Shown here piece after piece: positions 1 through 64,000 of a DNA stretch of 64,000 nt (position 1 is the stretch's first letter; each line of letters begins with the position of its first letter). Under the pieces are notes generated by a model, which did no database searches, was not told where the DNA came from, and saw only the letters and a program-made list of their open reading frames with translations. Source of the stretch: Comamonas sp. B21-038 (GTDB taxonomy: Bacteria > Pseudomonadota > Gammaproteobacteria > Burkholderiales > Burkholderiaceae_C). The stretch spans positions 5,076,001 to 5,140,000 of the forward strand of contig NZ_CP092462.1 in the NCBI RefSeq assembly GCF_022387135.1. The letters run 5' to 3'. The translations under genes were made by a program, and so were the position numbers.

Positions 1-435
1 AACCTGACGGTGCAGGAAAACCTGCAGGCCTTTGCGGCCAACCGCAATGCCTCGGAGAACCCCTGGTCGCTCGACCGCGTCTACCAGCTGTTTCCGCGCC
101 TGGCCGAACGCGCCGGCAACCCCGGCAACCGGCTCTCGGGCGGTGAGCAGCAGATGCTGGCCATTGGCCGGGCGCTGATGACCAACCCGCATCTGCTGAT
201 TCTGGACGAGGCCACCGAAGGCCTGGCGCCGCTGATCCGCGAGGAGATCTGGCAGTGCCTGGCGGCCTTGCGCGCACAGGGCCAGGCGATTTTGGTGATC
301 GACAAATACGTCAAGCGGCTGATGGCGCTGGCTGACCGGCACACCTTGATCGAGCGCGGCCAGGTGGTGTGGCAGGGCAGCTCGGCCCAGCTGGAAGCGC
401 AGCCCGCACTGTGGCAGCGCTATATCGGGGTCTGA
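1..435 (+). CDS. Branched-chain amino acid-type ABC transporter ATP-binding protein (LivF-like), 5' truncated
   Basis: Open from the first base of the window, so the N-terminus with Walker A lies outside. The visible 144 residues hold the ABC signature LSGGEQQ, Walker B LLILDEATEGLAP and a D-loop, then the short C-terminal part typical of LivF proteins. Such ATPases power periplasmic-binding-protein importers of branched-chain amino acids, urea or aromatic acids. The stop is one base before the next ATG, so it is probably the end of a transporter operon that runs into the catabolic genes downstream. The substrate cannot be read from this fragment. Confidence 0.9.
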   Translation, partial: NLTVQENLQAFAANRNASENPWSLDRVYQLFPRLAERAGNPGNRLSGGEQQMLAIGRALMTNPHLLILDEATEGLAPLIREEIWQCLAALRAQGQAILVIDKYVKRLMALADRHTLIERGQVVWQGSSAQLEAQPALWQRYIGV

Positions 436-436
436 C

Positions 437-892
437 ATGGCAGCCTTGACCTGGCCCGAGAACGGCGCCGTTTTCCGCGTGGCCACCGGCATCCGCTTTG
501 CGCAGTGCGACCCGGCAGGCATTGTGTTTTATCCGCAGTACCTGCTGCTGTTCCAGTCCCTGGTGGAAGACTGGTTCAACCAGGCGCTGCACTACCCCTA
601 TGCCCAGATGCTGGGGCCCGAGCGTACCGGGCTGCCCATCGTGCACCTGGCCTGTGATTTTCGGGCCATTGCCCGCATGGGCGACGCGGTGCAACTGGAG
701 CTGGCCGTGCTGCGGCTGGGCAGCCGCTCGCTGCAGCTGGCGCTGCGCTGTGCCGGCGATGATGGCGCGGTGCGGGCGCTGGCCCACCAGGTGCTGGTGT
801 TCACCAGCCTGGACAGCCATGAAGCCATCCGCATTCCCCCGGCCATCCAGGCCCGCATCGCGCGCTGGATGGCGGCGGAATGCACCGTCTGA
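437..892 (+). CDS. Acyl-CoA thioesterase, 4-hydroxybenzoyl-CoA thioesterase (4HBT) family
   Basis: A 151-residue single hotdog-fold protein. Near residue 30 it has CDPAGIVFYPQYL, which closely matches the catalytic loop of 4-hydroxybenzoyl-CoA thioesterases, where the Asp is the active-site residue. The family hydrolyses aromatic or short acyl-CoA thioesters. It starts immediately after the LivF stop, so translation is probably coupled, and it is followed by RidA and hydrolase genes. With an aromatic-type importer upstream, a role in aromatic or amino-aromatic acyl-CoA turnover is likely. That substrate is an inference; the family is not in doubt. Confidence 0.85.
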   Translation: MAALTWPENGAVFRVATGIRFAQCDPAGIVFYPQYLLLFQSLVEDWFNQALHYPYAQMLGPERTGLPIVHLACDFRAIARMGDAVQLELAVLRLGSRSLQLALRCAGDDGAVRALAHQVLVFTSLDSHEAIRIPPAIQARIARWMAAECTV

Positions 893-916
893 GATTTGTT
901 CGCTAAAGGAGGCGCA

Positions 917-1315
917 ATGCAAGTACTACTTCCCCCAGGTTGGCCCCGGCCCAAGGGCTATGCCAATGGCGTGATGGTCAGCGGCCGGCAGATTTTTGTC
1001 GCCGGCATGATTGGCTGGGATGCGCAAGGGGTGTTCCACACCGATGACCTGGCCGGCCAGGTGCGCCAGGCGCTGCAGAACATTGTGGCAGTGCTGGAAG
1101 AGGGCGGTGCCAAGCCCGAGCACATTGTGCGCATGACCTGGTACATCACCGACAAGCAGGCGTATATGGCCCAGCAGGCGGAGATCGGCAAGGCCTACCG
1201 CGAGCTGATTGGCAGCTTCAACGCCGCGATGACGGCAGTGCAGGTGGTCGCCTTGATCGAGGACCGGGCCAAGGTGGAGATCGAGGTCACCGCCGTGGTG
1301 CCCGATGCCGGCTGA
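917..1315 (+). CDS. RidA/YjgF/Rid family protein
   Basis: A 132-residue protein of usual Rid length. Rid proteins are trimeric imine/enamine deaminases, and subgroups act as 2-aminomuconate deaminases in aminoaromatic catabolism. The start at 917 is chosen because TAAAGGAGG lies a few bases upstream; a TTG seven codons earlier has no such site. The C-terminal half has the family pattern with GSFNAAMTAVQV and a conserved Glu in KVEIEVTAV. The canonical RxxxD-type Arg was not clearly placed, so I do not assign deaminase activity firmly. It overlaps the next gene by 11 bases. Confidence 0.85.
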   Translation: MQVLLPPGWPRPKGYANGVMVSGRQIFVAGMIGWDAQGVFHTDDLAGQVRQALQNIVAVLEEGGAKPEHIVRMTWYITDKQAYMAQQAEIGKAYRELIGSFNAAMTAVQVVALIEDRAKVEIEVTAVVPDAG

Positions 1316-2201
1316 GCAGACCATGGCCGCCAGCCCGCCACCCAGGCTGTACCGCGATTTTGAATCGCAGGCGCAGATTGATGCGCAGTACGACACCACG
1401 CGGCCGGTGGCCGACCCGGCGGCTGCCCGCCAGCATTTTGCCGAGCGCAGCGCCCAGGCGCGTGCGCAACTGCGCTGCGTGCTGGATGTGCCGTTTGGCC
1501 CGACCTTGGCAGAGACGCTCGATATCTTCCCTGCAGCGGACGGGGCACCCGCGCCGGTGTTCGTGTTTCTGCATGGGGGCTACTGGCGGGCCAATACCTC
1601 CAAAGAGTTCAGCTGCGTGGCCCTGGGGCCGCAGGCATTGGGTTTTTGCACCGTGGTGATGAACTATGCGTTGTGCCCGCAGGTCAGCATTGATGAAATC
1701 GTGCGCCAGTGCCGCGCCAGCCTGGCCTGGGTGCTGCGCCACATTGCTGCCTATGGCGGCGACCCGGCGCGGGTGGTGGTGGGAGGGCATTCTGCCGGTG
1801 GCCAGTTGGGTGCGATGTGCCTGCAAACACGCTGGGCGCGCGACTATGGCCTGCCCGATGACCCGCTGCGCGGCGCGCTGCTGGTCAGTGGCCTCTATGA
1901 CCTGGCACCGCTGCGTTACAGCTATCTGCAGCCGATGATCCAGCTCGATGAGGGACTGATTGCCCGCAACTCGCCCGCTTTTGCGGCCAGGCGCTGCGCC
2001 AGCCCCATGCACCTGGTCTGGGGCGGGCGCGAGCAAACGGAGTTTGAACGCCAGTCAATGCTGATGCACAGCGCCTGGCTGGCAGCGGGCAATGTGGCCG
2101 AGCAGGCCGCGCTGGCCGACTGCGACCATTTCACGGTGCTGCATGGGCTGGAAGATCCGCAGTCGGATCTGTGCCAGCGCTTGTGGCGACTGTCTAACTG
2201 A
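1305..2201 (+). CDS. Alpha/beta hydrolase (esterase/kynurenine formamidase-like)
   Basis: 298 residues with an HGGYW oxyanion-hole motif around residue 90, the nucleophile elbow GHSAGG around residue 165 and a likely catalytic His in CDHFTVLHG near residue 275. This layout fits the hormone-sensitive-lipase/kynurenine-formamidase group of alpha/beta hydrolases, which cleave esters or N-formyl amides. It overlaps the RidA gene; an alternative ATG is at 1323. Pairing with RidA and a thioesterase suggests breakdown of a nitrogen-bearing aromatic compound. The substrate is unknown. Confidence 0.8.
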   Translation: MPAEQTMAASPPPRLYRDFESQAQIDAQYDTTRPVADPAAARQHFAERSAQARAQLRCVLDVPFGPTLAETLDIFPAADGAPAPVFVFLHGGYWRANTSKEFSCVALGPQALGFCTVVMNYALCPQVSIDEIVRQCRASLAWVLRHIAAYGGDPARVVVGGHSAGGQLGAMCLQTRWARDYGLPDDPLRGALLVSGLYDLAPLRYSYLQPMIQLDEGLIARNSPAFAARRCASPMHLVWGGREQTEFERQSMLMHSAWLAAGNVAEQAALADCDHFTVLHGLEDPQSDLCQRLWRLSN

Positions 2202-2214
2202 AGATCCTCTTGGG

Positions 2215-2251
2215 AAACAGAAAACGTCTGCAGCGCAGACGTTCCCTGTTT
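2215..2251. terminator. Bidirectional hairpin terminator between convergent genes
   Basis: A long stem. The inner arms AACGTCTGC (2223-2231) and GCAGACGTT (2235-2243) have a 3-base loop, and the outer arms AAACAG (2215-2220) and CTGTTT (2246-2251) extend them. It lies between the plus-strand hydrolase stop and the minus-strand pldA stop, which it overlaps. Confidence 0.75.
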
Positions 2252-3452
2252 AGAAGTCCAGCAGGCTGAAGCCCAGCGAGAACACCGTCCGCTTGTAGTT
2301 GTAGTCGATCAGGCTGTCACCATAGCCGTGGAAGACCTGGGCATGCAGGCGCAGGTTGCTCTTGCCGCCCATCCAGCCATCACCCAAGGTATGCATCCAT
2401 TCCACGCGGCCGGAGCCCTTGCCGTGGCCGTTGAGCGAGCCGCGCGCCGTCACACCCATCCAGTTGCGCTGGTTCACGTTCCAGCCCAGTTTCAGCTCGC
2501 TGCGGCCGATGTAGTTCTGGATATTGGGGTTGTTGTCGTCTTCCGCACTTTCGTTGATGCGGTGCCAGATCTTCGCCTGCAGCTGCAGGCGGTTGTCCAG
2601 CTCGAACCCGGTCATCAGGTAGGTGCGGTTCCAGCTGCGCGAGAGCGGGTCGCTCTGGCCATTGGACTGGTGCTCCAGGCCAATGCCGCTGTAGCGCCAG
2701 CGCCAGCCAAACGGCAGCTGGGCGGTGGTCGGGTAGACGTAGAAGATCTCGGGCTGGTGGTCGGTGGTGCGGAAAGGGCGCGACAGGTCCGAGTTGAACA
2801 CCTGCCAGTACGACAGGCCCGTGTAGCCAATCCACAGCGAATCACGCAGCTTGCCGTTGGGGTCCGTCAGCAGGTTTTGCGCCAGCTTGGTGCGCACCGA
2901 CAGCTGGATGCGCATCTCCTGCTTCTGGTAGTCCGTCTCGGTCGTGGCCGAATTGACGGGGTTGAGCGAGCTGGGCTGGCGGTTGACCTTGTCGCCGACG
3001 GCAAACGATACCGACAGAGGGCGGTAGCCACGGAAGCTGAAGGTGCCGCAGTCGGTACCGGCCTCGAGTTCCCAGAAGCGCGACATCTCGGTGTAGCCGT
3101 CGTTGCGGCAGCCACCGATGGGCGCGGGCGCGGGTGCGTCTGCGGCGGCCAGCGCACTGGCCGGAGGGGTCAGGCCGACCATCGCATTGGCCGAGGCGGC
3201 AGGCGTGGTGGCCACGGCCTGCCCTTGCGGGCTGGCCAGGGGCTGCTGCGACTGCTGCTGCGCCCATTGGTCAAAGCAGGCCAGGCGGGCGTTGCCGTCG
3301 CTGAGCGCGGTGCACTGCTGCCACACGGTTGGGGTAGGCGCCGAGCTGCTGGCAGCGGCCGGGGTTTGCGCGAAGCTGCCCAGCGGCAGACCGGCCATCA
3401 GCAGGCTCGCCGCCAGCGGGGCTGGCGAGCGCAGAAATTTTGTTGTTGTCAT
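2250..3452 (-). CDS. pldA: Outer-membrane phospholipase A1 (OMPLA)
   Basis: A 400-residue precursor from the ATG at 3452, which gives a good signal peptide ending in SFAQ. Other ATGs at 3506 and 3581 would add a tail with no signal character. The key motif EHQSNGQSDPLSRSWNR, around residue 260, carries the OMPLA catalytic His and Ser (HxSNG) and the Asn of SWNR. The C-terminus ends in Phe (LLDF), as in outer-membrane barrels. OMPLA is a calcium-dependent dimeric phospholipase that removes phospholipid from the outer leaflet. An N-terminal segment with WQQCTAL and ARLACFDQWA precedes the barrel. It is last in a rep-lipoprotein-pldA run. Confidence 0.92.
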   Translation of the reverse strand: MTTTKFLRSPAPLAASLLMAGLPLGSFAQTPAAASSSAPTPTVWQQCTALSDGNARLACFDQWAQQQSQQPLASPQGQAVATTPAASANAMVGLTPPASALAAADAPAPAPIGGCRNDGYTEMSRFWELEAGTDCGTFSFRGYRPLSVSFAVGDKVNRQPSSLNPVNSATTETDYQKQEMRIQLSVRTKLAQNLLTDPNGKLRDSLWIGYTGLSYWQVFNSDLSRPFRTTDHQPEIFYVYPTTAQLPFGWRWRYSGIGLEHQSNGQSDPLSRSWNRTYLMTGFELDNRLQLQAKIWHRINESAEDDNNPNIQNYIGRSELKLGWNVNQRNWMGVTARGSLNGHGKGSGRVEWMHTLGDGWMGGKSNLRLHAQVFHGYGDSLIDYNYKRTVFSLGFSLLDF

Positions 3453-3517
3453 GGTCGAGGAAGGAGAGGTAGGACGCGTGGCTGGGACGGCTGCGCGGTT
3501 GTCCATTATTGCGGCGA

Positions 3518-3943
3518 TTAAGGCGTTTTCGATGGCTTGCGCATGACGAATGCGTGGCTGTTGTCGTTGGCATCCAACCATTCGCCCCGGATCTCGCGGC
3601 CGCAGCTGCCGTCGACCACTTCGCCCAGCCAGCTGCCCGAGACTTTTTTGCCATCGGCGGACTCTTCCATCGTCAGCTTGCCCTTGTCTACATCACCGAC
3701 GACGATGGCCGTGCCGCCGGGCCGCTGGATCTGCCCTTTGACGGTGCCGTTCCATTCGGGGTGGGGCGCCAGCTGCAAAGTTACCGGACCGGGCAGGCCG
3801 GGCAGTTCGGCCTGCCACAGGCCCAGCAGCTCTGGCTGCTCCATCTGCATGGCGGTAGGACAGGCGGGGCGGGTGGCTGGGGCGCTGGTGCAGGCGCTGG
3901 CCAGTGCAGCGCAGAAAGCGCTCAGGATCAGGGTCTTGGTCAT
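3518..3943 (-). CDS. Small predicted lipoprotein of unknown function
   Basis: 141 residues. The N-terminus is a signal peptide with the lipobox LASAC at about residues 14-18, so the mature protein should be lipid-anchored in the envelope. The rest is one compact, probably beta-rich domain (ELLGLWQAELP, VKGQIQRPGG, VSGSWLGEVVDGSCGREIRG) that resembles small lipocalin- or META-like barrels in style only. It starts 6 bases after the helicase stop, so it is cotranscribed with rep. I do not recognise a function. Confidence 0.75.
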   Translation of the reverse strand: MTKTLILSAFCAALASACTSAPATRPACPTAMQMEQPELLGLWQAELPGLPGPVTLQLAPHPEWNGTVKGQIQRPGGTAIVVGDVDKGKLTMEESADGKKVSGSWLGEVVDGSCGREIRGEWLDANDNSHAFVMRKPSKTP

Positions 3944-3949
3944 GGATAC

Positions 3950-6028
<2,079 letters not shown>

Positions 6029-6198
6029 GGTGGCGGAAGAACCTTTGCAGATCAATAAGGAAAGCGCAGAAGAATAGCCGCAACTGCGCGCGGCTGCAGA
6101 TTCAGGCCTTTGGTTTTCATAGATTTGCTTACATAAAAAACCACAGTCGGCCTGTAATTGTCAATGAATGTAGAGCAGATGGTAAAACGTGCGGAGAA

Positions 6199-6223
6199 AA
6201 GCTTGCGTCTGACGAGCAAGCTT
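6199..6223. repeat. Inverted repeat in the rep/cassette divergent intergenic region
   Basis: Arms AAGCTTGC (6199-6206) and GCAAGCTT (6216-6223) are perfectly complementary across a 9-base spacer. It sits in the 270-base region between divergent rep and the GTPase/Roadblock cassette, just upstream of a candidate promoter. It could be an operator or a hairpin; there is no T-tract. Confidence 0.5.
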
Positions 6224-6240
6224 CTAGAATGCCGATAGCA

Positions 6241-6270
6241 TTGCTTCTGCCAAGTGGCAAACCTTATAAA
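6241..6270 (+). promoter_or_regulatory. Candidate sigma-70 promoter for the GTPase/Roadblock cassette
   Basis: TTGCTT (6241-6246) and TATAAA (6265-6270) are separated by 18 bases and lie 30 bases before the first ATG of the cassette, in an AT-rich patch that stands out from the high-GC background. Inferred from consensus only. Confidence 0.4.
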
Positions 6271-6300
6271 TTAAGACAATAAAAGTGTAAATTAATCGCC

Positions 6301-7005
6301 ATGCAGACCGCCGGTATTTCCGCAGAATTGCTCACTCCCAACAGCCGCCACCGCTTTGAGCAGCTGTATGGCGTGGCGTCGCGCAAATCGGTGCTCCCAT
6401 GGAAGGAAGTGCCGCGGGATCGCGCCCAGCTGATTGTGCTGGACCAGGGCATGGCCGATGCGATCTCGTCGCTGGGCAAGGCGCCCTGCGTCGTCTGCAT
6501 CGGACAGGTCAAGACCGCGATGCTCGACGGTGCCACCTGGGTGGGCCGGCTCGATGCGAACTACACCTTGAGCGATCTGATCGACATGTTCGACCGCGCG
6601 GCAGTCTTCCTGCTCGACTGGGATGCGCGCAACAAGGTCATGCGCAAGGAGTCGGAGCAGGCTGCTGCGCAGCCTGCCGCTGCTACCCCACAGGAGTTCC
6701 GCTACCAGCTCAAGTCCTGGGTATCCGTAGGCGCACCTTTCAATACCGGGGCCTGCATCCGCGCGCTGGCCCTGCTGTCGCGCGAACCCGTGTCCATTGC
6801 CCAGCTGTGTCTGCACAGCGGGCTCGATACGATGGTGGCGCGAGGCCTGCTGGTGGAGCTGGGCCGCCGCGGCGTACTGCGCGGCGTCGCGCTTCCGGCA
6901 ATTCCCGCCGCTTCTTCCCCCTCCCATCCCCGCGAGCCGCTACACTCCAAAGGATTGCTCAGCCGTTTAGGGCGATGGATACGAGGGGGAGGTAAGCCGG
7001 GATGA
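6301..7005 (+). CDS. Unknown protein heading the GTPase/Roadblock cassette; receiver-like N-terminus and winged-helix-like C-terminus
   Basis: 234 residues with no family I recognise. Residues 1-120 alternate strands and helices (AQLIVLDQG, PCVVCIG, TWVGRLDANYTLSDLIDMFDRA) in a way that recalls a degenerate response-regulator receiver, without a clear phosphorylatable Asp. An Ala-rich linker follows. Then a segment near residues 155-195 (ACIRALALLSREPVSIAQL, GLLVELGRRGVLRGV) reads like a winged helix. The last 15 residues are basic. It overlaps the GTPase gene by 4 bases (ATGA), so the two are translationally coupled. It may be an input or output partner of the GTPase. Confidence 0.7.
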   Translation: MQTAGISAELLTPNSRHRFEQLYGVASRKSVLPWKEVPRDRAQLIVLDQGMADAISSLGKAPCVVCIGQVKTAMLDGATWVGRLDANYTLSDLIDMFDRAAVFLLDWDARNKVMRKESEQAAAQPAAATPQEFRYQLKSWVSVGAPFNTGACIRALALLSREPVSIAQLCLHSGLDTMVARGLLVELGRRGVLRGVALPAIPAASSPSHPREPLHSKGLLSRLGRWIRGGGKPG

Positions 7006-7568
7006 ACCAAGAAGCAGGCGGAACAGGGCCGCACAAGATGCCGCGCATTGCGCTGTGCGGGCCCATGGGCATTGGCAAGACGACCGCAGTGCGCTCACTG
7101 TGCGGTGCGCTGATGTCCAGCTCCGATGTCCGCAACCTGGATCTGGCGGCCCATAGCAAGGAGCTCACCACGGTCGGCACCGAGTTCGGCGAGATCGATC
7201 TGGGCGGTGGCGAAGTGGTGCAGATCTGCGGTTGCCCGGGCCAGGAACGTTTCAGCTTTGTGCGCCAATGGGTGCTGTCCGTGTCGATGGGTGTGTTCAT
7301 CATGACCGATGTGAACAGCCCCCACAGTCTGGCCGAGACCAACCGCATCCTGGACGAAATCCGGCAGCTGCCGCGCCCACCTGTTGCGCTGGTGCTGAGC
7401 GCACGTCCGGCAACAACACAACAAATTGAAACATTCGCCCAAGGCGTGTATTCTGCGGGCCATGGGGTGATTCCCGTTCTGGAAGCCGATCCACGCGACC
7501 GTGGGCAGCTGCTGGATGCGATGAGCGTCCTTGTTTCCATGCTGTCTCTGCAAAGCGAGAATTCATGA
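7002..7568 (+). CDS. Small Ras-like GTPase (COG2229/MglA-like) with degenerate nucleotide-specificity motif
   Basis: 188 residues. G1/Walker A is GPMGIGKT (20-27), the switch-I-like stretch is TTVGTEFGEI (56-65) and G3 is GCPGQERF (77-84), where the usual Asp of DxxG is Gly, as is common in the MglA/COG2229 group. At the expected G4 position (about 129-138) the sequence is ALVLSARPAT, with no NKxD, so guanine specificity is doubtful. Such proteins act as polarity or signalling switches with Roadblock partners serving as GAPs or scaffolds. Two Roadblock genes follow at once, the first by ATGA overlap. Confidence 0.85.
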   Translation: MNQEAGGTGPHKMPRIALCGPMGIGKTTAVRSLCGALMSSSDVRNLDLAAHSKELTTVGTEFGEIDLGGGEVVQICGCPGQERFSFVRQWVLSVSMGVFIMTDVNSPHSLAETNRILDEIRQLPRPPVALVLSARPATTQQIETFAQGVYSAGHGVIPVLEADPRDRGQLLDAMSVLVSMLSLQSENS

Positions 7569-7963
7569 CTGCATCTCAACCTCTGATCCCTGCCCAGGTC
7601 GTCAAGGCAGGCCAGCAGGCCCTTGATAGGTATATTGGCCCTGTTGATGGTGTACGCGTGGCACTGCTGAGTACGCCCGATGGATTTGAAATTGCGTCGT
7701 TGCGCACGAACAGCGAGCTGCAGCTCAATCGCCTGTCGGCGATGGCGGGATCTCTGATGGCGATGGCTCGTGCCGTGGGCCGGGAGATCAACCACACCGG
7801 CTGCAAGCGGCTGACCTTTGAGACCGAGACCGGCGTGGTCGTGTTCCAGTCGGTCACCTCCGAGTTTCCTTGCATCCTGTGCATGGTGCTCGATACCAAT
7901 GCGATCCTCGGTCGTGTGCTGTGGGCAGCCGCCGAGGTGGGCGCCGAGATGAATAAAGTCTGA
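7565..7963 (+). CDS. Roadblock/LC7 domain protein (MglB-like), first copy
   Basis: 132 residues with the alpha/beta Roadblock layout: N-terminal helix, YIGPVDGVRVALLSTPDGFEIAS, a central helix with SAMAGSLMAMARAVGREI, and the strand pair RLTFETETGVVVFQSV and CILCMVLDTNAILG. In bacteria these dimeric proteins pair with small Ras-like GTPases, as MglB does with MglA. Its ATG overlaps the GTPase stop, which strongly supports a functional pair. Confidence 0.88.
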   Translation: MTASQPLIPAQVVKAGQQALDRYIGPVDGVRVALLSTPDGFEIASLRTNSELQLNRLSAMAGSLMAMARAVGREINHTGCKRLTFETETGVVVFQSVTSEFPCILCMVLDTNAILGRVLWAAAEVGAEMNKV

Positions 7964-7969
7964 CAGCGT

Positions 7970-7999
7970 GGGGCCGTTCCAGGCCCCGGCTGTGGATAA
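7970..7999. other. Hairpin and single DnaA-box-like site between the two Roadblock genes
   Basis: GGGGCC (7970-7975) pairs with GGCCCC (7982-7987). It is followed directly by TGTGGATAA (7991-7999), the complement of a consensus DnaA box. The hairpin has no T-tract, so it may attenuate or merely separate the two genes. The box stands alone and its meaning is unclear. Confidence 0.35.
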
Positions 8000-8068
8000 C
8001 CGCTGGGGCGCCGCACTGGCCGCCTGCAGTGGTCACGATAATCCGCCAGTGTGCAAAGGGGGAGTGAG

Positions 8069-8428
8069 ATGGCATCGGTTCAAGAAGCGTTGACGCAACT
8101 TTTGACGGTCGATGGCGCGATGTGCGCCGCATTGGTCGACAGTGGCAGCGGCATGCTGCTGGGCAGTGCGGGATCCGGTCTGGATCTGGAGCTGGCAGCG
8201 GCGGGCAACACCGAGGTGGTGCGGGCCAAGCTCAAGACGATGAAATCGCTGGGGCTGCAGGACTCCATCGACGACATCCTGATCACGTTGGGCTCGCAAT
8301 ACCACATCATCCGCCCGGTAGCGCAGAAGGAAGGCCTGTTCCTGTACCTGGTGCTGGACAAGCAGCGCAGCAACCTGGCACTGGCCCGGCGCAAATGCGC
8401 GGAAGTGGAAAAACTGGTGACGATCTAG
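8069..8428 (+). CDS. Roadblock/LC7 domain protein, second copy
   Basis: 119 residues from the ATG at 8069, which has AAGGGGGAG about 6 bases upstream; the frame could extend to 8051 without a better site. It has the Roadblock pattern MCAALVDSGSGMLLGSAGSG, a helix with LKTMKSLGL, and the strands DDILITLGSQYHIIRPV and GLFLYLVLDKQRSNLALAR. It diverges from the first copy, so the two may form a heterodimer or serve different partners. It ends the cassette and a strong terminator follows. Confidence 0.85.
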   Translation: MASVQEALTQLLTVDGAMCAALVDSGSGMLLGSAGSGLDLELAAAGNTEVVRAKLKTMKSLGLQDSIDDILITLGSQYHIIRPVAQKEGLFLYLVLDKQRSNLALARRKCAEVEKLVTI

Positions 8429-8483
8429 GTTTTTAAGATCGTTCCAGGCGCTGATACGGCTTTCTGCCGGATCCGGGTCTGAC

Positions 8484-8518
8484 AAGACCGGCCCTGCGTA
8501 TGGCCGGTCTTTTCTTTT
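8484..8518 (+). terminator. Rho-independent terminator of the GTPase/Roadblock cassette
   Basis: Perfect 10-bp arms AAGACCGGCC (8484-8493) and GGCCGGTCTT (8502-8511) with an 8-base loop, followed by TTCTTTT. Confidence 0.9.
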
Positions 8519-8589
8519 AGGGGGCGGGCGCATCGCTGCCGGTCCCTCTCGCTACATCTGCGCTGGCGCATTCTGGGCACAATCGAGCC

Positions 8590-9540
8590 GTGCTGTCCGT
8601 CTTCCTCGTCACCTTTCCATTCTTTGCGCTGGTGCTGTGCGGCTTTGTGGCCACGCGGCGCGGCATCTTCCCGCTGCCAGCGATTGCCGGCGTGAATGCC
8701 TTTGTGCTGTACTTTGCGCTGCCTTGCATGCTGTACAAGGCCGGCTCATCGCTGCCCTTTGCGCAGCTGATGAACCTGCCCATTCTGCTGCTGTATGTGC
8801 TGTGCCAGTTGCTGCTGGTGGCCGGCTGCGTGGCGGGCGCGCGCCTGCGCGGCATGGACTGGAACAACAGTGCCTTTGGCGCCCTGGTGACGGCCTTTCC
8901 CAATACCGGTTTCATGGGCCTGCCGCTCCTGGTGGCGCTGCTGGGCGAAGCGGCAGCCGGCCCGGCGATCGTGACCATGCTGGTGGACATGGTGTTCACC
9001 ACCTCGCTGTGCCTGGCACTGTCGCGCATGGATGGCGCCGCGGGCAATGCGCGGGCAGCGCTGCTCAAGGCGCTCAAAGGTGTGCTCACCAACCCCATGC
9101 CCTGGGCCATCCTGCTGGGCGCGCTGGCCTCGTTCATGGAATGGACGCTGCCCCAGGCGCTGGACCAGACCGCTGGCCTGCTGGGCAGCGCTGCGACACC
9201 GGTGGCGTTGTTTGCCGTGGGCGCGGTGCTGGCCCGCTCCAAGATGGTGGAGGAAGAGTACGCCACGCCCGCCAGCTATGTGCCGCTGGCGCTGGTCAAG
9301 CTCTTCGTGCATCCGCTGCTGGTGCTGGGCCTGGGCCACGCCGCCATTGCCGCAGGGCTGCCGATCAACCGTTTTGCGTTGCTGGTCGTGGCGCTGGTGG
9401 CGGCGTTGCCGAGCGCCAGCAATGTCACCTTGCTGGCCGGACGCTATGGCGCCCACAATGGGCGCATTGCGCACATCATCCTGGTCAGCACCGCGCTGGC
9501 CTTTGTCAGCTTTTCGGTGGCGGTCAGCTGGCTGGTCTGA
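8590..9540 (+). CDS. AEC (auxin efflux carrier) family permease
   Basis: 316 residues and strongly hydrophobic, with about ten membrane segments in two halves joined by a short cytoplasmic stretch near residues 150-170. Family-like features include FPNTGFMGLPLL around residue 102 and a C-terminal repeat half with FALLVVALVAALPSASNVTLL. AEC proteins export or import small organic acids; the substrate cannot be predicted. GTG start at 8590. It stands alone: a terminator lies upstream and priA converges on it with only 17 bases between the stops. Confidence 0.85.
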   Translation: MLSVFLVTFPFFALVLCGFVATRRGIFPLPAIAGVNAFVLYFALPCMLYKAGSSLPFAQLMNLPILLLYVLCQLLLVAGCVAGARLRGMDWNNSAFGALVTAFPNTGFMGLPLLVALLGEAAAGPAIVTMLVDMVFTTSLCLALSRMDGAAGNARAALLKALKGVLTNPMPWAILLGALASFMEWTLPQALDQTAGLLGSAATPVALFAVGAVLARSKMVEEEYATPASYVPLALVKLFVHPLLVLGLGHAAIAAGLPINRFALLVVALVAALPSASNVTLLAGRYGAHNGRIAHIILVSTALAFVSFSVAVSWLV

Positions 9541-9557
9541 GGGCGCTGCGCCGCGTT

Positions 9558-11723
9558 TCAGATGGCCTGAGGGTCGACATCGACCAGCCAGCGCACCAGA
9601 CCCTTGTGCTCCGGGTGCGCGCGCAACCAGTGCAGGCAGGGCTGCCAGGCACGCAGGAACTGCTGCAAGGCCTTGCGTGACGGACTTTCGATCAGCATCT
9701 GGGCCCGCTCCACGTTGGCGACCCGCTGCATGGACAGCGGAATGGGCGGGTAGACAAAGACCTCGCTGCCTTCCAGCAGTTGCTGGCTCTGCGCCAGCTC
9801 CGAAGCGGCGCGCAAAAAGGCCTGGGCTTCCTGTTGCGAGCGGGCATCGGCGCGGATGATGGCCTGGTGGGCAAACGGGGGCATGGCTGCATCGCGCCGC
9901 TCCTGGAGCTGCTGGGCGGCAAAGCCGCTGTAGTCCCACTGGCGCAGGGCCTGGTAGACGGCATGCTCGGGCTGCTGCGTCTGCAGCCACATCTCCACCG
10001 CGCTGCCCTGGGCGGCGACATAGGCGGCATCGCGCCCGGCGCGGCCGGCGGCCTGCAGCAGCAGCGAGAACAGCCGCTCGGGCGCACGAAAGTCGCTGGA
10101 CATCAGCGCATCATCGGGCTGCACGGCGGCGACCAAGGTCACGCGCCGGAAATCATGGCCCTTGGCGACCATTTGCGTGCCGACCAGCACATCGACATCG
10201 CCGGCATGCACATCAGCCATTTTTTCTGCCAGCGCACCTTTTGCCTTGGTGGTGTCGGCATCGATGCGGGCGATGCGGGCCGGCTGGCCGTCGGGGCGCT
10301 GCACATTGCGCAGCAGGCGCTCCAGTGCTTCTTCGAGCTGCTCGGTGCCTTTGCCCAGCGGCAGGATGTCCGGGTTGCCGCAGCTGGTGCAGGCCAGTGG
10401 CACGCGCTGGCTGTAACCGCAGTGGTGGCAGCGCAGCGTACGGTCCACCTTGTGGAAGACCTGGTGCGCGCTGCAGTGCGGGCAATCGCTTTTCCACCCG
10501 CAGTCGCCGCAGAACAGCACGGGCGCAAATCCGCGCCGGTTGAGCAGCACCAGCGCTTGCTCGCCGCGCTCCACGCGCTGCGTGATGGCTTGCACAAGCG
10601 CGGGCGAGAACAGTGTCTGGCGCGGCTGCTGGCGCATATCGACGAGACGCAGCCGGGGCATCTGCCCGGCGCCAATGCGGCTGGGCATGGCCAGCCGCAG
10701 GTAGCGGCCGCCCGCATCCTTGCCGCTGGCAGGGCGGCTGGCCCACCAGCTCTCGAGCGACGGGGTGGCCGAGCCGAGGATCACCTGGGCTTGCAGGTCA
10801 TGGCCGCGCCAGATGGCCAGGTCGCGTGCCGAGTAACGCGCCCCTTCCTGCTGCTTGTAGCTGGCGTCATGTTCTTCATCGACGATCAGCAGCTGCAGAT
10901 GCGGCATGGAGGCAAACACGGCCATGCGCGTGCCCAGCACGATGCGGGCCTGGCCGGTGTGGGCGGCGAGCCAGCTTTTGAGGCGCTGCGCTGCGGTCAT
11001 CCCGCTGTGCATGCTGACGACCGCGTCGGGGCCCAGCGTCGCTGAAAAGCGCGCCTGGAACCGCGCTTCCAATTGCGGCGTGAGGTTGATTTCCGGCACC
11101 ATCACCAGAACCTGGGCGCGGGGATCGCGCTGAAACAAGGCCTGCGCCTGGTGCAGATAGACTTCGGTCTTTCCGCTGCCCGTGCTGCCAAAAAGCAGAA
11201 AAGGTCCTGTATTTTTATCTATCTGGGCACAAACTTCCATCTGCTCCTGGCTCAGGGCCAGGGCTTGGTCGGCAGCGACCTCACCGCTCGGAGCCGTTTT
11301 CTTGCGTTTGAGGCGCCGTGCCCATTGCTCCACGGTCAGGTCTCGCAACGCCGGAGGCAGCGTTGCAATCGCCATTTCACCCAAACTGCGTTGGTAATAA
11401 CGGGCCGCAAAATGCACTAAACGCAGCCAACTTTCAGGCAAGGGGGCGATGGCTTCGAGCACTGCGGTGATAGGCTTGATCTTTTCCGGGTCGCCAGCAA
11501 AAGCTGTGTCGATGCCCCAGACGACCCCCATCACTTCCCGCTTGCCCAGGGGCACCCGCACCAGGGTGCCGGGGGGCAGTGGCTGGTCGGCGCAGTAGGT
11601 GAGCAGTTCACTGGCCGCGCTGATGGCGCTGTAGGCGGGCGTGTGGACGGCGATGGACAGCAGAATCAAGGCGCAAGGATCGGTGGTGCGGGGGAGCTCC
11701 GAGTGTAGCGACTGGCCCGGCAT
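9558..11723 (-). CDS. priA: Primosomal protein N' (replication restart helicase PriA)
   Basis: 721 residues from the ATG at 11723, the usual length; a longer frame reaches 11831. An N-terminal DNA-binding domain (TLVRVPLGKREVMGVVWG) is followed by an SF2 helicase core with Walker A FGSTGSGKTEVYL and DEEH box VDEEHDASYKQQEG. A zinc-binding insert carries CGDCGW, CPHC, CHHCGY and CTSCGN pairs, and AAGRAGR is motif VI. PriA recognises stalled forks and reloads the replicative helicase. The gene runs away from the origin-like DnaA-box cluster, which lies just upstream. Confidence 0.95.
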   Translation of the reverse strand: MPGQSLHSELPRTTDPCALILLSIAVHTPAYSAISAASELLTYCADQPLPPGTLVRVPLGKREVMGVVWGIDTAFAGDPEKIKPITAVLEAIAPLPESWLRLVHFAARYYQRSLGEMAIATLPPALRDLTVEQWARRLKRKKTAPSGEVAADQALALSQEQMEVCAQIDKNTGPFLLFGSTGSGKTEVYLHQAQALFQRDPRAQVLVMVPEINLTPQLEARFQARFSATLGPDAVVSMHSGMTAAQRLKSWLAAHTGQARIVLGTRMAVFASMPHLQLLIVDEEHDASYKQQEGARYSARDLAIWRGHDLQAQVILGSATPSLESWWASRPASGKDAGGRYLRLAMPSRIGAGQMPRLRLVDMRQQPRQTLFSPALVQAITQRVERGEQALVLLNRRGFAPVLFCGDCGWKSDCPHCSAHQVFHKVDRTLRCHHCGYSQRVPLACTSCGNPDILPLGKGTEQLEEALERLLRNVQRPDGQPARIARIDADTTKAKGALAEKMADVHAGDVDVLVGTQMVAKGHDFRRVTLVAAVQPDDALMSSDFRAPERLFSLLLQAAGRAGRDAAYVAAQGSAVEMWLQTQQPEHAVYQALRQWDYSGFAAQQLQERRDAAMPPFAHQAIIRADARSQQEAQAFLRAASELAQSQQLLEGSEVFVYPPIPLSMQRVANVERAQMLIESPSRKALQQFLRAWQPCLHWLRAHPEHKGLVRWLVDVDPQAI

Positions 11724-11899
11724 GGCACTGCCCGGGCTCACACAGGTGCCCGAGCCTTCCAGTACGGTGTTTATCCTGATTGCGCCCGGAGGTACGGCCA
11801 CCCGGTAACAAACCAAAGAACTTATACACAAGGCAAATCACAAGAGAAATCAATAGCTGGCTTCGATTTCTGTGGATAACTTTGTTGAAATATCGGCTG

Positions 11900-11915
11900 T
11901 CTGATCTGGATCAGA
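11900..11915. repeat. Perfect palindrome with two GATC sites inside the DnaA-box cluster
   Basis: TCTGATC (11900-11906) and GATCAGA (11909-11915) are exact inverted repeats across a 2-base centre, each containing GATC. It could be a protein-binding site within the origin-like region. Confidence 0.6.
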
Positions 11916-11954
11916 ATTACCACACATTGTCCAATGGCTTGGCATAAGCGCTGA

Positions 11955-11998
11955 CAAAATTTTTTTATATATATCTTTCATTGGGTTATATTTTTTGT
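11955..11998. other. AT-rich tract (candidate DNA unwinding element)
   Basis: About 44 bases, over 80 percent A+T, including runs such as TTTTTTTATATATAT and TTATATTTTTT, in a high-GC chromosome. It lies between DnaA boxes on both sides, as expected for the unwinding element of an origin. Confidence 0.55.
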
Positions 11999-12457
11999 TC
12001 GCTGCATGCGCCCGATAGCCGCAGGATATTGTGCTAGAGGGCCTGCTTTCCACATTGTGTGTATAAGTGCTTGCTCCGTTGCGGTGCCCGGGCCTGAGCG
12101 GGATCCAGACCCCGCTGCGCTTATCCACAATTTCTCGTTAAACAGCTGAGTTATCCACTGCAATTCTTTGATGGCATTGGAAAAAATAGTGCTTCAACGG
12201 GAACTTCCGCAAGCATGCGCTGCGCGTCAGCTGCATTTGCAGCGCACGGGGGCTTCGGCTTCCGATATGATTCAGAGCCGTTCCCTGGCGGGCAGGGCCC
12301 ACCGCTGTCCTGATCCCGCTGATGCACGTGCCAACGCATCGGTCCAGCGCTGGCTGCATGATGCAGCTGCGCCGGTTCCTGGCTTGCAGTTGGGCCTGCC
12401 GACGTTGCCAGCCGAAGTCCCGACTTTTTGCGTTCTCCCTGCTTTCCTACTTGCTCC

Positions 12458-13288
12458 ATGTCTCTGATCCGATCGATTCTGCACACGCTCTTCATGAGCC
12501 TGACGGTGATCCCCTACACCCTGACCATCCTGCTGCTGCGGGTGTGCGGTGCCAGCAGCCGGGCCCGTTATGCAGTGGCGCGCCGCTGGCTCAAGCTGTC
12601 GGCAGACAGCGCTGGCTGGTTCTGCGGCATTCGGGTGCGTATCCAGGGCATGGAGAATCTGCCCGTCGCCGGCCAGCCCGGCAGTGACAAGGGTGTGGTG
12701 CTGCTGTGCAAGCACCAGTCGACCTTTGAGACCTTTCTGATGCCCGCCATCATGCCGACGCCGCTGGCCTATGTGTTCAAAAAGGAGTTGCTGAAGATTC
12801 CTTTCTTTGGCTGGTCCATCGGCAGCCTGGACATGATCCATATCGACCGCAAGGACGGCAGCCGCGCGTTCCACAAGGTGGTGGAGCAGGGCAAACGCCT
12901 GCTGGGCCAGGGCATCTGGGTGATCATGTTCCCCGAAGGCACGCGCATTGCACGCGGTGAAAGCGGCGAGTACAAGACGGGCGCGACACGCCTGGCGATC
13001 ATGGCTGGTGCCCGGGTGGTGCCGATTGCGGTGACGTCTGCCAAATGCTGGCCGCGCAAGGCTTTTGTCAAGACGCCAGGCATTGTCGATGTGTCCGTCG
13101 GCAAGCCTATCGACAGCCAGGGCCGCAAGCATGATGAGTTGATGGCGGAGGTGGAGTACTGGATCGAGTCCGAAATGCGCCGCCTGGACCCGGAGGCCTA
13201 TGTGGGCAAGCCTGCGCTGCAGGCGCCTGCAACGGCAGTGGCGGCGGCACCGTCCGCAGCTGCCGGGCCGGGTGCGGCCGCCCACTAA
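12458..13288 (+). CDS. plsC: 1-acyl-sn-glycerol-3-phosphate acyltransferase
   Basis: 276 residues from the ATG at 12458. An N-terminal membrane segment (LTVIPYTLTILLLRV) comes first. Then the acyltransferase motif KHQSTFE near residue 88, the H-x4-E variant of the usual H-x4-D seen in many proteobacterial PlsC proteins, and motif III FPEGTR near residue 158. The C-terminus ends in an Ala/Pro-rich tail after VGKP. PlsC converts lysophosphatidic acid to phosphatidic acid at the inner membrane. It is first in a run with a metallopeptidase and a rhodanese. Confidence 0.9.
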   Translation: MSLIRSILHTLFMSLTVIPYTLTILLLRVCGASSRARYAVARRWLKLSADSAGWFCGIRVRIQGMENLPVAGQPGSDKGVVLLCKHQSTFETFLMPAIMPTPLAYVFKKELLKIPFFGWSIGSLDMIHIDRKDGSRAFHKVVEQGKRLLGQGIWVIMFPEGTRIARGESGEYKTGATRLAIMAGARVVPIAVTSAKCWPRKAFVKTPGIVDVSVGKPIDSQGRKHDELMAEVEYWIESEMRRLDPEAYVGKPALQAPATAVAAAPSAAAGPGAAAH

Positions 13289-13352
13289 AGGACAATGGCT
13301 GCTGTGTCCGCCGCTGAGCGCGCCTTGCTGAGGTTCTGCCGCAGAACGGGGT

Positions 13353-14357
13353 ATGGCCATGGTTGATGTGCGTCGCCTGGTGCAGATGGCGCTGGACCTG
13401 TGGGAGCGCAGCGAGCCGGCTGCCGCTGCAGCGCCGGTGCCGCCACCGCCTCCAGCGGCCGCGGCGATAGCGGATGCCAGGCCGGTGTCACTGCCCGATT
13501 CCGCGCCTGCGGCGCCCCCGCTGCGCCTGCCAGTGCCACCTCCCGCACCGGTCGCCCGCCCCGCTGCCCCTGCGGCACCGGCCTCCTTGCAGGCACACCC
13601 CGCTGCCAATCGCAGCATCCTGTTGCAAGGCCAGCGGGTGGCCTACTTGCTCCAGCGCGCCAAGCGGCGCAGCATTGGCTTTGTGGTGAGCGAAGACGGA
13701 TTGGTCGTGCGTGCGCCGCGCTGGGTGACGCAACCGGGTATTGACGAAGCGCTGCAGGACAAGGCCGGCTGGATTGTGCGCAAGATCGCCGAAATGCAGC
13801 AGCGGCGTGCCAGCAGCCTGAGCGCCAGCATCCAGTGGGAAGACGGCGCCAGCCTGCCGTTTCTAGGGCAGCCACTGCAACTGGTGGTGGACAGTGAGCA
13901 GCGCGTGGCGCGCTCCGGGGCGGTCTGGCGGGTCGAGGAAGATGTGCCGGGCTCGCCCTCGCGCCTGTACCTGGCGCTGCCTCCTAGTGCGGGGCGCACG
14001 CAGATTCGTGATCTGGTGCAGGCCTGGTTCATCCAGAGTGCACGTCAGCATTTCCTGGCGCGGCTGGCCCATTTTGCGCCGCTGCTGGGGGTGCACTACA
14101 CCAGCTTGCGCCTGTCGAGTGCCGAGACGCGCTGGGGCAGCGCCAAGTCCGATGGATCGATCCGACTGAACTGGCGGCTGATGCACTATGCGCCGGCCGT
14201 CATCGACTATGTGGTGGCCCATGAGCTGGCCCATTTGCGGGTGATGGACCACAGCCCCCGTTTTTGGGACACCGTGGCCGAGGTGGTGCCTGACCACCGC
14301 GCGCTGCGCCAGCAACTGAAGGACATGCCGGCCCCGCCCTGGGACCGGGCAGCGTAG
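13353..14357 (+). CDS. YgjP/DUF45-type zinc metallopeptidase
   Basis: 334 residues. The first 90 are a Pro/Ala-rich low-complexity region after a short helix. The conserved domain spans about residues 95-330, with RRSIGFVVSEDGLVVRAPRW at its start, SAETRWGSAKSDGSIRLNW in the middle, and the zinc site HELAHLRVMDHSPRFW near residue 290, an HExxH variant followed by a third His. The family is annotated as M48-type or SprT-like metal-dependent hydrolase; its substrates are not known. It begins 64 bases after plsC. Confidence 0.82.
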   Translation: MAMVDVRRLVQMALDLWERSEPAAAAAPVPPPPPAAAAIADARPVSLPDSAPAAPPLRLPVPPPAPVARPAAPAAPASLQAHPAANRSILLQGQRVAYLLQRAKRRSIGFVVSEDGLVVRAPRWVTQPGIDEALQDKAGWIVRKIAEMQQRRASSLSASIQWEDGASLPFLGQPLQLVVDSEQRVARSGAVWRVEEDVPGSPSRLYLALPPSAGRTQIRDLVQAWFIQSARQHFLARLAHFAPLLGVHYTSLRLSSAETRWGSAKSDGSIRLNWRLMHYAPAVIDYVVAHELAHLRVMDHSPRFWDTVAEVVPDHRALRQQLKDMPAPPWDRAA

Positions 14358-14394
14358 CGGGGCTGGACCTACCCGCACTATTGAAGAGGTGTCT

Positions 14395-14826
14395 ATGAGC
14401 TTGACCGCAGAACAGCAGACCATCGTGCCTGCCAATGGCTATGCCGGTGATATTGGTGCCCGGCTGGCTTGGCACTGGGTGCAAAACCAGCAGGCGGTGC
14501 TGGTCGATGTGCGCACGGATGCAGAACGTGCCTGGGTCGGGCAGGTGCCCGGCGCCGTCGCCATTGCCTGGAAGCAGTGGCCGGATATGGCGATGAACCC
14601 CGATTTCGATGCCCAGCTGCTGGCACTGGCCCAGCGGGCGCCGGGCGCCAAGATCGTGCTGCTGTGCCGCAGCGGGGTGCGCTCGGTAGCGGCGGCGCAG
14701 CGCGCCAGCCAGTTGGGGCTGGAGGCCTACAACATCCTGCAGGGCTTTGAGGGCGATGCGAATGCCCAGGGTCAACGCGGGCAGCTCGGGGGCTGGCGTT
14801 ACCAGGGTTTGCCCTGGTCCCAATGA
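14395..14826 (+). CDS. Rhodanese-like sulfurtransferase domain protein
   Basis: 143 residues, one rhodanese domain. AVLVDVRTDAER near residue 35 is the CH2-A-type motif, and the active-site loop is LLCRSGVRS near residue 95 with the catalytic Cys. This fits a sulfur transferase such as GlpE/PspE-like proteins; the acceptor is unknown. The start at 14395 follows GAAGAGG at good spacing. No signal peptide, so cytoplasmic. Confidence 0.85.
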   Translation: MSLTAEQQTIVPANGYAGDIGARLAWHWVQNQQAVLVDVRTDAERAWVGQVPGAVAIAWKQWPDMAMNPDFDAQLLALAQRAPGAKIVLLCRSGVRSVAAAQRASQLGLEAYNILQGFEGDANAQGQRGQLGGWRYQGLPWSQ

Positions 14827-14927
14827 GCGCCGTAATCGTCGCTGCTTGTAACCGGGCTGCTTGCGAGGCAGTCGGAATACGGCTGACCCTGTAAACTTGT
14901 CCGCCTCATGATGGATGGAGTGACACA

Positions 14928-15755
14928 TTGACTGTCGGTGTAGGCAGCGCCGCCTCTGCGCGCGCATTGGTGGATAGCGTGCGTGTGCACTGGCCGCTGG
15001 TGGTCAAGATGACGCGTCGTGAAGTGAGTGAGCGCTTCAAGGGATCGCTAGGCGGATGGCTGTGGGCGGTGCTGATACCGCTGTCCATGCTGGTGATCTA
15101 CACCTTCGTGTTCTCCGTGGTGTTCAAGGCGCGCTGGGGTGAGGGGCCGGAGTCCAAGACCCAGTTCGCGATGGTGCTGTTTGCCGGACTGATCGTCTAC
15201 GGACTGTTTTCCGATGTGCTCAACCGTGCGCCCCATCTGGTGCTGGCCAATGTGAACTACGTCAAGCGCGTGGTGTTCCCGCTGGAGATTCTGGTGGTGG
15301 TGGCCGTCTGCTCGGCCCTGTTCCAGGCGCTGGCCAGCCTGGCGGTACTGCTGGTGGCGCTTTTGGTGCTCAATGGCAAGATCCCGCTGACCGCCGTGCT
15401 GCTGCCGGTGGTCTGGATGCCCTTGGTGCTGCTCAGTGTCGGCGTGGGCTGGTTCTTTGCGTCGCTGGGTGTATTTGCCCGCGATCTCAAGCAGATCACC
15501 GGTGTGATGACGACCATGCTGATGTTCATCTCGCCGATTTTCTTCCCGGTGCACGCACTGCCTGCCAGCTTTCAAACCGCGATGTGGCTCAATCCGCTGA
15601 CTTTTTTCATTGAACAGACGCGCGCCGTGCTGATCTGGGGCCGCATGCCGGACTGGACCGGCTGGGCGATCAGCATGCTGGCCTGCAGCCTGGTGGCCTG
15701 GCTGGGCTTCGCCTGGTTCCAGAAGACGCGCAAGGGATTTGCCGATGTCCTCTGA
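14928..15755 (+). CDS. wzm: ABC-2 polysaccharide/O-antigen exporter permease (Wzm), system 1
   Basis: 275 residues with six predicted membrane spans. The cytoplasmic N-terminus has MTRREVSERFKGSLGGWLW, typical of Wzm/KpsM/TagG permeases, and the last third has the family loop ITGVMTTMLMFISPIFFPVHALP. It starts with TTG at 14928, with GGAG 7 bases upstream. Wzm forms the channel that moves lipid-linked polysaccharide across the inner membrane, driven by the Wzt ATPase, whose start overlaps this stop by 11 bases. Confidence 0.9.
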   Translation: MTVGVGSAASARALVDSVRVHWPLVVKMTRREVSERFKGSLGGWLWAVLIPLSMLVIYTFVFSVVFKARWGEGPESKTQFAMVLFAGLIVYGLFSDVLNRAPHLVLANVNYVKRVVFPLEILVVVAVCSALFQALASLAVLLVALLVLNGKIPLTAVLLPVVWMPLVLLSVGVGWFFASLGVFARDLKQITGVMTTMLMFISPIFFPVHALPASFQTAMWLNPLTFFIEQTRAVLIWGRMPDWTGWAISMLACSLVAWLGFAWFQKTRKGFADVL

Positions 15756-17130
15756 ATCTCTGGCACTGGACGTACAGGGCCTGGGCAAGTGCTTCCATAT
15801 CTATGACGCGCCCGGCGACCGCTTGCGGCAGTTCGTGATGCCGCGCCTCTCGCGCCTGCTGGGGCGTGAGGCCAAGCCCTACCACCGGGAGTTCTGGGCG
15901 CTGCGCGGGCTGGACCTGCAGGTGGCCAGAGGTGAGACCATTGGCATCATCGGCCGCAATGGCTCGGGCAAGTCCACCTTCTTGCAGATGGTCTGCGGCA
16001 CCTTGGCGCCCAGCTGCGGCGCGGTGACCACCCACGGCCGCATCGCCGCGCTGCTGGAGCTGGGCGCCGGCTTCAACCCCGAGTTCTCGGGCCGGGACAA
16101 TGTGGTGATGAACGCGGCACTGCTGGGGCTGAGCGATGCACAGATCGCCGAGCGCTTTGACTCGATTGCCGCCTTTGCCGATATTGGCGAGTTCATCGAC
16201 CAGCCGGTCAAGACCTATTCCAGCGGCATGTATGTGCGGCTGGCCTTTGCGGTGATTGCGCATGTGGACGCCGATATCCTGGTGGTCGACGAGGCACTGG
16301 CTGTGGGCGATGCGGTGTTCACCCAGAAGTGCATGCGTTTTCTGCGCAGCTTCATGGAGCGGGGCACCTTGCTTTTTGTCAGCCACGATACGGCTGCCAT
16401 CAAGAGCCTGTGCGACCGCGTGGTCTGGATCGACAAGGGCCAGGTGATGCAGATCGGACCGACCAAGGAGGTCTGCGACCGCTACATGCAGGCCTGCTAT
16501 GAGGCCGAGCAGGGCAGTGGCCCGGCGGCAGCAGCGCCACCAGCAGCACCTGTGTTCGACGCCAGTCTGCCCTGGCATGACCAGCGGCGCGATTTCTTCC
16601 GCGCACAGCCGCTGCGCAATGACATCGAGGTGTTTCGCTTCAACCCCGAGGCGCCTTCGTTCGGCCTGGGTGGCGCTCGCATCACTGGCGCCTGGCTGAT
16701 GGATACGCAGCAGCGTCCCCTGCACTGGGTGGTGGGGGGTGAGCCGGTGGTCTTGCGCATTCAGGCGCAGTGCCACCAGCCCCTGGCTTCGCCCATCGTC
16801 GGCTTTGTGGTCAAGGACCGCACCGGCCAGGCCGTTTTTGGCGACAACAGCTATTTGAGCTATCTGGGCCAGCCCGTGGCCTGTGCCAGCGGCCAGGTCC
16901 TGCAGGCCGAGTTCAGTTTTGACATGCCCCGGATGCCGGTGGGCCATTACGCGATCGACGTCGCGCTGGCCGATGGCTCGCAGCACGACCATGTGCAGCA
17001 ACACTGGATCCAGGATGCGCTGCACTTCAAGTCCGAATCCACGAACATGGCCACCGGTCTGCTTGGGATTCCGATGCGGTCCATCGTGCTGCAGGCCGGC
17101 CAGGCGCAACAGGAAACCTCTTCCCCATGA
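15745..17130 (+). CDS. wzt: ABC polysaccharide exporter ATPase with C-terminal carbohydrate-binding domain (Wzt), system 1
   Basis: 461 residues from the ATG at 15745, which has AAGGGA upstream. The ATPase domain (1-245) has Walker A GRNGSGKST, signature TYSSGMYVRLAFA and Walker B ILVVDEALAVGD. A linker rich in Ala/Pro follows, then a beta-sandwich region (about 300-445) with ITGAWLMDTQ, VVLRIQAQ and FVVKDRTGQAVFGDNSYL. This is the Wzt C-terminal glycan-binding fold that selects polysaccharides by their modified non-reducing end. The next gene encodes a methyltransferase fusion and overlaps by ATGA, consistent with a methyl-capped polymer. Confidence 0.92.
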   Translation: MSSESLALDVQGLGKCFHIYDAPGDRLRQFVMPRLSRLLGREAKPYHREFWALRGLDLQVARGETIGIIGRNGSGKSTFLQMVCGTLAPSCGAVTTHGRIAALLELGAGFNPEFSGRDNVVMNAALLGLSDAQIAERFDSIAAFADIGEFIDQPVKTYSSGMYVRLAFAVIAHVDADILVVDEALAVGDAVFTQKCMRFLRSFMERGTLLFVSHDTAAIKSLCDRVVWIDKGQVMQIGPTKEVCDRYMQACYEAEQGSGPAAAAPPAAPVFDASLPWHDQRRDFFRAQPLRNDIEVFRFNPEAPSFGLGGARITGAWLMDTQQRPLHWVVGGEPVVLRIQAQCHQPLASPIVGFVVKDRTGQAVFGDNSYLSYLGQPVACASGQVLQAEFSFDMPRMPVGHYAIDVALADGSQHDHVQQHWIQDALHFKSESTNMATGLLGIPMRSIVLQAGQAQQETSSP

Positions 17131-19973
17131 ACCGTATGACAGACTTCCCGGTGCAGGCACGCGCCGACTATGACTGGCTGCTTCCCGCCGCCTTGTTGGA
17201 ACCCTACCATCTGACCCACCCCGCGCCTTGGGCGGGGCATATTCCGTTTGCCGCATGGCTGATGGCGGTGGCGCAGCCGCGCAGTCTGGTGGAGTTGGGG
17301 GCGTATTCCGGCATCTCCTACCTGGCTTTTTGCCAGGCCATTGCCGAGCAAGGCTTGATGACGCGCACCTATGCGGTCGACACCTGGGAGGGCGATGCGC
17401 ATGCTGGCGCCTACGGCGAGGGCATTTATGCCAGCCTGCGCCAGGCCCATGACCCGCACTACACCCAGTTCTCGACCTTGATGCGCATGCGCTTTGACGA
17501 AGCCCTGCCCAGCTTTGCCGATGGCAGTGTCGATGTGCTGCATATCGATGGCCTGCACACTTACGAGGCAGTGCGCCATGATTTCGAGACTTGGCTGCCC
17601 AAGCTGAGCGAGCGCGGTGTGGTGCTGTTCCACGACAGCAATGTGCACCGTGATGACTTTGGCGTGCACCAGCTCTGGGCGGAGCTGGAGGGGCGTTACC
17701 CGAGCCTGCACTTTCCGCACAGCAATGGCCTGGGCGTGCTGCTGGTGGGCGCGCAGCAGCCTGCGTTGCTGCGCCGGCTGTGTGACCGCAGTGATGCGGT
17801 GTTTCAGCGCGAGGTCTGCCGGGTGTTTGCGACGCTGGGAGCACGGCTGGAGGTCAAGGCCGAGATGATGGCGCTGCAGCATGCGCTGGGTGATCGGCAG
17901 CAGCATATCCAGACGCTGGAAACGGCCGGCCAGCAGCGCCACAGCTGGATCGAGAAGCTCGATGGCGATATCCGCAGCCTGGAGCTGGAGCGCGAGCAGC
18001 TGCGTGCGCATCTGGAGGGCTCCCAGGCCCAGGCCCAGCACAGCCAGAATGCGCTGGAGCAAGCCCAGGCCCAGGCCCAGTGGCTGACCGCCCGCCAGCA
18101 GCAGCAAGACATCAAGCTGCTGGCGCTGCAGCAGGACCTCGCCCAGAAGCAGTGGCAGATCGAGCAGCAGACCCAGCAGATGCAGGCGCTGGCGCGCCAG
18201 CTGTCGCCGCTGTGGCGGCTCACCGATTTGCTGCGCAAATGCAAGCGTGCCGTGTTCCGCATCAAGCAGAAACTGGCGCCCTATGAGCCCGCCCTGGTTC
18301 GGCGTGTGCGCCACGCGCTGCGCCGCAAGATGCGCCAGGCCGGTGGCGCACCTATACCCGCGGTAGCGCTGCTGCCCGGCAGCAACCGCCATTACGGCAT
18401 TTTGGCGACAGCGCACACGCAGTTTGTCGCGCATGCGCTGGCCCGGGTGCTGCGCAAGGCGGGCTTTGAGGTGAGCCTGTTCCAGGATGTGCCCCCCGAA
18501 GGCTTTGGGCTGGACATGTACATCGTGGTCTGCCCACAGATGTTCAAGCAGCTGCCCCCGGGGGAGAGGCGTATCGTCTTCCAGATGGAGCAAAGCGTGA
18601 GTCCGCGCTGGTTCACTGACGAGTACCTGGCGATTTTGGAAAACTCGCGGTCCGCCTGGGACTATGCGCCGGCCAATCTGGCCTTTCTGGAGACCAAGGG
18701 AATTCGTTACCCCCACACCTTCCTGGTGCCGATCGGTGGCGTCGCCGCGTATTCGCAGCTGCTGCAGGACTGCGGCGAGCCGGCTTTGCCGGAGGTGGAA
18801 CCGGGCTGCGACGTGCTGTTCTATGGCGATGTCAACGCCCCGCGTCGCCAGGAGATGCTGCAGGCGCTGCAGCGCCAGTTCTCGGTGCGGATCGAAGGCA
18901 ATCTGTTTGGCGATGCCTTGCGCCAGGCGGTGCGCCAGGCGCGGGTGGTCGTCAATATCCACTACTACGAAGGTGCGCTGCTGGAGACCACCCGGGTCTA
19001 CGAGTGCCTGAGCCTGGGCACGCCGGTGGTGACCGAGAGCAGTGCCGATATCCACCAGCATGCGGCCTTGCTGGACAACCCCGCGCTGCGGGTGACGCCG
19101 GTGGGCGATGCCCAGGCGATGGTGCAGGCGGTGCAGGAGATGCTGCAGCTGCAAGCGCAGGCGCCCGGGCAGGTGCAGCGTGGGCTGGCGGACGAGCTTG
19201 CCCGCAGCGGCCAGCAGTTCGAATTCATGGTGCTGCGCGCCCTCTATGCGCTGGGACGGATTGACACCGCACAGTGGGAGGCGCTGACCTCGTCGCAACC
19301 CTTGCCAGGCCGCTGCATGGTACTGAGCATGCCCGAGACCGTGCGCCGCCGTGCGCATTTCATCGAGCAGACCCTGCCGGGCCTGCAGACGGAGGTGAAA
19401 GTGTTTGACGGCGTGCGTTACAGCCCTGGCTGGTTGGGCTGTGCCATGAGCTACCAGTATCTGGCACGCAAGGCTTTGCAGACCGGGGTGGCGCAGCTGG
19501 AGATCATGGAAGACGATGTCGAGATGCCGCCCGACTATGCCCAGCGCCGGGCACGCATTGATGGCTGGTTGGACGCGCATCCTGGCGAGTGGGATATCTT
19601 TGCCGGCCTGATCGCCAAGATCCACCCGGGTACCCAGGTGCTGGAGGTGCAGGAGCAGGACGGCGAGACCTTTGTGGTGCTGGACCGCATGACCAGCATG
19701 GTGCACAACATCTACGCGCAGCCTGCATTGGAGGCACTGGCGCAGTGGGATTCGTCGATGCGCGATCCGCACACCAACACCATCGACAGCTACCTGCAGG
19801 GCCGCGCGCAGATGCGGGTCGTCACTACCTTGCCTTTCCTGGTGGCCCACACCACCGATATGGATTCCTCCCTCTGGGGCATCAACAACCACGAATACCT
19901 GGCCGTCATCTACAAGGCGGAGCAGGATTTGCGGCAACTGGTCGATCGTTTCAAGCAGGCGCAGGGCCGCTGA
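17127..19973 (+). CDS. Giant fusion: class I methyltransferase, coiled coil, glycosyltransferase, GT25-type glycosyltransferase
   Basis: 948 residues. Residues 1-215 are a SAM methyltransferase (Methyltransf_24-like: SLVELGAYSG, DVLHIDGLHTYEAVRHD). Residues 240-360 are a Gln/Glu-rich coiled coil. Residues 420-700 resemble a GT-B glycosyltransferase (HYGILATAHTQFVAHALARV, LLETTRVYECLSLGTPVVTE). Residues 725-948 match GT25 LPS glycosyltransferases (LGCAMSYQYLARKAL, EIMEDDVEMP). It overlaps wzt by ATGA. A methyltransferase plus coiled coil beside a Wzt with a glycan-binding domain recalls chain-length-control capping enzymes such as WbdD. That role is inferred. A strong terminator follows. Confidence 0.85.
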   Translation: MNRMTDFPVQARADYDWLLPAALLEPYHLTHPAPWAGHIPFAAWLMAVAQPRSLVELGAYSGISYLAFCQAIAEQGLMTRTYAVDTWEGDAHAGAYGEGIYASLRQAHDPHYTQFSTLMRMRFDEALPSFADGSVDVLHIDGLHTYEAVRHDFETWLPKLSERGVVLFHDSNVHRDDFGVHQLWAELEGRYPSLHFPHSNGLGVLLVGAQQPALLRRLCDRSDAVFQREVCRVFATLGARLEVKAEMMALQHALGDRQQHIQTLETAGQQRHSWIEKLDGDIRSLELEREQLRAHLEGSQAQAQHSQNALEQAQAQAQWLTARQQQQDIKLLALQQDLAQKQWQIEQQTQQMQALARQLSPLWRLTDLLRKCKRAVFRIKQKLAPYEPALVRRVRHALRRKMRQAGGAPIPAVALLPGSNRHYGILATAHTQFVAHALARVLRKAGFEVSLFQDVPPEGFGLDMYIVVCPQMFKQLPPGERRIVFQMEQSVSPRWFTDEYLAILENSRSAWDYAPANLAFLETKGIRYPHTFLVPIGGVAAYSQLLQDCGEPALPEVEPGCDVLFYGDVNAPRRQEMLQALQRQFSVRIEGNLFGDALRQAVRQARVVVNIHYYEGALLETTRVYECLSLGTPVVTESSADIHQHAALLDNPALRVTPVGDAQAMVQAVQEMLQLQAQAPGQVQRGLADELARSGQQFEFMVLRALYALGRIDTAQWEALTSSQPLPGRCMVLSMPETVRRRAHFIEQTLPGLQTEVKVFDGVRYSPGWLGCAMSYQYLARKALQTGVAQLEIMEDDVEMPPDYAQRRARIDGWLDAHPGEWDIFAGLIAKIHPGTQVLEVQEQDGETFVVLDRMTSMVHNIYAQPALEALAQWDSSMRDPHTNTIDSYLQGRAQMRVVTTLPFLVAHTTDMDSSLWGINNHEYLAVIYKAEQDLRQLVDRFKQAQGR

Positions 19974-19991
19974 CCTGCTAGCCTGGATAAA

Positions 19992-20027
19992 AAAATCCCG
20001 CACCGGCCGAGCCGTGTGCGGGATTTT
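19992..20027. terminator. Bidirectional rho-independent terminator
   Basis: Twelve-base arms AAAATCCCGCAC (19992-20003) and GTGCGGGATTTT (20016-20027), with A-runs before and T-runs after. It serves the 948-residue fusion gene on the plus strand and kbp on the minus strand. Confidence 0.88.
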
Positions 20028-20048
20028 CGATTCAGGGCTGGGCCTGGA

Positions 20049-20513
20049 TTACAGCGCAGGAATGCGCAGCTTCTGGCCGGGGTAGATCTTGTTGGGGTCG
20101 CTCAGCATCGGCTTGTTGGCCTCAAAGATGGTCATGTACTTGTTGGCATCGCCGTACATCTTCTTCGAGATGCCCGACAGCGTGTCGCCCGAGACCACAT
20201 CGTAGTACTTGGCTTCTGGCTCGGGGTTGGTGACGGTCATCTGGTTATCCACGTCGCTGACGCTGGAGACGTTGCCGCAGCACAGCGTGACCTTTTCCTT
20301 GGCAGCCTGGGTGGGTGCCACACCCGTCACGGTGACCTTGCCAGCGTCGAAGGCGACCTTCACATCGGATACGCCCAGGTTCTGGGTGCCGATGTATTTT
20401 TCGATGGCCGCGCCTGCCGCCGCGTTCAGGTCTTGCGGTGCGCTCGCAGCAGCAGCTTCTTTGCCGCCAAACAATTTTTCACCGGCTTCCTTGATAAAGC
20501 TGAACAGTCCCAT
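20049..20513 (-). CDS. kbp: BON and LysM domain protein (Kbp/YgaU-like)
   Basis: 154 residues from the ATG at 20513, chosen because TAGGAG lies 5-10 bases upstream. It starts with GLFSFIKEAGEKLFG, conserved in this family. A BON domain (about 30-95, VKVAFDAGKVTVTGVAPT) is followed by a C-terminal LysM domain (about 103-153, YYDVVSGDTLSGISKKMYG, PGQKLRIP). The E. coli homologue binds potassium. There is no signal peptide. It is transcribed alone, divergent from coaX. Confidence 0.9.
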   Translation of the reverse strand: MGLFSFIKEAGEKLFGGKEAAAASAPQDLNAAAGAAIEKYIGTQNLGVSDVKVAFDAGKVTVTGVAPTQAAKEKVTLCCGNVSSVSDVDNQMTVTNPEPEAKYYDVVSGDTLSGISKKMYGDANKYMTIFEANKPMLSDPNKIYPGQKLRIPAL

Positions 20514-20683
20514 GGTGACTCCTAGAGGGTTGGTTACAGGAAGCATTCAATATATAGGGGAATGGCAAAGGTATGAAGTCGGACAGAACCGCTTGAAAAA
20601 AATTCACAGTGCAGAGGCCGTTCATCCTTGGCGCCGCGCGGATGTTGCACGGGCAACAAGGCCGGCGGCTAAAAAGGCCGATA

Positions 20684-21466
20684 ATGCCGCCCATGCATTT
20701 TCTGGCCATCGACGTAGGGAACACACGCCTCAAGTGGGCGATGTATGACGCAGCACAACCTGGCGCCGCTGTGCTGGCCCATGGCGTGGAGTTTTTGGAC
20801 AACATCGAGCGTCTGGCCGAGGGCAGCTGGGCCGAGTTGCCGGAGCCGCAACATATGCTCGGCTGCGTGGTGGCTGGCGATGTGGTGCGCCGCCGCGTGC
20901 AGGCGCAGATGGACATCTGGGATCTGGCGCCGAACTGGGTGGTGTCCTCCAACGCCGAGGCGGGCCTGACCAATGGCTACGACCACCCCAGCCGCCTGGG
21001 CACGGACCGCTGGGTGGCGATGGTGGGTGCCTGGCACCATGTGCTGGCCCAGGGGCGCCAGCGCCCGGTGGTCGTGGTCATGGTGGGTACGGCGGTCACT
21101 GTCGAAGCCATTGATGCCGATGGCAAGTTTCTGGGCGGTTTGATCCTGCCGGGCCACGGCATCATGCTCAAGGCACTGGAGTCGGGCACCGCCGGTCTGC
21201 ATGTGCCTACCGGCGAGGTGCGGCCGTTCCCCACCAATACCAGCGATGCGCTGACCAGCGGCGGCACCTATGCGATCGCTGGTGCGGTCGAACGCATGGT
21301 GCAGCATGTGACCGCCCACTGCGGGCAGGAGCCTGCCTGTGTGATGACAGGCGGTGCGGGCTGGAAGATGATGCCGAGCATGACCCGGCCCTTTGAACTG
21401 GTCGAGAACCTGATTTTTGACGGCCTGCTGCATATTGCCCGCAGCCGTTTTGGTTCGGCGGCCTGA
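20684..21466 (+). CDS. coaX: Type III pantothenate kinase
   Basis: 260 residues from the ATG at 20684, with AAAAAGG just upstream; an in-frame ATG at 20693 is an alternative. It is an ASKHA-fold kinase: phosphate-1 motif [12 protein letters not shown] at the N-terminus, PSRLGTDRW near residue 105, [12 protein letters not shown] near residue 135 and the adenosine motif [10 protein letters not shown] near residue 220. CoaX phosphorylates pantothenate in the first step of coenzyme A synthesis and is insensitive to CoA feedback. birA, a common upstream partner in Burkholderiales, is not seen next to it. Confidence 0.93.
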
Positions 21467-21579
21467 CACTTATCCACATGCGGTTACAGCGATAGCCCCT
21501 GGATGGGCCAAGGCCCGGCGGTGTGGCGGAAGGGCAATGCGATAATGGACGGTTATTTGTTGAACTACCTGTACTGACC

Positions 21580-22635
21580 ATGATTCTCGTCACCGGAGGC
21601 GCCGGCTTTATCGGCTCGAATTTTGTGTTGGACTGGCTGGCGGGTTCCGATGAACCGGTGGTCAATCTCGACAAGCTGACCTACGCGGGTAATCTGCATA
21701 ACCTTGCAAGCCTGCAGGGCGACAGCCGCCACCATTTTGTGCATGGCGACATCGGTGACCGCGCACTGCTCGACCGCCTGCTGGCCGAGCACCAGCCGCG
21801 TGCCATCGTGCACTTTGCGGCCGAGAGCCATGTGGACCGCTCGATCCACGGCCCCGAAGATTTCATCCAGACCAATGTGGTCGGTACCCTGCGCCTGCTT
21901 GAAGCCGCGCGCGCCTACTGGAGTGGCCTCGAAGGTGAACGCAAGGACGGTTTCCGCTTTCTGCATGTCTCGACCGACGAGGTCTACGGCAGCCTGGAGA
22001 AGGACGACCCGGCCTTCACCGAAACCCATAACTACGAGCCCAACAGCCCCTACAGCGCCAGCAAGGCCGCCAGCGACCACCTGGTGCGCGCCTGGTTCCA
22101 TACCTACGGCCTGCCGGTGCTGACCACCAACTGCTCGAACAACTACGGCCCCTACCATTTCCCCGAGAAGCTGATCCCGCTGATGATCGTCAATGCGCTG
22201 GCCGGCAAGCACCTGCCGGTCTATGGCGACGGCATGCAGATCCGTGACTGGCTCTACGTCAAGGACCACTGCAGCGCCATCCGCCGCGTGCTGGAAGCGG
22301 GCCGTCCGGGTGAGACCTACAACGTGGGCGGCTGGAACGAGATGCCCAATATCGAGATCGTCAAGCATGTCTGCAGCCTGCTCGATGCGCAGCGCCCACG
22401 CGCCGATGGCCGCTCCTACGCCGAGCAGATCAGCTATGTGAAGGACCGCCCCGGCCATGACCGCCGCTATGCGATCGATGCGCGCAAGCTGGAAAAGGAG
22501 CTGGGCTGGAAGCCTGCAGAAACCTTTGACAGCGGTATCCGCAAGACCGTGCAGTGGTACCTGGACCACCAGGACTGGGTGGCCCAGGTGCAGTCGGGTG
22601 ACTACAAGGACTGGGTCAGCAAACAGTACGCCTGA
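21580..22635 (+). CDS. rmlB: dTDP-glucose 4,6-dehydratase
   Basis: 351 residues. Short-chain dehydrogenase/reductase fold with the NAD motif [10 protein letters not shown] at residues 5-14, [12 protein letters not shown], a STDEVYG active-site stretch and the catalytic pair [10 protein letters not shown] near residue 160. It converts dTDP-glucose to dTDP-4-keto-6-deoxyglucose, step two of dTDP-L-rhamnose synthesis. It heads the rmlBDAC operon that supplies rhamnose to the glycosyltransferases elsewhere in the window. Confidence 0.96.
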
Positions 22636-22693
22636 CGGCGGGACGCAGGCGTGCCGGGCAGCTGCGTGCCAGGGCGCCTTACAGGACGATGCG

Positions 22694-23590
22694 ATGAAAA
22701 TACTGTTGTTGGGCAAGAACGGCCAGGTCGGTTGGGAGCTGCAACGCAGCCTGCTGCCACTGGGCGAAGTGGTGGCGCTGGACCGTGCCAGCACCCCGCT
22801 GTGCGGTGACCTGCTGCGCCCCGGGGCACTGGCCGAGACCGTGCGGGCGCTGGCGCCCGATGTGATCGTCAATGCGGCTGCCTATACCGCCGTGGACAAG
22901 GCCGAGAGCGAGCCCGAGGCGGCTCGTACCATCAATGCCGAGGCCGTGGGCGTGCTGGCGCGTGAGGCCCAGGCACTGGGCGCCTGGTTGGTGCATTACA
23001 GCACCGACTATGTCTTCGATGGCGGTGGCAACCAGCCCTGGCAAGAGGACCAGGCCACCGGCCCGCTGTCGGTCTACGGCCAGACCAAGCTCGAAGGCGA
23101 GCAACAGATCGCCGCCAGCGGCGTGAAGCATCTGATATTTCGCACCAGCTGGGTGTATGCAGCGCGCGGCGGCAACTTTGCCAAGACCATGCTGCGCCTG
23201 GCGCAGGAGCGCGACAAGCTGGCCGTCATCGACGACCAGTGGGGAGCGCCTACCGGTGCCGACCTCATCGCTGATGTGACCGCGCATGCGCTGCGCACGG
23301 CCATGGCGTCGGGCGAAGAAGACCTGAGCGGCATCTACCACCTGGTGGCGGGTGGCGAAACCACCTGGAACCGCTATGCCCGCTTTGTGCTGGAAACCGC
23401 GCGCAAGATCAACCCGGCGCTCAATTTGACCGCGCAGGAGGTGCAGGCGGTCGACACCTCGGCCTTCCCGACCCCCGCGCGCCGCCCCCACAATTCCCGT
23501 TTGAACACCCACAAATTGCAGCAGCGCTTTGCGCTGGATTTGCCCGACTGGCAGACCGGCGTGCAACGCATGCTGCAGGAGATTCTCTGA
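22694..23590 (+). CDS. rmlD: dTDP-4-dehydrorhamnose reductase
   Basis: 298 residues. N-terminal Rossmann motif [13 protein letters not shown], then [16 protein letters not shown] and the catalytic segment [10 protein letters not shown] with [11 protein letters not shown] (the YxxxK pair). It carries out the last step, NADPH reduction to dTDP-L-rhamnose. It starts 58 bases after rmlB and ends 2 bases before rmlA. Confidence 0.96.
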
Positions 23591-23592
23591 AC

Positions 23593-24483
23593 ATGACAGT
23601 GCAAGCACGCAAAGGCATCATTTTGGCGGGCGGCTCCGGCACCCGCCTGCACCCGGCGACCCTGGCGGTCAGCAAGCAGCTGCTGCCGGTGTACGACAAG
23701 CCGATGATCTACTACCCGCTGACCACCTTGATGCTGGCGGGGATCAAGGAGATCCTGATCATCAGCACGCCGCAGGACACCCCGCGCTTCGAGCAGCTGC
23801 TGGGCGATGGCAGCCAGTGGGGCATCCACTTGGAATACGCCGTGCAGCCCAGCCCTGATGGGCTGGCGCAGGCCTTTCTGATTGGCGAGGACTTTCTGGC
23901 CGGTGCGCCGAGCGCGCTGGTGCTGGGTGACAACATCTTCTATGGCCATGATTTCCACAAGCTGCTGGCCAGCGCGATGCAGCGTGATACGGGCGCCAGT
24001 GTCTTTGCCTACCATGTGACCGACCCCGAGCGCTATGGCGTGGCCGACTTTGACAAGCAGGGCAAGGTGTTGTCGCTGGAGGAAAAGCCCGCCAAGCCCA
24101 AGAGCAACTACGCGGTCACGGGCTTGTATTTCTATGACAGCCAGGTTGTGGATCTGGCCAAAAGCCTCCAGCCATCGCCTCGTGGCGAGCTGGAGATCAC
24201 CGACCTGAACCGCCTGTACCTGGAGCAGGGGCAGCTGAGTGTGGAGATCATGGGCCGGGGCTATGCCTGGCTGGATACCGGCACGCATGACAGCCTGTTG
24301 GATGCAGGCCAGTTCATCGCCACGTTGGAAAGCCGCCAAGGCCTGAAGATTGCCTGCCCGGAAGAGATTGCCTGGCGCAGCGGCTATATCGGGGACGAGC
24401 AACTGGCGGCCCTGGCCAAACCCTTGGCCAAGAACGGCTACGGCCAGTACCTGCAGCGGCTGTTGCAGGAGCCCAGGGAGTAA
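23593..24483 (+). CDS. rmlA: Glucose-1-phosphate thymidylyltransferase
   Basis: 296 residues. Nucleotidyltransferase motif [16 protein letters not shown] at residues 7-22, then [13 protein letters not shown] and [11 protein letters not shown], all characteristic of RmlA. It makes dTDP-glucose from dTTP and glucose 1-phosphate and is normally the feedback-controlled entry step of the pathway. Starts 2 bases after the rmlD stop. Confidence 0.96.
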
Positions 24484-24487
24484 AGCC

Positions 24488-25036
24488 ATGCAAGCGATTG
24501 ATACGGCACTGCCGGACGTCAAGATCATCGAGCCCAAGGTGTTTGGCGATGCGCGCGGTTTTTTCTACGAGAGCTTCAATCAGCGGGCTTTTGATGCCGC
24601 CGTGGGCCGGCACTATGACTTTGTGCAGGACAACCACAGCAAGAGCAGCCGGGGTGTGTTGCGTGGCCTGCACTACCAGCTGGAGCAAGCGCAGGGCAAG
24701 CTGGTGCGGGTGGTGCAAGGCCGGGTGATTGATGTGGCCGTCGATATCCGCAAAAGCTCGGCGACTTTCGGCCACTGGGTGGCCGTCGAGCTGAGCGAAG
24801 ACAACCAGCGCCAGCTGTGGGTGCCGCCCGGTTTTGCACATGGATTTGTGGTGGTCAGTGATACCGCCGAGTTTCTATACAAAACAACAGATTACTACGC
24901 GCCGGCCCACGAACGCTGCATTATCTGGAATGATGCACAGTTGTCGATTGACTGGCAGTTGAACGGCCTGGAGCCACAGCTGTCGGCCAAGGACCAGCAG
25001 GGCAAGGCCTTTGCCGAGGCCGATGTTTTTGCCTGA
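24488..25036 (+). CDS. rmlC: dTDP-4-dehydrorhamnose 3,5-epimerase
   Basis: 182 residues, full family length. Cupin fold with FGDARGFFYESFN, the catalytic His in RGLHYQ near residue 63, VDIRKSSATFG, and the C-terminal WVPPGFAHGF and EFLYKTTDYY with the catalytic Tyr. It epimerises C3 and C5 of the 4-keto sugar. Last gene of rmlBDAC. No terminator is visible before gspE, so read-through into the secretion operon is possible. Confidence 0.96.
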   Translation: MQAIDTALPDVKIIEPKVFGDARGFFYESFNQRAFDAAVGRHYDFVQDNHSKSSRGVLRGLHYQLEQAQGKLVRVVQGRVIDVAVDIRKSSATFGHWVAVELSEDNQRQLWVPPGFAHGFVVVSDTAEFLYKTTDYYAPAHERCIIWNDAQLSIDWQLNGLEPQLSAKDQQGKAFAEADVFA

Positions 25037-25145
25037 GTTTGCCTTTCCTACCAAATGTCTCCCATGCCTGGCCCCTACACTGGGTGCCCTATAGGCTAAG
25101 GGGATGGATACCACGCCTGCCATAGGCTTCAGAGACCATAGACGC

Positions 25146-26882
25146 ATGAGCACCAGCACCATTGACGATTTCAGCGACGCAGCCCTGGCCCTTGGGTCCG
25201 GGCGCCGCCCTTTGCTGGGCGAGATGCTGGTGCAGGCCGGCAAGCTGTCGCCGCGCGACCTGGAGCGTGCGCTGCAGGCGCAGCAGGAGATGGGCAGCCT
25301 CATCGGCCAGGTGCTGGTCCAGCTGGGCCTGGTCTCCGAGCCGGATTTGATGCAGACGCTGGCCACCCAGCTGCAGATCCCTTTCACCTTGGGTACGGAT
25401 TTTCCGGCCGAGGCGATCAGCGTTCCGGGCCTGATGCCCGAGTTCCAGCAGTCGCAGCACGTCTTTCCGTTGCAACTGCAAGATGGTGTGCTGGACGTGG
25501 CGATGGCTTCGCCCCAGGATCCGTTCGTCATCAAGGCCCTGCAGATGTCGACCGGTCTGCAGATTCGCCCGCATCTGGCACTGCAGGCCGATATTGAAAA
25601 AGCGCTGCAGGAGCCTGAGCCGGAAGCCGAAGAGGAAGACGGCGATGACATGTTTGGCGACGGCTCCGATGTCGGCGACTTTGTCGAGCATCTGAAGGAC
25701 CTGGCCAGCGAGGCGCCGGTGATCCGCCTGGTCAACAGCATCATCGGCAAGGTGACCGACCTGCGTGCGTCGGACATTCACCTGGAGCCTTTTGACGATG
25801 GCCTGCATGTGCGCTACCGCGTCGATGGCGTGATCCACCCCGGTGAGCTGGTGCCGCCACGCCTGTCCGCGGCCGTAGGCTCGCGTGTCAAGCTGATGGC
25901 GCATCTGGACATTGCCGAGCGCCGGCTGCCGCAAGACGGCCGCATCAAGACCCGCGTCAAGGGCCGTGAGCTCGACCTGCGGGTCTCCACCGTGCCTACT
26001 GTGCATGGCGAGAGCATCGTGATGCGTGTGCTGGACCGCGCCAGCGTGCGGTTGCAGCTGGAAACCATGGGCTTTGCGAAGGACACGCTGTCCAAGTTCA
26101 ACGACCTGCTGGCCCGCCCGCACGGCATTTTGCTGGTGACCGGGCCCACGGGTTCGGGCAAGACCACCACCTTGTATGCGGCGCTGTCCAAGATCGATGC
26201 GCTGGAAAACAAGATCATCACCGTGGAGGACCCGGTCGAGTACCAGCTCGAAGGGATCAACCAGATCCAGGTGCATGCCCAGATCAACCTGACCTTTGCC
26301 AACGCGCTGCGCTCCATCCTGCGCCAGGATCCGGACATCATCATGATCGGTGAGATGCGCGATGGGGAAACGGCGCAGATTGCCGTGCAGTCCGCGCTGA
26401 CGGGTCACCTGGTGCTGTCTACCCTGCACACCAACACCGCTGCCGGTGCCATCACCCGTATGCAGGACATGGGCGTGGAGAGCTACCTGATTACGTCCTC
26501 TGTCAACGGCGTGCTGGCCCAGCGCCTGGTGCGCACCTTGTGCGGCAATTGCAAGGAGGCCTACGAGCCTGGCGAGGAGGTGCGCAAGCGCTCGGGCCTG
26601 GCGCGCTTCAGCGAAGTGGGCCAGCCCATCTACCGTGCGGTGGGCTGCAACGCCTGCCGCCAGACCGGCTACAAGGGCCGTACCGGCATCCATGAGCTTT
26701 TCGTGCTCGATGAGCCGATGCGCAATGCCATCAATGCGGGCAAGGATTCGAACGAGCTGTTCAACCTGGCGGCCAAATCCGGCATGCTGAGTCTGCACGA
26801 GGACGGCCTGCGCAAGGTGGCCGCCGGCATGACCACGTTGGACGAAGTCGCCCGCGTCACCCAGGACCAGATCGATGGCTGA
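25146..26882 (+). CDS. gspE: Type II secretion ATPase GspE
   Basis: 578 residues from the ATG at 25146; a longer start at 25104 is possible but its purine-rich stretch abuts the ATG too closely. The N-terminal T2SSE-N domain contains RPLLGEMLVQAGKL. An ASP-box-like ASDIHLEPF, Walker A GPTGSGKTTT, Walker B DPDIIMIGEMRDGETA and a tetracysteine zinc motif (CGNC then CNAC about 60 residues later) follow. GspE is the cytoplasmic hexamer that drives pseudopilus assembly. It is the first gene of the gsp operon. Confidence 0.95.
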   Translation: MSTSTIDDFSDAALALGSGRRPLLGEMLVQAGKLSPRDLERALQAQQEMGSLIGQVLVQLGLVSEPDLMQTLATQLQIPFTLGTDFPAEAISVPGLMPEFQQSQHVFPLQLQDGVLDVAMASPQDPFVIKALQMSTGLQIRPHLALQADIEKALQEPEPEAEEEDGDDMFGDGSDVGDFVEHLKDLASEAPVIRLVNSIIGKVTDLRASDIHLEPFDDGLHVRYRVDGVIHPGELVPPRLSAAVGSRVKLMAHLDIAERRLPQDGRIKTRVKGRELDLRVSTVPTVHGESIVMRVLDRASVRLQLETMGFAKDTLSKFNDLLARPHGILLVTGPTGSGKTTTLYAALSKIDALENKIITVEDPVEYQLEGINQIQVHAQINLTFANALRSILRQDPDIIMIGEMRDGETAQIAVQSALTGHLVLSTLHTNTAAGAITRMQDMGVESYLITSSVNGVLAQRLVRTLCGNCKEAYEPGEEVRKRSGLARFSEVGQPIYRAVGCNACRQTGYKGRTGIHELFVLDEPMRNAINAGKDSNELFNLAAKSGMLSLHEDGLRKVAAGMTTLDEVARVTQDQIDG

Positions 26883-28152
26883 TTTTGCCTGGCACGCGAT
26901 CAATGCTGCGGGCGAGCAGGTTCGCGGCACTTTCCAAGCGCCTAATGCGGCGGCCGTGCAAAAGCACCTGCGTGCGCAAAAGCTCACGCCGGTGCGCATT
27001 GTCGACGCGGCAGATGCTGCTGCACTGATGCCGGCGGGGACCAAGGCAGCAGGGGCCAAGCCGGCCGCTGCGGCCAGCGCCATTGGCAAGGCCAAGGCGA
27101 CCAAGTCACAAAAGGGCCCGGCCAAGGCCGCTGATGTGCTGGCGATGACCTCGGAGCTGTCGATCATGCTCAAAGCCGGCCTCGCGCTGGACAATGCACT
27201 GCGCGTGCTGATCGACATGGCCTTCAAGGACAGCATGCGCGAGCTGCTGACCGGCGTATTGGAAGCCGTCAAGGGCGGGGTGCCGCTGTCCAAGGCGCTG
27301 ATGGTGCACCAGGAGCTGTTTGGCGATTTCTACATCAACATGGTGCGCTCGGGGGAGGCCAGCGGCCAGATGTCGGCCGTGTTGCAGCGGCTGGTCGAGC
27401 ATCTGGAGCGCCAGCGCGCGCTCAAGGAAAGCGTGGTCTCGGCCACCATCTACCCGATGATTCTGGTGGCGGTCGCGATTCTGTCGCTGATCGCGATGCT
27501 GGGCTTTGTGGTGCCGCAGTTCGAGAAACTGTTCACCGACATGGGGGATGCGCTGCCCACGCCGACCAAGATCGTGATGACCATTGGCCAGGTGTTCCGC
27601 AAGAACGGCTGGGTGGTGTTGCTCGGTGGCGCGGCGGTGGTCTACCTGCTGCGCAGCTGGCTGCGCTCGCCCAAGGGCCGCTTGTGGTGGCAGGGTGTGT
27701 TGCTGCGCATGCCGATTCTGGGGCGCCTGGCGCTCAAGTACCAGCTGACCCTGTATTCGCGCTCGCTGGGCACCTTGCTGGGCAATGGTGTGCCGTTGCT
27801 GACGGCGCTGCATATTGCGACCGATACGGTCAGCAACCGCCTGATCCAGGCGGAGCTGGCCAAGATTCCGCCCATCGTCAAGGAAGGCGGCAAGATGGTG
27901 CAGGCGATGAACACCACGACGGTGTTCGAGCCGCTGGCGGTGAACCTGGTGCGCGTCGGTGAAGAGACCGGGCGCCTGGGCTCGATGATGCTGGAGCTGT
28001 CGAATATATTGAACCGCGAGGTGGAAACCGGCATCAAACGCGCCCTGACGATGATCGAGCCTGTGCTGATCCTCGTCCTGGGCATCATGATTGCCTCCAT
28101 CATTGTGTCGATCCTGATGGGCATTCTGTCCGTCAACGATCTGGCTGCTTAA
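26875..28152 (+). CDS. gspF: Type II secretion inner-membrane platform protein GspF
   Basis: 425 residues. N-terminal segment FAWHAINAAGEQVRGTFQAP, an Ala/Lys-rich insert at about 50-80, then two T2SSF repeats, each ending in membrane spans (ILVAVAILSLIAMLGFVVPQFEKLF, and VLILVLGIMIASIIVSILMGI at the end). The conserved PQFEKLFTDMGDALPTPT is present. It overlaps gspE by 8 bases. Confidence 0.95.
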   Translation: MADFAWHAINAAGEQVRGTFQAPNAAAVQKHLRAQKLTPVRIVDAADAAALMPAGTKAAGAKPAAAASAIGKAKATKSQKGPAKAADVLAMTSELSIMLKAGLALDNALRVLIDMAFKDSMRELLTGVLEAVKGGVPLSKALMVHQELFGDFYINMVRSGEASGQMSAVLQRLVEHLERQRALKESVVSATIYPMILVAVAILSLIAMLGFVVPQFEKLFTDMGDALPTPTKIVMTIGQVFRKNGWVVLLGGAAVVYLLRSWLRSPKGRLWWQGVLLRMPILGRLALKYQLTLYSRSLGTLLGNGVPLLTALHIATDTVSNRLIQAELAKIPPIVKEGGKMVQAMNTTTVFEPLAVNLVRVGEETGRLGSMMLELSNILNREVETGIKRALTMIEPVLILVLGIMIASIIVSILMGILSVNDLAA

Positions 28153-28178
28153 TTTTTATACTGCAAGGAGAGCCCGCC

Positions 28179-28610
28179 ATGAAGGCCTTTTTCACCCAAA
28201 AGACGCCACGCAAGAGCCGTGGTTTTACGCTGATCGAACTGCTGGTGGTGCTGGCCATCTTGACCTTGCTGGCCGGTCTGGTCGGCCCCAAGGTGCTGAG
28301 CCAGTTGGGCGGCGCCAAGTCCAAGACTGCGGGCGTGCAGATTGCTGACCTGCAGAAGGCACTCGATATCTTCAAGCTGGACACTGGCCGCTACCCGACC
28401 ACCGAAGAAGGTCTGGATGCGCTGGCCAAGCAGCCGGGCAATGTGCGCGGCTGGAACGGTCCGTATCTGTCGGGCGGCGTTCCCAATGACCCTTGGAACA
28501 ACCCCTACCGTTACAGCTACAACGGTGGCCGGGTGGAGATCCTGTCGCTGGGCGCCGATGGTCAGCCTGGTGGTGAAGGCGAAGCTGCCGATGTGCGCAA
28601 CGCGCAGTAA
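28179..28610 (+). CDS. gspG: Major pseudopilin GspG
   Basis: 143 residues. Prepilin peptidase site with RGFTLIELLVVLAIL: cleavage falls before Phe, and Glu5 of the mature protein is present. The C-terminal half has the GspG hallmarks TGRYPTTEEGLDAL, WNGPYL and PNDPWNNPYRY. It forms the pseudopilus shaft. A strong AAGGAGA ribosome site precedes the ATG. Confidence 0.96.
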   Translation: MKAFFTQKTPRKSRGFTLIELLVVLAILTLLAGLVGPKVLSQLGGAKSKTAGVQIADLQKALDIFKLDTGRYPTTEEGLDALAKQPGNVRGWNGPYLSGGVPNDPWNNPYRYSYNGGRVEILSLGADGQPGGEGEAADVRNAQ

Positions 28611-28651
28611 CCCGGCCTGCGTTTCTTCTCAGGTTTGACCAGGAACTCCCC

Positions 28652-29149
28652 GTGCCGACTGCCTTGCCATGGCTGAGCCGACACCCGCGCGCCGCAAAGC
28701 GCCCAGCAGCCCATCAAGGCTTTACCTTGATAGAGCTGATGGTGGTGTTCGCCATCATGGCCCTGGTGGTGGCGATGGCGCCGGTCGCCTATGACCGGCT
28801 CAAGGACGGGGTGCAGTACCGTGACACCGTGCGCACAATGATCAGCCAACTGCGTTCGGCCCGGTATGTTGCGGTGTCCCAAGGTGAGCCAGTGCGCTTT
28901 ACCGTCGACCTGCAGACCCGGCACTACGGCTATGCGGGCTCGGTCAAGGACATTCCAGAGACCGTGGATCTGCGCACCACGGTGGCAGATCGCGAGTTTG
29001 TGCCCAACAGTTCGGCCTCGATCGTGTTCCTGGCCTCGGGCGGCTCGACCGGCGGCAGTGTGGAGATTCTGCGCAAGAATGGTGCCGGCACGCGCTTGCG
29101 GGTGGACTGGCTGTCGGGCCGGGTCACCCAGGAGCCTTTGTTCCAATGA
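28652..29149 (+). CDS. gspH: Minor pseudopilin GspH
   Basis: 165 residues with a GTG start at 28652, preceded by AGGA at 7 bases. The pseudopilin N-terminus is GFTLIELMVVFAIMALVVAM after a long, basic leader of about 27 residues. The remainder has a beta-rich globular domain (YVAVSQGEPVRFTVDLQTR, SIVFLASGGSTGG). GspH joins the pseudopilus tip complex. Its stop overlaps gspI by ATGA. Confidence 0.9.
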   Translation: MPTALPWLSRHPRAAKRPAAHQGFTLIELMVVFAIMALVVAMAPVAYDRLKDGVQYRDTVRTMISQLRSARYVAVSQGEPVRFTVDLQTRHYGYAGSVKDIPETVDLRTTVADREFVPNSSASIVFLASGGSTGGSVEILRKNGAGTRLRVDWLSGRVTQEPLFQ

Positions 29150-29586
29150 GGCAGCAGTCGTCTCTGTCCCGGTGGACCCGGCGCCAGCGTGGCATGACCC
29201 TGCTGGAGATTCTGGTGGCGCTGTCCATCATGGCGATCTCATTGGGCATGATCTACCGGGCCACCGGCAGCAATGCGCGCAGCGTCGGCGATCTCGATCG
29301 TTACCAATATGCGGTACAGCTGGCGCAGTCCATCATGGACTCGCGCGATTCGGTCTATGAAAGCGGCTGGAACGAGTCCGGCCAGAGCAATGGCTACCAA
29401 TGGAGCGTGCAGAGCGCACCGTTCAAGACCGGAGTGGACGAGAGCCCGAACATCCCCGTGCTCCATGAGGTGCATATCAGCGTGAACTGGGCGGAGGGCG
29501 ACCGCCCGCGTGTGTTCGAGCTCACCACCTTGCGTGCACAGCGCCGGCCACCCGATCCTGCTGAGAATGTGGTGCCTGCAGGATGA
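29146..29586 (+). CDS. gspI: Minor pseudopilin GspI
   Basis: 146 residues. The prepilin site is RGMTLLEILVALSIMAISLG. The globular part includes YAVQLAQSIMDSR, typical of GspI, and a beta C-terminus (VHISVNWAEGDRPRVFELTTL). Part of the GspH/I/J/K tip. ATGA overlaps on both sides link it to gspH and gspJ. Confidence 0.9.
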   Translation: MRQQSSLSRWTRRQRGMTLLEILVALSIMAISLGMIYRATGSNARSVGDLDRYQYAVQLAQSIMDSRDSVYESGWNESGQSNGYQWSVQSAPFKTGVDESPNIPVLHEVHISVNWAEGDRPRVFELTTLRAQRRPPDPAENVVPAG

Positions 29587-30305
29587 GCCGCATTCGTACT
29601 TCTTTATGGACGCATGGCAATCCATGCCCACGCCGCACGGCCGCCGGCTTCACGCTGGTGGAGATGCTGGTGGCCATGTCCTTGCTGTCGCTGATCGTCT
29701 TGGGTCTGGCCGGCGCCATGGGAACAATGGGCCGCACCGAAACCAGTATCGACAACCGGCTCGAACGCATGGACGAGTCGCGTGCCAGCACCGATTTTTT
29801 GCGTGCCGTGCTGGGCCGTATCTCTGCCAAACGCGTGCAGGGCTTGCAGCAGCAGGGCATGCTCAGTGCCGCGCCTTCGGCATTTTTCTTTGAAGGCGCT
29901 GGCCAGTCGATGACCTGGGTAGGGGTGATGCCTGCGCGCTACGGCGTTGGTGGCCGCTACCATTTCCGGCTGGCAATGGGCAGCTACGACGGCGCACCGG
30001 CCATTGTTCTGAGTTATTTGCCCTGGACCGATGCGCAGACGCTGCCCGACTGGGGTGCGGCGCAGACGTATCCGCTGCTGACGCATGCGACCGGTTTGTC
30101 TTTTCAGTACCTGGATGGCGCGATCGATCCGCCGCAATGGGGCAGCGACTGGGGGGCGGTCGACCGGCTCCCCCAGGCGGTGCAGGTGGTGATGACTACC
30201 GACACCTCGGTGCTGCCACCGGTGGTGGTGCAGTTGCGCGTGATGCCTGCTGGCGACCCACGCGGCGGTGGTGGTGGTGCGAGCCTGGGAGGTTCCTTGG
30301 GATGA
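29583..30305 (+). CDS. gspJ: Minor pseudopilin GspJ
   Basis: 240 residues. The prepilin site is AGFTLVEMLVAMSLLSLIVLG, preceded by an unusually long leader of about 22 residues. It has the typical GspJ length and order in the operon. The C-terminus is a Gly-rich tail ending in GGGGGASLGGSLG. A very similar LGGS tail is found on the GspC/N-like protein and on frame-repaired GspL. Overlaps gspK by ATGA. Confidence 0.88.
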   Translation: MSRIRTSLWTHGNPCPRRTAAGFTLVEMLVAMSLLSLIVLGLAGAMGTMGRTETSIDNRLERMDESRASTDFLRAVLGRISAKRVQGLQQQGMLSAAPSAFFFEGAGQSMTWVGVMPARYGVGGRYHFRLAMGSYDGAPAIVLSYLPWTDAQTLPDWGAAQTYPLLTHATGLSFQYLDGAIDPPQWGSDWGAVDRLPQAVQVVMTTDTSVLPPVVVQLRVMPAGDPRGGGGGASLGGSLG

Positions 30306-31168
30306 TGCGAGCACCTCTTCAACACCGTACGCAGGCCGGACCTCAGCAACAAGGCATGGCTTTGATCGCCGTGCTCTGGTTGGTGGCTGCGCTCAGCCTG
30401 ATGGTGACCGGCGTCAGCGGCGTCGTGCGCCAGGAAGCCAAGATGATTGGCGTGGCCAAGGACAAGGTGACCGCGCAGGCCGTGGGCGATGCGGCCGTGG
30501 TCATGGTGCTGCAGCAGCTGGCGGCCGATCGCACCATTTTGCAGGAGACCACCGAGACCTCGGTCAATTACCAGGGCACCCAGGTAGCGGTCAGTGTGAT
30601 GCCGCTCAACGGCCTGATCAATATCAATGGCGCATCGTTGCCGCTGCTGACGGCGCTGATGAGCGTGGGCGGGGGATTGCCGGAAGGCGCCGCCCAGGAG
30701 CTTGCGGTAGCGGTCCTCGATCGCCGTGAACGCTCTTCGCTCGACGGCCGCCGGCCGGAGCGTTTTGAGGCGATAGAAGACCTGATGCAGGTGCCCGGAA
30801 TCGATTACGACCTCTATGCTAGACTCGCGCCCTTGATCACGGCGGCGACCGCCGGCTCAGGAGGCGCCACGGTCAATCCGTTGGCGTCGCCTCCGGATGT
30901 GCTGCGGGTGCTGGCTAACGGAGATGAGGGCATCGCAGCCCGTATCGCTGCATCGCGTGGTCAGCCAGGGCTGGACACCACTGGCCTGGACGCCAACTTG
31001 GCGCGCCCTGGCGGCGCACAGCGCCGCTACCGCATAACGGCCCAGGTGCCGATGGCGGACGGACGGATTTTTCTTGTAGATCGCAGTGTGTACTTCGGGG
31101 CCAGAACGAGAGACGGCCTGCCCTGGTATACGTTTGAAGCGCGCCAGATGCTGAAGCCAGCATCCTGA
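30302..31168 (+). CDS. gspK: Minor pseudopilin GspK
   Basis: 288 residues from the ATG at 30302. A degenerate pseudopilin N-terminus, QQGMALIAVLWLVAALSLM, lacks Glu5, as usual for GspK. The helical domain has the SAM-like repeat seen in this family (LLTALMSVGGGLPEGAAQEL, ERFEAIEDLMQVPGIDYDLY). GspK caps the pseudopilus tip. Ends 18 bases before gspL. Confidence 0.9.
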   Translation: MMRAPLQHRTQAGPQQQGMALIAVLWLVAALSLMVTGVSGVVRQEAKMIGVAKDKVTAQAVGDAAVVMVLQQLAADRTILQETTETSVNYQGTQVAVSVMPLNGLININGASLPLLTALMSVGGGLPEGAAQELAVAVLDRRERSSLDGRRPERFEAIEDLMQVPGIDYDLYARLAPLITAATAGSGGATVNPLASPPDVLRVLANGDEGIAARIAASRGQPGLDTTGLDANLARPGGAQRRYRITAQVPMADGRIFLVDRSVYFGARTRDGLPWYTFEARQMLKPAS

Positions 31169-31186
31169 TCGAAGCAAAGCACCCTT

Positions 31187-32473
31187 ATGGCAATTTCTAC
31201 TGAATCGCGCTTTTTTGGGCTGGATCTGAACCAGCTCAAGGCCGATATTTTAAAAACCTGGCGCAGGGCGCCACAGTGGCCGCCGCTGTCATGGCTGCGG
31301 CCTGCGCAAACGCTGCGGCTGGTACCTGCTGAGGGCGCCCCCACCGTGGTGTGGGAAAGCGGCGAGCCGGTGCTTAAACCTGGGCGTGAGCCTGTGTTTT
31401 GGGCGTTGGAACTGCCCGAACACATGGTGCTGCGCAAGACGGTGGCCCTGCCTGCGCTGGATCCTCAGGATTGCGCCAGCGCTGCTGAATTGGAAGTGCA
31501 GGCGATCAGCCCTTTTGCTGCCGATGATCTTCTCTGGGGCTATACCGAGTTGAGCCGCAGCAGCAAGGGGGTCAAATTGCTCGTGGTCCTGGCTTCCCGA
31601 GCGCAGACCGAGCCCTATCTGCAGGCGCAGGTGGCCCAGCAGCTGCATCTGCAGACGCTCAAGGGCCAATCCAAGGCAGAGTCGTTGGAGCAGCCCGAAG
31701 TCTGGGTGTTTGCACCGGAACGCAGGCCGGTGGTGTTCCAGGGCTTTGGTGAGCAAGCCCGTTATGCACTGGGTCGCAAGCGGCTGTGGTGGAATGTCGC
31801 TGGGGTGGCGCTTGCTGTGCTGCTGCTCGCTGCGATTGCCGCGACTCCTACTGCACAGTTGCGAATGCGTGCGATTGAGGCCACCCATGCCTATGAGGGT
31901 ATGGCCGCCAAGACCGCCGATGTAGTCGCCAAACGCGATACGCTGATTCAGAGTGCCGACAAGGTCGCTGGTCTGTCGGAGCTGTTGGCCGAGCGCATTG
32001 ATGGGGTCCAGGTGCTCAGCATGCTGACCAATGTGTTGCCTGACGATACGGCCTTGCAATCAGCGCGTATCCAGGGCAGCAAGGTGACGATCTCCGGCTT
32101 GACTGAGAATGCCTCGGCCCTGATGCAAAAGCTCAGCAACCAAGATGGCGTCAAGGACGTGCGTGCGCCCAGCGCTGCCACCCGCATGGGTGGCGGTAAT
32201 AAAGAGAGTTTCACCATCGAGCTGGGGTTGGATGCCAAGGTTTTTGGCCCTAAGACGGTAGTGGAAGCCGCTGCTAAACCGCAGCCTGTAGAGCCTGCTG
32301 CTGGTGCGCCCGTTGGCGCGGATGCACCTCCAGCCCCGTTGCCCCTGCGCCTGTTCCTGCCGCCGCCGATGCCCCGGCAGCAGGTGCCGTCCCGGATTCT
32401 GCCCCACGCCCTGCGTCCCGAGCCACATTGGGTGGCAGTACGAAGCCGAGAGCCAGTTTGGGAGGATCCGTAA
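31187..32473 (+). CDS. gspL: Type II secretion protein GspL, probable C-terminal frameshift
   Basis: 428 residues as read. The N-terminal half is the cytoplasmic actin-like domain that binds GspE, a single membrane span near residues 205-222 (VAGVALAVLLLAAIAA) follows, then a periplasmic PilN-like part. From about 32335 the frame yields LPLRLFLPPPMPRQQVPSR, unlike anything before it. Shifting by one base (as if one G were missing in CCCCGTTGCCCC) gives a Pro/Ala tail with two LGGS motifs that ends at TGA 32506-32508. That stop overlaps the gspM ATG exactly as at other junctions here. A base error or a real mutation are both possible. Confidence 0.85.
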   Translation: MAISTESRFFGLDLNQLKADILKTWRRAPQWPPLSWLRPAQTLRLVPAEGAPTVVWESGEPVLKPGREPVFWALELPEHMVLRKTVALPALDPQDCASAAELEVQAISPFAADDLLWGYTELSRSSKGVKLLVVLASRAQTEPYLQAQVAQQLHLQTLKGQSKAESLEQPEVWVFAPERRPVVFQGFGEQARYALGRKRLWWNVAGVALAVLLLAAIAATPTAQLRMRAIEATHAYEGMAAKTADVVAKRDTLIQSADKVAGLSELLAERIDGVQVLSMLTNVLPDDTALQSARIQGSKVTISGLTENASALMQKLSNQDGVKDVRAPSAATRMGGGNKESFTIELGLDAKVFGPKTVVEAAAKPQPVEPAAGAPVGADAPPAPLPLRLFLPPPMPRQQVPSRILPHALRPEPHWVAVRSREPVWEDP

Positions 32474-32504
32474 CCCCTCCCGCTGAAGCTGGAGGGAAAC
32501 AGCC

Positions 32505-33071
32505 ATGATCGTGACCCGTCCCAACCGCAAAGAACTGCTGATCCTGGTTGCCACTGCATTGCTGGTGCTGCTGCCTTTGATCGGTCTTGGCACTTATGTC
32601 GCCAGCAAGCACCTTTGGGCGCAGGCCCGCCTATCGGAGTTTGAACCCCGTTATGCGCGACTGCGTGGCCTGGATCTGCAGCGCGAGGAGATCGACCAGT
32701 CGCTGGAACGTGCCCTGCAGATCCGCGCCGAGTATATTTACCCCGCGAACCAGGATGTGGCCCAGACGGGCAACGCGGTGCAACAGAAGGTGCGTAGCCT
32801 TCTGACCACGGCAGGGTTGACTGTGGTGAGCAGCCAGGTGCTGCCTGCCAAAGAAGAAAAAGGTTTTGACCGCATTCCTTTGTCGGTACGGGCCGAAGGG
32901 GATCTGCTTGCAGTGGACAGCGCCCTGGCTGTCTTGAATGAGCAACTGCCAGTGATGCTACTGGCCGACGTGGAAGTCAGAAACCAGGGCACTTTGCAAG
33001 TGATGAATGACAAGATGGCGCCTCGCCTGAGTCTCCAGATGACCTTGAGCGTGTTGAGGGAGCGTCCATGA
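32505..33071 (+). CDS. gspM: Type II secretion protein GspM, GspMb type
   Basis: 188 residues: a short cytoplasmic N-terminus, one membrane span (ELLILVATALLVLLPLIGL), a helical stretch, then a small alpha/beta periplasmic domain (LTTAGLTVVSSQVLP, RIPLSVRAEGDLLAVDSALA, LADVEVRNQG). This fits the GspMb family found in Burkholderiales. GspM partners GspL in the inner-membrane platform. Overlaps the next gene by ATGA. Confidence 0.85.
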   Translation: MIVTRPNRKELLILVATALLVLLPLIGLGTYVASKHLWAQARLSEFEPRYARLRGLDLQREEIDQSLERALQIRAEYIYPANQDVAQTGNAVQQKVRSLLTTAGLTVVSSQVLPAKEEKGFDRIPLSVRAEGDLLAVDSALAVLNEQLPVMLLADVEVRNQGTLQVMNDKMAPRLSLQMTLSVLRERP

Positions 33072-33709
33072 AGCGCTATATAAGTGTCATTCTGATAGCT
33101 GCCAATATGGTGTTGGCCCTGGCTTTGGTCTGGATGTGGCTCAGTCCAAGTGGCGGGTTGAAAAATACCCATTGGGCGATGCCCCGAGGCCAGAAGTCCA
33201 ACCTGGATGGTATCGTGCCCCATTTGGGCAAGGCGCAGCCGATGGATCACAGCCAGTTTCTGGCGATGCTGGACCGCCCCTTGTTCTCCCCCACCCGCCG
33301 CCCGCCGCCTCCGCCTCCGGTAGCGGCCGCAGAAGCACCGCCCCCGCCTCCCGACTATCTGGCGGACGCGGTGCTGAGTGGTGTCTATCTCAGCGAGGAT
33401 GGCAAGACCGGCGGGATCATTATCAAGTTCCAGGGCAAGGACAAATCCTTGCCATTGCAGGGCTTGCTCGATGGCTGGACCCTGAGTTCGGTAGCGGAAA
33501 ACCGGGTGTATTTCACCCGCGCTGGCGTGACCAAGGAAATTGCCTTGCAAAAAGGCAAGCTGCAGCAAGGCTACGGTCCCGCGACAGAGACCAATGTGCC
33601 GCAAAGAGCTATGCCCGCCCAAATCGGGCAGCCGCCTGCAGGCACCGATACCCCACCACCGCGTCGCCGTGCAAGCCTCGGCGGCTCTACCGCTGCCCAG
33701 CGCCCCTGA
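33068..33709 (+). CDS. GspC/GspN-like inner-membrane type II secretion subunit
   Basis: 213 residues. An N-terminal membrane anchor (VILIAANMVLALALVWMWL), a Pro-rich linker with six-Pro runs, a homology-region-like beta domain (ADAVLSGVYLSEDGKTGGIIIKF, WTLSSVAENRVYFTRAGVTKEI), and a tail ending RRRASLGGSTAAQRP. In GspC this domain contacts the secretin N0 domain and passes substrate. Homologues in this position are often annotated GspN. No other GspC is visible in the operon, and secretin gspD follows. Confidence 0.75.
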   Translation: MKRYISVILIAANMVLALALVWMWLSPSGGLKNTHWAMPRGQKSNLDGIVPHLGKAQPMDHSQFLAMLDRPLFSPTRRPPPPPPVAAAEAPPPPPDYLADAVLSGVYLSEDGKTGGIIIKFQGKDKSLPLQGLLDGWTLSSVAENRVYFTRAGVTKEIALQKGKLQQGYGPATETNVPQRAMPAQIGQPPAGTDTPPPRRRASLGGSTAAQRP

Positions 33710-33752
33710 GCGTGGCAATCTCTATAAATAGATAGATCCTAGGGTTAGAACC

Positions 33753-36191
33753 ATGAAGTCTCCCGTATTTTTCAACACGGCGCTGGTAGTTGCACTGGGC
33801 CAGATCGGCATGCTGCTGCCGGCCCAGGCGCAAACTGCAGCACCGCTGCCTGCGGCACAGCCTGCAGCCCAAGTGGCTGGTCAGCCGCCTGTGCTGCAGG
33901 CGCCCAATATCCTCATCTCCCCCAAGATGGGTAGTGACGAGGAAGAGCAATCGACCGAGCCGCGGGTGATGCGCGGCACCGATAAGCTGCTGAACATTGA
34001 CCCGTCCGCACCGGTCACCGGTGGCGCGCCGGTCAGCTTCCGTTTCGAGGAAGCGCCAGTCGCCGAGGTGGTTCGCACGGTGATGGGCGATATTCTGAAG
34101 ATCGACTATGTGATGCACCCGCCGCTGCAGGGCACGGTGACTTTGACGACGCCCAAGCCGATCGATCCGGACAAGGCCGTCTTTCTGCTGGAAGCGGCCC
34201 TGCAGGCCAATGGTCTGGCGATGGTGCGCGATGCCCGCGGCACCTACCAGGTCGGCAAGCCAGAGGTGCTGCGCAGCCTGGTCGGCAATGTGCGCATCGC
34301 TGGTGCGCCGGGCAGCATGGCACCCGGCTACGGTGTGATCGTGGTGCCGCTGCAATACATTGGCGCCACCGAGATGTCCAACATCCTCAAGCCCATCATT
34401 CCGGCCGAAGCGTTGATCAAGGTCGACACCGTGCGCAACGTGCTGATCATGCAGGGTACGCGCACCCAGTCCGAAGGCTGGATGGAGATGGTCAAGACTT
34501 TTGACGTGGACCTGCTCAAGGGGATGTCGGTAGGCATCTACCCGCTGAAGCACGCCTCGATCGAAGAAGTCAGTGCGGCGCTGCAAATGGTCAATGGTGG
34601 CGGCGGCCAGGCTGCGCAAGGGCAGGGCGCTGCAGCGTCGGCGGGTATTGCGGGTGGAGCGGCCAGCGCTGCCGCGCAACGCCGTCCCGGCCAGGCAACC
34701 GGTGCTGCTGCCAGCGGTAGCGGCAATAACCAACTCAGCGGCAATGCGGCAGCGGCAGCTGCGCTGTTGACCTCGCTGGGCGATTCCAATCCCCTGTTCG
34801 GTGCTTTGCGGGTGCTGCCGATCCCGCGCCTCAATGCGCTGATGGTGATCACGCCACGCGCCTCCTACCTGGATGAGGCAGAGCGCTGGATTCGCCGCCT
34901 CGATGTGCCCGGCTACGGGGGCAGCGAGCCTGAACTGTATGTCTACCGCGTACAGAACGGCAATGCCAAGTACCTGGCCCAGGTGCTCAATGGCATCTTT
35001 GGTGGCCAGCAAGGTGCCGCCGGCAACATGACTTCCGGCGTAGCGCCCGGGCTGAACGGCGTCAACAACAATAACAACCGTTTGGGTGGTGGCTTCAACA
35101 ACTTTGGCGGTACGACGGGCTTTGCATCTGGTTTTGGCAATAACAACGCCAACCGCTTTGGCAACACCGGCAATGCCCAGCAGCAAGGGGGCACGCCCAC
35201 CATTACCGCTACCGCTATCGGTGATATCCGCGTCGTAGCTGATGAGTTCAACAACACGATCCTGGTTTGGTCCACGGGTTCGCAGTTCCGCAAGATCGAG
35301 GCGTCGCTCAAGCGCCTGGACGTCGCGCCTATCCAGGTGCTGATCGAGGCCAGCATCATTGAAGTGACTCTCAATGACAACCTGGAGTATGGGGTGGAGT
35401 GGTTATTCCGTAACAGTGGCATCGGAGGGCGCAATTTCTCGGGCACCGGCAGCCTTGGGTCGTTGAATAACACGACTCCCGGCACCATTGCTGCGGCAGC
35501 TGGCAACTTTACCTATTCGCTGTTTAACAGCGGGGGGGATATCGCCGCTCGCTTGAGTGCCGTTGCGGGGCAGGGACAGGTAAAGATGCTCTCCAGCCCC
35601 TCGGTGATGGTGATGGACAACCACCCCGCCTCCATTTCGGTGGGCGAGCAAATTCCGGTCAAGGTCAGCAGCACCATCACGTCGACCAGCTTTCTGTCAG
35701 ACAACTACCAGCTCAAGGACACGGGGGTGATCTTGAACGTCACGCCTTCCGTCAATTCCGGCAATATGGTCAGTCTGCAGATTGACCAGTCGGTCATCGA
35801 CAGTGCCGGCCTCGATTCCGCATCGCAACAGACCAAATTCTCTAACCGCCAGCTAACCAGTAAGCTGGCCGTGCGCTCGGGTGAATCCATCGTCATGGGT
35901 GGTTTGATCAGAGACCGCAACGAAGACTCCGACTCGGGCATCCCTTTGCTGAAAGACATCCCGATCATTGGCAAGGCCTTCAGCAGCACTGTTAGAAAAA
36001 CTGCGCGCACGGAACTTTTGCTCGTGATGACACCTCGTGTGGTACGTACTGATGTGGATGTGCGGGAAGTCAGTGAAGAGTTGCGTGACCGCCTGCGTGG
36101 GTTGAACGATGATGATCTGCTCATCCGCGCCAACAATGCCCCCGCCCCTGCATCCCGTGTTGTTCCGGTGCAACCGGTGCAGACGCAGTAA
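33753..36191 (+). CDS. gspD: Type II secretion outer-membrane secretin GspD
   Basis: 812 residues with a signal peptide ending LLPAQAQ. Periplasmic N0-N3 domains (VSFRFEEAPVAEVVRTV; VVPLQYIGATEMSNILKPII; VGIYPLKHASIEEVSAAL) include an Ala/Gly-rich insert near 290-330 and a long Asn/Gly-rich segment near 425-475. The secretin domain contains VKMLSSPSVMVMDNHPASI and IPLLKDIPIIGKAFSS, then a short S-domain-like tail. It forms the gated outer-membrane channel. Last gsp gene; neither gspO nor a pilotin is recognisable, unless the next lipoprotein serves as pilot. Confidence 0.95.
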   Translation: MKSPVFFNTALVVALGQIGMLLPAQAQTAAPLPAAQPAAQVAGQPPVLQAPNILISPKMGSDEEEQSTEPRVMRGTDKLLNIDPSAPVTGGAPVSFRFEEAPVAEVVRTVMGDILKIDYVMHPPLQGTVTLTTPKPIDPDKAVFLLEAALQANGLAMVRDARGTYQVGKPEVLRSLVGNVRIAGAPGSMAPGYGVIVVPLQYIGATEMSNILKPIIPAEALIKVDTVRNVLIMQGTRTQSEGWMEMVKTFDVDLLKGMSVGIYPLKHASIEEVSAALQMVNGGGGQAAQGQGAAASAGIAGGAASAAAQRRPGQATGAAASGSGNNQLSGNAAAAAALLTSLGDSNPLFGALRVLPIPRLNALMVITPRASYLDEAERWIRRLDVPGYGGSEPELYVYRVQNGNAKYLAQVLNGIFGGQQGAAGNMTSGVAPGLNGVNNNNNRLGGGFNNFGGTTGFASGFGNNNANRFGNTGNAQQQGGTPTITATAIGDIRVVADEFNNTILVWSTGSQFRKIEASLKRLDVAPIQVLIEASIIEVTLNDNLEYGVEWLFRNSGIGGRNFSGTGSLGSLNNTTPGTIAAAAGNFTYSLFNSGGDIAARLSAVAGQGQVKMLSSPSVMVMDNHPASISVGEQIPVKVSSTITSTSFLSDNYQLKDTGVILNVTPSVNSGNMVSLQIDQSVIDSAGLDSASQQTKFSNRQLTSKLAVRSGESIVMGGLIRDRNEDSDSGIPLLKDIPIIGKAFSSTVRKTARTELLLVMTPRVVRTDVDVREVSEELRDRLRGLNDDDLLIRANNAPAPASRVVPVQPVQTQ

Positions 36192-36218
36192 AGAACCATG
36201 TTGTAGAGATACTGAGAA

Positions 36219-36635
36219 ATGACTTCTAACCTGATGATCCAATCCGCGAAAGCTTTGTTTGCAATCGGTGCTGCCGCCTCGATGGTGGCCTGCGCCAGCT
36301 TTCAGCCAGATACCCCCGAACAAGCTGTATTGAAGCGCTCGCAAGGCTATTGGGATGCTCGCCTCAAAGGTGATGCAGAAAAGACACGCAGCTATATGAA
36401 TGAGGCCTTTCGCCTGGCTGTAGATGAAAAGCTCTTTGCTAAAAACTACATGGCGACCTTTGCTGTCGCTGCTGAAGCACAGAAGGCCACTTGCGAGCCT
36501 GAAAAGTGCGAGGTCGGCGTGAATTTGAAGGTGAATCCTCCGATTCCCGGCCGAAAAATGGGTACCATTGACATGTATTCGAAGCAAACTTGGTTGCTCG
36601 AAGACGGTCGGTGGAACCTCTACCAAGCGCCTTGA
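36219..36635 (+). CDS. Small predicted lipoprotein downstream of gspD
   Basis: 138 residues. Signal peptide with lipobox MVAC at about residues 22-25, so a lipid-anchored envelope protein. The mature part (QAVLKRSQGYWDARLKGDAEK, KTRSYMNEAFRLAVDEKLF, GTIDMYSKQTWLLEDGRWNLY) looks like an NTF2/SnoaL-type cone fold, judged from pattern only. It starts 27 bases after gspD and before the surface-protein promoter, so it is likely cotranscribed with the secretion genes. It could be a pilotin or accessory factor; that is a guess. Confidence 0.7.
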   Translation: MTSNLMIQSAKALFAIGAAASMVACASFQPDTPEQAVLKRSQGYWDARLKGDAEKTRSYMNEAFRLAVDEKLFAKNYMATFAVAAEAQKATCEPEKCEVGVNLKVNPPIPGRKMGTIDMYSKQTWLLEDGRWNLYQAP

Positions 36636-36721
36636 TGCTGACAGGTGTGCGCGCGAGCCACTGTGCATGGTTGGTTGTTGTAAATTCTCAACAATCGACT
36701 AAAAAAAACAGGCTGCTAGCT

Positions 36722-36751
36722 TTGCATACCCCGTGAGCGCTATGCTATTAT
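36722..36751 (+). promoter_or_regulatory. Candidate strong promoter of the surface-protein gene
   Basis: TTGCAT (36722-36727) and TATTAT (36746-36751) are 18 bases apart in an AT-rich region, leaving a leader of about 55 bases before the ATG at 36813. Runs of A precede it at 36700-36709. The expected very high expression supports a real promoter here, but it is read from consensus only. Confidence 0.45.
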
Positions 36752-36812
36752 TTCTTAGCGTAAACAATCGTGGTAGTTGCGCTGACTAACTTTTTTTAAC
36801 TGGAGTGTGTTT

Positions 36813-38333
36813 ATGAAGAAAAATGTTCTGGCACTGAGCATTGCTGCCATGATTGGTGGTTTTGCAGGCGCCGCTTCTGCTCAAGTGTTCCCTAACACCG
36901 GCATGACCCCCGCTACCGCTGCCACTCTGGAGCAGAGCGAAGGTGGCGCTGGCCACATCCTGGTGGTGCCTTACTTCACCTCGCAAAACGACAACATGTC
37001 CGTGTTCCACGTGGTGAACACCGACACCGTCAACGGCAAGGCTCTGAAGGTTCGTTTCCGTGGCGCTGCCAACTCTGACGATATCTTGGACTTCACCGTG
37101 TTCCTGTCGCCTGGCGACGTGTGGACTGGTTCGGTGCAAGGCAACGAGCAAGGCTCTACCTTCCTGACGAACGACAAGAGCTGCACCTTGCCTGACATCC
37201 GTGGTCAGCAAGTCCAGTTCGTGACCGACCGTCTGCCATCTGATGCAACCGCTGCTCAGACCAAGGAAGGCTACGTTGAAATCCTGAACATGGCTGACAT
37301 CAAGCCTAGCACTGATGAAAAGTCCATCTACTTTGCTACCAAGCACAAGAACGGCGTTGCACCTTGCACGTCTGAAGTTCTGGACCAAACTCTGAACATC
37401 AACCCGCTGAGCACCACCAGCGTGGCCGCAGCTTCTGCTCTGGGCTTCGATACCCCATCGGGTAAGCTGACTGCTGACTGGTACATCCTGAACGTGAACC
37501 AAACTACCACGTTCTCCGGTGCTGCTACCGCTATCGCTGCTACCGGTGGCAATGGCCGCGGTAACTTCGTGCTGTTCCCACAAGACGAAACCAACTCCGC
37601 AGCTACTTCGGGCAATGCAGCTTCGCTGACCGCTGACCCACTGCTGAAGGGCAACATCGTCAAGCCAGTGAACTTCGACTTCCCTGACCTGTCGACCCCT
37701 TACCTGGCTACCACTGCCAACCCAGAAGCCCAAGCTTCGCGTCTGACGCAAGCTGTGGCTAACAACGGTGTGTCGAACCAGTTCGCGCTGGACACGCTGA
37801 TTGCTGCCAAGACCGACTGGGTGCTGTCGATGCCTACCCGCCGTTACAGCGTGGGGGCTGACTACACGAAGAAGCCTACCGATGCAGCTTACCGTGTGTT
37901 CAACACCGGTGTGGTGGATCTGGCTTCTGCCCGTTACTTCACGCCAGAAAACACCTACGTGAACACCGCGAATGGCCTGATCTGCGCAAACACCAACGCG
38001 TACACCTTCTGGGATCGCGAAGAGACCTCCAAGCGCAACGGCGCTGTGATCTCTCCAAGCACCCTGAAGGGTCTGGACTTCTGCGGCGAAGTGAACGTGC
38101 TGTCGTTCAACGACGCAGCTGGTACCTCGGTGCTGGGTGCTTCCGTTGCTCGTACCAACGTGCAAGTTGGTTACGAAAACGGTTGGGGCGCTATCAGCTA
38201 CACCAAGGCTCTGCCAGTGGTGGGTTCTTCGTTCATCAAGCTGATGAACAGCGGTGGCGCAGCTAACGGCTTCAGCGGCACCTACGGTATCACCTGGCCT
38301 CACCGTTTCGCCAAGCCAGTGGCTGCTCAGTAA
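36813..38333 (+). CDS. Abundant secreted cell-surface protein, S-layer candidate
   Basis: 506 residues. Clear signal peptide (KKNVLALSIAAMIGG ... AASA, cleavage before QVFP). The mature part is rich in Ala, Thr, Asn and Asp, with few Lys and three or four scattered Cys, and ends WPHRFAKPVAAQ. Codon use differs sharply from its neighbours: GCT, CCA, GGT, TCT and CGT replace the usual GCC, CCG, GGC and CGC, the signature of an extremely highly expressed gene. It has a strong GGAG ribosome site, its own promoter and a strong terminator. It resembles surface-layer or cell-surface proteins of Comamonadaceae. It sits right after the type II secretion operon. The function is inferred. Confidence 0.75.
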   Translation: MKKNVLALSIAAMIGGFAGAASAQVFPNTGMTPATAATLEQSEGGAGHILVVPYFTSQNDNMSVFHVVNTDTVNGKALKVRFRGAANSDDILDFTVFLSPGDVWTGSVQGNEQGSTFLTNDKSCTLPDIRGQQVQFVTDRLPSDATAAQTKEGYVEILNMADIKPSTDEKSIYFATKHKNGVAPCTSEVLDQTLNINPLSTTSVAAASALGFDTPSGKLTADWYILNVNQTTTFSGAATAIAATGGNGRGNFVLFPQDETNSAATSGNAASLTADPLLKGNIVKPVNFDFPDLSTPYLATTANPEAQASRLTQAVANNGVSNQFALDTLIAAKTDWVLSMPTRRYSVGADYTKKPTDAAYRVFNTGVVDLASARYFTPENTYVNTANGLICANTNAYTFWDREETSKRNGAVISPSTLKGLDFCGEVNVLSFNDAAGTSVLGASVARTNVQVGYENGWGAISYTKALPVVGSSFIKLMNSGGAANGFSGTYGITWPHRFAKPVAAQ

Positions 38334-38367
38334 ATTTAGCGATAAGCTAAAGTTCTAGCCTAGACCG

Positions 38368-38399
38368 AAGGACAGAGAGTGATCTCTGTCCTTTTTTTC
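38368..38399 (+). terminator. Strong rho-independent terminator of the surface-protein gene
   Basis: Perfect 11-base arms AAGGACAGAGA (38368-38378) and TCTCTGTCCTT (38383-38393) with a 4-base loop and a long T-tract continuing past 38398. Confidence 0.95.
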
Positions 38400-38456
38400 T
38401 TTTTGGATGATGCCGGATGCCCGTGCTTTTCGCTGGGGTTCATCCATGAATGATTC

Positions 38457-38474
38457 GCATAGCTTTTGCTATGC
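38457..38474. repeat. Hairpin in the leader of the parvulin gene
   Basis: GCATAGC (38457-38463) and GCTATGC (38468-38474) flank a TTTT loop, 28 bases before the ATG. The heptamer GCTATGC also occurs at 36739-36745 in the surface-protein promoter. It could be a regulatory palindrome or a weak attenuator. Confidence 0.5.
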
Positions 38475-38501
38475 TGCTTCTTTTGAGCTGAGGAATGCTA
38501 G

Positions 38502-39395
38502 ATGCGTAGTTGGTTGACATCTCTTGGAGCGGCAGCGGTACTCGGAGCCAGCAGTGTGGCCGTCATGGCACAGGCGGCAGATCCGGTGCTGATCGAAGGC
38601 CATGGTGTTGCAGTTCGTGAGAGTGACATCTTGAGCGATGCCAAGCGTATGCCGGAAGAAATGCGAGCCTCGTTCTTGGCCCGCAAGGAAAGCGTGGCCC
38701 AGATGGCTGATGCGATCTATGTTCGCCGGGTGTTGGCCTTGCGAGCGAGCCAGGAGCAGATGGACAAGCAGCCCGAGACAGCGGCGGCTGTCAGAATTGC
38801 GACGGACAAGGTGCTGTCAGACGCATACCTGGTGAAATTCGACAAGGACCATACACCTGATCAGAAGGTGGTCGATGCGCAAGTGAGCGCAGCTTACCTG
38901 GTCAACAAAGATAAGTACCAAGCGCCTGAGCAGGCGCATGTAGCACATATCTTGATTGCCAACCAGGACGATGCAAAGGCCAAGGCACAGATCGAGAAGC
39001 TGCGCCAAGAAGCGGCCTCCGGTGCCGATTTCGCCCAACTCGCCAAGACCAATTCCTCCGATGCAGGCTCGGCGCTCAAAGGCGGTGATCTGGGCCTGAT
39101 ACCCCGGGGTCAAACCGCTCCTGAATTTGAAACCGCTGCGTTTGCGCTCAGCAAGCCGGGCGAACTGAGCCCCGTAATCAAGACGCAGTTCGGCTACCAC
39201 ATCATCAAGCTGATCGAGAAGAAGCCTGCGCGTACGATGTCGTTGGAAGAGGTGAAGCCGCAACTGGAGAAGCAATTTGTCCAGCAGGCGATCCAGCAGG
39301 CGCGCAAGGCTGAGATTGAAAAGATCAACGAGAAGACCAAGGCCGACTCCGCCAATCTGGAGGCATTCTCTGCCAAGTTCGCGGCGCAAAAATAA
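38502..39395 (+). CDS. Periplasmic parvulin-type peptidyl-prolyl isomerase/chaperone
   Basis: 297 residues. Signal peptide ending VMAQAA, an N-terminal SurA/PpiC-like helical region (VRESDILSDAKRMPEEMRASF), and one parvulin domain near 145-245 (QAHVAHILIANQDDAKAKA, FAQLAKTNSSDAGSALKGGDLG, SPVIKTQFGYHIIKLIE), then a helical tail. It is likely a periplasmic foldase for envelope or secreted proteins. Its place next to the abundant surface protein suggests it may fold that client before export, which is an inference. Confidence 0.9.
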   Translation: MRSWLTSLGAAAVLGASSVAVMAQAADPVLIEGHGVAVRESDILSDAKRMPEEMRASFLARKESVAQMADAIYVRRVLALRASQEQMDKQPETAAAVRIATDKVLSDAYLVKFDKDHTPDQKVVDAQVSAAYLVNKDKYQAPEQAHVAHILIANQDDAKAKAQIEKLRQEAASGADFAQLAKTNSSDAGSALKGGDLGLIPRGQTAPEFETAAFALSKPGELSPVIKTQFGYHIIKLIEKKPARTMSLEEVKPQLEKQFVQQAIQQARKAEIEKINEKTKADSANLEAFSAKFAAQK

Positions 39396-39422
39396 TAGCC
39401 TTTGTTAAGGCAAGCAACAAAA

Positions 39423-39449
39423 GAGGAGGCCATGCCTCCTCGACTTGTT
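39423..39449 (+). terminator. Probable terminator after the parvulin gene
   Basis: GAGGAGGC (39423-39430) pairs perfectly with GCCTCCTC (39434-39441) across a 3-base loop, followed by GACTTGTTT, a weak T-tract. Confidence 0.6.
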
Positions 39450-39499
39450 TATGTCATGCTGATAGGCTCGGCTCGCTCACAGATAGGCTCTCCCCGTCC

Positions 39500-40303
39500 A
39501 TGCTGGATTCCTTGATAAAAAATACCCGCGAACTGGTCGCCAGTCGCGCCCTGGTCGGCGTGATGACCCGCCGAGAGGTCGCTGCACGCCATGCGGGCAC
39601 TGCGCTGGGCGTCATCTGGCCCTATCTCCAGCCGCTGCTGTCCGTTGCGGCTTATTACCTCGTGTTCGACATCGTGTTCGCGATGCGCCTGGGGGAGGGT
39701 GCATCCAGCCATGCGGTGGGTACCTTTCTGATTGTGGGGGCGCTGCCTTGGATGGCCTTTTGCGATGCGGTATCGCGTGGCATGGGCAGCCTGCTGGAGG
39801 CAGGATCCATTTTGCAGAAGAACCCGCTGCCGCCGGTGCTGTTCCCGGTGCGATCGGTGTTGGCCAGCTCCTGGATCTTTGGTCCGCTGATGCTGCTGCT
39901 GGCGCTGTGCTACATCCCTGTGCACCATATGCAGTGGGGGGTATTGGCCTTGCTGCCGCTGATGGCCATGCAGCTGCTGATGACCTTGCTGCTGTCCTAC
40001 GCGCTGGCGATCTTTGCCGCGGCCTTGCGCGATACCGTGCAGCTGGTGGGTTTTATGCTGTCGGTGGGTATCTACCTGACGCCGATCCTGTTTCCGATCA
40101 CGATGTTTCCGCAAGGTTGGCGCTGGCTGCTGTGGCTCAACCCGATGGCTTCCTATGTCATGGGCTACCAGTCTGCGCTGCTGCAGGGCCAGTGGCCGGA
40201 GCTGCAAGTCTGGGTGGTGAGCGCTGTGTGGATTGCAGTGCTTGCCATGGTGGTGAATGTGCTGGTGCGGCGCAGCCGCGACCAGCTGGTGGACTGGCTA
40301 TGA
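39500..40303 (+). CDS. wzm: ABC-2 polysaccharide exporter permease (Wzm), system 2
   Basis: 267 residues and about six membrane spans. The N-terminal VGVMTRREVAARHAGTALGV and the C-terminal GFMLSVGIYLTPILFPITMFP match O-antigen/capsule exporter permeases. It is clearly diverged from the first Wzm at 14928, so this is a second transporter rather than a recent duplicate. Its stop overlaps the second wzt start by ATGA. Confidence 0.9.
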   Translation: MLDSLIKNTRELVASRALVGVMTRREVAARHAGTALGVIWPYLQPLLSVAAYYLVFDIVFAMRLGEGASSHAVGTFLIVGALPWMAFCDAVSRGMGSLLEAGSILQKNPLPPVLFPVRSVLASSWIFGPLMLLLALCYIPVHHMQWGVLALLPLMAMQLLMTLLLSYALAIFAAALRDTVQLVGFMLSVGIYLTPILFPITMFPQGWRWLLWLNPMASYVMGYQSALLQGQWPELQVWVVSAVWIAVLAMVVNVLVRRSRDQLVDWL

Positions 40304-41622
40304 CGGGCGTGCAGATGGCGAAGACGCAAGAGACCGCGGCCGTGCTGGTGGTCAAGAACCTGGGCAAGGAATACAAGCTGTATGACTCCCCGCGCCAGCG
40401 TGTGAAGGCGCTGCTGACGGGGCGGGCCATGCACCGCAGCCACTGGGCGCTGCGCGATGTCAGCTTCAGCCTGGCGCGCGGCCAGTGCATCGGTGTGGTG
40501 GGTGACAACGGTGCTGGCAAGAGCTCGTTGCTCAAATTGCTGGCAGGCACGATGCAACCCTCGACCGGCTCCATTGAGCGCTCCGGCCGCATCACCGCCA
40601 TTTTGGAGCTGGGAGCCGGTTTCCACCCTGATTTCAGCGGCCGCGACAACCTGTATTTTGCCGGCAGCCTGATTGGCATCAGCCATGAGGAGATGCGCAA
40701 GCTGGAGCCGGAGATCATTGCCTTCTCCGAGCTGCAGGACGCGATCGACCGGCCGGTCAAAACCTATTCCTCGGGCATGAATGTGCGCCTGGCCTTTGCG
40801 CTGGTCACCGCCGTGCAGCCCGATGTGCTGATCGTCGACGAAGCGCTGGCCGTCGGTGACCAGAGCTTTCAGAAGAAATGCATCGAGCGCATTCTGGACT
40901 TTCGCCAGAAGGGCTGCACCATCCTCTTTTGTTCGCACAGTCCCTACCATATTCGCCACCTCTGCGATGCCGCGTTGTGGCTGGAGCAGGGCCAGGTGCA
41001 GATGTTTGGCGAGACCGAGGCGGTGCTGGCGGCCTACGATGTGCGCACGCGCCAAAAGCAGGATGAGAAGGACCGGCAACAGTGGGGTGATGATGCGGCA
41101 AGTGCTGTGCCGTCTGTGCTGGCCGATGTGGCTGCAGCAGCGGTGGCTCCAGAACCGGCCGATCCACTGGCTACGCCCTATGCCGTGGAGCCCCCCAACC
41201 TGCCTCCAGCCAAAGAGGCTGGCAACGCCTGCATCCTGTCGGTGGATATTGCCAACCTGAGCCCGGGCGACCCGCCGGTGTTGCAAGGCCAGGACCTGGT
41301 GATCACGATCAAGGCACGCGGCAACGGGGCCGAGCGGCCCAATATCGGCTTCATGATCGAGCAGAACAAGGGCGTAGGCATTGCCTGTCTGGCTACGCAC
41401 GAAGAGGGTGCGGTGCCTCTGCCATTGCCCGATGGCAGTTGGCAGTCGGTACTGAGCTTTCCGGACCTGCCTTTGCACAGCGGTGACTATGTGGTCAGCG
41501 CCTTCTTGTTCGATGGCTCGGGTCTGGCGGTCTACGACCAATGGTTCCAGTACACCGTCTTCCGCTTTATCTACCCCAAGCCGCTGCCTGGACTGGTACG
41601 ATTGCCCCACCATTGGAGCTGA
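40300..41622 (+). CDS. wzt: ABC polysaccharide exporter ATPase with C-terminal carbohydrate-binding domain (Wzt), system 2
   Basis: 440 residues. ATPase domain with Walker A GDNGAGKSS, signature TYSSGMNVRLAFA and Walker B VLIVDEALAVGD. After an Ala/Pro-rich linker at about 255-300 comes a second domain (NACILSVDIANLSPGDPP, LVITIKARGN, IGFMIEQNKGVGIACLAT, GDYVVSAFLFDGSGLAVYDQW) with the Wzt glycan-binding pattern. Two methyltransferase genes follow, the same logic as system 1: methyl-modified chain ends recognised by Wzt before export. Confidence 0.92.
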   Translation: MTGVQMAKTQETAAVLVVKNLGKEYKLYDSPRQRVKALLTGRAMHRSHWALRDVSFSLARGQCIGVVGDNGAGKSSLLKLLAGTMQPSTGSIERSGRITAILELGAGFHPDFSGRDNLYFAGSLIGISHEEMRKLEPEIIAFSELQDAIDRPVKTYSSGMNVRLAFALVTAVQPDVLIVDEALAVGDQSFQKKCIERILDFRQKGCTILFCSHSPYHIRHLCDAALWLEQGQVQMFGETEAVLAAYDVRTRQKQDEKDRQQWGDDAASAVPSVLADVAAAAVAPEPADPLATPYAVEPPNLPPAKEAGNACILSVDIANLSPGDPPVLQGQDLVITIKARGNGAERPNIGFMIEQNKGVGIACLATHEEGAVPLPLPDGSWQSVLSFPDLPLHSGDYVVSAFLFDGSGLAVYDQWFQYTVFRFIYPKPLPGLVRLPHHWS

Positions 41623-41708
41623 GGCTGCGCGCAAGCGCGTGCACCGCTTGAACCCCAGGAAACGAGCGCGCCAGCGTCTGCGCTGGCGTGCCCACCGCCC
41701 CCAGATTT

Positions 41709-42605
41709 ATGACCACGAATTCTCCCTCTGCGACCAACCAGGGCCAGCAGTTGCTGGCCGAAGCCCAGCTGATGCTGGCCAATGGCAATTTTGAAGCGGC
41801 CTCGGGCCTGCTGCTGCGTGCCCGTGCCGAAAAGGACGTGATGCTAGCAGCGCATGCGCTGATCGAGCAGCATGGGCTGACCGGCTCGTTCCGCAACATC
41901 ATGGGCCTGGACTGCACGATTTCCACAGCCGATGATATTTTTGGCTTCTTTGCCGGCCACCCCAGCAGCAACAACCCGCTGCGCGACTACCTGGCCGATG
42001 GCTGGCGCACCCTGGCCGAGCTGATGACGGTGATGGAACGTGTCGGCCAGCCGCTGGTGCAGAGCCAGCATTTTCTGGAGTTTGCCAGCGGCCATGGCCG
42101 TTTTACCCGCCACCTGGCCCATCTGCTGGGCCCCGGCAAGGTGACGGTATCGGATGTGGTGCCCGATGCGGTGGACTTCGCGCAGCGTACCTTTGGCGTA
42201 CAGGGCTTTGTCTCTGCCAGCGTGCCTGAGCAACTGGTGGCCCCGCGCCAGTACGACACGGTCTTTGTGCTGTCGCTGTTCAGCCATCTGCCGCGCAGCA
42301 CCTGGGGCCGCTGGCTGCAGGTGTTGTACAACCTGGTGTCGCCGGGTGGCATTCTGGTGTTCAGCACGCACGGCATCAAGGCGGCCCGGTTTGACAGCGT
42401 TCCGCTCGATGATGAGGGCTTTTTCTTTGCGCCGTCGAGCGAATCGAACGCCATCGATCCGAACGAGTACGGCACGGCCTTTACGACCGAAGCCTTTGTG
42501 CGCGCGCGCATTGCCGAGACCGTGGGCGCCGACAAGCTCGAATATTTCTCCCCCGTGCAGTTCTGGAACCACCAGGACGTGTACGTGCTGCGAAAGCCCT
42601 CATGA
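41709..42605 (+). CDS. Class I SAM-dependent methyltransferase, surface-polysaccharide cluster
   Basis: 298 residues from the ATG at 41709. An N-terminal helical segment (QQLLAEAQLMLANGNFEAASG) resembles a short TPR-like hairpin. The methyltransferase core has HFLEFASGHGRFTRHLAHLLG as motif I, VTVSDVVPDAVDFAQ, and VFVLSLFSHLPRSTWGRWLQ with GGILVFSTHG. It probably methylates a glycan or its lipid-linked precursor. It begins 86 bases after wzt of system 2 and overlaps the next methyltransferase by ATGA. Confidence 0.8.
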   Translation: MTTNSPSATNQGQQLLAEAQLMLANGNFEAASGLLLRARAEKDVMLAAHALIEQHGLTGSFRNIMGLDCTISTADDIFGFFAGHPSSNNPLRDYLADGWRTLAELMTVMERVGQPLVQSQHFLEFASGHGRFTRHLAHLLGPGKVTVSDVVPDAVDFAQRTFGVQGFVSASVPEQLVAPRQYDTVFVLSLFSHLPRSTWGRWLQVLYNLVSPGGILVFSTHGIKAARFDSVPLDDEGFFFAPSSESNAIDPNEYGTAFTTEAFVRARIAETVGADKLEYFSPVQFWNHQDVYVLRKPS

Positions 42606-43486
42606 ACCGCGGAAACCGTATGCGCCGCCTGGCGCAATTGCGTGAAAAGCTGCTGGGCCTGCCCGCGTTTGACGACAGCCGGATCACTGACGAGTGGTTC
42701 CGCTCCCACTTCCACTACGCATCCGATGTGGTGGCGCAGTGGCTCAGCCCTGTGATGGATGTGAGCACTGCCCGCCTGCTGCAGTTTGGCTGCGGTGATG
42801 GCATCACCGATCTGGCCCTGGTGCTGCGCCATGGCGCTGCGGCCATCCACGGCGTTGATGTGCGCCAGGAATACGCCAAGCTGCCCCGCATTGCGCAGGA
42901 GCAGTTGGGCCTGCAACGCATTCCGGCCGCGCTGAGTTTTCAGACGATCACCCCCAGCGCGCCGCTGGCGGGCCAGGCGCCGCTCTATGACGGCATCATG
43001 AGCTGGTCGACCTTTGAGCATGTGCAGCGCGACCAGTTGCTGCCCATCCTGAAAGACCTGCTGGCCTGCCTGAAGCCGGGCGGGCATTTCTTCTTGCAGA
43101 TCGAGCCGCTGTTCTACTCCGCCTTTGGCTCGCACCTGCGCCGCTATGACAGCGTTGCCTGGCACCACCTGCTGGTGGACGAGGATGCGCTCTGGAAGGT
43201 GATAGCAGCCTATGACGGTGAACTCAGCCCCGATGAGGTGGACTTTGGCTTTGCCGATTTTGGGCCGGAGGGCTACAAGCGCTTTGTGTTCAAGGAATAC
43301 CAGGAGCTCAACCGCCTGACCGCCGACGAACTCGTAGACCTGGCCAAGGAAGCGGGGTTTACGGTGGCACGCGAAGAGCGCCGCCACTATGAGCCCGAGC
43401 CGGTGCCAGAGGTCTTGTTGGTGCAGTACCCGCGCGAGGTACTGACCAACAACGAGATCTTTTTGCTGCTGCAGCGTCCCGTTTGA
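42602..43486 (+). CDS. Class I SAM-dependent methyltransferase, second copy
   Basis: 294 residues. Motif I RLLQFGCGDGITDLALVLRHG, then IHGVDVRQEYAKL, a motif-IV-like IMSWSTFEHVQRDQLLPILKD and KPGGHFFLQIEPL. It is unrelated in detail to the upstream enzyme, so the two likely modify different positions. It overlaps the previous gene by ATGA and ends at a bidirectional terminator. Confidence 0.82.
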   Translation: MNRGNRMRRLAQLREKLLGLPAFDDSRITDEWFRSHFHYASDVVAQWLSPVMDVSTARLLQFGCGDGITDLALVLRHGAAAIHGVDVRQEYAKLPRIAQEQLGLQRIPAALSFQTITPSAPLAGQAPLYDGIMSWSTFEHVQRDQLLPILKDLLACLKPGGHFFLQIEPLFYSAFGSHLRRYDSVAWHHLLVDEDALWKVIAAYDGELSPDEVDFGFADFGPEGYKRFVFKEYQELNRLTADELVDLAKEAGFTVAREERRHYEPEPVPEVLLVQYPREVLTNNEIFLLLQRPV

Positions 43487-43490
43487 TCAT

Positions 43491-43526
43491 GGGCCGGCAG
43501 CCCGTAGAGCGCGCCGGCCCGTTTTT
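43491..43526. terminator. Terminator between convergent methyltransferase and glycosyltransferase genes
   Basis: GGGCCGGC (43491-43498) pairs with GCCGGCCC (43513-43520), then GTTTTT. The two converging stops are only 42 bases apart. Confidence 0.7.
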
Positions 43527-43528
43527 CG

Positions 43529-45568
43529 TCAGGCGGCGGGCTGGGTGCCTGCCGCAGCCACTGCCTGCTGCAACGGTTCGGAGACACTGGCGCTGTAGCT
43601 CAAACGCTGCATGCGCTGGCCCAGGCCGCTGCGGCTGAAGAGGCGGCGGTTGATCGAGGGCTGGCAGTGCAAAGGGGTGCGCACCAGCCAGCAGGTGTGG
43701 CGCACTTCAAAAGCGGGGTGGAAGTACGGATCGCCCTGGTCCAGGAAATCGCGCCAGCGGCTGGCGAACAATGCCGAATCCTCGGGGTGCGGGTCATAGC
43801 CTTCGGCCTTGCCCCGGGTGATGGATTCATGGTGGATCAAGGTGGCTTGCGGGCAGTACAGCACACGCCAGCCCAGCTGCAAGGTGCGCAGGCACAGGTC
43901 CACATCGCCAAAGCCTACGGCCAGCTTCTCGTCATAGCCGTCGATGGCATCAAACGCGTCCTTGCGCATCAGCAGGCAGGCGGCGGTCACGGCGGATACC
44001 TCGTGCGTACTGACCAGGCGGCCCATGAAGGCGATGTCGACGCGGTCGGGAGGCAGCTTCAAGAACTTGCCATAGTGCTCGGCAATGCCGAAGGCGCCCA
44101 CGCAGACACCGGCGTGCTGGATCGACGTGCGGTCGGGGTAGAGCAGCTGCGCGCCCACCATGCCGACGCTCGGGTCCTGGCACTGCGACAGCATGTGCTC
44201 CAGCCAGCCGCTCTCCAGCGCCTCGATGTCGTTGTTGCAGAACAGGTAGTGGCTGTAGGGGCGGGTCAGCTGGCGCACGGCCCAGTTGTTGATGGCCGAG
44301 AAATTGAAGGGCCCCTGGTAGCGCAGCACGGTGGCAGTGCCCTCCTGCTGCAACTGGGCAAAATAGTCCAGGCTGGCCTGCTCGGTCGAGTCATGGTCGA
44401 TCACGATCAGGTCGTAGGCGGCATGCTGCACGGTGGCGCGGATGCTGTCCACGCACTGGCGCACCAGGCTGCCGTAGTTCTTGGTCGGGATGATGATGGC
44501 CACACGCTGGCCATCGGCGATCTGGTGCTGCGTCTCAAAGAAGTTGAAGGACACGCCGGCGGCCGAGCGCGCCGCGATGCCGCTGCGGTCCAGATGGCGT
44601 TGCAGCACCGCAGTCGAGGTGGCCATCACCTGGGCCATCTTGTCGTGGCCGGCCGAGCCGGTGTGGGTACGCCATTGGTAGAGGAGTTCAGGCAGGTGGA
44701 CGATGCGGCTGGCCGCCTCGCTGACCCTCAGAATCAGATCGTAGTCCTGCGAAATGCCCAGGGACTCGTCAAAGCCGCCCAGGCTGCGCAGCAACGCCGT
44801 GCGAAAGCCCACCATGTGCACGATATAGGGGTGGCTGCGCAGGTATTCGGGCGAGAAGGCCGGGCGATGGAAGTACTGCAGCACCTGCCTGCCATCGGGG
44901 CTGACCAGCACTTCGTCCGAGTACAGCATGTCCGGGTCATCGGCCATCACGCTTTGGGCGACGCGGTAGATGGCCTGGGGCTGGAGCAGGTCGTCATGGT
45001 CCAGCAGCACCACAAAGGGAGAGGTGGCCAGCGCCAGCGCCCGGTTGCTGGCGTGCGATACGCCATGGTTGCGCTCGCCCAGGTGCAGCTTGATACGGGG
45101 CTCCTGCGCGGCCAGTTCTTGCAGCATGCTACGCACATGGGGCTGGGTGGAGGCATCGTCGGCGATGCACAGTTCCCAGTGCGGGTAGATCTGGGCGCGC
45201 ACCGAATCGACCATGGCGGTCAACATGGCCGGGTCGGTGTTGTAGGTGGGCACCAGGATCGAGATGCTGACCGGCTGCGTCAAGCTTGCAATCTCGGCGC
45301 GCAGCACCGGCAGCACCTCGCTGGCCAAGCGCTGCTGGTAGTCCTGCCAGGCATCGGTGGGGGCGACCGGTACAGTCGGGGCATCAGGGTGGCCCAAGGA
45401 CAGCAGCTGGTGCTTGAGCATTGGGGTGCCACCGGTGCGCCAGGCGCGCCAGAGCCGGCGGCTGTTGCTGCCCAGTTGGCGGGGATCGGCGGCCAGCAGG
45501 TACATGCTGCGGGCCAGCTGGCGCAGCTTGTGGGGCAGCTTGCGCAAGGTAGAGAGAGTGGATGACAA
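43529..45568 (-). CDS. Tandem family 2 glycosyltransferase
   Basis: 679 residues with two GT-A/GT2 domains. The first, from about residue 97, has SISILVPTYNTDPAMLTAMV and CIADDASTQ. The second, from about residue 355, has VAIIIPTKNYGSLVRQCVDSI, CNNDIEAL as its DxD-like site, and DVDLCLRTLQLGWRVLYCP. Such two-headed enzymes add two sugars, often rhamnose, in O-antigen chains. TTG start at 45568. A gene of the same minus-strand run, ending 63 bases upstream, encodes a bigger fusion. Confidence 0.85.
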   Translation of the reverse strand: MSSTLSTLRKLPHKLRQLARSMYLLAADPRQLGSNSRRLWRAWRTGGTPMLKHQLLSLGHPDAPTVPVAPTDAWQDYQQRLASEVLPVLRAEIASLTQPVSISILVPTYNTDPAMLTAMVDSVRAQIYPHWELCIADDASTQPHVRSMLQELAAQEPRIKLHLGERNHGVSHASNRALALATSPFVVLLDHDDLLQPQAIYRVAQSVMADDPDMLYSDEVLVSPDGRQVLQYFHRPAFSPEYLRSHPYIVHMVGFRTALLRSLGGFDESLGISQDYDLILRVSEAASRIVHLPELLYQWRTHTGSAGHDKMAQVMATSTAVLQRHLDRSGIAARSAAGVSFNFFETQHQIADGQRVAIIIPTKNYGSLVRQCVDSIRATVQHAAYDLIVIDHDSTEQASLDYFAQLQQEGTATVLRYQGPFNFSAINNWAVRQLTRPYSHYLFCNNDIEALESGWLEHMLSQCQDPSVGMVGAQLLYPDRTSIQHAGVCVGAFGIAEHYGKFLKLPPDRVDIAFMGRLVSTHEVSAVTAACLLMRKDAFDAIDGYDEKLAVGFGDVDLCLRTLQLGWRVLYCPQATLIHHESITRGKAEGYDPHPEDSALFASRWRDFLDQGDPYFHPAFEVRHTCWLVRTPLHCQPSINRRLFSRSGLGQRMQRLSYSASVSEPLQQAVAAAGTQPAA

Positions 45569-45631
45569 GGAGCGGCTCTTGGTTTTTGTAGCAGGGGTGC
45601 TTGATTTGCAAGCACTATCGGGCCATTTTAT

Positions 45632-48600
45632 TTAATGGGGGGATTGGCGCAGGCCCGTCAGGTAATCGTGTCCGTAGCTCCAGGGCTGCAGGTACTGGGC
45701 CTTCAGGTCGACCGCAGCCGCCGGTGCCGGCAGCGGTGGCTGGCCTTCGATGTACTGGCGCTGGCGAATGTCGAGCATCAGTGCCAGCCATTCGTCGGCC
45801 GACGTGCTCCAGGGACGCAGCCAGGTCCAGGGGCGGCCAGCCAGGCGCTCGGGGAAGGCGCCGATATCGGGCGCGATCACCGGCACGCCGGCCTGAAGGC
45901 AGGCGCTCAAGGTGTAGCTATAGGTCTCGGGCCACAGCGCGGGGAACCAGACCACATCGGGCTGCAGGCGCGCCATCAGTGCGGGCAGGTCGGCATCGTC
46001 GTAGGGTCCGTGTATGGTCAGGCTGGCATGGGGCTGGGTGCGCATGCGGCGGTGCGGGTAGCCCAGCAGGTGCAGCTCGACGGGCGCCTGGCTCTTGGCA
46101 GCAGCCAGTGCCACCGCTTCCATCACATCGCCTCCCTTGGCCAGGCTGACGCCGCCGAGGATGAAAACGCGCAGATGCGCATGGGGCGCCAGCGGTTGTC
46201 CCTTGGGTACGGGCAGCGTCGCTGCATCGGGGATGTCATGGTGGGTGACATAGCGCACCGGCGCATCGGGGAAGTAATGGTGCATGCGCAGCGCGGCATC
46301 CTTGCTCGGGGCCAGCACATAGCGCGCCTGGTTCAGGAAAAGGCGGTGCCGCATACGCCAGGCATCGATGTACTCGCCAGTGGGCGCGGGCTCGGCCCCC
46401 GAACATTGTGGGCACTGGGCCACACCCAGCGCCGCATAGTGCGCATTGTGCGTGGGCTCCATCAGGTTGATCTGCGGGCAGATGGCGTAGTAATCGTGCG
46501 CGGTGAAGTCATAGCGCACGCCCAGCAGCTCGGGCAGGCGCATCACTTCCAGGTTCAGGCCCATCAGGTGGTGAAAGTGGATATGGCTCACGCCCAGCTC
46601 GCGCAGTAGCGCTACCAGCGCTTCCGATTGCGTAGGCCAGTGGAACTCCTCATCATAGCCCTCGGCCGCATCCAGCCACTGCAGGCGGATGTAGTTGTCT
46701 TCCAGCGGGGTCAGGGCCAGCGATACCGCGCGGTCACGCAGGCTGTGGGCCAGCTCCTTGACATGGCGCAGGGTGCCGCCGCCGGCGTTGTGCAACACCA
46801 TCAGGATGCGCGGCAGCGGGTGCTGGCGCAGGCGGGCCTTGTCGATGGCATTGCGCGCGGCCTGGGCCGGGTTGGCTTTCAAGTGGGCTTGCACCAGGCT
46901 GTCGTAAGCGGGGTGCAGCTGCAGCAGGGTCTGGTAGGCGGCCTGCTCGCGCGGCGTCTTGCTGTCGCCGAAGCTGACGCCGCCGGTGTGCAGCACCACG
47001 CTGTCCAGCGCCAGCAGGTGGCGCCAGCCCAGGTCATGGGCGCGCATGCAGAAGTCGTTTTCTTCACCGTAGCCCTTGCCGAAATGCTCCACATCAAACA
47101 GGCCGGTCTGGGCCAGGCAGTCGCGGCGGATGTACATGCAAAAGCCGACGCCGGTGGGCACCTCGACCGTCTGCCCGGCATTGGCGCTGGCGGCCAGGTG
47201 GTTCAGGCGCAGCAGGTCGGCATCCACGGGCAGCGCATTCTTTTCGCAAAAGCGCGGGTAGCTGCAGATCGTCGCGTTGTTGGACAGCGGCGTGACGCTG
47301 CCCACATCTTCTGCGCTGTAGGCCGCCCGGTGCAGGCGGTCCAGCCATTCGTGGGACACCTCCGTGTCGCTGTTGAGCAGCAGCACATCGTGGCTGGGGT
47401 TCAGCGCCATGCCCCGGTTGACGGTGGCCACAAAGCCCAGGTTGCTGTCGTTTTCCAGCAGATGCACGCGGCTGTCCTGCTGCGCCAGTTCGCGCAGCCA
47501 GGCGGTCAGCTCCGGCTCTGGGCTGGCATCATTGATCACCACCAACTGGCTGTTGGTTTGCGTCGCCGCCTGCAGCACCGACTGCAGACAGCGCTGCGTA
47601 TCGCCCAAGCCCCGGTACACCGGGACGATGATGTCAACCATGGTCGCGGGCTGGGCTGCTGCCAGCGGGCGCACGGGTTCGGCCAGCGTTTCAGAGGGAC
47701 TTGCTTCCTCGACCACGATGGCGGGCACCGCCTCATCCTGCGTCTCAGCGCTCACCTCCGCTGCATCGAATGCCTCCACTGCTTGCACAGGCTCGGGCTC
47801 GGGCACATGCACGACGGCCGGGGCGGGCGCAGGCCGGCCGCGCAGCCGGGCCTTGGCGCTGGCCAGTTTCTGGCCGACGCGGTAGGCCTCCGAGGCCTCG
47901 ATATTGCTCAGATGGGTTTGCAGATTGTTGATATGCGTCTGCTGGCCCTGGATGTGCTCCTGCTGCTGGGCAATGGCTTCTTCCAGGTTTTGGCGCTGGT
48001 CCTGCATATGGGCCTGCAACTGGCGCAGCTGCGTGTGGGCATCGGCCTGGGCCTGCTGCGCGCGCAACACCTCGGTATCCGCATGGCGGATGCGGGCCTG
48101 CAGTTCCTGGGCGCTATCGGCCAGCGCCGCATAGTCGGCGGACATGGGCCAGCCCAGGCTGACTTCGAGCACCGCACCTTCCGTCTGCAAGCAGTCCTGC
48201 AGCAGCGCTGGCGCAATCGGCAGGTGCAGGTGCGGGTCGTCGCCGGTCAGCAACAGCAAGGTGCTGCCCGGCGCGGTGGCGGGGGCCGGCTGCCAGCTGA
48301 TCTGGCTGTGCGGCACTTGAGCCAGCGCTTCGGGCTGTTCTGCCTGCCAGCGCCAGCGCAGCACGCCGCTGGCGTCATACAGGCGCACCGCGTGCAGGTG
48401 CAAAAAGCCGGGGCGGTCGGCCGGGTCCCAGCGCAAGCTGGGCTGGGCGCCTTCAAAGCGAGGCAGCGCAAAGCGAATGTTCTGCTGCAGCGCGCCGATC
48501 TGGCCCTTGGCAATCAGCTTGTGCGACTCGCTGAACTGGCCGGCATCGGCCCAGTACAGGTTGGTGGTGAAGCTGGCATGTGCGGTGTTGGCCTCGCTCT

Positions 48601-49327
48601 CGATCGCTAGCAGTGCATGGGCCTGGGCGGCGGCGGCATCGCTGCTGGGGCGGATGCTGCAGATGAACTGGTAGGCCAGCGCATCGGGCTGGGCCAGCAG
48701 GTAGCGCATCACCGCGGGTGGCAGGCTGTCGGCGGTGGTGCGGGCAAACTCGGATTCGTCGAGCGGGCGATCGACGGTCTCCAGCGATTGCACGCTCCAC
48801 TGGCCCTCTTTCATCAGCCGCAGCAGCGACTGGCGCGTGAAAAAGCGCAGATGCGTGCGGTCGAGCAGGCCTTCCTCGCGGTAGCGCAGTTCGCCCTGCA
48901 TCAGCTCCATGACCAAGCCGCAATAACCGGCATTGGGGATGGAGACCAGGATTTCACCGTTTTCTGCCAGCAGATCACGGCAGTCGGCCAGCAATTGCTC
49001 TGGTTGGCGCAGATGCTCAAGGACATCCGCGCAAACGATATAGTCATACTGACGCCGCGTAAAAGCCTCAGCCAGGTTGATCTGTTCCAGATCCGCCACA
49101 GCGAGATCGCGATAATACGGCCTGGCGAGCGCGGCCTCTTCGGCACTGAACGTCACCCCATCCAGGATGCAGGCCTTGTGCTGCTGCAGGTACTGGCCCA
49201 GCACGCCTGGGCCGCAGCCCAGATCGAGCACACGGGCGCCCGGCTGTATCTTGTTCGCCAGCACGGACAGCGAGCTGCGTTGCTGGAGATCGATGTGGCG
49301 GGTGTAGACGTGGTGTTCGCGGGTCAT
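45632..49327 (-). CDS. Giant fusion: class I methyltransferase, coiled coil, GT2 and GT4-like glycosyltransferases
   Basis: 1231 residues from the ATG at 49327; a frame to 49402 would overlap the divergent gene. Residues 1-220: Methyltransf_23-like (ARVLDLGCGPGVLGQYL, YIVCADVLEHLRQPEQLL). Residues about 250-390 are beta-rich and of unknown fold. Residues 400-480: Gln-rich coiled coil. Residues 560-800: GT2 (VDIIVPVYRGLGDTQRCLQS, DVLLLNSDTEVS, GYGEENDFCMRAHDLGW). Residues 840-1231: GT-B glycosyltransferase (ILMVLHNAGGGTLRHVKELA, GGVSLAKGGDVMEA, GVPVIAPDIGAFPERL). One chain could therefore extend and methylate a glycan. The order of action is inferred. Confidence 0.87.
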   Translation of the reverse strand: MTREHHVYTRHIDLQQRSSLSVLANKIQPGARVLDLGCGPGVLGQYLQQHKACILDGVTFSAEEAALARPYYRDLAVADLEQINLAEAFTRRQYDYIVCADVLEHLRQPEQLLADCRDLLAENGEILVSIPNAGYCGLVMELMQGELRYREEGLLDRTHLRFFTRQSLLRLMKEGQWSVQSLETVDRPLDESEFARTTADSLPPAVMRYLLAQPDALAYQFICSIRPSSDAAAAQAHALLAIESEANTAHASFTTNLYWADAGQFSESHKLIAKGQIGALQQNIRFALPRFEGAQPSLRWDPADRPGFLHLHAVRLYDASGVLRWRWQAEQPEALAQVPHSQISWQPAPATAPGSTLLLLTGDDPHLHLPIAPALLQDCLQTEGAVLEVSLGWPMSADYAALADSAQELQARIRHADTEVLRAQQAQADAHTQLRQLQAHMQDQRQNLEEAIAQQQEHIQGQQTHINNLQTHLSNIEASEAYRVGQKLASAKARLRGRPAPAPAVVHVPEPEPVQAVEAFDAAEVSAETQDEAVPAIVVEEASPSETLAEPVRPLAAAQPATMVDIIVPVYRGLGDTQRCLQSVLQAATQTNSQLVVINDASPEPELTAWLRELAQQDSRVHLLENDSNLGFVATVNRGMALNPSHDVLLLNSDTEVSHEWLDRLHRAAYSAEDVGSVTPLSNNATICSYPRFCEKNALPVDADLLRLNHLAASANAGQTVEVPTGVGFCMYIRRDCLAQTGLFDVEHFGKGYGEENDFCMRAHDLGWRHLLALDSVVLHTGGVSFGDSKTPREQAAYQTLLQLHPAYDSLVQAHLKANPAQAARNAIDKARLRQHPLPRILMVLHNAGGGTLRHVKELAHSLRDRAVSLALTPLEDNYIRLQWLDAAEGYDEEFHWPTQSEALVALLRELGVSHIHFHHLMGLNLEVMRLPELLGVRYDFTAHDYYAICPQINLMEPTHNAHYAALGVAQCPQCSGAEPAPTGEYIDAWRMRHRLFLNQARYVLAPSKDAALRMHHYFPDAPVRYVTHHDIPDAATLPVPKGQPLAPHAHLRVFILGGVSLAKGGDVMEAVALAAAKSQAPVELHLLGYPHRRMRTQPHASLTIHGPYDDADLPALMARLQPDVVWFPALWPETYSYTLSACLQAGVPVIAPDIGAFPERLAGRPWTWLRPWSTSADEWLALMLDIRQRQYIEGQPPLPAPAAAVDLKAQYLQPWSYGHDYLTGLRQSPH

Positions 49328-49387
49328 GGATATGGGAATGGATAGGAATTCTGCCGGGATAGGCCTGCACAGGCAGGTGAACAATGA

Positions 49388-50314
49388 ATGACTGACAAGC
49401 AAAATCGTGTGGCAATTCTATTGTCTACATTCAATGGCGAACGGTTTCTGCCTGCGCAGCTTGATTCCCTGCTGGCGCAGAGCCATGCAGGTTGCGATAT
49501 CTGGGTGCGCGACGATGGCTCGAGCGACCAGAGCCTGGCCATTGTCCGGCGCTATGCCAGCATCCATCCGAACATCCATTGCCAGGCAGGGCCAAACCTT
49601 GGTTTTGTAGCTAGTTTTTACGAATTATTGCAAAACGTGGGCGCGGGCTATGATTTCTATTTTTTCTGCGACCAGGACGATGTCTGGCTGCCCAGCAAGG
49701 TGAGCCGCGCGTTGGCGCTGTTGAACGCCGAGCAGGGCGCGGCACTGTACTGCTCGCGCACCCAGTATGTGGACCGTGAGCTGCAGCCCATCGGCCCCTC
49801 GCCCGATTATGACCGCAGCGCCATCGGCTGGGGCAATGCGCTGGTGCAGAACATTGCGACCGGTTGCACGATAGCCCTCAACAGTGCGGCGCGCGAGCGC
49901 CTGCTGTCGCAGCGCCCGGGCTTTTGCCTGGCGCACGACTGGTGGGCCTACCTGGTGGTATCGGCCTTTGGCCGGGTGGTGTTCGACAGCGAGAGCCACA
50001 TCCTCTACCGCCAGCATGGCAGCAACACCATCGGCATGCAAAAGCAGGGCCTGGCCGGCCAATGGGCGCGCGTACAGCGCTTTTGGCGCCGGCTGCGTCA
50101 GGCAGGGCCCGGCTGGATCGACCAACTGAGCGAGTTTGACCGGTTGCATGGCACCAGCCTGCCCGATGCCCAACGCCGCCAGCTGCGCATGCTGATCCGC
50201 TCGCGCAGCAGCTGGATCACCGCGCTGCGCGCCTCCGTCCAGCACTATTACTGGCGCATGAGTGCAGTCGACACGCTGATCCTGCGCGTGCTGCTCGCGC
50301 TGCGTCTGTACTGA
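49388..50314 (+). CDS. Family 2 glycosyltransferase, rhamnosyltransferase-like
   Basis: 308 residues. VAILLSTFNGERFLPAQLDSL at the start, WVRDDGSSDQSL, and the acceptor-site DQDDVWLPSKV are typical of RfbN/WbbL-like alpha-rhamnosyltransferases. With rmlBDAC in the same window, dTDP-rhamnose is a likely donor. It is divergent from the 1231-residue fusion with a 60-base promoter gap. Confidence 0.85.
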   Translation: MTDKQNRVAILLSTFNGERFLPAQLDSLLAQSHAGCDIWVRDDGSSDQSLAIVRRYASIHPNIHCQAGPNLGFVASFYELLQNVGAGYDFYFFCDQDDVWLPSKVSRALALLNAEQGAALYCSRTQYVDRELQPIGPSPDYDRSAIGWGNALVQNIATGCTIALNSAARERLLSQRPGFCLAHDWWAYLVVSAFGRVVFDSESHILYRQHGSNTIGMQKQGLAGQWARVQRFWRRLRQAGPGWIDQLSEFDRLHGTSLPDAQRRQLRMLIRSRSSWITALRASVQHYYWRMSAVDTLILRVLLALRLY

Positions 50315-50380
50315 GGCGCGCTGTTACACGTGGACGGCGGGCAGATTTCTGGGCTGACCGCTGATGGATAATGCCCGCTG

Positions 50381-51172
50381 ATGTCCGCCAGCCCCACCTC
50401 TCCACTCCCGCCCATCGCCTTGTCCGTGGTCAGCCATGGCCATGGCACGATGGTGCAGCAGCTGCTCGATGCCTTGGCTGTGCATGGCGCGGGCGGCGCC
50501 GGTGTCAGCCGTGTGGTGCTGACCTTGAACCTGCCCGAGCCTGCGCCCGTGGCGCCTGCCGGCGGCTGGCCCTTTGTGCTGGAGCTGCGCCACAACACGG
50601 TGCCGCAAGGTTTTTCCGCCAACCACAATGCCGCCTTGGCTGGCGCGGCCGAGCCATTGGTCTGCGTGCTCAACCCCGATGTGGACCTGCGCGGCGGCAA
50701 TCCCTTTCCGGCCCTGGTGCGCGCGCTGCAGCGCCAAGGCGTGGGCCTGGCCTACCCGATGCAGGTGGATGAACATGGCCAGCTGCAGGACAGCGAGCGG
50801 GAGCTGCCCACCCCCTGGTCCTTGCTGCGCCGCTATGCAGTCAAACGGCGGGAGACCCGCGCCGAGTGGGTCAATGGCGCGATGTGGCTGCTACCTACCG
50901 CAGTCTGGCAGGGCATTGGCGGGCTCAATACCGCGTACTTCATGTACTGCGAGGATGTGGAGCTCTGCCTGCGCCTGCGCCTTGCGGGCTGGACCTTGGC
51001 GCGCGCGGATTGTGTGGTGGGCCATGCCGGCCAGCGGGCCAGCCACCGCCGGGCCCGCCATGCTTTGTGGCATATTCGCAGCTTGCTGCGGCTGTGGGCC
51101 TCGGCAGTTTTCTGGCGCGCCCGGGCCTTGCTCCGGCGTACTCCCACCGCAGCACTCACGATGACCGAATAA
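50381..51172 (+). CDS. Family 2 glycosyltransferase
   Basis: 263 residues. IALSVVSHGHGTMVQQLLDAL, NTVPQGFSANHNAALAG, VCVLNPDVDLRGGNP (the DxD site) and FMYCEDVELCLRLRLAGW form a compact GT2 enzyme close to rhamnosyltransferases. The stop codon shares a base with the ATG of the next gene (TAATG), so expression is coupled to the initiating transferase. Confidence 0.83.
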   Translation: MSASPTSPLPPIALSVVSHGHGTMVQQLLDALAVHGAGGAGVSRVVLTLNLPEPAPVAPAGGWPFVLELRHNTVPQGFSANHNAALAGAAEPLVCVLNPDVDLRGGNPFPALVRALQRQGVGLAYPMQVDEHGQLQDSERELPTPWSLLRRYAVKRRETRAEWVNGAMWLLPTAVWQGIGGLNTAYFMYCEDVELCLRLRLAGWTLARADCVVGHAGQRASHRRARHALWHIRSLLRLWASAVFWRARALLRRTPTAALTMTE

Positions 51173-52272
51173 TGATTTTCCTGGCAGTGGTCGCTTTTCT
51201 CTGTACGCTGATTGGCGCGGGTTTCATCGTGCGCCGCATGCGCGGCCACGCCAAACGCTATGGCAAGGATTTGCCTCAGCGCTTCCACGTCGGCCACATT
51301 CCGCGCCTGGGCGGTCTGGCCATGTTCAGCAGCCTGGTGCTGACGGTCGGCGTCGCCGGGGTGCAGAACTGGTGGGGCTACTACGGCAATGCATTGCACT
51401 GGAACCAGTGGGTGCTCTACTTCTTCATGGCCATGCTGCCCGCCGTGGCGGGCGGCATTGCCGAGGACATGACCCAGCGCATGACCGTGCGCTACCGCCT
51501 GATCCTGACCTTGCTGACCGGCTTGCTGGCCGTCTACCTGCTGGGCATGACGGTGCCGCGCATGGGCCTGGTCTGGATGGACGCGGCACTGAGTGCCGCG
51601 CCTTGGCTGGGCATGGCACTGGCCGTGCTGGCGATTGCGGGCCTGCCGCATGCCTTCAACATCATCGATGGCTACAACGGGCTGGCCGGCATGGTGGCGG
51701 TCATCATCTGCGCGGCGCTCACCCATGTGGCGCTGCAGCTGGGCGACCGGGAGCTGGCCGCCATCCTGGTGATCACCGCAGCGGCCACCCTGGGTTTCAT
51801 GTTCTGGAACTACCCCATGGGCCAGCTGTTTGCCGGTGATGGCGGCGCCTATGTCTGGGGCATCGTGATCGCCTTTTGCAGCATCACCCTGGTGCAGCGC
51901 CACCCCATCGTCTCACCCTGGTTCCCGATGCTGCTGCTCATCTATCCGGTCTGGGAGACGATGTTCTCCATCTACCGCAAGCTCGCGCGGGGGGACTCGC
52001 CGGGCATGGCCGATGCGCTGCACCTGCACCAGCTGATCTACCGCCGTATCGTGCGCAGCGTGCTCGATGAAAATGCCGCGCGCCGCATGCTGCGGCGCAA
52101 TAACCGGACGGCTCCGTATTTGTGGGCGTTCACTTTGCTCACCGTGGTGCCGGCGGTCCTGTTCTGGCGCAACACCTATATCCTGATTGGTTTCTGCGCG
52201 CTGTTCTGTGTCTCCTACGTCGCTGCCTATCTGGTGATCGTGCGCTTCAAGCTGCCGGGCTGGATTCGCTGA
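51172..52272 (+). CDS. WecA/MraY-family undecaprenyl-phosphate glycosyl-1-phosphate transferase
   Basis: 366 residues, about eleven membrane spans. Family motifs: PRLGGLAMF near residue 45, GIAEDMTQRM as the Asp-rich loop, HAFNIIDGYNGLAGM near residue 160, FAGDGGAYVWG near 225, and the cytoplasmic HLHQLIYRR near 285. These enzymes move a sugar 1-phosphate, usually GlcNAc or a deoxysugar, onto undecaprenyl phosphate, starting O-antigen or capsule synthesis. It is the only initiating transferase in the window, which fits a glycan cluster with ABC export. Confidence 0.9.
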   Translation: MIFLAVVAFLCTLIGAGFIVRRMRGHAKRYGKDLPQRFHVGHIPRLGGLAMFSSLVLTVGVAGVQNWWGYYGNALHWNQWVLYFFMAMLPAVAGGIAEDMTQRMTVRYRLILTLLTGLLAVYLLGMTVPRMGLVWMDAALSAAPWLGMALAVLAIAGLPHAFNIIDGYNGLAGMVAVIICAALTHVALQLGDRELAAILVITAAATLGFMFWNYPMGQLFAGDGGAYVWGIVIAFCSITLVQRHPIVSPWFPMLLLIYPVWETMFSIYRKLARGDSPGMADALHLHQLIYRRIVRSVLDENAARRMLRRNNRTAPYLWAFTLLTVVPAVLFWRNTYILIGFCALFCVSYVAAYLVIVRFKLPGWIR

Positions 52273-52333
52273 TCAGCAGGCAGGCGGCACTTTGGGGCAC
52301 AATGCGCGTTTTGCATCTTCTCCGCTGCTGTAA

Positions 52334-53239
<906 letters not shown>

Positions 53240-53338
53240 TACATTTGATTGCGTAATTGAGTTGCGCATCTGGCAATGCACATGATTTTTATCATTTTTC
53301 TGCAGTTCTTTTGCAGTAAGATGTTACAGAGGGCCCAG

Positions 53339-53354
53339 GGTTGCGCTTGCAACC
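53339..53354. repeat. Short hairpin between argB and slmA
   Basis: GGTTGC (53339-53344) and GCAACC (53349-53354) flank GCTT. The surrounding 53240-53439 is AT-rich and holds no gene; it probably contains the slmA promoter, though I could not place it with confidence. Confidence 0.45.
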
Positions 53355-53439
53355 TGTGAGGCGAGTGCCTTACTTTTATCAATAAAAAATACCTGGCGGT
53401 GTTGGGAGACTGCGTCGGGTGCAGCCTCATATTCAACGC

Positions 53440-54120
53440 ATGTCTGATCAAGAATCTTCTTTCGCCGCCGACCTTGTCGATGCGTCGCTAGAAGCCGCTA
53501 ACCCGGCACCTACCCGTAAACGTCCGAAACCCGGAGAGCGTCGAATCCAGATTCTGCAGACGCTGGCAGCCATGTTGGAGCAGCCCGGCGCAGACCGGAT
53601 CACCACGGCAGCGCTGGCCGCGCAAATGTCGATCAGCGAAGCGGCGCTGTACCGCCACTTCGCCAGCAAGGCCCAGATGTATGAGGGCCTGATCGAGTTC
53701 ATCGAGCAGTCCGTCTACAGCCTGGCCGTGCAGATCACCGGCCGCGATGTGCCCGACCCCGCCAAGACCGTGGAGCATGGCATTGCCCAGGCCCACCGCG
53801 TGGTGGCCATGGTGCTGCAGTTTGGCGAGCGCAACCCTGGCATGGTGCGTGTGATGCTGGGCGATGCGCTGCAGTCCGAAAACCCCCGCCTGCAGCAGCG
53901 CATGCAGCAGTTCTTCGAGCGCATCGAGACCACCTTGCGCCAATGCCTGCGCGTGGTACCCGGCGCTGACGCCTCGGCCACGCCGACGGTGGATGCCAAT
54001 GTGCGCTCCAGCGTTCTGATGTCGTTCCTGATTGGCCGCCTGCAGCGTTTTGCGCGTTCTGATTTCCGGCGCCTGCCCACCGAGCAGCTCGACAGCTGCC
54101 TGTCGTTGATGGCGCACTGA
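53440..54120 (+). CDS. slmA: TetR-fold nucleoid occlusion factor SlmA
   Basis: 226 residues from the ATG at 53440. N-terminal helix-turn-helix with GERRIQILQTLAAMLEQPGADRITTAALAAQMSISEAAL in pieces, then YRHFASKAQMYEGLIEFIE and FGERNPGMVRVMLGDAL, which match SlmA closely. SlmA binds DNA sites over the nucleoid and blocks FtsZ polymerisation there. In Burkholderiales it is often next to argB, as here. A strong terminator follows. Confidence 0.93.
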   Translation: MSDQESSFAADLVDASLEAANPAPTRKRPKPGERRIQILQTLAAMLEQPGADRITTAALAAQMSISEAALYRHFASKAQMYEGLIEFIEQSVYSLAVQITGRDVPDPAKTVEHGIAQAHRVVAMVLQFGERNPGMVRVMLGDALQSENPRLQQRMQQFFERIETTLRQCLRVVPGADASATPTVDANVRSSVLMSFLIGRLQRFARSDFRRLPTEQLDSCLSLMAH

Positions 54121-54139
54121 CGCCGCCTGACTCCATCGC

Positions 54140-54176
54140 AAAAGCTGCTGAGCCTGCCCGGGCCAGCAGCTTTTTT
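54140..54176 (+). terminator. Terminator after slmA
   Basis: AAAAGCTGCTG (54140-54150) pairs with CAGCAGCTTTT (54164-54174), followed by more T. Confidence 0.9.
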
Positions 54177-54264
54177 CATGGCGGGTTTGCGCATGCCGTG
54201 GTTTACCCTTGCTTTGCACGGCAGCGGTTGGCAGCACACTGGGTTTGTGCAAGAATCAAAAAAA

Positions 54265-54276
54265 GAACGACCGTGC
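54265..54276. promoter_or_regulatory. Candidate TetR-family operator before the fad regulator
   Basis: GAACGACCGTGC is an imperfect 12-base palindrome (eight of twelve positions symmetric) placed 13 bases before the TetR-type start. It resembles the ACG-n-CGT-type sites bound by fatty-acid regulators in proteobacteria. Single copy; inferred. Confidence 0.35.
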
Positions 54277-54288
54277 TATTTTTGATTT

Positions 54289-55029
54289 ATGACCAAATCC
54301 CTTGCCTCTACACCGGCTCCCGCCGAGATGGCCAAGCTGGCCAAAGGCGCCCAGACGCGTGCTGCGATTGTGGACGCCGCCTTGTCCCTGGCCGCGCAAG
54401 AGGGGCTCGATGGCCTGTCGCTGGGCATGGTGGCACTGGCGATGGGGATGAGCAAGTCCGGCGTGTTTGCCCATTTTGGCTCGCGTGAGGAATTGCAGTG
54501 CTCGGTGGTGCGCGAATACCACGAGCGCTTTGAGCGCGAAATCTTTGTGCCCGCGCTGCAGGTGCCGCGCGGGCTGGCCCGCTTGCTGCACATGGCCACG
54601 GGCTGGATGGGCAGCACCGCCCAGCCCAATGACGCCAGCCGCCTCTACGGCAGCCTCTACATCAGCGGCGCGGTCGAGTTCGACGACCGGCCTGGCGATG
54701 TGCGCGATGCGCTGTCCGAATCGGTGCGCATCTGGATGGATGCGATGCGCCGGGCGATTGTGCAGTCGCAGACCGAAGGCCAGCTGCGCAGCGATGTGGC
54801 GCCCGACCAGGTGCTGTTCGAGCTGCACGGCGTCATCTTGTCGCTGCACTACGAAACCCGTTTTCTACACGGCCCGCTGGCGCTGAAGCATGCCGCCACC
54901 GCGCTGCGTAGCGTATTGCTGCGCTATGCAGTCCATCCCGAGCGCGAGGCTGCCTTGATCGATGCCGCGCTCGCCCCCTGCCTGGCGGCGCAGTCCGATG
55001 CGGCTGCGCCCGCTTCCGTTTCTGTTTGA
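54289..55029 (+). CDS. TetR/AcrR-family regulator of the beta-oxidation cluster
   Basis: 246 residues. N-terminal helix-turn-helix (RAAIVDAALSLAAQEGLDGL, GMVALAMGMSKSGVFAHFGS) and a ligand-binding C-terminal half. It sits 27 bases upstream of the acyl-CoA dehydrogenase and in the same direction, so it likely autoregulates and represses the fad genes, released by acyl-CoA. Ligand and operator are inferred. Confidence 0.87.
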   Translation: MTKSLASTPAPAEMAKLAKGAQTRAAIVDAALSLAAQEGLDGLSLGMVALAMGMSKSGVFAHFGSREELQCSVVREYHERFEREIFVPALQVPRGLARLLHMATGWMGSTAQPNDASRLYGSLYISGAVEFDDRPGDVRDALSESVRIWMDAMRRAIVQSQTEGQLRSDVAPDQVLFELHGVILSLHYETRFLHGPLALKHAATALRSVLLRYAVHPEREAALIDAALAPCLAAQSDAAAPASVSV

Positions 55030-55056
55030 CCTCGTCATTTTTCCAAAGGACTTTCC

Positions 55057-56859
<1,803 letters not shown>

Positions 56860-56898
56860 CACCTGCAGTGCTGCCGAAAACGACCCGAGGAGACCGTG

Positions 56899-57348
56899 AT
56901 GCAAACCTTGCTGAAACCTGTGCTGATGGTGGCTGGCAGCTTGGCGGTGGCACTGCCAGCGCTGGCTGCGGACATGTCGCCGGTGGGCCTGTGGCGCACC
57001 TTTGACGAGAAAAGTGGTGAACCCAAGTCCGAGGTGCGCATCAGCGACAGCGGCGGGGTGCTCAGCGGCAAGGTGGAAAAGCTGCTGCGCAAGGGCGCCG
57101 ATCCGCAGGCCGTCTGCGACCGCTGCACCGACGACCGCAAGGGCCAGCCGCTGGTGGGGCTAGAGATCATCCGGGGCGCCAAGCAGGCACAAGGCAAGGC
57201 GGTCTGGGAGGACGGCAAGATCCTCGACCCCGAAAACGGCAGCACCTACAGCCTCAAGCTCACGCCTGCCGACAACGGCAACAAGCTCGATGTGCGCGGA
57301 TCTATCGGCCCCTTTGGCCGCACGCAGACCTGGTCGCGCGTCGAATAG
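56899..57348 (+). CDS. DUF2147 family secreted protein
   Basis: 149 residues from the ATG at 56899, with GAGGAG 6 bases upstream. Signal peptide ending LPALAA. The mature part has the DUF2147 layout: SPVGLWRTFDEKSGEPKSEV, VLSGKVEKLL, CDRCTDDRKGQPLVGLEII, GKILDPENGSTYSLKLTP and LDVRGSIGPFGRTQTWSRV. It looks like a small periplasmic beta-barrel, and in some bacteria homologues are linked to lipid or envelope changes. Its location in a fad cluster is typical of this group, but the role is unknown. Confidence 0.88.
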   Translation: MQTLLKPVLMVAGSLAVALPALAADMSPVGLWRTFDEKSGEPKSEVRISDSGGVLSGKVEKLLRKGADPQAVCDRCTDDRKGQPLVGLEIIRGAKQAQGKAVWEDGKILDPENGSTYSLKLTPADNGNKLDVRGSIGPFGRTQTWSRVE

Positions 57349-57415
57349 GTTTGACTGAAACTGGCTGCCAGCCTGCAATTGAAAAGCGCTGGCGGCTCTC
57401 AAAAGTGGAGTAACC

Positions 57416-59824
57416 ATGTCCCGATTTGTGGTGAAAAAAGTGGCGGTGCTCGGCGCCGGGGTGATGGGGGCGCAGATTGCGGCCCACCTCGTCAATGTGC
57501 GCGTGCCGGTGGTGCTGTTTGACCTGCCGGCCAAGGAAGGCCCCAAAAGCGCGATTGCCCAGAAGGCGATTGCCAACCTGAAAAAGCTCAAGCCTTCGCC
57601 GCTCGGTGTGGCGGCAGAAGCCGATCTGATCACGCCTGCCAACTACGAAGAACACCTGGCGCAGCTCAAGGACTGCGACCTGGTGATCGAGGCGATTGCC
57701 GAGCGCATGGACTGGAAGCGCGACCTCTACCACCAGATCGCGCCCTTTGTCGCGCCCCATGCGATCCTGGCCTCCAACACCTCGGGACTGTCGATCACGG
57801 CGCTGTCCGAGGCGCTGCCCGAGCAGCTGCGCCACCGCTTCTGCGGCATCCACTTCTTCAACCCACCGCGCTATATGCAGCTGGTGGAGCTGATCCCGAC
57901 CGCAGCGACCGAGCCCCAGGTGCTCGACCAGCTCGAAAGCTTTGCCACCAGCCAGCTGGGTAAGGGCGTCGTCCGCGCCAAGGACACGCCCAACTTCGTT
58001 GCCAACCGTGTCGGCGTGGCCGGCATGCTGTCCACCATGGCCGAGGCCGAGCGCTTTGGCCTGAGCTACGACGTCGTCGACGACCTGACCGGCAAGAAGC
58101 TCGGCCGTGCCAGTTCGGGCACCTTCCGCACTGCCGATGTGGTGGGCCTGGACACCCTGGCCCATGTCATCGCTACGATGCAGACCCAGCTGACCGCGCA
58201 GAGCGACTCGTTCTACGCCAGCTACAGCACGCCGGCGGTGTTGACCAAGCTGATCGCCGATGGCGCGCTGGGCCAGAAGACCAAGGCGGGTTTTTACCGC
58301 AAGACCAAGATGGGTATCGAGCGCTTTGACCCCGAGCACCAGGCCTATGTGCCCTCGGGCGAAAAGGGCAATGATGTCTATACCCGCATGCTCAAAAAGC
58401 CCGCCAGCGAGCGCCTGCAATTGCTGCGCAACAGCGAAGGCGCGCAAGGCCAGTTCCTCTGGGCCATCTTGCGCAACAGCTTCCACTACGCCGCCGTGCA
58501 CCTGAAGGGCATTGCCGACAATGCCCGCGATGTGGATCTGGCTATGCGCTGGGGCTTTGGCATGCAGCAAGGCCCCTTCGAGCTGTGGCAAGAGGCCGGC
58601 TGGCTGCAGGTGGCCAAGATGGTGCAGGAAGACATTGACGCGGGCAAGGCGCTCAGCACCGAGCCGCTGCCGCAGTGGGTGTTTGAAGGCCCCGTCGCGC
58701 AGGCTGGCGGCGTGCATACCGCGCAGGGCTCCTGGAGCGCGGCCGAGAACCGCTTTGTGCCGCGCCGCGATCTGCCGGTGTATGCGCGCCAGCTCTTCCC
58801 CGAACGCGTGCTCGGCGAGGCCAGCGAACCCGTGCAGGACTGGCGCACGGCAGGCCGTACCCTGGCCGAGAGCAAGGCCTCGCGCAGCTGGACCCTGGAT
58901 GACCAGGTGCTGGTCTTCAGCATCAAGACCAAGATGCACGCCATCAGCCCCGATGTGATGGAAGACCTGCAGGCCGCGCTGGCGCTGGCCGAGAAGGAAT
59001 TTGACGCCATGGTCATCTGGTCGGGTGATGCGCCATTCAGCGTGGGCGCCGATCTGCAGGCGATGATGCCGGCCTTTGCGCTGCAAGGCCCGATGGCCAT
59101 CGACCAGATCGAGCAGGTGATGCAACAGCTCTTCCTGTCGGTGCGCTATGCGCAGATCCCCGTGGTGGGCGCTGTGCATGGCATGGCATTGGGCGGCGGC
59201 TGCGAGCTGCTGCTGCACTGCGCACGCCGCGTGGCCCATATGGAGAGCTACATCGGCCTGGTCGAAATGGGCGTGGGCCTGGTGCCCGGCGCCGGCGGCC
59301 TCACCAATGTGGCCTACCAGGCGGCGCGCCATGCGCAGTACTCCACCGGCACGGATCTGCTGCCCTTCCTGGCGAACGGCTTTACCGCAGCGGCCAAGGC
59401 CACCGTGGGCACCAGCGCGCTGGAGTCGCAGGCCATTGGCTACTTGCAGGCCGATGATGTCATCGTGCCGCACCGCGACGAGCTGCTGTTTGTAGCGCTG
59501 ACGCAGGCCAAGGCCATGGCACAGTCGGGCTGGCGCCCACCGCAGCGCAAGCCTTTTCCGGTGGCCGGCCGCAGTGGCGCAGCCACCTTGCGCAGCACCC
59601 TGGTCAACATGCGCGAAGGCGGCTTCATCAGCGAGCACGACATGCTGATTGCCAGCCACATGGCGGATGTGGTCTGCGGCGGCGACGTGGATGCCGGCAC
59701 CCTGGTGAACGAGGAATACCTGATGGCGCTGGAGCGCAAGGCCTTTACCGACCTGATCGTGAAGGAAAAAACCCAGGAGCGCATTCTGGGCATGCTGAAC
59801 ACCGGCAAGCCCGTCCGCAATTAA
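57416..59824 (+). CDS. FadN-type bifunctional 3-hydroxyacyl-CoA dehydrogenase/enoyl-CoA hydratase
   Basis: 802 residues. The dehydrogenase comes first (reverse of FadB order): NAD motif VLGAGVMGAQIAAHL near residue 10, ASNTSGLSI, catalytic HFFNPPRYMQL, then the dimer domain. The C-terminal hydratase part has VGAVHGMALGGGCELLLHC and EMGVGLVPGAGG from about residue 575 on. The domain order matches the FadN protein of Bacillus-type fad clusters. The thiolase is encoded nearby, separated by a DUF559 cassette. Confidence 0.93.
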   Translation: MSRFVVKKVAVLGAGVMGAQIAAHLVNVRVPVVLFDLPAKEGPKSAIAQKAIANLKKLKPSPLGVAAEADLITPANYEEHLAQLKDCDLVIEAIAERMDWKRDLYHQIAPFVAPHAILASNTSGLSITALSEALPEQLRHRFCGIHFFNPPRYMQLVELIPTAATEPQVLDQLESFATSQLGKGVVRAKDTPNFVANRVGVAGMLSTMAEAERFGLSYDVVDDLTGKKLGRASSGTFRTADVVGLDTLAHVIATMQTQLTAQSDSFYASYSTPAVLTKLIADGALGQKTKAGFYRKTKMGIERFDPEHQAYVPSGEKGNDVYTRMLKKPASERLQLLRNSEGAQGQFLWAILRNSFHYAAVHLKGIADNARDVDLAMRWGFGMQQGPFELWQEAGWLQVAKMVQEDIDAGKALSTEPLPQWVFEGPVAQAGGVHTAQGSWSAAENRFVPRRDLPVYARQLFPERVLGEASEPVQDWRTAGRTLAESKASRSWTLDDQVLVFSIKTKMHAISPDVMEDLQAALALAEKEFDAMVIWSGDAPFSVGADLQAMMPAFALQGPMAIDQIEQVMQQLFLSVRYAQIPVVGAVHGMALGGGCELLLHCARRVAHMESYIGLVEMGVGLVPGAGGLTNVAYQAARHAQYSTGTDLLPFLANGFTAAAKATVGTSALESQAIGYLQADDVIVPHRDELLFVALTQAKAMAQSGWRPPQRKPFPVAGRSGAATLRSTLVNMREGGFISEHDMLIASHMADVVCGGDVDAGTLVNEEYLMALERKAFTDLIVKEKTQERILGMLNTGKPVRN

Positions 59825-59832
59825 GGCCCAGC

Positions 59833-60282
59833 ATGCATAACAACGCCCTGCTCTCCAACCCCCCCTCCCGCAAGCGGGAGAGGGCAGGGGTGAGGGCGGA
59901 TGTCAGGCTGCAGCAGGCCCGCGCCCTGCGCCAATCCCCCACCACGGCAGAACAACTGTTATGGCGCCACCTGCGCAACCGCCAGCTGGCGGGTTCCAAG
60001 TTCCGCAGACAGCATCCTCTGGATCCTTACATCCTGGATTTTGTCTGTCTGGCGCAGGGGCTGGTGGTTGAGGTGGATGGCGGCCAGCATGCGGATCTGC
60101 AGGCGCAAGGCTATGACCGGCAGCGCACGGTGTGGTTGCGGCAGCAAGGCTTGCGGGTTCTGCGGTTTTGGAACCACGAGGTTGTTCAACAAACGAATGA
60201 GGTGCTTGCGCATGTGCTGCAGGCCCTCACCCCGGCCCTCTCCCGCTTGCGGGAGAGGGAGGTGAATACAGAGGACGAGTGA
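59833..60282 (+). CDS. DUF559 domain protein (endonuclease-like), carried by an inverted-repeat cassette
   Basis: 149 residues. The core at about 27-125 has ARALRQSPTTAEQLLWRHLR, GSKFRRQHPLDPYILDFVCL, VVEVDGGQHA and VLRFWNHEV, a PD-(D/E)xK-like DUF559 fold related to very-short-patch-repair endonucleases. The termini are encoded by inverted repeats: SRKRERAGVRA at the start and ALTPALSRLRERE at the end are their translations. GTG at 59890 is an in-frame alternative start. The gene lies between the FadN-type enzyme and thiolase genes and is likely an insert. Confidence 0.85.
   Translation: MHNNALLSNPPSRKRERAGVRADVRLQQARALRQSPTTAEQLLWRHLRNRQLAGSKFRRQHPLDPYILDFVCLAQGLVVEVDGGQHADLQAQGYDRQRTVWLRQQGLRVLRFWNHEVVQQTNEVLAHVLQALTPALSRLREREVNTEDE
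59867..60253. mobile_element. Small cassette with 31-bp terminal inverted repeats carrying the DUF559 gene
   Basis: The left repeat (59867-59897) and right repeat (60223-60253) are reverse complements with one mismatch in 31 bases. Each contains the palindrome CCCGCAAGCGGG or its complement. The element is about 390 bases including ends. It looks like a REP-type or non-autonomous element rather than a standard insertion sequence, since no transposase is present. I could not identify target-site duplications. Confidence 0.65.
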
Positions 60283-60284
60283 CC

Positions 60285-61484
60285 ATGAGTAAACAAGTTC
60301 AAGACGCCTACATCGTTGCGGCGACGCGCACACCGATTGGCAAGTCGCACAAAGGCTATCTGCGCAATATGCGCCCCGATGAGCTGCTGGCCACCACGAT
60401 GAAGGCCGTGCTGGCGCAGGCGCCGGGGCTGGATCCGCAGGCGATCGAGGATGTGGTCTGCGGCTGCGCGATCCCCGAAGCCCAGCAGGGCCTGAACGTG
60501 GCGCGCATCAGCGCGGTGCTGGCAGGGCTGCCGGTGGGGGTGGGCGGGGTGACGGTCAACCGCTTTTGCGCATCGGGCCTGACCGCTTTGCAGATGGCCG
60601 CCGACCGCATCCGCGTGGGCGAGGCCGATGTGATGATCGCCGCGGGCGTCGAGAGCATGAGCATGGTGCCGATGATGGGCAACTCGCCATCGCTGTCTCC
60701 GTCCATCTTTGAGCGCGAAGGCGATGTCGGCATTGCCTACGGCATGGGCCTGACGGCAGAAAAAGTCGCGCAGCGCTGGAAGGTCGGCCGCGATGCCCAG
60801 GATGCCTTTGCACTGCAGTCGCACCAGCGCGCGCTGGCGGCGCAGCAGGCGGGCGATTTTGCCGCAGAGATCACGCCGATCACCGTGACCGACCGGGGCG
60901 TGGACATCGCCAAGGGCGAGGCGGTGAGCCGCTCGCGCACCATCAGCCTGGATGAAGGCCCGCGCCCGGACACGTCGATCGAAGGCCTGGCCAAGCTGCG
61001 TACCGTGTTTGCGGCGCGCGGCTCCGTCACTGCCGGCAACAGCTCGCAGACCAGCGATGGCGCAGGTGCGCTGCTGGTGGTGAGCGAGGCGGCGCTCAAG
61101 CGCTTCAACCTGACGCCGCTGGCACGCTTTGTCAGCTATGCCAGCAAGGGCGTGCCGCCCGAGATCATGGGCATTGGCCCGATTGAGGCGATCCCGGTGG
61201 CGCTGCGCCATGCGGGCCTGTCCTTGCAGGACATGGACTGGATCGAGCTGAACGAGGCCTTTGCTGCGCAGTCGCTGGCGGTCATCGAGCAATTGGGCAT
61301 GGACCCGGCCAAGGTCAACCCCATGGGCGGCGCGATTGCGCTGGGCCACCCGCTGGGCGCTACAGGCGCCATCCGTGCCGCCACCGTCGTGCATGCGCTG
61401 CAGCGCAACAAGCTCAAATACGGCATGGTGACCATGTGCGTGGGCATGGGGCAGGGCGCGGCCGGCATTCTGGAGCGCGTGTAA
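60285..61484 (+). CDS. Acetyl-CoA C-acyltransferase (thiolase, FadA-type)
   Basis: 399 residues from the ATG at 60285; GTG at 60279 is a less likely start. Active-site Cys in NRFCASGLTALQM near residue 93, a GHPLGATGA loop with the general-base His near residue 353, and the second Cys in CVGMGQGAAGI near residue 385. It cleaves 3-ketoacyl-CoA in the last beta-oxidation step. It belongs with the acyl-CoA dehydrogenase and the FadN-type enzyme. Confidence 0.95.
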   Translation: MSKQVQDAYIVAATRTPIGKSHKGYLRNMRPDELLATTMKAVLAQAPGLDPQAIEDVVCGCAIPEAQQGLNVARISAVLAGLPVGVGGVTVNRFCASGLTALQMAADRIRVGEADVMIAAGVESMSMVPMMGNSPSLSPSIFEREGDVGIAYGMGLTAEKVAQRWKVGRDAQDAFALQSHQRALAAQQAGDFAAEITPITVTDRGVDIAKGEAVSRSRTISLDEGPRPDTSIEGLAKLRTVFAARGSVTAGNSSQTSDGAGALLVVSEAALKRFNLTPLARFVSYASKGVPPEIMGIGPIEAIPVALRHAGLSLQDMDWIELNEAFAAQSLAVIEQLGMDPAKVNPMGGAIALGHPLGATGAIRAATVVHALQRNKLKYGMVTMCVGMGQGAAGILERV

Positions 61485-61499
61485 AACGCCCCAGGCCAC

Positions 61500-61533
61500 G
61501 GCATCTGTCGCCCACAAGGCTGCGGCAGATGCC
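61500..61533. terminator. Hairpin after the thiolase gene
   Basis: GGCATCTG (61500-61507) pairs perfectly with CAGATGCC (61526-61533). The loop is 18 bases and there is no clear T-tract, so this is either a weak terminator or an RNA-stabilising stem. Confidence 0.4.
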
Positions 61534-61561
61534 GCTGGCTGCTACTGTCGGGTGGCAGAAA

Positions 61562-61596
61562 ATGCAACTGCATTACCAGCCTTGCAAGGCTTGGTA
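61562..61596. promoter_or_regulatory. Two adjacent palindromes upstream of the thioesterase gene, candidate operator
   Basis: ATGCA-AC-TGCAT (61562-61573) is followed directly by TACCAGCCTTGCAAGGCTTGGTA in two pieces (61574-61596), a near-perfect inverted repeat with one bulge. They sit 50-90 bases before the thioesterase ATG and could bind a regulator. Confidence 0.4.
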
Positions 61597-61648
61597 CGGG
61601 CACAAGGCGTTTTCAGCGGAGTCAAAAATTTCTGCGAAAGATGTCCGA

Positions 61649-62491
61649 ATGAGTGAACTCTCCACCAACAGCGAACGCCATGCCTTCGACCGTGCCATGG
61701 CGATGGAAGCAACCGGCCAGAACCAGTACGCGGCGCAGGCCAGCAAGGACTACTGGAACATGGTCGGGCCCTATGGCGGCATCACAGCTGCCCAAGTGGC
61801 ACAGGCGGTGTTGCAGCACCCGCAGCGCCTGGGGGATCTGGTGGCGATCACCGTGAACTACGCTGGTGCGGTGGGCGAGCGGCCGTACGTGATCGAGGCC
61901 ATCCCCGCCCGCACCAACCGCAGCACCCAGCACTGGATCATCACCCTGCGCGAGCAGGATGCGCAGGGCCAGTGGTCCACCACGACCACCGCGACGGCGA
62001 TGACGGCGCTGGCGCGCGAAACCTGGTCGGACGACGAATACGCGATGCCCGAGGTGCTGCCGGCCAGCGCGGTGGAGCGCTACACCACCGATTTCCGCGT
62101 GGAATGGCTGAACCGCTACAACATCCGCCCGCTGCTGGGCGGCTACCCGACCGAGTGGGATGGCGCGGCCAGCCCGAGTCTCACCCGCATGTGGGTGGGC
62201 GACGAGCCCCCGCGCCCGCTGGATGTGCCGGCGCTGACTTCGCTGTGCGATGTGTTCTTTCCCCGCATCTGGCTGCGCCGCGCCAAGCGCGTGCCGGTGG
62301 GCACCGTGTCCTTGACGGTCTATGTGCATGCCAGTGCCGAGCAATTGGCCGCCGTGGGTACCCAGCCGGTGCTGGCCCAGGCGCAGGGCCAGGGCTTTCG
62401 GGATGGCTTTTTTGACCAGACCGCGCAGATCTGGTCGCCCCAGGGCGTTTTGCTGGCCACCAGCCACCAGCTGGTCTATTACAAGGAATAA
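61649..62491 (+). CDS. Acyl-CoA thioesterase family protein (double hotdog, TesB/4HBT_3-like)
   Basis: 280 residues from the ATG at 61649. Two hotdog halves: the first with YWNMVGPYGGITAAQVAQAV and VNYAGAVGERPYVIEAIPAR, the second with YNIRPLLGGYPTEWDG, TRMWVGDEPPRPLDVPALTSL and TVSLTVYVHAS. This length and layout match the large thioesterase family linked to beta-oxidation. It probably releases fatty acids or recycles CoA from dead-end acyl-CoAs. Confidence 0.82.
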   Translation: MSELSTNSERHAFDRAMAMEATGQNQYAAQASKDYWNMVGPYGGITAAQVAQAVLQHPQRLGDLVAITVNYAGAVGERPYVIEAIPARTNRSTQHWIITLREQDAQGQWSTTTTATAMTALARETWSDDEYAMPEVLPASAVERYTTDFRVEWLNRYNIRPLLGGYPTEWDGAASPSLTRMWVGDEPPRPLDVPALTSLCDVFFPRIWLRRAKRVPVGTVSLTVYVHASAEQLAAVGTQPVLAQAQGQGFRDGFFDQTAQIWSPQGVLLATSHQLVYYKE

Positions 62492-62583
62492 GGCGTGCCA
62501 AATCCGGTTAGCATGCCAGCGTCTTCGGTGTGCGCCCTGGCAGTGGCCCGGGCCCGGCACCGAACCTTTTTTGAGAGACTGTT

Positions 62584-63366
62584 ATGACGATCCAATCCTC
62601 CTGCGACGATATCCGGGTGCTGGCCGAAGCGGGCATCTGCACCATCACCTTCAACCGGGTGGCCAAGAAGAACTCGCTGACCGGCGCCATGTACCTGGCG
62701 TTGGCGGACATCCTGCAGCAGGCCGCCAGCAGCAGCGACGTGCGTGTGGTGCTGTTCCAGGGCGATGCCTCGGTGTTTACCGCCGGCAACGACCTGGGCG
62801 ATTTCCTCCACGGCCCCAAGCCCGATGACAACGCGCCGCCATTCCAGTTCCTGCAGGCGCTGGCCGCCTTCCCCAAGCCCATCGTCGCAGCCGTCTGCGG
62901 CCCGGCCGTGGGCATTGGCACGACGATGCTGCTGCACTGCGACCTGGTCTATGCCGGTGACAACGCGATGTTCTCGCTGCCCTTCGTCAACCTGGGCTTC
63001 TGCCCCGAAGGGGCATCCAGCCTGCTGCTGCCGCAGCTGATGGGCCACCAGCGCGCCTGCGAGGCCTTGCTGCTGGGCGACCCCTTCATGGCCGAGGCGG
63101 CACTGGAGGTGGGCCTGGTCAACCGGGTGGTGCCGCCGACCGAATGCAACACCATCGCGCAGGCACAAGCGGCCAAGCTGGCCGCCAAGCCGCTGGCCTC
63201 GCTGATGGCCAGCAAGCGCCTGCTCAAGAGCGGCCAGATGGCGGCGGTTCAGTCGCGCATCGCGGAAGAAGGCCGTGTGTTTGCCGATCTGCTGCAGCAG
63301 CCCGCCGCCAAGGAGGCGATGCAGGCCTTTATGGAAAAGCGCAAGCCCAACTTCAGCGGTCTGTGA
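62584..63366 (+). CDS. Enoyl-CoA hydratase/isomerase family protein
   Basis: 260 residues, crotonase fold: ICTITFNRVAKKNSLTGAMY, the oxyanion segment FTAGNDLGDFL near residue 74, AAVCGPAVGIGTTMLLHCDLV near 100, and FVNLGFCPEGASSLLL. Asp in place of a Glu catalytic position is common in isomerase-type members, so the reaction (hydration or isomerisation) is not certain. It ends in a 14-base overlap with the convergent deacetylase gene. Confidence 0.88.
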   Translation: MTIQSSCDDIRVLAEAGICTITFNRVAKKNSLTGAMYLALADILQQAASSSDVRVVLFQGDASVFTAGNDLGDFLHGPKPDDNAPPFQFLQALAAFPKPIVAAVCGPAVGIGTTMLLHCDLVYAGDNAMFSLPFVNLGFCPEGASSLLLPQLMGHQRACEALLLGDPFMAEAALEVGLVNRVVPPTECNTIAQAQAAKLAAKPLASLMASKRLLKSGQMAAVQSRIAEEGRVFADLLQQPAAKEAMQAFMEKRKPNFSGL

Positions 63367-64000
63367 TCGCTGCTGAGGCTGGCTTGGCAGGCGCCAGCTT
63401 GCCAATGCGGCAGCCCTGCGCTGCCAGCAGCTCGCCAAACGCCGGCGAGCGCAGATAGGCCCACTCCACCGGCCGCTGCTGGCCAATGGCGTCCTCCGGC
63501 ATCGGCGTCTGCGCCGGGTGGCACATCAAGAGGCTGCCGTCCTGGCATTCGGCCAGCCATTGCGCCATCAGGCCGCCATAAGCGGCCTCCGTCGGTGCAT
63601 CAAACCCATAGACCCCTGCAAAGCCCTGGTTGGTGGCCCAGTGCTGGCGCTGCAACTGGTGGCTGAGGCGGTAGCCGCCCAGCAGCGCGATCGTGGCCGA
63701 TTTGGCCTGCCAACGCAAAGCGCCCGCAGGGGCCGTGGATCGGATCCATATCTGCCGGGCCGCGGCGCCATAGCGCGCGCTGAGCTCGGCCAGCATCGCT
63801 TTGCGCACGCCGGGTAGCTGGTGCACATGCTGGTGGCCATCCACGTAGACGGGTGGCATGCCCAGCGCATCCTCAAACGCATCGAGCTGGCGGCACCAGG
63901 CGTCGCGCAGCGCAGCGGCAGACAACCGGGCGGTATAGGCCTGGCTGAGAATGCGCGTGATGGGGGTATCGGGCGCTATGCCATGGCCTTCGGTCAGGTT
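63353..64000 (-). CDS. ChbG/HpnK-type carbohydrate deacetylase, 5' truncated
   Basis: The gene runs off the right edge, and the window holds the C-terminal 215 residues. NLTEGHGIAPDTPI is near the cut end, and DGHQHVHQLPGVRKAML carries the metal-binding His pair typical of YdjC/ChbG/HpnK deacetylases. These enzymes remove acetyl groups from chitooligosaccharides or hopanoid glucosamines. The substrate is unresolved. Confidence 0.85.
   Translation of the reverse strand, partial: NLTEGHGIAPDTPITRILSQAYTARLSAAALRDAWCRQLDAFEDALGMPPVYVDGHQHVHQLPGVRKAMLAELSARYGAAARQIWIRSTAPAGALRWQAKSATIALLGGYRLSHQLQRQHWATNQGFAGVYGFDAPTEAAYGGLMAQWLAECQDGSLLMCHPAQTPMPEDAIGQQRPVEWAYLRSPAFGELLAAQGCRIGKLAPAKPASAAITDR

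Follow-up and report, generated by a model that had tools for sequence, protein, structure and literature searches.

The window analysed here, a stretch of 64,000 nucleotides from Comamonas sp. B21-038 (NZ_CP092462.1, positions 5,076,001 to 5,140,000 of the forward strand), contains a cassette of four genes, which encode a two-domain protein (called the lead protein below), a small GTPase of MglA type and two Roadblock proteins, C and D (Table 1). A preliminary description of this DNA had proposed an MglA-like GTPase with two divergent Roadblock proteins, and this is borne out by Pfam Ras for the GTPase, Pfam Robl_LC7 for C and the predicted fold for D. As that description also stated, the lead and GTPase genes, and likewise the GTPase and C genes, overlap by ATGA (at 7002 and 7565, respectively). 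A gap of 105 nt separates C from D, and the alignment favours the ATG at 8069 over the GTG at 8051 as the conserved start of D. The terminator expected behind the cassette was found: a hairpin with a T-tail lies 55 nt 3' of D, and among the five terminator-like sites between 5800 and 9000 (2.2 expected) it has the longest stem. The promoter-like box expected ahead of the cassette was not recovered, as the promoter scan gave no sigma-70-like match ahead of the lead gene and its sole match (0.8 expected by chance) is at 7426, inside the GTPase gene. One flank is a UvrD/Rep helicase gene (by Pfam) and the other is an AEC transporter gene (by the annotation of a syntenic Comamonas odontotermitis record), which agrees with the earlier placement of the cassette between rep and an AEC permease.

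Table 1. Features of the four-gene cassette, in positions of the window
Feature	Position	Strand	Basis and details
Lead gene	6301..7005	+	ORF, 234 aa; a pseudo-receiver joined by a linker to a winged-helix-like domain, then a basic C-terminal tail
Receiver-like N-terminal domain of lead protein, ~aa 1-118	6301..6654	+	AlphaFold2 alternating strands and helices; weak Foldseek receiver matches
Winged-helix-like domain of lead protein, ~aa 148-200	6742..6900	+	Profile, Foldseek, hhalign
Basic amphipathic C-terminal tail of lead protein, aa 217-229	6949..6987	+	Family pattern and charge
MglA-type small GTPase, 188 aa	7002..7568	+	Pfam Ras; hhalign to CvnD; motifs
GTPase P-loop G1, GPMGIGKTT, aa 20-28 (G20, G23, G25, K26, T27 and T28 conserved)	7059..7085	+	Residue conservation 16/16
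GTPase G3 motif, G-C-P-G-Q, aa 77-81 (G77, P79, G80 and Q81 conserved)	7230..7244	+	Residue conservation 16/16
Roadblock/LC7 protein C (MglB-like), 132 aa	7565..7963	+	Pfam Robl_LC7; CvnB5 profile match
Roadblock protein D (divergent MglB-like), 119 aa	8069..8428	+	Predicted fold; strongly conserved family
Terminator-like hairpin with T-tail	8484..8511	+	10-pair stem

The GTPase matches the Pfam Ras family (PF00071) with 25.0 bits (cut-off 21.6), and its family aligns with one conservon CvnD sequence at an E-value of 2.2e-25 (hhalign). All 16 family members share the G1 residues G20, G23, G25, K26, T27 and T28, the G2 residues T56 and T57 (Thr, not Arg), the G3 residues G77, P79, G80 and Q81, and D163 and R165 of the D-x-R motif in G5; the residue before PGQ in G3 is C in the window and T in 10 of the 16. 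None of the 16 has [NT]K-x-D in the G4 region. A G4 this degenerate could mean that nucleotide binding is weak or altered, that the protein is not a classical switch and that the complex serves mainly as a scaffold. We regard this as very improbable: the P-loop, the Thr pair, PGQ and D-x-R are invariant, and CvnD9, whose G4 is similarly deviant, has GTPase activity according to the available part of Wuichet & Søgaard-Andersen 2014 (PMC4316618).

Protein C is assigned to Pfam Robl_LC7 (29.7 bits, cut-off 23), and it also resembles conservon proteins: its profile matches CvnB5 (3leq, E-value of 2e-10), and hhalign aligns it with one conservon CvnB sequence (96%, E-value of 3.7e-9). Protein D has no match in Pfam or NCBIfam up to an E-value of 10. 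Its AlphaFold2 model (mean pLDDT 86.8, pTM 0.81) is similar to Roadblock, MglB and LAMTOR structures in Foldseek (best E-value of 4.9e-7, TM up to 0.82), so that D has a predicted Roadblock (MglB/LAMTOR) fold. The kinship of C and D rests on fold, because hhalign does not join the two (5.3%). They differ in a short motif: the pair D39-G40 is found in all 28 C sequences, whereas none of the 30 D sequences has Asp-Gly in residues 22-30, the turn between strands 1 and 2 (D does carry an Asp-Gly at 15-16, before strand 1). Mean column identity is 77% for D and 39% for C, the two sets having been filtered differently for redundancy. From these features we infer that C acts as the GTPase-activating protein (GAP) and D does not.

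The neighbourhood survey proposed in the preliminary description shows that the four genes do co-occur. The lead query matches eight of 21 related genomes, and in all eight loci fetched with it the four genes are found in the same order (one of them ends within D). In another of these loci (L007) the reading frame of the GTPase is interrupted shortly before the P-loop. In a set of 150 genomes from the order, matches were found in five with the first lead profile, in eight with the D profile and in 32 with the GTPase profile (the last number includes many short P-loop matches). When named genomes were scanned with D, at least 562 relatives were confirmed, of which the best 80 were kept. In this non-random sample 65 loci have all four genes, 11 have D only, two lack the lead gene, one lacks C and one retains just C and D; contig ends cut off several of the shorter loci. 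The strict test of same strand and same order is passed by 64 of the 65 four-gene loci; the exception is L118, in which the in-operon lead appears as two lower-scoring pieces. The arrangement is beyond chance, both in the relatives and in the wider set. The GTPase, the two Roadblock proteins and the lead protein being so consistently together, the compact switch proposed earlier is a fair reading of the cassette.

The same association is seen from the GTPase and from the lead protein when 229 genomes from across the class are sampled: the GTPase is found in 39 of them (54 places) and D in 13. A lead match lies directly upstream, within 800 nt, at 40 of the 54 GTPase places; the other 14 comprise tandem GTPases, contig ends and also places where the lead is simply undetected. 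Lead matches at an E-value of 0.001 or lower occur in 69 of the 229 genomes, and because many of these span the winged-helix stretch only, adjacency was counted at stricter thresholds: at E ≤ 1e-7 there are 37 lead places, 27 of them beside a GTPase match, and at E ≤ 1e-6 there are 43, of which 30 are. The preliminary description had named homologues of the lead protein routinely found without the GTPase as the observation that would speak against it; most lead places at E ≤ 1e-7 do have the GTPase beside them, while the remaining 10 do not. Three of these 10 contain the N-terminal domain only, within open frames of 616-686 aa. We also considered the lead as a widespread stand-alone protein and rejected this, as many of the weak matches are the winged helix only and most of the stronger places adjoin a GTPase. 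A second locus in the genome of the window (L037) has a lead gene and a GTPase gene and no adjoining Roadblock match.

This gene content has been described before. According to the sections available of PMC4316618, bacterial MglA GTPases fall into five groups, and the Group 3 systems of beta- and gamma-proteobacteria consist of a conserved protein (with a receiver-like N-terminus and a wHTH C-terminus by Phyre2), an MglA and one or two MglBs. By gene content and motifs we place the cassette among the Group 3 MglA-type GTPase signalling operons, with a probability of roughly 95%. The window has a single-domain GTPase shorter than 240 aa, C by Pfam, D by fold, and an adjacent receiver-like/wHTH protein with a variable linker, the receiver part of which is a weak structural match. 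The class was thus already described computationally in 2014 and is not new, and the lead protein, which the preliminary description had taken for an unrecognised family, is a type of protein already in print there. What we add to the 2014 description is the pseudo-receiver, the missing D-x-R wing, a winged helix no nearer to CvnC/DUF742 than to MarR, the contrast of C and D in Asp-Gly, and D proteins that stand alone next to a kinase and a regulator or, in one case, are fused to BLUF.

The lead protein has one sub-threshold match in Pfam (DprA_WH, 17.6 bits, residues 156-187). Its AlphaFold2 model (mean pLDDT 87.2) has two domains, whose arrangement is uncertain because the pTM is 0.57. The receiver-like N-terminus and winged-helix-like C-terminus of the preliminary description are both recovered, the receiver match being weak: Foldseek often aligns the N-terminal domain with receiver structures (e.g. 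7c1j, E-value of 0.031, probability 0.98, TMt 0.51), and none of these reaches an E-value of 0.001. The family comprises 66 homologues from D loci, and 50 homologues were compared for phosphorylation residues at positions set by eye on the predicted strands. Asp is found at position 48 in 18 of the 50, Lys at position 86 in one and at positions 85 or 87 in none, and these homologues do not conserve an acidic pair behind strand 1 (Trp34 and Trp140, on the other hand, are invariant in all 50). The receiver-like domain therefore lacks conserved phosphorylation residues and is a pseudo-receiver.

The winged-helix fold of the second domain is secure: profile A5 matches SmtB (1r22, E-value of 6.2e-5), and Foldseek finds 2yu3 with a probability of 1.00. 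Its closest family is not, as DUF742/CvnC and MarR are about equally near (hhalign 90.6% for DUF742 and 88.6% for MarR domains of the same genome). In control comparisons, 20 column-shuffled DUF742 alignments gave at most 0.6%, and A6-A8 with the C-terminal half at most 0.3%. We rejected the lead as a DUF742 protein proper: its likeness to DUF742 is no stronger than that to MarR, and no PF05331 match was found in its own genome at E ≤ 0.001. Among the 50 leads, one has a DUF742 match (E-value of 0.024).

The main rival to the mechanism proposed below is that the lead regulates transcription, as a winged-helix DNA-binding output under the control of the GTPase and the Roadblock proteins. The layout of a receiver followed by a winged helix is that of such regulators, transcription control has been suggested for Group 3 (in the part of PMC4316618 that was available), and the families matched by Pfam and PDB profiles (SmtB, MarR_2 and DprA_WH) as well as the hhalign similarity to MarR are those of DNA-binding winged helices. 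Several features argue against it: the D-x-R wing motif after helix 3 is found in three of 50 leads but in 12 of 13 MarR domains, the net charge of helix 3 averages -0.44 among the leads, a single strand is predicted after helix 3 by AlphaFold2, and the phosphoacceptor is not conserved. In the window protein itself the winged helix has a net charge of +3 and helix 3 of +2, so this copy may bind DNA. On balance we consider transcription control by the lead unlikely.

The basic C-terminal tail bears on a further alternative. Its net charge is +2 or more in 64 of 66 homologues, and 49 of the 66 have the strict amphipathic pattern. Such a tail would suit an effector that is recruited by the GTP-bound GTPase and passes the signal, through pseudo-receiver and tail, to a pilus or another envelope machine, and the recurrence of the N-terminal domain in the three proteins of 616-686 aa, which have no GTPase match in the neighbouring stretch, is also in line with this. 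The helical moment of the tail, however, is barely over that of shuffles (0.63 vs 0.57; 40 of the 66 tails are above their own shuffle mean), and a Pfam search of the three long proteins gave no PilZ domain. Two of these three have an N-x-S-x-x-G and R-x-x-x-R pair, which we take to be reminiscent of PilZ. An effector role for the lead seems to us improbable, somewhat more so than transcription control.

Genes encoding D are also found next to sensors. For example, the genome of the window has, at a locus apart from the GTPase (L038), two tandem D copies that neighbour genes for a PAS histidine kinase and a regulator of OmpR type, and the same pair of genes adjoins D in five of 15 further loci tested. 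In another locus (L043) a BLUF domain is fused ahead of D. A PAS protein clusters with the operon in five of 20 gammaproteobacterial loci (Pfam PAS_3 in L187), and one such operon (L190) contains a protoglobin gene. These neighbourhoods and the fusion suggest that D may receive sensory input.

An output through type IV pili is possible, and this is what the literature hints at. In Snodgrassella, mutation of a Group 3 orphan mglB altered the 'flares' of soft-agar colonies and host colonisation (PMC11112851, in the text available); going mainly by titles, the literature we found contains no other tested function of Group 3 and describes no Group 3 biochemistry. In a collection of meningococcal mutants, 20 are listed as defective in aggregation or twitching, and Table 2 of that source names no mgl gene; the strain may lack a Group 3 system. 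PilM exceeds its cut-off in 38 of the 39 genomes with the GTPase and in 127 of the 190 others (p = 2e-5), but among genomes of at least 2.1 Mb the numbers are 38 of 39 and 113 of 129 (p = 0.125), size and cut-off status having been judged by eye. We therefore rejected this co-occurrence as proof of a pilus output, its significance being gone in the larger genomes. In the genome of the window, PilT-family genes over the cut-off lie far from the cassette and PilM is found in two frames. A PilB-like match at window positions 25734-26540 was rejected as a nearby type IV pilus gene, for it belongs to the gene of a type II secretion-like ATPase (Pfam T2SSE, window 25104-26882) about 18 kb downstream of the cassette. 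The ORFs that follow this ATPase gene we take to be GspF- and GspJ/K-like.

The mechanism that we propose starts from a GTPase that would cycle between GDP and GTP forms. Protein C, which keeps the Asp-Gly pair, would be its GAP. The lead, whose winged-helix-like domain resembles CvnC/DUF742 and seems poorly equipped for DNA, may act as an exchange factor (GEF) or adaptor that loads the GTPase; its non-phosphorylatable pseudo-receiver would take a protein input and its basic tail could hold the lead on a surface, perhaps the membrane. Protein D, with no Asp-Gly in its strand 1-2 turn and found beside sensors away from the GTPase as well, would be a non-GAP adaptor that brings signals. The exchange-factor role is proposed by analogy, because C and the GTPase are homologous to CvnB and CvnD: of the conservon homologues, MfpD (CvnB) acts as a GAP and MfpC (CvnC) is described as a GEF (PMC13343842, as far as the text available goes). 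The observations that sit badly with this mechanism are the unspecific DUF742 match, the positive charge of the winged helix in the window protein, the weak receiver-like match, the published suggestion of transcription control, the lead and GTPase of L037 and the Asp-Gly that D has before strand 1. All the biochemical roles are deduced, and we give the mechanism as a whole slightly less than an even chance. A more specific version is that the lead is a one-protein exchange factor, combining a RomR-like pseudo-receiver with a wing-less CvnC-like helix domain, and that D is a general sensory plug for redox, oxygen, light and two-component inputs, by fusion or through neighbours; this we offer as a tentative and rather doubtful extension.

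Ras-like switches are scarce in bacteria beyond a few model systems, and Group 3 is the commonest kind seen in this beta/gamma-proteobacterial survey. Should the lead indeed promote nucleotide exchange and D connect the GTPase to sensors, this compact operon would reveal by what route such switches receive their inputs. Group 3 would then correspond, in proteobacteria, to the conservon of actinobacteria, a single operon supplying the GEF, the GAP and an adaptor for sensors. One would also learn whether the winged-helix-like proteins that accompany the conservon GTPase and the Group 3 GTPase share one job.

Among known systems, the cassette is closest to Group 3, with which it shares gene order and kinds of genes, the receiver-like/winged-helix lead, two MglB homologues and the beta/gamma-proteobacterial range and, in the GTPase, the deviant G4, D-x-R in G5, x-x-PGQ in G3 and Thr in G2; we found nothing that separates this copy from the class, its G3 being GCPGQ where the consensus is GTPGQ. 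The conservons of Group 2 (CvnA-D and Mfp; AGPS) likewise have a Roadblock protein, a small winged-helix-like protein and a GTPase in one operon, with CvnB homologous to C and CvnD to the GTPase. Unlike a conservon, however, the four ORFs of the window include no CvnA-type histidine kinase, the lead carries a receiver-like domain in addition to its winged helix, D joins C as another Roadblock protein, and DUF742 was not found in the genome at the threshold given above. The Group 1 system of Myxococcus (MglA/MglB/MglC with RomR/RomX) shares an MglA-type GTPase and an MglB-type Roadblock protein, the fold of MglB being also that predicted for D, and it has a receiver-domain protein within its exchange-factor complex (PMC9481161, in the part available). 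The window GTPase differs from those of Group 1 (Myxococcus, Thermus) in having Thr in G2 where those have the intrinsic Arg, and in reading xxPGQ, not TVPGQ, in G3, and its partners, in contrast to those of Myxococcus, are encoded in one operon.

Constituents of the cassette also occur in other genomic contexts (coordinates are listed in the table). In our own genome (Comamonas sp. B21-038) there is a second pair of genes, encoding a lead-like protein and a GTPase, and no Roadblock match is found within the 15-kb stretch that holds this pair. In a relative (L007) the GTPase frame is broken immediately ahead of the P-loop. The cassette of Comamonas odontotermitis (L216) is found on a record of 373 kb whose type is given as plasmid (NZ_CP083452.1); the same record encodes a UvrD-family helicase and an AEC transporter and carries priA.

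Coordinates of the observed features
Feature	Source	Position
Lead-like protein and GTPase pair	L037 (G000:C1:397500-412500)	6869-8432
Break in GTPase frame	L007	about 2230-2260
D, two copies	L038 (G000:C1:4924000-4940000)	6976-8122
BLUF-D frame	L043	6503-8104
PilM	G000:C1	140216-141245
ATPase gene, then ORF	window	25104-28152

D, the divergent Roadblock protein, is found stand-alone and twice in tandem in our own genome (L038), adjoining the gene for malate synthase G and a pair made up of a PAS histidine kinase and an OmpR-type regulator. The same arrangement is seen in L040, L120, L125 and L127, and again in L078 but without a malate synthase match. In another locus a single open frame combines a BLUF photosensor domain (Pfam E 8.6e-19) with a D domain at the C-terminal end.

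Three larger proteins (L140, L149 and L152; open frames of 616-686 a.a.) begin with the receiver-like N-terminal domain of the lead protein; none of the three has a Pfam domain at its C-terminal end, and two share a PilZ-like residue pattern. Two of the three adjoin a membrane ORF that is presumably CBS/hemolysin-like.

Among pilus and secretion genes, PilM matches in our own genome are split over two overlapping frames, and therefore the gene appears to be broken, or the assembly to be in error there. The window contains a gene for a type II secretion-like ATPase, which matches Pfam T2SSE and MshEN; behind it lies an ORF that we take to be GspF-like.

Longer operons similar to the Group 3 MglA system are found in gammaproteobacterial loci (L187, L190 and others): they include a TPR protein and an additional Roadblock-like protein (below the Pfam cut-off), and their neighbors are of the PAS, protoglobin or phosphonate-binding type.
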